Below are positions 1 to 20,296 of a stretch of 20,296 nt of DNA, piece after piece. Source of the stretch: a virus; the IMG/VR virus record IMGVR_UViG_3300031957_003414, positions 1 through 20,296 of that record; one strand, 5' to 3'. The position numbers were made by a program, and so were the translations under genes. The notes below the pieces were generated by a model. That model saw only the letters and a program-made list of their open reading frames with translations, did not search any database and was not told where the DNA came from. Numbering within the stretch: the stretch's first letter is position 1; each line of letters begins with the position of its first letter.

Positions 1-353
1 TTACCTCGAACAAGGACTGGTGAGTAGTATCGCTTTCGCGCAAACATTTTCTTAGCTTCATTCTTTAGATTTTGATCGTCATTTTCAACACCATCTCGCC
101 AAAGCTTAGATGCAAAGTCACAGATTGGGCATTCGCCTCCATCGTTGCGCTTGTTGCAATAGATTCCAGGATTCTTTCCTACATTGTAGTGAAAGTGGAA
201 TTCACGGAACGGATCGCCATCTGCAGTTGGAAGAATTCGAATCATCTGGTCTCCAGCTTTTGGTCGCCACATAGTTGATTTGCTTCCAGATGGTTTTCCA
301 CCGGTTTTACTCGCGTTTAATTTAGCACGCATTGCTTCAAGATTAATAGCCAT
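1..353 (-). CDS. 32: Single-stranded DNA-binding protein, T4 gp32-like (3' end outside the window)
   Basis: Binds single-stranded DNA cooperatively during replication, recombination and repair. Only the first 117 residues are in the window; the frame is open to position 1. Residues 34-42 (GDQMIRILP) match the start of the gp32 core domain. A zinc site is visible as H53, C66, C75 and C78; the H-x12-C spacing is the same as T4 H64/C77, and the final C-x2-C (CPIC) is also conserved. The basic stretch around residues 101-109 followed by YYSPVLV matches T4's KRKTSYWANILV. The ATG at 353-351 is chosen because GGAG sits about nine bases upstream and homology starts at once. It has its own sigma-70-type promoter at 437-465 and a 77-nt leader that may be an autoregulatory site. 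Family assignment is firm; the C-terminal acidic tail cannot be seen. Confidence 0.93.
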   Translation of the reverse strand, partial: MAINLEAMRAKLNASKTGGKPSGSKSTMWRPKAGDQMIRILPTADGDPFREFHFHYNVGKNPGIYCNKRNDGGECPICDFASKLWRDGVENDDQNLKNEAKKMFARKRYYSPVLVRG

Positions 354-430
354 AATAATTTACTCCATTGGTTATTTTTTTGTGTTTTATCACTAAGGTA
401 GGCAGGGTTTCGACCATACCCCCATCGTGT
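354..430 (-). promoter_or_regulatory. Leader of the gp32-like gene with candidate pseudoknot operator
   Basis: About 77 nt separate the predicted transcription start from the ATG. On the transcript, G423-G421 can pair with C407-C405, and G420-A417 plus G415-G414 can pair with U400-C397 plus C402-C401 with one bulged base, giving an H-type pseudoknot order. It ends about 43 nt before the ATG, and the remaining linker is A-rich and largely G-free until the Shine-Dalgarno. T4 gene 32 mRNA is known to carry a pseudoknot in about this position, which nucleates gp32 binding over an unstructured AU-rich operator. The first stem here is only 3 bp, so the fold is inferred. Confidence 0.4.
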
Positions 431-431
431 A

Positions 432-478
432 TTTATATTATAACATAGTTTTGATACCTTGTCAAGTATTTTTTTAAA
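432..478. repeat. Direct repeat, copy 1 of a 47-bp promoter cassette
   Basis: Positions 432-478 match 1695-1741 with one mismatch over 47 bp. The copy holds the whole P1 promoter plus the upstream A/T tract. The repeat ends near the promoter limits, so it looks like a duplicated or conserved promoter cassette and not part of a gene duplication. Confidence 0.9.
437..465 (-). promoter_or_regulatory. Strong sigma-70-type promoter P1 (upstream of gp32-like gene)
   Basis: Perfect TTGACA (465-460) and TATAAT (442-437) separated by 17 bp, with a TGT extended -10 directly before TATAAT and an A/T tract upstream of the -35. Transcription should start near 430. A TATAAATA sequence, the T4 late-promoter consensus, immediately follows the -10 box at 437-430, so a late start is also conceivable. 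The core is a near-identical copy of P2 at 1700-1728. Confidence 0.9.
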
Positions 479-491
479 GTTTTTTAGAAAA

Positions 492-564
492 TAGGCACTG
501 TAGGATTTGAACCTACGACCAAAGGATTATGAGTCCCCTGCGCTAACCGCTGCGCCAAGTGCCC
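492..564 (-). tRNA. tRNA with CAU anticodon (probably Ile-CAU, else elongator Met)
   Basis: Full cloverleaf of 73 nt on the minus strand. The acceptor stem is GGGCACT/AGTGCCT with a G-U first pair, the D stem GCGC/GCGC, the anticodon loop CTCATAA, and the T arm GTAGG-TTCAAAT-CCTAC; the discriminator is A. The 3' CCA is not encoded. Around the anticodon and variable loop, the stretch TTGGTCG closely resembles E. coli tRNA-Ile2, whose CAU anticodon is modified to lysidine and reads AUA. That would suit this AUA-rich genome, but sequence alone does not exclude Met. Confidence 0.92.
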
Positions 565-580
565 ATGAAACTTACATTTC

Positions 581-916
581 CTAATTACATCTATAGAGTC
601 GCACGTAATCAGCTGGACTTCCATGGATTTGCCATCCGGCTTCGAACCATGAGAAATTTGAAGCGGCATTGATAAAGCAAAACTTACCAACGTTTAGCCC
701 GTCTTGATTATACATCCATAAACAACTGGAATCTTCGATGTAAACCAAATTGATTTTGATTTTATCTTGTGCAGGTGCTTTAATGGTCATGCTGCCTTTC
801 TCCATTAAGAAATAACTGCTATAGCATGTTGATAAACTCTCGGAATAACGACCGAACCAAGGCGAGTCGTCAGCTTGAGCCGTTCCGATAAGTGTAGAAA
901 ATAATAATGATAACAT
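581..916 (-). CDS. Predicted exported small protein with four cysteines
   Basis: Not a family I recognise. The ATG at 916-914 is chosen because a very strong AAAGGAGGACAA site precedes it; longer in-frame starts would run into the upstream terminator hairpin. This gives 111 aa. The N terminus (MLSLLFSTLIGTAQA, then DD) looks like a short signal peptide with an AQA cleavage site, although it lacks the usual positive residues. The mature part of about 96 residues has four cysteines (in STCYS, SSCLW, KFCFI and the C-terminal YRCN), enough for two disulfides, and many aromatic residues. It lies between two tRNA genes. By inference it acts in the periplasm or envelope, perhaps in superinfection exclusion or envelope modification; a membrane-anchored role is not excluded. 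Confidence 0.7.
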   Translation of the reverse strand: MLSLLFSTLIGTAQADDSPWFGRYSESLSTCYSSYFLMEKGSMTIKAPAQDKIKINLVYIEDSSCLWMYNQDGLNVGKFCFINAASNFSWFEAGWQIHGSPADYVRLYRCN

Positions 917-934
917 TTGTCCTCCTTTGTTATT

Positions 935-990
935 AAAAAATCCCCTTGATTCTCTACATGCATCCTGTACATAAGGTACTAGCAAGGGGA
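935..990 (-). terminator. Intrinsic terminator after tRNA-Arg
   Basis: On the minus strand TCCCCTTG (990-983) pairs with CAAGGGGA (948-941), an 8-bp stem, followed by six T (940-935). The 34-nt loop contains its own GTAC/GTAC hairpin. It starts four bases after the encoded CCA of the tRNA, so it probably ends the tRNA transcript and may also assist 3' processing. Confidence 0.75.
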
Positions 991-993
991 AAG

Positions 994-1070
994 TGGTACT
1001 CCCGACAGGATTCGAACCTGTGACCGTCCGCTTAGAAGGCGGATGCTCTATCCAACTGAGCTACGGAAGC
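994..1070 (-). tRNA. tRNA-Arg (anticodon TCT)
   Basis: Full 77-nt cloverleaf on the minus strand. The acceptor is GCTTCCG/CGGGAGT with G-U pairs, the D arm GCTC-AGTTGGATA-GAGC, the anticodon loop CTTCTAA with TCT, and the T arm ACAGG-TTCGAAT-CCTGT; the CCA end (996-994) is encoded. It reads AGA, a codon favoured in AT-rich phage genes and often rare in hosts. A hairpin terminator abuts its 5' end and another follows its 3' end. Confidence 0.96.
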
Positions 1071-1098
1071 AAAAAGCGGCCTTTTGAAAGGAGACCGC
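1071..1098 (-). terminator. Terminator-like hairpin T1 abutting tRNA-Arg
   Basis: On the minus strand GCGG and CCTTT pair with AAAGG and CCGC around an internal bulge, followed by TTTTT. It follows the 71-aa gene. The T run ends exactly at the first base of tRNA-Arg, so it is either a leaky terminator or a processing hairpin. Its 16-bp 3' side (1071-1086) is repeated exactly in the hairpin at 1363-1390. Confidence 0.7.
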
Positions 1099-1110
1099 AA
1101 ACCTATGAGA

Positions 1111-1326
1111 TTAGCCTTTATTATTAACAAAAGCTAACAGAATCTCTGCTTGTGAGATAATCTCATCCATTGTTGGATAAGATGGCCACTTAGCATCTTT
1201 AGGTTGAATAGCGTTTGACTGAACTGCAAACTCTACCTCGTGTCTTAAAGAATGATATCTTGCAACCAAGATATTTTCTGCTTGCGAAAGCAATCCTGCT
1301 CGCAATTCATATCCACTTTTACTCAT
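1111..1326 (-). CDS. Small conserved-type phage protein, 71 aa, unknown function
   Basis: The start is ATG 1326-1324 (MSKSGYELRAGLLSQ), with GGAG eight bases upstream; the longer in-frame ORF would begin inside the upstream terminator and is rejected. The protein is 71 aa, mostly helical by eye, with leucine/alanine-rich segments at residues 9-22 and 53-68 flanking a WPSYPTMDEI turn. The opening resembles short uncharacterised proteins I recall from T4-like phages of aquatic bacteria, but I cannot name a family. It sits between two hairpin terminators, so it is likely expressed by read-through from promoter P2. Its leader contains a CA-rich repeat at 1342-1358. Confidence 0.7.
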   Translation of the reverse strand: MSKSGYELRAGLLSQAENILVARYHSLRHEVEFAVQSNAIQPKDAKWPSYPTMDEIISQAEILLAFVNNKG

Positions 1327-1362
1327 TTTATCTCCTTCACGGTGTGCGTGTGTGTGAGTATT

Positions 1363-1390
1363 AAAAAGCGGCCTTTTGGTGGGTAGCCGC
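1363..1390 (-). terminator. Intrinsic terminator T2 after the 85-aa gene
   Basis: On the minus strand GCGGCT pairs with AGGCCGC with one bulge, the loop being roughly ACCCACCAAA, followed by TTTTT. It begins about 12 bp after the stop codon of the upstream gene. It shares an exact 16-bp segment (1363-1378) with T1 at 1071-1086. Confidence 0.7.
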
Positions 1391-1402
1391 GAACCCAAAG
1401 CA

Positions 1403-1660
1403 CTAAAACAGATTAACTGTTACATCTTGTGTTTGACTTGTGATGTTTCCAATTTGTGTATTGGAATTAAATGTACGATACGCTTGACGATCAATATCAT
1501 ATACGGTTTCCATTCCTTCTCTCAGGTTCCGTTCTTGATGAATCGTTGGAAACGTTCCATTTGGAGCCTCAGAAGGTCGGATAAAATTCATTGTTCGGTT
1601 TTCGCCACGTTGTGTGACAAATGTTCCGCTATATACTGTTGCACTAATTGTGTTACTCAT
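1403..1660 (-). CDS. Small protein resembling DUF2693 (SH3-like) phage proteins, 85 aa
   Basis: The start is ATG 1660-1658 with GGAGG just upstream, giving 85 aa; the longer ORF would run back through the promoter. The sequence has short beta-strand-like segments: residues 5-16 (ISATVYSGTFVT), residues 18-27 ending in RTMNF, and ETVYDIDRQAYRTFN at 51-65. The last segment resembles the C-terminal strand pair of DUF2693, a small phage/plasmid SH3-like fold (typical form VWDLEKNAWRSF). The match is from memory. It is the first gene after promoter P2 with a leader of about 33 nt, and terminator T2 follows, so it is probably made early and abundantly. Function unknown. Confidence 0.65.
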   Translation of the reverse strand: MSNTISATVYSGTFVTQRGENRTMNFIRPSEAPNGTFPTIHQERNLREGMETVYDIDRQAYRTFNSNTQIGNITSQTQDVTVNLF

Positions 1661-1694
1661 AAAACCTCCATTTTGTTTTGAGTCATTGCTGTTG

Positions 1695-1741
1695 TTTATA
1701 TTATAACATAGTTTTAATACCTTGTCAAGTATTTTTTTAAA
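1695..1741. repeat. Direct repeat, copy 2 of a 47-bp promoter cassette
   Basis: Matches 432-478 with one mismatch over 47 bp and contains promoter P2 with its upstream A/T tract. Confidence 0.9.
1700..1728 (-). promoter_or_regulatory. Strong sigma-70-type promoter P2
   Basis: TTGACA (1728-1723), 17-bp spacer, TATAAT (1705-1700), with an extended -10 TGT and A-rich upstream DNA. It drives the 85-aa gene and, by read-through of T2, probably the 71-aa gene and tRNA-Arg. Confidence 0.9.
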
Positions 1742-1745
1742 TTTT

Positions 1746-1817
1746 TTATTCGTAGAACGACATCCAAGTCCATACAAAGGCAAAGATGAAGCATACGACT
1801 CCAAAGAACGTTAACAT
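1746..1817 (-). CDS. 23-residue single-pass membrane micropeptide
   Basis: A 24-codon frame including the TAA stop. The ATG at 1817-1815 is preceded by GGAGGAACG, one of the best Shine-Dalgarno sites here, and lies about 17 nt after the predicted start of promoter P3. The encoded peptide is almost entirely one hydrophobic helix, with a core FFGVVCFIFAFVWTWM and a polar SFYE end, and one cysteine. No other gene fits between P3 and P2, so the peptide appears to be the sole product of a strong promoter. Phages use such peptides to block or modulate membrane enzymes, as lysis regulators or as exclusion factors; which applies is unknown. I infer it is real from the promoter, ribosome site and composition together. 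Confidence 0.68.
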   Translation of the reverse strand: MLTFFGVVCFIFAFVWTWMSFYE

Positions 1818-1840
1818 CGTTCCTCCATCGTTATGTTTAT

Positions 1841-1869
1841 ATTATAACATATCCAAAAGGGTTTGTCAA
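1841..1869 (-). promoter_or_regulatory. Strong sigma-70-type promoter P3
   Basis: TTGACA (1869-1864), 17-bp spacer, TATAAT (1846-1841) with an extended -10 TGT. The spacer differs from P1 and P2, so this is not simply a third copy. The TGA stop codon of the upstream 164-aa gene lies inside the TTGACA. It drives the 23-residue peptide. Confidence 0.88.
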
Positions 1870-2360
1870 GCGGAAAGGCAAACTTTTTTCAAAAAAAGTG
1901 ATTCTGCCTGTATTGTCTCCAATCTTTCGAGATAGAAGTCATTGTCAAAATGTCCTTCCATTTTGCCTTCCTGAAGCCACTTCATTTGGCGTTGAATGTA
2001 ACTTGCGATTTCTTCTTCGGTCTCGAAAAGATATTCAGAGTGATCCATTCCTTCTCGGATTGCTTTTTCGTATTGTGGGAACAGATTGATTGCTGTTTGG
2101 TAAACGTGTCGATAGTGAATTACATCTTCGAGATGTGTTTCTGCGGAGAAGGAAACATAAACTCTCGGAGTGCCAAATTTCTCTTTTGTTTGAAGAACGC
2201 TGATGTTCGATCTGGTTACAATGTCTGTTGTGTAGGGTCTGTGCATTGGCCCTATCAAAGCATAGCCAATCCAGTTTGCGATTGTTCCTATGGTGTAAAA
2301 ATAATCTTTGTGTTCTTCGCTTTCGCTTCCCCACATGTTGTAATAAATTTGTTCAGTCAT
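1866..2360 (-). CDS. Hypothetical phage protein, 164 aa
   Basis: The ATG at 2360-2358 overlaps the TGA of the preceding gene as ATGA, with GGAGG upstream, so translation is probably coupled. The motif KEKFGTPRVYVSF near residues 59-71, followed by a helix, resembles the KEKFGxLRFY pattern seen in many small uncharacterised phage and bacterial proteins, but here Pro replaces the usual Gly/Leu. The C-terminal half is charged and probably helical (EEEIASYIQRQMKWLQEG). No membrane segment or catalytic motif is visible. It ends inside promoter P3. Function unknown. Confidence 0.75.
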   Translation of the reverse strand: MTEQIYYNMWGSESEEHKDYFYTIGTIANWIGYALIGPMHRPYTTDIVTRSNISVLQTKEKFGTPRVYVSFSAETHLEDVIHYRHVYQTAINLFPQYEKAIREGMDHSEYLFETEEEIASYIQRQMKWLQEGKMEGHFDNDFYLERLETIQAESLFLKKVCLSA

Positions 2361-2539
2361 TTACCCTCCAGTTCTTTCAGAACATTTTGAAGACGCAATA
2401 TCATGTTTGACGCTTCAAATATTTTTTCAATTATAAATTTTAATTCTGTCTCATTTAAATTATCATTGGCAACAGAATCGATTGCAATGGACTCAAACCT
2501 AATCAAGCGTGCCATTTCGTGCATTATTTCTTTTTTCAT
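2357..2539 (-). CDS. Small helical protein, 60 aa, unknown
   Basis: The ATG at 2539-2537 (MKKEIMHEMARLI) follows GGAG at good spacing, although it overlaps the end of the previous gene by 41 bp. It could form two helices, residues 2-20 and 29-58, the second (ETELKFIIEKIFEASNMILR) with a heptad-like pattern suggesting dimerisation. It is coupled to the next gene by an ATGA overlap. No family recognised. Confidence 0.65.
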   Translation of the reverse strand: MKKEIMHEMARLIRFESIAIDSVANDNLNETELKFIIEKIFEASNMILRLQNVLKELEGK

Positions 2540-2678
2540 TTTCTTTCTCCAGTTGTTGCAGGTATTTCTCGTCTACTGCCATTGGCATACCTGATACCAT
2601 AATTATCGAACAACCCCAAGGAAGCTTCTTCCTTGCCTCTATATTTGATCTTCTGATCATATCGATCAACGTAATCAC
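2499..2678 (-). CDS. Small hypothetical protein, 59 aa, GTG start
   Basis: I chose GTG at 2678-2676 because GGGAGG lies five bases upstream and the preceding gene stops at 2680; the longer ATG-started frame to 2825 would overlap that gene by about 146 bp with no supporting ribosome site. The result is 59 aa: an amphipathic start (ITLIDMIRRSN), a hydrophobic centre (WGCSIIMVSGMPM) and a highly charged C terminus (LQQLEKENEKRNNAR). It begins an apparent cluster of three overlapping small genes that can also be served by promoter P4. Function unknown. Confidence 0.6.
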   Translation of the reverse strand: MITLIDMIRRSNIEARKKLPWGCSIIMVSGMPMAVDEKYLQQLEKENEKRNNARNGTLD

Positions 2679-2679
2679 A

Positions 2680-3486
2680 TCATCCTCCCTGTATAAAGTG
2701 TGTGTAGTGTAGGGAATAGAAATGGTTTTCTTCAGAAGATCTCCAAATAGCATAAGAAGTGTCTCTTTCTTTTCTCTTGTTGTCTCGAACAATTGCTTGA
2801 CACTTTGGAATAACTTCGGGATCATTATCCAAATCCTCTTCCTCTATATTAATAATATAACATGTTTCTGTTATGTTGTCAAGTGAAAAAAGCAACTTTT
2901 CTTCTTCACCAAGTTGGCCAATGCCAATTGTCGAGATTCTAGAAATAATTTTTTTTTCGTGCAACTTTCCAAAGTCAGGCGGGGTGTGTTTACAATACAT
3001 TAGGTTTTGTATTGTCGAATAAATAAAATAATTTACCTTTGAAAAGTATTTCAAAGCTGTTCCTGCACCAGCGATCTCCATTATTTTTTTATTGTCTAAT
3101 ATAATAAGGTTTTCGTACATGCCAGAGCGGGCGTATTCTTGCAAGACCCCAAAGTGGACTTTGTGTCTTAGTTTTTCTTCTCGAGAACAAAACTCAAGAT
3201 CGGGAACGATATAATAAACACTTGTTCTAAAGCCCTTGAGCGCCTCAAGAACGCGTAGAGAAGCTCCGGCAATCTTACCAGACCCACAAAGAAACAAAGA
3301 GGCCTCATCGTGCGATTTGAGCCCCTTCTGTGTGAATTTAAAGTCAATCTCATCATATTCTTCGACACTTTCTTTTTTTGGTATGCCATTGTCTTCGTCG
3401 AGAACAATAATTTTATAATTTTTTGTATGAGGTTTGAATAACTCAACAATATTCTTTCCGGCTTCGCCGAGACCAACCATTAACAT
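2680..3486 (-). CDS. FtsZ/tubulin-like protein with degenerate GTPase motifs
   Basis: 268 aa. Segments align in order with FtsZ: an N-terminal glycine loop GLGEAGKN (5-12) against GVGGGGGN; a hydrophobic strand then CGSGKIAGAS (67-76) where FtsZ has the GGGTGTGA signature; a strand YYIVPD (91-96); a helix with EKLRHKVHFGVLQEYARSG; LIILDNKKI (127-135) against LIIIPNDKL; and FSKVNYFIYSTIQNL (148-162) like FtsZ helix H7. The T7 loop NxDFAD is reduced to PDFGK (170-174), and the signature loop has lost most glycines and threonines, so GTP hydrolysis is doubtful. The start overlaps the upstream stop, with GGAGG. An internal promoter, P4, lies in its 3' part. Phage tubulins such as PhuZ position replicating DNA; here a scaffold role or interference with host FtsZ is speculation. 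Confidence 0.6.
   Translation of the reverse strand: MLMVGLGEAGKNIVELFKPHTKNYKIIVLDEDNGIPKKESVEEYDEIDFKFTQKGLKSHDEASLFLCGSGKIAGASLRVLEALKGFRTSVYYIVPDLEFCSREEKLRHKVHFGVLQEYARSGMYENLIILDNKKIMEIAGAGTALKYFSKVNYFIYSTIQNLMYCKHTPPDFGKLHEKKIISRISTIGIGQLGEEEKLLFSLDNITETCYIINIEEEDLDNDPEVIPKCQAIVRDNKRKERDTSYAIWRSSEENHFYSLHYTHFIQGG
2854..2882 (-). promoter_or_regulatory. Sigma-70-type promoter P4 inside the FtsZ-like gene
   Basis: TTGACA (2882-2877), 17-bp spacer, TATATT (2859-2854), with an extended -10 TGT. It lies within codons for the LDNITETCYI segment of the FtsZ-like protein and would supply the three small genes downstream. Confidence 0.75.
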
Positions 3487-3689
3487 TTTTCCTCCAATAA
3501 TGACATATAACTCTGTGGTATGTTGTATTCTTTAAAATCTTTGAGAAGAAGTACGATGCAACAATTATACAATCGCGATTGTCCTCTTATCTTCTTTTTA
3601 ATAATTCCAATATCACCGTTTGAATAACCAAAAACATTTTCATATTCAAATGGTGATTTATTTAGAACCACTAGGTCTCCAACCTTCAT
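3480..3689 (-). CDS. Small SH3/KOW-like barrel protein, paralogue 3 of 3 (69 aa)
   Basis: 69 aa with the pattern VGDLVVL near the N terminus, then GYSNGDIGIIKKK at 21-33, then a strand CCIVLLL and a final IPQSYMSLL. The two upstream proteins share this order, so the three look like paralogues. The GDL/GDIG spacing resembles small SH3-like or KOW-type barrels that bind nucleic acid or protein, but I cannot name a family. The ATG at 3689 is supported by AGGAG, within a 32-bp overlap with the previous gene. Its stop overlaps the start of the FtsZ-like gene. Confidence 0.7.
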   Translation of the reverse strand: MKVGDLVVLNKSPFEYENVFGYSNGDIGIIKKKIRGQSRLYNCCIVLLLKDFKEYNIPQSYMSLLEEKC

Positions 3690-3894
3690 CTTCTTCTCCT
3701 AATCTTGATAAGTATTCTAGCGGAATTGTCTCCGTCTGTTCATTTCTAAATAGTTTTACTCTTGCGAGTGGGTTTCCAAATCCGATAGTAACTTTAAGCA
3801 CTAGACCAATATCGCCTGTCTGATAAGTTTGCCATTTCCACTTCAAATAAGGAAATGTAACTATCACGAGATCTCCGGCTTTAATTTGATCCAC
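3658..3894 (-). CDS. Small SH3/KOW-like barrel protein, paralogue 2 of 3 (78 aa)
   Basis: 78 aa starting at GTG 3894-3892, overlapping the end of the previous gene by 14 bp with a weak AAAGGTG site; no ATG fits better. It shares AGDLVIV (6-12), then YQTGDIGLVLKV (24-35), a strand ARVKLF and IPLEYLSRL (57-65) with its neighbours. The C terminus (GEEDEGWRPSGSK) is polar and overlaps the next gene. Likely co-translated with both neighbours. Function unknown; nucleic-acid or replisome contact is an inference from the fold-like pattern and the adjacent polymerase. Confidence 0.68.
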   Translation of the reverse strand: MDQIKAGDLVIVTFPYLKWKWQTYQTGDIGLVLKVTIGFGNPLARVKLFRNEQTETIPLEYLSRLGEEDEGWRPSGSK

Positions 3895-4072
3895 TGATCA
3901 CCTTTATCTCTTCAGCCCAGAACGGTGCATAATCTTTTCGAGATCCAAGCATTGTCCAATAAATTGTTGTTTCTTTTGTAACTCTGTCTATCTTGACAAT
4001 TATACCAATCTCTCCGTTCTTATAGCCAGTTGACCTACTATTGACAACCTCGATTAGATCTCCGACTACCAT
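3881..4072 (-). CDS. Small SH3/KOW-like barrel protein, paralogue 1 of 3 (63 aa)
   Basis: 63 aa. ATG 4072-4070 overlaps the polymerase stop (ATGGTAG), with AAGGAG five bases upstream, so it is translationally coupled to the polymerase. The pattern is VGDLIEV (3-9), GYKNGEIGIIVKI (16-28), a strand ETTIYWTML and FWAEEIKVI. It is the most compact of the three paralogues. The direct coupling suggests stoichiometric production with the polymerase; a role as a polymerase accessory factor is speculative. Confidence 0.7.
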   Translation of the reverse strand: MVVGDLIEVVNSRSTGYKNGEIGIIVKIDRVTKETTIYWTMLGSRKDYAPFWAEEIKVISGSN

Positions 4073-5253
4073 GTAAACTCCTTCATTCGACCAAGATTTT
4101 TACCAAGAGAGCAATTTACCTTGAATTGTCCTAATCTTGTGTCTCCGAACATTTCCACAAGGTCCGGAATCAATCTTCTATCGTCTTTGTGTAGATCGAT
4201 GACAATGCTGTCATGAACAACAAAAGCAACATGGGATCTCGATGCCCTAAGAAAGTTAGAAATTTTGCAAAACCTGTCAAGGGTGTTGTCTGACGAAGTT
4301 GATTGTAATAGGTAGTTGAGGGCTTTGCGAACGGGAGCAGCAATTGACCTTCCAAATGGTGTTTGTACATGCCCTTCTTTATAAAATTTTTCGAGAAGCA
4401 CTTCTCTGTCGTAATAATCTGATTGGATAGCTTGGGATTCTTGGTTATAGAGCCAAGCGAATATTTTTGTTTTGGCAGTGTCTCGATCAATTTCTTTATC
4501 GAAGACGTTTTTAATGTTCCACTCATGAATGTCCTCCTCTGGTTGCTCATGTCCTTGTAGTGCAAGCATTGTTCGAATCTCGGCGGCATTAAAGTCGAGT
4601 TCTAGGAATGCATCGTTATTTGGTCTTACGTGAACCTTAAGTTCTTTTTTTAGATTGAGAATCGGAAAAGAATTTCTTTTTGTTGTCAATCTGCCGGTTA
4701 CCGTACCGAAAATGTCATAGTCAACATATGGAGTTGTTTCTCCAAATGCATCATAAAGATGCTTTGCCTTCTGGTCTTCCGCTGAGATGCAATAAAGAGC
4801 GAAAGAGTTGAGATTTACAGGGTGTCTTCTAAGTTCCTTTACAGCGGCTTGAGCTCTTTTTAATAAATTATAATGATGTGGTTTCTCGACATTCTCAAAC
4901 ACCCACTTTGTGATTTCATTTTTGGTATCGAAGTAGTGTTGCAAGTGTTTTTGCGGCACAAGGTCGTAAAAACATACATCTTCGAGGTTTATTTGAGCGG
5001 TGCTAAAACCCTTGAAATGCGCCTTCAGCAGATTCTTTGCCGTTACCCAACGTTCCCTAAGGAATTCGGGGCAAACCTCGTCAATCGACCTTCCAGACAC
5101 CAGCAAATGCGCATAATCGATGTCTCTGCCGAACAGGTGGTCGGAATACGACCAAGTTTTTGTGATTCCCTCCGGAATTTTGTCTCGAATGAATGTGCCG
5201 TCAATATAAGTTCCGGCGCAGTCAAGCTTGTTGTCCATTAACTGGAATATCAT
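4066..5253 (-). CDS. Compact family A DNA polymerase (no exonuclease domain)
   Basis: Template-directed DNA synthesis. Within 395 aa the polymerase core is intact: GTVTGRL (183-189); motif A LELDFNAAEIR with catalytic D220; EDIHEW (240-245) before motif B, R257-x3-K261-x3-F265-x3-Y269, the exact O-helix spacing of Pol I; LQSTSSD (316-322) like Pol I MQGTAAD; and motif C VVHDSIV with D348. Phe at 265 matches Taq/Pol I more than T7, so dideoxy discrimination would be expected. The segment between motif B and TPFGR (298-302) is shorter than in Pol I, and only about 180 residues precede the palm, so both exonuclease domains are missing and the thumb is reduced. The ATG follows AGGAGGACAA. It lies nine bases after a virion gene, with promoter P5 inside that gene. 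T4 itself uses a family B enzyme. Confidence 0.9.
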   Translation of the reverse strand: MIFQLMDNKLDCAGTYIDGTFIRDKIPEGITKTWSYSDHLFGRDIDYAHLLVSGRSIDEVCPEFLRERWVTAKNLLKAHFKGFSTAQINLEDVCFYDLVPQKHLQHYFDTKNEITKWVFENVEKPHHYNLLKRAQAAVKELRRHPVNLNSFALYCISAEDQKAKHLYDAFGETTPYVDYDIFGTVTGRLTTKRNSFPILNLKKELKVHVRPNNDAFLELDFNAAEIRTMLALQGHEQPEEDIHEWNIKNVFDKEIDRDTAKTKIFAWLYNQESQAIQSDYYDREVLLEKFYKEGHVQTPFGRSIAAPVRKALNYLLQSTSSDNTLDRFCKISNFLRASRSHVAFVVHDSIVIDLHKDDRRLIPDLVEMFGDTRLGQFKVNCSLGKNLGRMKEFTW

Positions 5254-5261
5254 TTGTCCTC

Positions 5262-6506
5262 CTAATAAGACGAACCACGTCCTCTCAATGAACCGCCTCC
5301 CTGCTGTCGTTGAGCTTCAGTAATTGTCTTTCCTTCAAGTTTTGCTTTAAGATCATGGAATCCGTAGTCCTTATTCCACACTTGATCTCGAAACATATCA
5401 TTAATATAACCGAAAGCTGAGGGTTTGTCAAGTTTTTTGTAAAAATATTTTGCTTTTTTATAAATGTTGTTGAGAGTCTGGGGAGTATACACTCTTCCTT
5501 CTTCTTTGTTTCGGATGTTGGCATAAATTGAAATTTCCTCCAAATCAGAATAAGGTCTTTTATTTATATCTACTGGGGATAAGCTTATATATCTTGAAAC
5601 AGTTCGACAATCTTTTACTTCAACAATTCTTTGGCGGGAAAAACTTTCAACATATTTATTATAATATATATTAATCTTATTATATAGAATATCATTATCT
5701 AATGTATATGTTTTTATAAATGATCTTTTAAATAAGTAATCTAAATTATATATTCCATAACTTCCAAGTATAGATTTATTAGCAGGAGAGTCAACATCAT
5801 AAACTAATATGTTGGGGTTACTATGGCTTATTGAGAAACCCATGTTGGTACAAAGGTTTTTAAGGTATTGAAAATTTGGATCATCGATGATTTCATCTAT
5901 CTTCCTTTGATCTTCGTCAAATTTTAAATTCATATACGAAAAAGCCAAACCGGTGTTAAAAATGCTTGAATCATTCGATAAGTTCCATCCGGTCAAAGTT
6001 AAAGGTATGCTCAAAGGATTTTCTAGAAAAAAGTTTAAAAAACTCTTGACATACCCTTCGTAAGATGTTATACTGGTAGTACCAAGAATGTTTGGTATGT
6101 GTGTTTCGTTGTAATATTGGAGAGTGCGGTTTAAGTACTCTCCATATCTTACTTTAGGATTACTATATGAGGTCACAGATGAAAGATTATTAGTTAAGTT
6201 CTCACTAGGAATGTGTCCCTTGTTGACAGCAGCCAATATGTTCAATCTTGCCAATGAATAAGAATCAGCAACAAAATCAAATACTCGACCATTTTCAATT
6301 GAAACTAGTCTATCTTCTTTGGGAATGATAGAGTTGTTTTTGTTGTCTATGTGACCATATCTCATTCTCTCAACAAAATTAAAGTCTTTAATGCACTTTT
6401 CTCCAAGACCATTGTTTTCTCCATAAGCAAAGAGTCTATATTTTTTTCTTCTTAAAAATCTTAAAGATGATTTAGAATCGTTATTTGAGTCAAAATCTCT
6501 TGACAT
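5262..6506 (-). CDS. Unrecognised protein, probable virion/tail component (414 aa)
   Basis: I do not recognise a family. 414 aa, rich in Tyr, Asn, Ser and Ile, with no obvious signal peptide or membrane helix. The N terminus is basic (SSLRFLRRKKYRLFAYGE), and the C terminus ends in a Gly-rich tail GGGSLRGRGSSY. Codons are strongly AT-biased, with many ATA. It starts two bases after the 1179-aa hub-like gene, whose final codons supply a GGGAG ribosome site, so it is the last gene of the late structural operon and probably a baseplate, tail or virion-associated protein. Promoter P5 for the polymerase is embedded in codons for KLDKPSAFGYI near its C terminus. Confidence 0.75.
   Translation of the reverse strand: MSRDFDSNNDSKSSLRFLRRKKYRLFAYGENNGLGEKCIKDFNFVERMRYGHIDNKNNSIIPKEDRLVSIENGRVFDFVADSYSLARLNILAAVNKGHIPSENLTNNLSSVTSYSNPKVRYGEYLNRTLQYYNETHIPNILGTTSITSYEGYVKSFLNFFLENPLSIPLTLTGWNLSNDSSIFNTGLAFSYMNLKFDEDQRKIDEIIDDPNFQYLKNLCTNMGFSISHSNPNILVYDVDSPANKSILGSYGIYNLDYLFKRSFIKTYTLDNDILYNKINIYYNKYVESFSRQRIVEVKDCRTVSRYISLSPVDINKRPYSDLEEISIYANIRNKEEGRVYTPQTLNNIYKKAKYFYKKLDKPSAFGYINDMFRDQVWNKDYGFHDLKAKLEGKTITEAQRQQGGGSLRGRGSSY
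5403..5431 (-). promoter_or_regulatory. Sigma-70-type promoter P5 inside the 414-aa gene (for the polymerase)
   Basis: TTGACA (5431-5426), 17-bp spacer, TATATT (5408-5403). It would start transcription about 145 nt before the polymerase ATG, allowing the replication block to be expressed separately from the late structural operon. Extended -10 TG is absent. Confidence 0.7.
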
Positions 6507-6508
6507 AA

Positions 6509-9500
6509 TTATTCTCCCGCTTCTGAGCTGTCAGCTTGGCTAACTTGAGTCGTATTATTGTTTGATGACTCGATTGAAGGCGCTGCACTTACAATCTCAG
6601 AAAATTCTGATTTTTTCTCTTCTTGTTCTGAAGATCTATTATCGTTGTATCCGGTAATCGCTGCTTGATTTATCTTGACAGCTTCGTTATATGCTGTTAG
6701 ACATTCCGCCTTATCTGTAGATATTATATCTTTTACGTCTGTATTTCTTTTTACAGTAACATCAGCTTCTGTCCCTAAAAACATGCAATCAACATCTATT
6801 GAAAATTTTCTGTCTGAGTTTCCCAAAGAGTAACTTACTGATTTTATTATAAAATACCCTCCCATACCCATTATGTGAGCTGGTGTTGTTTCTCCATTGT
6901 CTTTTCTGAAATGTGGGTCACTGTCTGTCGCCCTATAGCCATTTAAAAAGTCACCAGGAACAATGGGAAATCCAGGCGGTTGAAAACCCAATCCATCTTC
7001 ATAGTCCAAAGCGTCCCCATTATCACCGCCGCTTGAAAAATCTGCTATAATAACGTTAATTAGCATACCCGGATATAGATAATTGTTTGCTGCACTATCT
7101 TCTATTTGGAAACTTAGATTATAAACATTATTCATTAAAGCTAGGCTTCCAAAGTTATTGTTAAAATATCTAGCTTCTCTTAAGAAAGGTGAATTTGTCT
7201 TCTTTAGGGAAATCGATTTCATCATAGATATTCCACTAGCAGCATAGACACCATTTATTAGAGTTGGCACAAATTTTTCGTTTCTAAGTTGACCAGAATC
7301 TTGACTAGCTAGTTCTCTCTTGAATGGAGGAGAATCACAATAAACTACGATATAATCTGTTTGATGTACATCAACTGGTGTAACTGAGTCAAAATCAATT
7401 TCGTTGATGAATAAGGGCTTGGATACAATTCCAACGTCTAAATAACCAAATTTAAACGATGTTTCATTATCGAAATCATGTAAATTTATATCATAAATTT
7501 TTGCCAAATCAAAACCATGATTTATTGAGTCAATGGAAGTAGATGAAAAATATCCAACCCTTAATTTGGGAGGAGATTCGTCTGGTAAAAGATTGGCAAT
7601 GCAAGTTTCATATAAAAGATTATTTACTAGACGCTCAATTAAATCTCGAATAAAATACGCCACAGGATAGGTTCTCAGATCCTTTTTTACTATAACCTCA
7701 TGAAACCACTCAGCGAAAAAGAACAAATCAATTGGTATTTCTATTGGATTAATTCTGGTATAGCCAGAGTCAGCTTTTGGATTTGGCAGATCTATTGGAG
7801 CTATAATAAATCTTAATTTATTTTGCAGTTCCTCAATTACTTCATCATTATTTTCATTTTTGTATAGATTTTTTGACACACTGAGAATTAAATCTCCGAG
7901 AAACACAAAGTGGGTCCATTTTCTATTTCCAAACGCATTATCGTTTACACCAATGGCACCATTAAGTTTTGATACAGCTGTCGACTGGCTGATGTCTCCT
8001 TCTTTGGACAAAGATGTGAGTATCTGTGTTTGACTCGCTCCAAAACCAGTTCTCCAAAAACCGGGCTCGGTTGGGGATGGCTTGTATAGCCCGCTTACAA
8101 ACCCATCTTGACCAGAACGAGGCAAGTCTTCTAAGACATAGTCCCAATTGGTATGTTGGAACGTCGCCCCAAAAATTCTTTTATTTTTTTGAAGGTCAGA
8201 ATATATTGTAGAGAAGTTGTTTGTGTTTTCACTTTGTGTTGTATTTCTTTCTACTCTTAATATTTCTCTTAATGTTTCTTTTGTGCATCCTTTTCCAATA
8301 ATGCTTTTTATATTTTTTGCCCTATTTTTTCTGCGAAGAGCTGAACCATCAGTCATTAGCGCATCTGCAAACGGCATTTGCATTAGAGATTGCATGTATC
8401 CTCGGTAGTTTATTGTAAATGAGACAGTGCCGGTGGATGAATCTCTGGATAATTCATGATCTATTGTGGTCAAATCTAGTATCATTGGTGGTTGAGTATA
8501 TTTGTCTTCTGATCCAATTGTTCTGTTGTCATACCAATCTTCTGCTTGAACTTTTAGTCTAATTCTATTTCTACTTGGATGGTAGGTGTTCTGCAAAGCA
8601 GATGTTAAGTTTGATTTTCCATCATCATCAATTGGGGATATAACCAAGTCTCTTAATAGCAAGTCTCTTGTTTCATTTTCCGGAAGGCCCAAAGGGGATA
8701 TGTTTTCTGCTATAACTGCTTCCAAGGCAGCAAAGCTTTCGAGATGAAATTTTAAAGTAACCTTTACATCATTTCTTGCTGTCGATGGAGTGGAGCCATT
8801 GTATTCTATATTTATATCATCAAGCCTATAGTATTTGTATTGATTCGATGAGTCATAGTATTTTGGTTTAAGTCGATCTAATTCATCAATGTAACTATCT
8901 GATGAAGGGTCATATAATCTGTCAATGGCAAGATTGAGATCTCCCTGTACCGAGCTTTTTTTTAATTTTATTTCTTTTAGGTTATTATCTTTATCTTCAT
9001 ATACATAAAAGATTTCTTTTCTCATTTTATTTTGAAAGTTTTTTTGTTCGAAAAATTTTTTAATATTTTCATCTGAATAAAAGTAGTTACACATGTGCTC
9101 TATTTTTTCACTTGGATCCAAATACAGAGGTATTATTCTGTTTTTTAAAAAATATGAATATATTTTTTGATCTCTTATGGTTTCTTCTTTTCTACTAGAC
9201 GAAGAGGCAAGATCTCTCAGATCTCTACTAGGATCAAACAACATTGTCATAATCGCACATTGTTTGAGCTCAAAGTTTGTTTTTCCTTCGGATAAACTAC
9301 TTCCCTCTCCAACACCCGCGGCGGCATCGTCTAGTGCTTTTAAGCTACCACTAACAGCTGATTCTTCCAGCAGTTCGTCATTGGTTTGCACATCGGTGTC
9401 AATATAGCCACCTGCTGCAACTTCTAGAAATTTATCCCAACTAGAAACATTTCTATTGGTATAAATATTAAAATGATCATTTATAAAGTCTCTCAATAAA

Positions 9501-10048
9501 GGGAATTGGTATGTCTCATCGTATGACATATAAATATCCCCAGTTAGGTCATTCTCATCTTTGACTGGCCCATAGAAGTATACAAAATTATCTATGGTGT
9601 AATCTCCTATCCATCCATTGGCCCAAGTTTTTCTTGCTCTTTCAATTTGAGCAGTAGAAACACTAGCTCCACCGGAACCGACGCCCATTGCGTTGCCACC
9701 TGTAGGAAGGTCATCAAAAGCTGAGTTTCCCCAAATTACTAGTTGTTCATATGTAATATTTTGCTCTTGGAAGGCTTGTTTTAAGACACTACAATATTTA
9801 TTTACTCTCCTATCTCTTTCTGCTTGTGGAACATCCTCTGGAATTAAAGCTTCGAAATCCTTAACTACGATAAGGGTTCTATCATCTATACCTTTAATGA
9901 TTAAAGGCTGAATACCCGTCATGAAGAGACCAGGTCTATTTGCATCAAAATCATTATTGGTAAACCAAGTACCAGGTAATTTAGCGCTATTATAAAATTT
10001 ATACCAGGTATCAAAAGTGTCTTGGTTTGTTATGAGATCAGTTTCCAT
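6509..10048 (-). CDS. Large baseplate-hub-like virion protein (1179 aa)
   Basis: 1179 aa starting at ATG with AGGATAAAG upstream. No single strong family is recalled for the N-terminal two thirds. The C-terminal region (about 960-1095) has the layout of baseplate hub proteins such as T4 gp27 or Mu gp44: FQIEDSAANNYLYPGMLINV, a strand IIADF, then GGYFIIKSVSYSLGNSDRKF and IDVDCMF, i.e. a beta-barrel with a point-of-attachment loop. Residues 540-565 (FTINYRGYMQSLMQMPFADA) may be another hub segment. The last 80 residues are Ser/Asn/Glu-rich and probably flexible. It lies between the LysM wedge-like gene and the 414-aa gene, in the expected baseplate neighbourhood. Role inferred from layout and position. 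Confidence 0.72.
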   Translation of the reverse strand: METDLITNQDTFDTWYKFYNSAKLPGTWFTNNDFDANRPGLFMTGIQPLIIKGIDDRTLIVVKDFEALIPEDVPQAERDRRVNKYCSVLKQAFQEQNITYEQLVIWGNSAFDDLPTGGNAMGVGSGGASVSTAQIERARKTWANGWIGDYTIDNFVYFYGPVKDENDLTGDIYMSYDETYQFPLLRDFINDHFNIYTNRNVSSWDKFLEVAAGGYIDTDVQTNDELLEESAVSGSLKALDDAAAGVGEGSSLSEGKTNFELKQCAIMTMLFDPSRDLRDLASSSSRKEETIRDQKIYSYFLKNRIIPLYLDPSEKIEHMCNYFYSDENIKKFFEQKNFQNKMRKEIFYVYEDKDNNLKEIKLKKSSVQGDLNLAIDRLYDPSSDSYIDELDRLKPKYYDSSNQYKYYRLDDINIEYNGSTPSTARNDVKVTLKFHLESFAALEAVIAENISPLGLPENETRDLLLRDLVISPIDDDGKSNLTSALQNTYHPSRNRIRLKVQAEDWYDNRTIGSEDKYTQPPMILDLTTIDHELSRDSSTGTVSFTINYRGYMQSLMQMPFADALMTDGSALRRKNRAKNIKSIIGKGCTKETLREILRVERNTTQSENTNNFSTIYSDLQKNKRIFGATFQHTNWDYVLEDLPRSGQDGFVSGLYKPSPTEPGFWRTGFGASQTQILTSLSKEGDISQSTAVSKLNGAIGVNDNAFGNRKWTHFVFLGDLILSVSKNLYKNENNDEVIEELQNKLRFIIAPIDLPNPKADSGYTRINPIEIPIDLFFFAEWFHEVIVKKDLRTYPVAYFIRDLIERLVNNLLYETCIANLLPDESPPKLRVGYFSSTSIDSINHGFDLAKIYDINLHDFDNETSFKFGYLDVGIVSKPLFINEIDFDSVTPVDVHQTDYIVVYCDSPPFKRELASQDSGQLRNEKFVPTLINGVYAASGISMMKSISLKKTNSPFLREARYFNNNFGSLALMNNVYNLSFQIEDSAANNYLYPGMLINVIIADFSSGGDNGDALDYEDGLGFQPPGFPIVPGDFLNGYRATDSDPHFRKDNGETTPAHIMGMGGYFIIKSVSYSLGNSDRKFSIDVDCMFLGTEADVTVKRNTDVKDIISTDKAECLTAYNEAVKINQAAITGYNDNRSSEQEEKKSEFSEIVSAAPSIESSNNNTTQVSQADSSEAGE

Positions 10049-10052
10049 TTCT

Positions 10053-10376
10053 TTATCCTATTGAATTCTTTAAAACCGTTGGGCTTGTTGGAATCATTAT
10101 CACATCACCAATTGAAAAATGAGCATCAGTTGGTTTAGAATTAACCACACCTATTGTCCACCATAGTGATGCGTCTCCGTATGCATCTTGGGCAATTTTG
10201 CGCAAATTTGAACCAACAGACCAAACTCCATATTCTCTAACCGATATTCTAACATTCCTCAGTCCGCCAAAATCAATTGTTCTATAGATAATTGCTTCTT
10301 TTTTACCATGTTTTTCTTTTAGGTTTTTATAATCTTGTTCTTTCAAGCGTCCTTTTTCTTCTCCTAAGTATCTCAT
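10053..10376 (-). CDS. Baseplate wedge protein with LysM-like domain (gp53-like)
   Basis: 107 aa. The N-terminal half is charged and forms a short extension (RLKEQDYKNLKEKHGKK), followed by RTIDFGGLRN. Residues about 49-97 form a LysM-like unit: YGVWSVGSNLRKIAQDAYGD, WWTIGVVNSK, then FSIGDVIMIPTSP. T4 gp53 and many myophage baseplate proteins carry such a domain, placed near the hub, so it probably bridges baseplate parts. ATG has GGAG twelve bases upstream. The gene sits between the tube/wedge-like 512-aa gene and the large hub-like gene. Confidence 0.75.
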   Translation of the reverse strand: MRYLGEEKGRLKEQDYKNLKEKHGKKEAIIYRTIDFGGLRNVRISVREYGVWSVGSNLRKIAQDAYGDASLWWTIGVVNSKPTDAHFSIGDVIMIPTSPTVLKNSIG

Positions 10377-10388
10377 CTTTTAAATCTC

Positions 10389-11927
10389 CTATGGTTCAAT
10401 TGGGTTCCAATAATTTAAGTTTGTTATAAATTCCCTATCTCTGTCCGGATTATTGTCAATTAAATTTTGTTTAAATGTTTTATTTCCATAGGTTCCATCT
10501 AGATCAAATTTTCGATAGTTTTGAGTAATAGAATCTTTAAGATCTATGGAAACTTTAAAAGCTTTTGGATAATAAAACGCGTTTTCTTTAAAAAATCCCA
10601 AACTTGTTTCGATTTCTATAGACAACTTTGTTATTTGCAATGTATAGCCAAACATGTGAGAGTGGTCTGGTGTGGTAGCCACATCGTTTAAGTGCCCTAT
10701 AAAAGATGGAACGTGAACTACTACGCTATCTAGAAGTCTTTGATCTTTAGGTGCTTTATTTGATTGTCTTCTTCTGTAAAACATCCTCATTAAAGTTTGC
10801 ATTTTCGCGCAATTATATTTTGATTCCCTTAAGTCTTTCGATGGAACATTAAAAGATATAGACCATTCCGGTGGTTTAGTAAGCTTACCTGCACTGGCAT
10901 GGGTTTGGCTTATTGCTCTGTCCATGTCTTTGGTTTCCATATTTAAACTATTTGAAAAATTTCTCGAGAAATCTTCAATAAAGGCATCAAAGACTAATTC
11001 TCTTCTTATTTGGACATCATTCCCAGTTAGAGAAGGTCTGCTATTTTGAACAAAGTTCCTTGTATTTTTTTCTGTTGGCAATGCAATATATACATAGCTA
11101 TCTCTTGCTCTTGCCATAACTTCCATATTGTGAGTATCTAGGTCTAAGAGGTTAGTTGTTCCAATAAATTTATCAAAATGAATCGATTCAATATATTTTT
11201 TCCCCACAGGAACCAGAAATGGAAAAAATGGAGAATCTGTTGAGTCATATTGGCCATTGTCTATAAAGGAAGAAAGAAAATCACTATTAATATATCCGTT
11301 GTCAACATAATCAGATGGCAAGTTTCTTAATTTTTCTGAGTCAGGTATTATCTCAAGCGAAAGTTCATATGCTTTTGGATAAAGTCCTCCATTGGAATCT
11401 TTTAAAAATCCTTGAGAAGTGTCAGGCTTATATGATATGGATGTTATAACGGATGGGAGAGCTCCATAAGTAAAAGCCTCAAAACCTGAGTCAGTCGTTA
11501 AATCAAATGACGCTCCCTTATTTATCAAATTTGAAAAATATATCCAATGCCAGTTTTTTTGATTTCGATAAAATTCATTACCATAACTCGGGGATAAAAC
11601 GGTTCCTTGTAAATGGGTTATCTTGGCGTAGTTATTTTTCGCCTCTAAAACATTAGCAGCAGGAACACTTATCGTTAGCTTAATTTTAAATTCACCAGAA
11701 TAAGAAGCAAAATAATTGAAATCTTGCACTGGGTTGTGTTTTTCTTCAATTTGCTTGCTCATGTCATATGAGATGGAGGAAACAAATGCTTTAAATGTAA
11801 CAATAGATTCGTCATAATCTGATCCTATATAGATTATGTCTGTCGTGCCCCTTGTTGAGTCTCCATAGTTTACGCTAGAAACATTTAAAGGATCATCAGC
11901 TAAAAGATTCGTTCTAAACCTACTCAT
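10389..11927 (-). CDS. Internally duplicated tail/baseplate protein (512 aa)
   Basis: Two tandem domains. Segments recur in order: TFKAFVSSIS (44-53) and VFDAFIEDFS (312-321); KLTISVPAANVLEAKNNYAKI (part of 83-103) and SISFNVPSKDLRESKYNCAKM (356-376); ITSISYKPDTSQGFLK...LYPKAYELSLEI (161-193) and ITKLSIEIETSLGFFK...YYPKAFKVSIDL (432-463). The central stretch (200-310) is unique. The duplication suggests a pseudo-symmetric structural protein, possibly a tube initiator/baseplate cap of the T4 gp48/gp54 kind, but no direct family match is recalled. It starts two bases after the tape measure stop and precedes the LysM protein, so its role in tail or baseplate assembly is positional inference. Confidence 0.75.
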   Translation of the reverse strand: MSRFRTNLLADDPLNVSSVNYGDSTRGTTDIIYIGSDYDESIVTFKAFVSSISYDMSKQIEEKHNPVQDFNYFASYSGEFKIKLTISVPAANVLEAKNNYAKITHLQGTVLSPSYGNEFYRNQKNWHWIYFSNLINKGASFDLTTDSGFEAFTYGALPSVITSISYKPDTSQGFLKDSNGGLYPKAYELSLEIIPDSEKLRNLPSDYVDNGYINSDFLSSFIDNGQYDSTDSPFFPFLVPVGKKYIESIHFDKFIGTTNLLDLDTHNMEVMARARDSYVYIALPTEKNTRNFVQNSRPSLTGNDVQIRRELVFDAFIEDFSRNFSNSLNMETKDMDRAISQTHASAGKLTKPPEWSISFNVPSKDLRESKYNCAKMQTLMRMFYRRRQSNKAPKDQRLLDSVVVHVPSFIGHLNDVATTPDHSHMFGYTLQITKLSIEIETSLGFFKENAFYYPKAFKVSIDLKDSITQNYRKFDLDGTYGNKTFKQNLIDNNPDRDREFITNLNYWNPIEP

Positions 11928-11929
11928 AA

Positions 11930-14623
11930 TTAACCACTATATCCTATCACTTCTTTAATTACGGAAACTAATTGCTTGCCCATTAATTCAACTTTTAGGT
12001 CAATATTGGGTGTTTGTTGCTCTGGAAGATTAACGTCAACTTGAATCTTTCCAGCAGAAAAATTATTTAAGACATCTCCGGTGCCCATCACAGCATTGAC
12101 TTTGTTGCCTTCTGCTGATATTGCAATTAATCCATTGTTTCCTAGATTTGACAATGCAACTGACATTTTAGAAATTCTCTCAAGCCCATCAGCAGTATTT
12201 TGGAATCCTTGTCCCATTTTTTCCATACTATTCGCCATTTTAGATATGGCGAATAAGCCCCCAGTAGCTGCTAAAATCAACATTGAGGCACCGAGGGCTG
12301 TAATTGCTCCCGATATAGCATACATACCAGCCGCGGCATTAAACAGACCATCACCAGATTCAGCAAGAGTCACCACAAGTTCTTTTAGTGAATAGACAAA
12401 CAATGCTAATACACCAACCATCAGAGAAAACACAAGCATTGCCAACATTGCCGGTCCTTGAATTGTACTAAATGCTACTCCCAATGTTGTAACGCCAATG
12501 GCCATAAAGTGAAAGGCATTCACTAGAAGAGGGTTGATCCTTGTTCCAAGGGCAGTAATTAAAACAAAGAAGAATGCGTGAATCCATCCGGATGCTCCTT
12601 TTAAGAATAGCATGGATGCCCCCAATGCTAAAACTCCAAGTGCCAATGCCCGAATCGGTCCTTCTGTATTTTTCATAATTAATCCGACTATAAATAAACC
12701 AGCAGTCAAAACTATCATTCTAGATTGTGTTGTAGATAAAGAAATATTGAGCAATCCTACAGTAAATCCAACATTGAGTATCCCACCCGCCAACGCGGCG
12801 AGTGCTGCTACGGCCAATAAAATCATAGCAGGCCAACCACTAAAAGCTTCTATTAGCATAGAGATCGGCGCTAAAATTATATTAAAAGCATCGAAAACAT
12901 ATGCCAGTATGGTTATTAGGGGGCTGAGGGTTAGAGCTAGTTGCATTATAGCAATCTTAAATTGATCCATCACTGGGACTAATTCTTTGGTTAATTCTGC
13001 TAAGTCTTCTTGTCTTTTGTTCGCAGCAGCCATATCGTTTTGATACTTTAAATATTCTGACTGATTCATGTTTAGTAATCTTTGGGCCTCTGCAACGGAA
13101 CTAACACCAAGAGCTTGTTGTACAAATTGTTGAGTATATTGATCCCTGTTTTCTAAATTGCCCACTGCGAAAGAAACCTCTTGCCTTATGTAGTTAATGC
13201 GGTCATCGTATTGCATATTCATGAGTTCTAAAGAAGAAAGCTGAGTTCCTAAGACAGCATTTAATTGAGCCGCCTTGTCTGCCGCTGATTCAAAAGTGTC
13301 AAACTGTTTAGCCAATCCGACTAAGGCACTAATTTGCATTCCTGTTGCTTTGGCTTGTGCTTCCAAGTCTTTAAAGACATCAATAGCGCCTTTACCATAA
13401 ATAGCAAGATCGTTTGATACACTTTGAAAATCTGATATTATCTGAGAAGAAGTTAAGCCCATTTGTTGACCCATTAAAGAAAGTTCAACAGTGAGATTCG
13501 AGGCTTCTTGTTCTGTCATCCTGAGTGTTCTAGCAAAGAAGTCCATTGTCTTAGCTGCTTGATCTCCGCTAACTCCAATTTTTTGGAGTCTTACAATTGT
13601 TGTAGAAAGACTTTCGTTTACAGCATCTGCTTGAGGGTTGAATTTTGAGAATCCACTTGCAAGGTTGCCAATTGCTGATGAGGCTTCTTCCATTGTGCCA
13701 CCACCGGTAACGGTTGATCTGAATGTTGTCATTATTTGAGATTGGAAAACATTTCCCATACCAGTCGTTCCACCAAGCTTCTTTCCAACTTCATCAAGTT
13801 GAATAACCATTTTCTTTATTTCATCGACAACATTACCAAAAAGATTTTTTAAGTTCAAAGTTTGACCAGCAATCTTGGCAATAGCGCCTCCAACTCCCAC
13901 TCCTGCTTTACGCATTTGATTGTACCTAAGTAACATATCGGAAATGGAACCAAGAGATGTTTTGGAAAAATCAGATTGCATACCAAAAACACCGGCAACC
14001 TTATCTGAAACTCCTTTCATTTTTGTTTGTAAGTCTAAGAATTCTTTATTCAAACCAACAGCTGTTCTAATTGCATCAATTTTATCTTGCTCTGTGTACT
14101 CATCGCTTTCTAAGATCTTCTTAAGAGCCAAGCCATCCTTGACTTTAATTGCCATCAAGTCTTTGTTTTTTTTGCCTATTTCGTCTAATATTCTTGGGAT
14201 GGTTCTTTCTTGATCAATTATTTTTTGATTGGCATCCATTTGTTTTTTTAACGCAGCTAAGCTTTGCTCTGCAGCGCGCTCTGCAGCTTTGTCTCTTCTG
14301 ATGGTAGCATTAGCCAATTCATGTTGCAGATCAAGTTGTTTTTCTGCAAGATCAATGTTGGCTTCCGCTGCACGTTGTTGAGATTCTCTTAGTTGTTTAT
14401 CAGCTGCTAATTGACCTTGAAGTGCATTTAAGATTGAATTATTTGTTTCAACCTCTGATTTAAGCTGCTCGGCAGATAGGTTGAGAAATTCCGATCTTTC
14501 CTTAAGAAGTTCGTTAATTTTTTCTTGTTCTTTGGATGATTGAAATAAGAGTTCGTTAAATTCTGATTGAGCTTTTACATCTTCTGCCCCAGCTCTGCCT
14601 GAACCTTGTGTTGGATCTGCCAT
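11930..14623 (-). CDS. Tape measure protein (T4 gp29 role)
   Basis: 897 aa. The first 200 residues are long charged helices (KEQEKINELLKERSEFL...LAEKQLDLQHELANATIRR...) typical of the tape measure coiled coil. Residues about 555-795 hold a series of hydrophobic helices (e.g. AMILLAVAALAALAGGI; LALGVLALGASMLFL; MLILAATGGLFAI) of the type that can form a membrane channel during DNA delivery. The C terminus (VDVNLPEQQTPNIDLKVEL) is beta-like and may contact the baseplate. By the usual 1.5 Å per residue, the tail would be about 135 nm, a rough estimate. Position after the tube and gp26-like genes fits. An intrinsic terminator lies immediately upstream, and the ATG follows GAGGACTTTCTA. Confidence 0.9.
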   Translation of the reverse strand: MADPTQGSGRAGAEDVKAQSEFNELLFQSSKEQEKINELLKERSEFLNLSAEQLKSEVETNNSILNALQGQLAADKQLRESQQRAAEANIDLAEKQLDLQHELANATIRRDKAAERAAEQSLAALKKQMDANQKIIDQERTIPRILDEIGKKNKDLMAIKVKDGLALKKILESDEYTEQDKIDAIRTAVGLNKEFLDLQTKMKGVSDKVAGVFGMQSDFSKTSLGSISDMLLRYNQMRKAGVGVGGAIAKIAGQTLNLKNLFGNVVDEIKKMVIQLDEVGKKLGGTTGMGNVFQSQIMTTFRSTVTGGGTMEEASSAIGNLASGFSKFNPQADAVNESLSTTIVRLQKIGVSGDQAAKTMDFFARTLRMTEQEASNLTVELSLMGQQMGLTSSQIISDFQSVSNDLAIYGKGAIDVFKDLEAQAKATGMQISALVGLAKQFDTFESAADKAAQLNAVLGTQLSSLELMNMQYDDRINYIRQEVSFAVGNLENRDQYTQQFVQQALGVSSVAEAQRLLNMNQSEYLKYQNDMAAANKRQEDLAELTKELVPVMDQFKIAIMQLALTLSPLITILAYVFDAFNIILAPISMLIEAFSGWPAMILLAVAALAALAGGILNVGFTVGLLNISLSTTQSRMIVLTAGLFIVGLIMKNTEGPIRALALGVLALGASMLFLKGASGWIHAFFFVLITALGTRINPLLVNAFHFMAIGVTTLGVAFSTIQGPAMLAMLVFSLMVGVLALFVYSLKELVVTLAESGDGLFNAAAGMYAISGAITALGASMLILAATGGLFAISKMANSMEKMGQGFQNTADGLERISKMSVALSNLGNNGLIAISAEGNKVNAVMGTGDVLNNFSAGKIQVDVNLPEQQTPNIDLKVELMGKQLVSVIKEVIGYSG

Positions 14624-14660
14624 TAGAAAGTCCTCGCGTAATGAAGTAATTAGTTATAAA

Positions 14661-14692
14661 GAAAAAATGCCGGAAGAGATTGTCTCCGACAT
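14661..14692 (-). terminator. Intrinsic terminator between the gp51-like and tape measure genes
   Basis: On the minus strand ATGTCGGAGA pairs with TCTTCCGGCAT (one bulge, loop CAATC), followed by TTTTTT. It begins eight bases after the gp51-like stop. It splits the late operon into a sheath/tube part and a tape measure/baseplate part, lowering expression of the latter. Confidence 0.85.
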
Positions 14693-14699
14693 TTCTGCG

Positions 14700-14942
14700 T
14701 TATCTGGAGGCCTTCTTGTGTGCCTCAGCCTCTTTTTTGTATTCTTCAATGGTTCTCTCCAAAAACCATTCGCGAAGCCCTATAGGTAGGTTATAGAGCT
14801 CGTAAAGCGACCATCCACCGTAGTGCTTGAGGGTAAAAAATGCCTCATACACTTGTTGCATGTATTCATCGCTCAGGCCAAAAAAAGTCGGCTCCGAATG
14901 GAACCTGAATAACCTCCTCATGTTCGCAGTGGCGACATTCAA
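14700..14942 (-). CDS. Small gp51-like tail/baseplate protein overlapping gp26-like gene (80 aa)
   Basis: 80 aa if started at ATG 14942-14940, which has GGAGG ten bases upstream. It overlaps the gp26-like gene by 77 bp in another frame. The C-terminal part (residues 21-70: FFGLSDEYMQQVYEAFFTLK and YNLPIGLREWFLERTIEEYK) resembles the short helical proteins that follow gp26-type genes in myophages, like T4 gp51 or tail assembly chaperones. The overlap region has a T7 run (14886-14880) where a +1 shift of the gp26-like frame would join it, so a fused product is also possible. I favour independent initiation. The C terminus is highly charged (EEYKKEAEAHKKASR). Confidence 0.65.
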   Translation of the reverse strand: MNVATANMRRLFRFHSEPTFFGLSDEYMQQVYEAFFTLKHYGGWSLYELYNLPIGLREWFLERTIEEYKKEAEAHKKASR

Positions 14943-15705
14943 AATTTGCCTCCATTTTGATATCGGGAGAAATTAGTTTGAAACAATCTCTTAAAAATCT
15001 GGAATCCCCAGCAACCATATTGTCACAAACATATTCAATGGTTTTAGCATCAGAATATCCATTAAAGGATACAACAAAAGCCTTCATTTGTTTGGTGATT
15101 AGGTTGTCCATAATGTCGGACTTTTTTCCGCCGGCATTAATGAGTCTTGCTTCATCTGCGCCTGTCAAAGGAGAGATTATTGTTTTAATTGTTGAAAATG
15201 GAAGTTCAACCGAGAATGTTCCATTTCCATTGTCTTCAATGCTTGTTCCATCAATATCATCTCCATGATAAACTTCGTGGTCATTTAAGTCAAATTTGAA
15301 TTTTGATGTTTCTCCACATGCTGGGCATTGAACTTTGGTTTTATAATCCGAGCCATAAGCTGACGCACGAGCATGAATCAAAATAGCGTTTCTGTCTCCG
15401 ACAAAGATTGACCTAGCATCAATGCTTTTATCTTTAATTATGTTTTGAATCAGGCGATCGATTGCAATACCTTTTTTAAGCATTGATCTATTTGTTAAGA
15501 TGTCTTCGTCTTTTGCTGTCATATGCTTAATTTCTATGGAATTGACTCCATGTAAAGGGTGGCCTTCCGGATATCTTCCTTTCGATGGGAGATCAACAAT
15601 TTCTGTTGGTGTCACAAAGTCCATTGGGTTTGGCATTTGCGGTGCGTCTTCTGATGGAGTTGGTTTATGACCGCCCATCAATCGGTCTTCGTTATTTCGT
15701 CTCAT
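14866..15705 (-). CDS. 26: Baseplate protein, T4 gp26-like, with zinc-site cysteines
   Basis: 279 aa. FVTPTEIVDLPSKGRYPEGHPL (in part) near residues 30-51 and MTAKDEDILTNRSMLKKGI (62-80) are characteristic of gp26-type baseplate proteins of the T4_baseplate family. Residues 83-112 include IDRLIQNII and GDRNAILIHARA. Two CxxC pairs (C127-C130 in QCPACGE and C257-C260 in ECRHCEH) could bind one zinc ion and brace the fold. The last residues, PFGADFFWPER, resemble the end of family members I recall. ATG 15705 is preceded by GGAG. In T4, gp26 is a hub/assembly component; the conserved gene position between tube and tape measure fits. Overlaps the small gp51-like gene. Confidence 0.82.
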   Translation of the reverse strand: MRRNNEDRLMGGHKPTPSEDAPQMPNPMDFVTPTEIVDLPSKGRYPEGHPLHGVNSIEIKHMTAKDEDILTNRSMLKKGIAIDRLIQNIIKDKSIDARSIFVGDRNAILIHARASAYGSDYKTKVQCPACGETSKFKFDLNDHEVYHGDDIDGTSIEDNGNGTFSVELPFSTIKTIISPLTGADEARLINAGGKKSDIMDNLITKQMKAFVVSFNGYSDAKTIEYVCDNMVAGDSRFLRDCFKLISPDIKMEANFECRHCEHEEVIQVPFGADFFWPER

Positions 15706-15722
15706 TTATACTCCGAGATTTA

Positions 15723-16406
15723 TTATTGTGGGGTATTGTTGGAATCAGGTGCCTCATTTTCAGTTGAAGGGGTTATTAATTCATCTTCAAATATTTCTTT
15801 AGGGAAATAATTTGAATTCGTAGCTGATGCTAACATGTCATTTAGGGTGTAAGCTCCTGTCGCAGCTCTTGTGTTATAATAAAATTCAGCCCAATCATAT
15901 GCTATTGTCAAACTATATTCGACAGCAGTATCATCAGAATAGCCCAAAGACCCCCAAGAGATATCTGTAAAAATTGGATTGTGCAATCTCCACCCTTCGG
16001 TTACAAATTCCCCAGAAGGAGAAATTTGCTCTATCCTAACAGAGCCAAGAGGAAAAGATACGTCGCTCATGCCAGATTTTGAAGTGCTTCCTTTGGGAAC
16101 AAAGTCGGAAGAGGAATCATATCCAGAAAATTTCAATATTCTTTCCAGCATTTTTGCTGTGTCAAGATTAGAAAAATCATTGCTCTTATCTCCACCAGCG
16201 CCGTCAACAAATGTAACCGTTATTGGTTGCCATTTGGCTATTCCCGGATAACGGTATACATGGTTAATCATTGTGTATTCTTTTGACTCTACTTGAATCT
16301 TTGGTTTATCAGTAGACACGACGGTGGGAATCATCAGTTCGCCAATAGACAAAATGAATTTATTTTTTTGTTTAATTTGTACGTTTGGATTTGTCCACCA
16401 TGCCAT
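15723..16406 (-). CDS. Second gp19-like tail tube protein (227 aa)
   Basis: Shares the order of the neighbouring 204-aa tube protein: MAWWTNPN start against MAFWSDS; KPKIQVESKEYTMINHVYRY, then PGIAKWQPITVTFVD against PGRVEWNSVTLTLVD; WRLHNPIFTDISWGSLGYSDD against WTLKNPFIKDLKFGDLDYTGD; and YSLTIAYDWA against LTMEIRYDWA. It is therefore a tail tube-family paralogue. The C-terminal 50 residues are acidic and unique. It may be a tube terminator or tube-baseplate adapter (the role of T4 gp54/gp48-like proteins) or a second tube subunit. GGAG precedes its ATG. Confidence 0.8.
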   Translation of the reverse strand: MAWWTNPNVQIKQKNKFILSIGELMIPTVVSTDKPKIQVESKEYTMINHVYRYPGIAKWQPITVTFVDGAGGDKSNDFSNLDTAKMLERILKFSGYDSSSDFVPKGSTSKSGMSDVSFPLGSVRIEQISPSGEFVTEGWRLHNPIFTDISWGSLGYSDDTAVEYSLTIAYDWAEFYYNTRAATGAYTLNDMLASATNSNYFPKEIFEDELITPSTENEAPDSNNTPQ

Positions 16407-16425
16407 TTATTTCTCCAACTGATTA

Positions 16426-17040
16426 TTAACTGTCTGTATCATAGAATTTTTGTTTTTCTGCACCATTTTCAAAAATAGTACAAACGGCCCAATCGTATCT
16501 AATTTCCATAGTTAGTTCCATCAATTCATCACCGGTATAATCAAGATCTCCGAACTTTAAATCTTTAATGAATGGGTTTTTGAGAGTCCATGATTCAACA
16601 GGTTTTCCCTCAGCATCAATTTGATTGATTACAACTGCACCTAAAGCAGCAGATGCTTTGCCTTTAGACATGGTCCCTAGAGTCGAAGAGTCTTTAAACA
16701 TTTGATAGCCAGAAGCCTCAATGAGTTTATTCATTTGTTGAACTGCATCTTCTTTCGCACCACTATCAGCAGGATCAACCAAAGTTAAAGTAACTGAGTT
16801 CCATTCAACTCTTCCTGGAAAGTAAAACTTTTTGTCCAAGAATGTGTGATCAGCTTCACTGATTGTCATTGTTGGTTTTGTAACGCTTTTAGCGTACCAA
16901 ACAATACCATCCGTCACCTTTACATCTGCTGCTGCTGTGGTGATGGGACCACCAACTAGATTGGGGAATTCAACTGTGAATCTAAATTTTCTTTTTGGAT
17001 CTTTCGAGCCCTTTGTTAAACTATCTGACCAAAATGCCAT
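16426..17040 (-). CDS. 19: Major tail tube protein, T4 gp19-like (204 aa)
   Basis: 204 aa. It follows the sheath gene directly, as gp19 follows gp18 in T4. Sequence features of the gp19 tube family are visible: a charged start with PKRKFRFTVEF, KSVTKPTMTISEADHTFLDK, FPGRVEWNSVTLTLVDP, and the C-terminal WTLKNPFIKDLKFGDLDYTG then ELTMEIRYDWA. These form the beta-barrel that stacks as hexamers to make the inner tube. ATG 17040 is preceded by AGGAG. It is probably the most abundant tail protein in the virion together with the sheath. Confidence 0.85.
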   Translation of the reverse strand: MAFWSDSLTKGSKDPKRKFRFTVEFPNLVGGPITTAAADVKVTDGIVWYAKSVTKPTMTISEADHTFLDKKFYFPGRVEWNSVTLTLVDPADSGAKEDAVQQMNKLIEASGYQMFKDSSTLGTMSKGKASAALGAVVINQIDAEGKPVESWTLKNPFIKDLKFGDLDYTGDELMELTMEIRYDWAVCTIFENGAEKQKFYDTDS

Positions 17041-17072
17041 GACTATTTTCTCCTATTTACTTTAATTAGTGT

Positions 17073-20000
17073 TTAAACGAAATCTGCACCGGTTCTCGTA
17101 ATGACAAAGTCAACAACGATATACTCAATGGCTCTAGCTGGCTTAATATAGATTTTAGCATACATGACATTTCTATCAATTAAATCAGCAGTTGTGGTGG
17201 TTTCGTCAAGTACAAGTTTGTATCCGGATAAACCAAATCTAGATTGTGTGCTTGATAAAACTGGTTCTACTTGGTTTTTAAATCTATTCCAAGTTGACTG
17301 AACATTTTGATCGAACAACAGATTTCTTGCAATAGTATTTACTCTTGCTTTCAAGAATAGAAGCAAACGACGAACATTGATTCTGTCCAAAGCGGATTGA
17401 CCAGCTTGGAGAGTTTTTTGTCCAAAGATTACGACACCTTCAGCAGGGAAAGTTGCAATTGGGTTAATGTTAACTTCATATAAAGCATCTCGCTCTTTTG
17501 AGTCAAGACGTTGTCTTGCTTGCAATACAGAAGGTCCTCTAGGACCGCCAAGAGAGCCCAATCCGCCGCGGTTAAAGCCAGCAGGGGCAAACCATAGCTC
17601 CGATTGTGCTTGAGAGCGTCCTAAAGCTCCTAGGGCTGCTACTGAAGGTGGAACCCATACGAGCTGGGAGTCGTTCAGGTTATCCGAGATTTGAACCCAT
17701 GGATAGAAAGTTGCAGCATAGCTTGAGTTTAAGTTTCTTGACTTCAATGAAGAAATAGCTTCAGATACAGAACCCAACTTTGTTTCATCTGTCTCACCAG
17801 CAAGTCGTTCAGCTGGTGGAAGATAGTCATTTTGAAGATCGATTAATGCAAGAACATCTTTTCTTCTTTCTGCTGTTTGTATAAGCTTATTTGTTACTGT
17901 AGTGTCTCTAAAGCCAGGAGCCAACAACAAGTTTGCTGGGACAACTTCTGAATCTGCAATTGAATCGATTGCTTTGTTGATTGAATATTTGAGATAGTTT
18001 TGATCATCATTAGATCCTTCTGACATTAAGCCGTCTCTAAATGGTTCTTTCTCTTTGATATCTAATCCATCAAATCCACCATGTAAAGGCATAACGAATT
18101 GTTTAACATTTTTATCAAGCAATTCACCAAAGCTGTTTTGTTGAGAATAAGACGTGCTATCAGAATAAGCACCAGAAACGTAAGTTACCACATTAGTTGA
18201 TGTATTAATAACAATATCATCAAGAGAGAATACAAATGAGTGTTGATAATCTGATGCTGGAGTGTGCGAATCAATTCCTGCTGGTAATCTTCTCAAGTAA
18301 TCAATGTAATCTGGATCGTGAGAAGTGCTTGTATCAGAAAGCTTTGGACGAATACCCCAGTATGCTCTGTAAGGATCTGGTGCTCCACCATCGGTTCCGC
18401 TTACTCTCAAAGGAAGAGAAGGAAAGTTGAATGATGCGGTGAAGTTTTGAGGTCCATTAACGAAATTGTTTGCGTCTCCACCAGCAAGAGGCATATCGGC
18501 ATTGCCTTTAACAAATACACCTGTAAAGCTATTTGTATCATCTCCCAAGGTATCTACTCCGGAGATATCAGGACCCGAGGTTAGAGTGGAGGAGAAAGCA
18601 GGACCTGGTATTTTTGCCTCAAAAGTAACAACATTGCTAGCAGCGGAAGCATCCCAATCTGATAAGGAATCAAGAAGAGTTGCCAAATTAGTTGCAATTG
18701 TATCTCTGCTAACATTAGAGTCAAGAGTGGCTGTGCGATCTGAGGCAAACACAGTGCTAACTGCTCCCCCGCTTGTAAGAGTTATGGTGTAAGTTTGACC
18801 ATCAATTTCCAGAACATAAGTGCTTCCGCTCGATGGAGCACTTGCAATAGTCAAAACAGTTTTTGCCTTTGTACCTGTATTGTCAACTGTTCCAAAAGCA
18901 TGAGGTTTTGTTGAACCATAAGCCAAAGTAAATCCTTTTGGACGAACAGGTCCTTTGAAACCAGCTGGTAAGAAACCTTGACCGCCACCATCTTTGATGA
19001 ATTGCTTAATGTCAACATAAATGATATCTGATTGGTTTTGGAACTCTCCATAGGTTCTGTAACGTCTATCAGTGTTTGACCAAAGTTGATATTGATCACC
19101 GATTCTTTTACCGATATAGTTTCTAGAAGAAGGGTTCAAATTCAAGCCAGTGTATCGCTCAACAGTTTGTCCTGCAACTGTTTTGATTGAAACAGTAAAG
19201 GTTCCGTATGGATTTACATTTGCATTAGCTGGTTCATTGATATCTTCGATTGCAATAACATAATCTTTTTGAATGTCTTCGCCAACATGTAGTGATTTAA
19301 ATCTGAATAAATCTGACTGATCTTTCTCTTTCTGAGCAATAACCCAGCCAGTCATTGATTCTGCTGCTGCTTCTCTGTGGTCACCCCAGTTTGTTGAAGA
19401 GTTTTCAAGAGGAAGAAGGATTCCATAAACTTCACCAGTTCCCTTGCTCAATAAATCTAAGTCGCTAATTTCTCTAGTGAATGTTTCTCCAAGCCAATAT
19501 GTTTTTCTTTGAGCAGAAGCAACTGTATCTTCATTTACAAGTTGAGGGTTTGTATTAAGAACAGATCTGATATATTTACCGCTAGTTCTGTCAAAGTTGA
19601 TAAGAATATCCCCAGCAGTTGTTTCATTTTGGTCTTGATCATAAATCTTAAGCTTGAATTCGCAATTGGTTCCGGAGCTTTTGATAAATGTTCCTGCTTT
19701 TTCTTGATTTGCGTTTCCAGCATGATCAGTTCCTTTAAGTGCAATGTATCCCTTGTTAGCATAAAGTACCGCTGCCAATGAGCCAGTTCCGAAATGGGTT
19801 GAGCCCGACTCAACCAAAAACAATCCATAAGCTGTTGAGTTATCTGCTTCTGTCGAAGACAAAGAGCCGCTCAAATTCCATCCAGCTTTTCCAAGACCTG
19901 TCGAAGAAGGATTATCTCCTTGTTCTCCAACCAATCTAACCATAGTTACTGGTGAGTTTTCTGATGCAAGCCATGCTTGAGCAGCATATGATGCATAGGT

Positions 20001-20243
20001 AGGAGCAGTCATGTTACCTTCTCTCCACACGTCACCTTGAACGCTTGATCCACCAGCTACTGGCAATCCAAATACAGCAACATAATCGTCCAAGTTTCTA
20101 ATTCTTACCGGCTTATTAGCTGGTCCTTTTCTTGTACGACCAATAATAATGGGGCCCTCTGCTTCCGCTTCTTGTGGTAGAAAGCTCTGGTCAATCTCGC
20201 GGATTTCAACTCCGGGTGAAAGAAAGTCAAATTTTTTAGCCAT
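17073..20243 (-). CDS. 18: Tail sheath protein, T4 gp18-like, oversized (1056 aa)
   Basis: Forms the contractile outer sheath. The N terminus FLSPGVEIREIDQSF (7-21) and GPIIIGRTRKGPANKPVRI (30-48) are typical of gp18-like sheaths. The C-terminal part is well conserved in type: WFAPAGFNRG (884-893), the LYEVNINPI region, VVIFGQKTLQ (937-946), INVRRLLLFLKARV (955-968) and a final IYIKPARAIEYIVVDFVI. At 1056 residues it is far longer than T4 gp18 (659). The extra length includes a beta-rich inserted domain at about 455-560 (STYVLEIDGQTYTITLTSGG and NVVTFEAKIPG), probably on the outer surface. ATG 20243 is preceded by AGGAG. The C-terminal inner-core region is intact, so contraction should be retained. 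Confidence 0.93.
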   Translation of the reverse strand: MAKKFDFLSPGVEIREIDQSFLPQEAEAEGPIIIGRTRKGPANKPVRIRNLDDYVAVFGLPVAGGSSVQGDVWREGNMTAPTYASYAAQAWLASENSPVTMVRLVGEQGDNPSSTGLGKAGWNLSGSLSSTEADNSTAYGLFLVESGSTHFGTGSLAAVLYANKGYIALKGTDHAGNANQEKAGTFIKSSGTNCEFKLKIYDQDQNETTAGDILINFDRTSGKYIRSVLNTNPQLVNEDTVASAQRKTYWLGETFTREISDLDLLSKGTGEVYGILLPLENSSTNWGDHREAAAESMTGWVIAQKEKDQSDLFRFKSLHVGEDIQKDYVIAIEDINEPANANVNPYGTFTVSIKTVAGQTVERYTGLNLNPSSRNYIGKRIGDQYQLWSNTDRRYRTYGEFQNQSDIIYVDIKQFIKDGGGQGFLPAGFKGPVRPKGFTLAYGSTKPHAFGTVDNTGTKAKTVLTIASAPSSGSTYVLEIDGQTYTITLTSGGAVSTVFASDRTATLDSNVSRDTIATNLATLLDSLSDWDASAASNVVTFEAKIPGPAFSSTLTSGPDISGVDTLGDDTNSFTGVFVKGNADMPLAGGDANNFVNGPQNFTASFNFPSLPLRVSGTDGGAPDPYRAYWGIRPKLSDTSTSHDPDYIDYLRRLPAGIDSHTPASDYQHSFVFSLDDIVINTSTNVVTYVSGAYSDSTSYSQQNSFGELLDKNVKQFVMPLHGGFDGLDIKEKEPFRDGLMSEGSNDDQNYLKYSINKAIDSIADSEVVPANLLLAPGFRDTTVTNKLIQTAERRKDVLALIDLQNDYLPPAERLAGETDETKLGSVSEAISSLKSRNLNSSYAATFYPWVQISDNLNDSQLVWVPPSVAALGALGRSQAQSELWFAPAGFNRGGLGSLGGPRGPSVLQARQRLDSKERDALYEVNINPIATFPAEGVVIFGQKTLQAGQSALDRINVRRLLLFLKARVNTIARNLLFDQNVQSTWNRFKNQVEPVLSSTQSRFGLSGYKLVLDETTTTADLIDRNVMYAKIYIKPARAIEYIVVDFVITRTGADFV

Positions 20244-20296
20244 GGATTTATCTCCTTAATAAAATCATTTTCCTAATAAATAGTAGCTCTATTTTC
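20244..20296 (-). other. Upstream region of the sheath gene, possible end of another gene
   Basis: 53 bp between the window edge and the sheath ATG. AGGAG serves the sheath gene. A frame open from position 20296 ends at TAG 20275-20273 and could be the last codons of an upstream gene; in T4 the large terminase precedes gp18. No terminator and no clear TATAAATA late promoter is visible. Confidence 0.3.

Follow-up and report, generated by a model that had tools for sequence, protein, structure and literature searches.

What does a protein resembling FtsZ or tubulin, with altered nucleotide-binding motifs, do among the replication genes of a phage? The question is raised by an open reading frame in the window, that is, the whole analysed stretch of 20,296 nucleotides of IMG/VR virus record IMGVR_UViG_3300031957_003414. 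The window is the tail-to-replication junction of a T4-like phage, and its tail-gene order resembles that of Flavobacterium phage immuto, which yielded no relative of the tubulin-fold gene. The initial annotation, made from the sequence alone, had seen in this frame a phage FtsZ/tubulin-like protein that might cap or poison host filaments or serve as a scaffold.

The frame is a genuine gene, maintained by purifying selection: dN/dS amounts to 0.068 in the comparison with a relative of 97% identity and to 0.159 with one of 81% (overall 0.07-0.16). A GGAG ribosome-binding sequence lies just 5' of its ATG, an arrangement repeated in most of the 28 related loci examined. The gene had also been credited with a strong internal promoter pointing to early use. 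A promoter-like site is indeed present (Table 1), but it is directed outward through the 3' end of the gene, so that it can serve downstream genes only and cannot drive the tubulin-fold gene itself. Farther along the same strand (1841-1869, minus) there is a perfect TTGACA-17-TATAAT promoter match with an extended TG; it lies upstream of an ORF at 1403-1804, whose product is a small protein conserved in relatives between the tubulin-fold gene and the gene for single-stranded DNA-binding protein (SSB).

Table 1. Features of the window around the tubulin-fold gene
Feature	Position	Strand	Details
Small family-A DNA polymerase	4066..5253	minus	395 aa; PHROG 17 E 7.9e-19; Pfam DNA_pol_A; PDB Klenow match
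SH3-like small ORF, first of three tandem	3881..4072	minus	Pfam SH3_13 E 7.7e-4, below curated cut-off; conserved cluster
SH3-like small ORF, second of three	3658..3894	minus	Same sequence cluster
SH3-like small ORF, third of three	3480..3689	minus	Overlaps start of tubulin-fold gene; same cluster family in relatives
Tubulin/FtsZ-fold gene	2680..3486	minus	268 aa; ATG start; coordinates include stop codon
T1-like loop GLGEAGKNI, residues 5-13	3448..3474	minus	Paired by hhalign with FtsZ GVGGGGGN
T4/G-box equivalent GSGKIAGAS, residues 68-76	3259..3285	minus	Aligned by hhalign with FtsZ GGGTGTGAA
T6-like Asn132	3091..3093	minus	Equivalent to FtsZ N165/166; 72/73 sequences
H7-like core helix, residues 147-167	2986..3048	minus	DSSP of model; F148xxxN152 at FtsZ F182xxxN186 position
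T7-loop equivalent PPDFGKL, residues 169-175	2962..2982	minus	Without FtsZ NxDxxD pattern
Sigma-70-like promoter match within tubulin-fold gene	2854..2882	minus	TTGACA-17-TATATT, 11/12, extended TG; consensus match only
Helical-looking ORF, downstream	2357..2539	minus	60 aa; clusters with downstream ORFs of 28 loci; near clade

Fold of the window protein

The AF2 model of the window protein (pLDDT 87.5, pTM 0.87, from a 33-sequence alignment) retrieved FtsZ as the top-ranked Foldseek match (E 3.7e-10). With a structural aligner, it matched CetZ (Z 22.6 over 249 residues, 3.2 Å), TubZ (Z 21.4 over 260 residues, 2.7 Å), FtsZ (Z 21.2) and tubulins (Z 19-20), the matches spanning essentially the whole chain (residues 1-268). 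A second AF2 model, that of a relative (L153) 37% identical to the window protein, has a pLDDT of 90.3 and gave CetZ at Z 23.3, TubZ at 22.2 and FtsZ at 20.9. Among the matches listed for the two models, all were tubulin-superfamily chains with Z 19-23, H7 and the C-terminal domain included. In a viral model library, the best match of both was an annotated FtsZ of an uncultured phage (E about 4e-10). Both models contain a Rossmann-like nucleotide domain, the core helix H7 and a C-terminal alpha/beta domain. The FtsZ/tubulin-like identity was to be given up if the GTPase core plus H7 were missing or an unrelated family matched with confidence; neither was the case, and the full-length matches uphold it.

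Identity to FtsZ in the structural alignments is about 10-16%. Nonetheless, the relationship can also be traced by profile comparison. When the family was aligned by hhalign with a profile of nine FtsZ sequences, the score was 27.0 compared with 15.0 +/- 2.6 for 300 column shuffles, none of which scored as high. After trimming of gappy columns, it was 31.8 compared with 14.2 +/- 2.4 for another 300 (shuffle maximum 25.4). The FtsZ-like order and spacing of segments, on which the first reading relied, is therefore above chance. The widest, more diverse family alignment matched FtsZ with P = 2.3e-5 and a probability of 76%, and the PDB matches of the family profile include FtsZ around T6-H7 (E about 0.6). 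As judged from the predicted structures, the window protein has the tubulin/FtsZ superfamily fold, and the profile match, which is independent of structure prediction, backs this assignment. DEAD-box matches (best 1.8e-4) were taken for chance similarity, as no second domain or motif supported them.

Putative nucleotide pocket and apparently reduced architecture

All the segments that had drawn attention to the protein are present: GLGEAGKN (residues 5-12), CGSGKIAGAS (67-76), YYIVPD (91-96), LIILDNKKI (127-135) and a long helix (147-167). In an alignment of 73 sequences, which underlies all conservation counts given here, the glycine loop T1 of the superfamily is retained (G5 and G7 in 73/73, G10 in 71/73). 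The glycine/threonine signature is altered, as noticed earlier: neither the window protein nor the relatives examined have GGGTG[TS]G at T4, and in its place the near clade has GSGK[IV]AG and distant members GASKTSG, GAARSAA or GSSFSAN. G68 is present in all 73 sequences; the other G-box positions are variable among distant members. The degenerate G-box of the latter may mean that nucleotide is handled differently there, and binding may even be lost. At T6, hhalign pairs LDN132KK with FtsZ PN165DK, and in H7 N152 is found in 72/73, so the asparagine pair N132/N152 occupies the guanine-contact positions of the superfamily. In both FtsZ and tubulin, T6 and H7 supply residues that touch the guanine base; guanine binding by the phage family can therefore reasonably be supposed.

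The T7 catalytic loop is altered too, in agreement with the initial annotation. FtsZ D212 is the catalytic acid of T7, and hhalign pairs window PDFGK with FtsZ NVDFAD. The D212 position holds T, K, S, R, N, Q, V or A in 72 of the 73 aligned sequences (it is non-acidic in at least 72/73), the N207 position is N in only 4/73, and the NxDxxD/E loop was not found in this alignment. An acid at position 180, present in 54/73, might be an alternative to the T7 acid. In beta-tubulin, a lysine occupies the equivalent T7 position next to the non-exchangeable site; the lysine of window PDFGK is suggestive in this respect, as a parallel only. There are also near-invariant residues specific to the family, namely Q116, R120, S121, G122, R183, T186, Y210 and Q266.

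The DSSP string of the window model gives the order S1 to H7 plus S7 to S10. FtsZ H3, H8 and H9 appear to be absent, as read from DSSP and the alignments rather than from coordinates. Past the last strand (S10), the window chain has only five or six more residues, and no FtsZ-type partner-binding tail follows the core; most relatives have much the same end. Since the canonical bottom interface in FtsZ filaments involves H8 and T7, canonical polymerisation looks compromised in the modelled protein.

Linkage to the polymerase gene and distribution of the family

That the gene adjoins replication genes was borne out by the family-A DNA polymerase gene upstream (Table 1). A tubulin-fold gene lies downstream of the small family-A polymerase in 36/36 near and 34/34 distant loci, that is, in all 70 testable loci (those with at least about 1.4 kb of sequence downstream of the polymerase), although these include nearly identical contigs and do not represent 70 independent events. 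The linkage extends to family members with as little as 28% identity to the protein of the window. It is directly adjacent to the polymerase or a few small genes away, and often overlaps the polymerase stop. The usual order after it is an ORF of 80-90 aa, a gp32-like SSB and a UvsX recombinase; the window itself has no SSB gene before its end. In the near clade, one to three tandem SH3-like ORFs precede the tubulin-fold gene and a helical-looking ORF of 60-70 aa follows it. Several distant members have neither kind, so neither belongs to the core. The window has three tandem SH3-like paralogs between polymerase and tubulin-fold gene (3480-4072, minus), and across loci their number varies from none to three.

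Successive IMG/VR scans gave 26, then 44, then 75 loci, the least similar of them 35% identical to the query used. Scanning with the polymerase next door exposed 34 loci with more divergent tubulin-fold members and polymerases 39-47% identical. Over the whole set of loci fetched, the family profile is matched by 104 distinct open frames in translation, some partial. There are about 100 distinct relatives (again, some partial) in IMG/VR contigs and one in a bacterial MAG. Six records (five of 136-192 kb, one of 53 kb) contain one family match each. The carriers are a large, uncultured group of T4-like phages. When the window protein and four divergent members were compared by tblastn with 50,697 named phage records, no significant match was obtained, and an HMM search of Immutovirus, LR756508 and Mel-JY01 found no family member. 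Canonical tubulin was sought in the records of seven relatives and in Immutovirus, and none was found. Direct searches with the window protein, including Pfam, PHROGs and PDB sequences, returned nothing convincing. PF00091 did not match it, and the best value among relatives was only 0.085. With TIGR00065, it scored 13.5 bits compared with a curated cut-off of 295.2, which places it outside the FtsZ family proper; 6/32 family members touch this model weakly. The divergence from FtsZ, TubZ and CetZ is too large for a meaningful tree. Our search of the open-access literature found no description of the family, which does not prove that none exists.

As for cellular homologs, a first GTDB scan gave none and a second gave a single locus, in a WOR-3 MAG, carrying the same phage cassette. 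Here (CP070664.1, L254:2505-7864) baseplate, polymerase, tubulin-fold, SSB and UvsX genes are flanked by bacterial-looking genes, and the cassette is apparently either a chimeric assembly or an integrated remnant.

One relative with a 184-kb contig (IMGVR_UViG_3300033183_000299) deserves separate mention. Its ribonucleotide-reductase-like and PolIII-alpha-like genes are each split in two (L159:441-3624 and L158:5413-10189). The halves have intein-N-like ends and intein-C-like starts (VYDIQVRKNHNFFANGLLVHN), with a free-standing endonuclease-like ORF between them, and are apparently split inteins. Our survey (L156-L165) kept 97 ORFs of 200 aa or more, and all of them lie on one strand. This phage also encodes a GroEL chaperonin and, in the PolIII-alpha-like protein, a second DNA polymerase, and the contig begins and ends with the same 11 bases.

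Possible roles and relation to known systems

With a probability of roughly 55%, we consider the family a divergent, compact tubulin/FtsZ branch in the replication module of large T4-like phages, acting as a non-hydrolysing scaffold or accessory protein that holds guanine nucleotide. A role in the replication module is favoured by the long conservation with the polymerase gene and by the loss of the hydrolysis loop. The nucleotide would be held through T1 and the two conserved asparagines and, since the T7 acid is absent, would not be hydrolysed by the usual mechanism. With the interface elements H3, H8 and H9 reduced, the protein would form a non-cycling scaffold or a small oligomer rather than a dynamic cytomotive filament, and it would work with the co-encoded DNA polymerase and SSB at phage replication sites. 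We infer nucleotide binding, lack of hydrolysis, oligomeric state and partnership with the polymerase; gene linkage is not the same as physical interaction. It is tempting to go further and to see here an integral, non-cytomotive replication component of the tubulin superfamily, kept throughout a large lineage of uncultured phages as a guanine-nucleotide-bound subunit or scaffold for the family-A polymerase and SSB, but this stronger version is tentative, and we would sooner bet against it than on it.

Among the alternatives, we place second to the scaffold or accessory, at a distinctly lower probability, a filament that is static or turns over slowly and gives phage DNA or replication foci their position, in a PhuZ- or TubZ-like role. 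Hydrolysis would then be carried out by other residues or be unneeded. The fold is structurally close to TubZ and CetZ and the gene is replication-linked, as such a role would have it, and PhuZ deprived of its catalytic acid still polymerises with GTP; however, its dynamics are then lost and DNA is misplaced in such mutants (PMC4244570), which is why we would not expect a dynamic spindle of the PhuZ type from the phage family. The apparent lack of H3, H8 and H9, the altered T7 and the absence of a C-terminal tail past S10 in the window protein also speak against a positioning filament. An inhibitor of host division, attached to one face of host FtsZ and capping or poisoning the filaments, is unlikely. 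Several phages do inhibit host FtsZ, and the same fold with a disabled T7 loop is what one would expect of a capping mimic. However, the structural identity of 10-16% is low, H8 is apparently lost, and the unbroken association with the polymerase gene, seen in 70/70 testable loci despite great divergence, is more in line with a core phage role. Of the two uses proposed in the initial annotation, the scaffold remains the leading reading, and the capping or poisoning of host FtsZ is not supported. Finally, a dinucleotide-binding Rossmann protein with a GxGxxG loop and no tubulin relative, for which weak sub-threshold Pfam matches (TrkA_N, Sacchrp_dh) through that loop could be cited, is highly improbable in view of the asparagine pair at FtsZ positions, the profile match to FtsZ and the whole-length, exclusively tubulin-superfamily matches (Z 19-23) among those listed for both models; a dehydrogenase-like reading was dropped on the same fold evidence.

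The family shares with FtsZ the full-length fold, the guanine-contact positions of T1, T6 and H7 and the order of elements. In contrast to FtsZ, it has no GGGTGTG, no T7 NxDxxD and, according to the model, no equivalents of H3, H8 and H9; the window chain stops just after S10, and the gene sits in a replication operon and not among division genes. The highest structural scores (Z 21-23) are with TubZ of plasmids and phages and CetZ of archaea, but the phage family is much shorter and has no T7 acid. The TubZ gene is accompanied by that of a DNA-binding partner, TubR, whereas the neighbours here are the polymerase, small SH3-like and helical ORFs and SSB. PhuZ of nucleus-forming jumbo phages is likewise a phage-encoded tubulin fold from a large phage. 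Yet its structural match in the viral library was weak (E 7e-4, for one model only), and its catalytic T7 Asp and the C-terminal tail used in polymerisation (PMC3678025) are both absent from the window protein; we do not claim PhuZ membership. The nearest precedent is FtsZl1 (Makarova and Koonin 2010), a divergent branch of the FtsZ superfamily in which the standard filament elements are unrecognisable and filament formation is uncertain (PMC2875224). However, FtsZl1 has no recognisable T6-H7 and occurs in vWA-type operons linked to membranes (PMC2875224), whereas T6-H7 of the phage family ranks with its best conserved parts, and the genes around it form a DNA-replication operon.

The phage tubulins of the cited papers, PhuZ and TubZ, are filament-forming GTPases. 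The present lineage, for which Pfam gave no match above its curated thresholds and PHROGs no convincing one, differs from them: the positions of the guanine pocket are retained, the hydrolysis loop is gone, and a DNA polymerase gene accompanies it from locus to locus. The position of the gene beside that for the phage DNA polymerase suggests that the tubulin/FtsZ fold has been recruited into viral DNA replication. In other words, the family is a candidate for a non-cytoskeletal use of the tubulin fold, and it is a natural test case for asking how much of this fold, and which elements, can be removed while filament dynamics persists.
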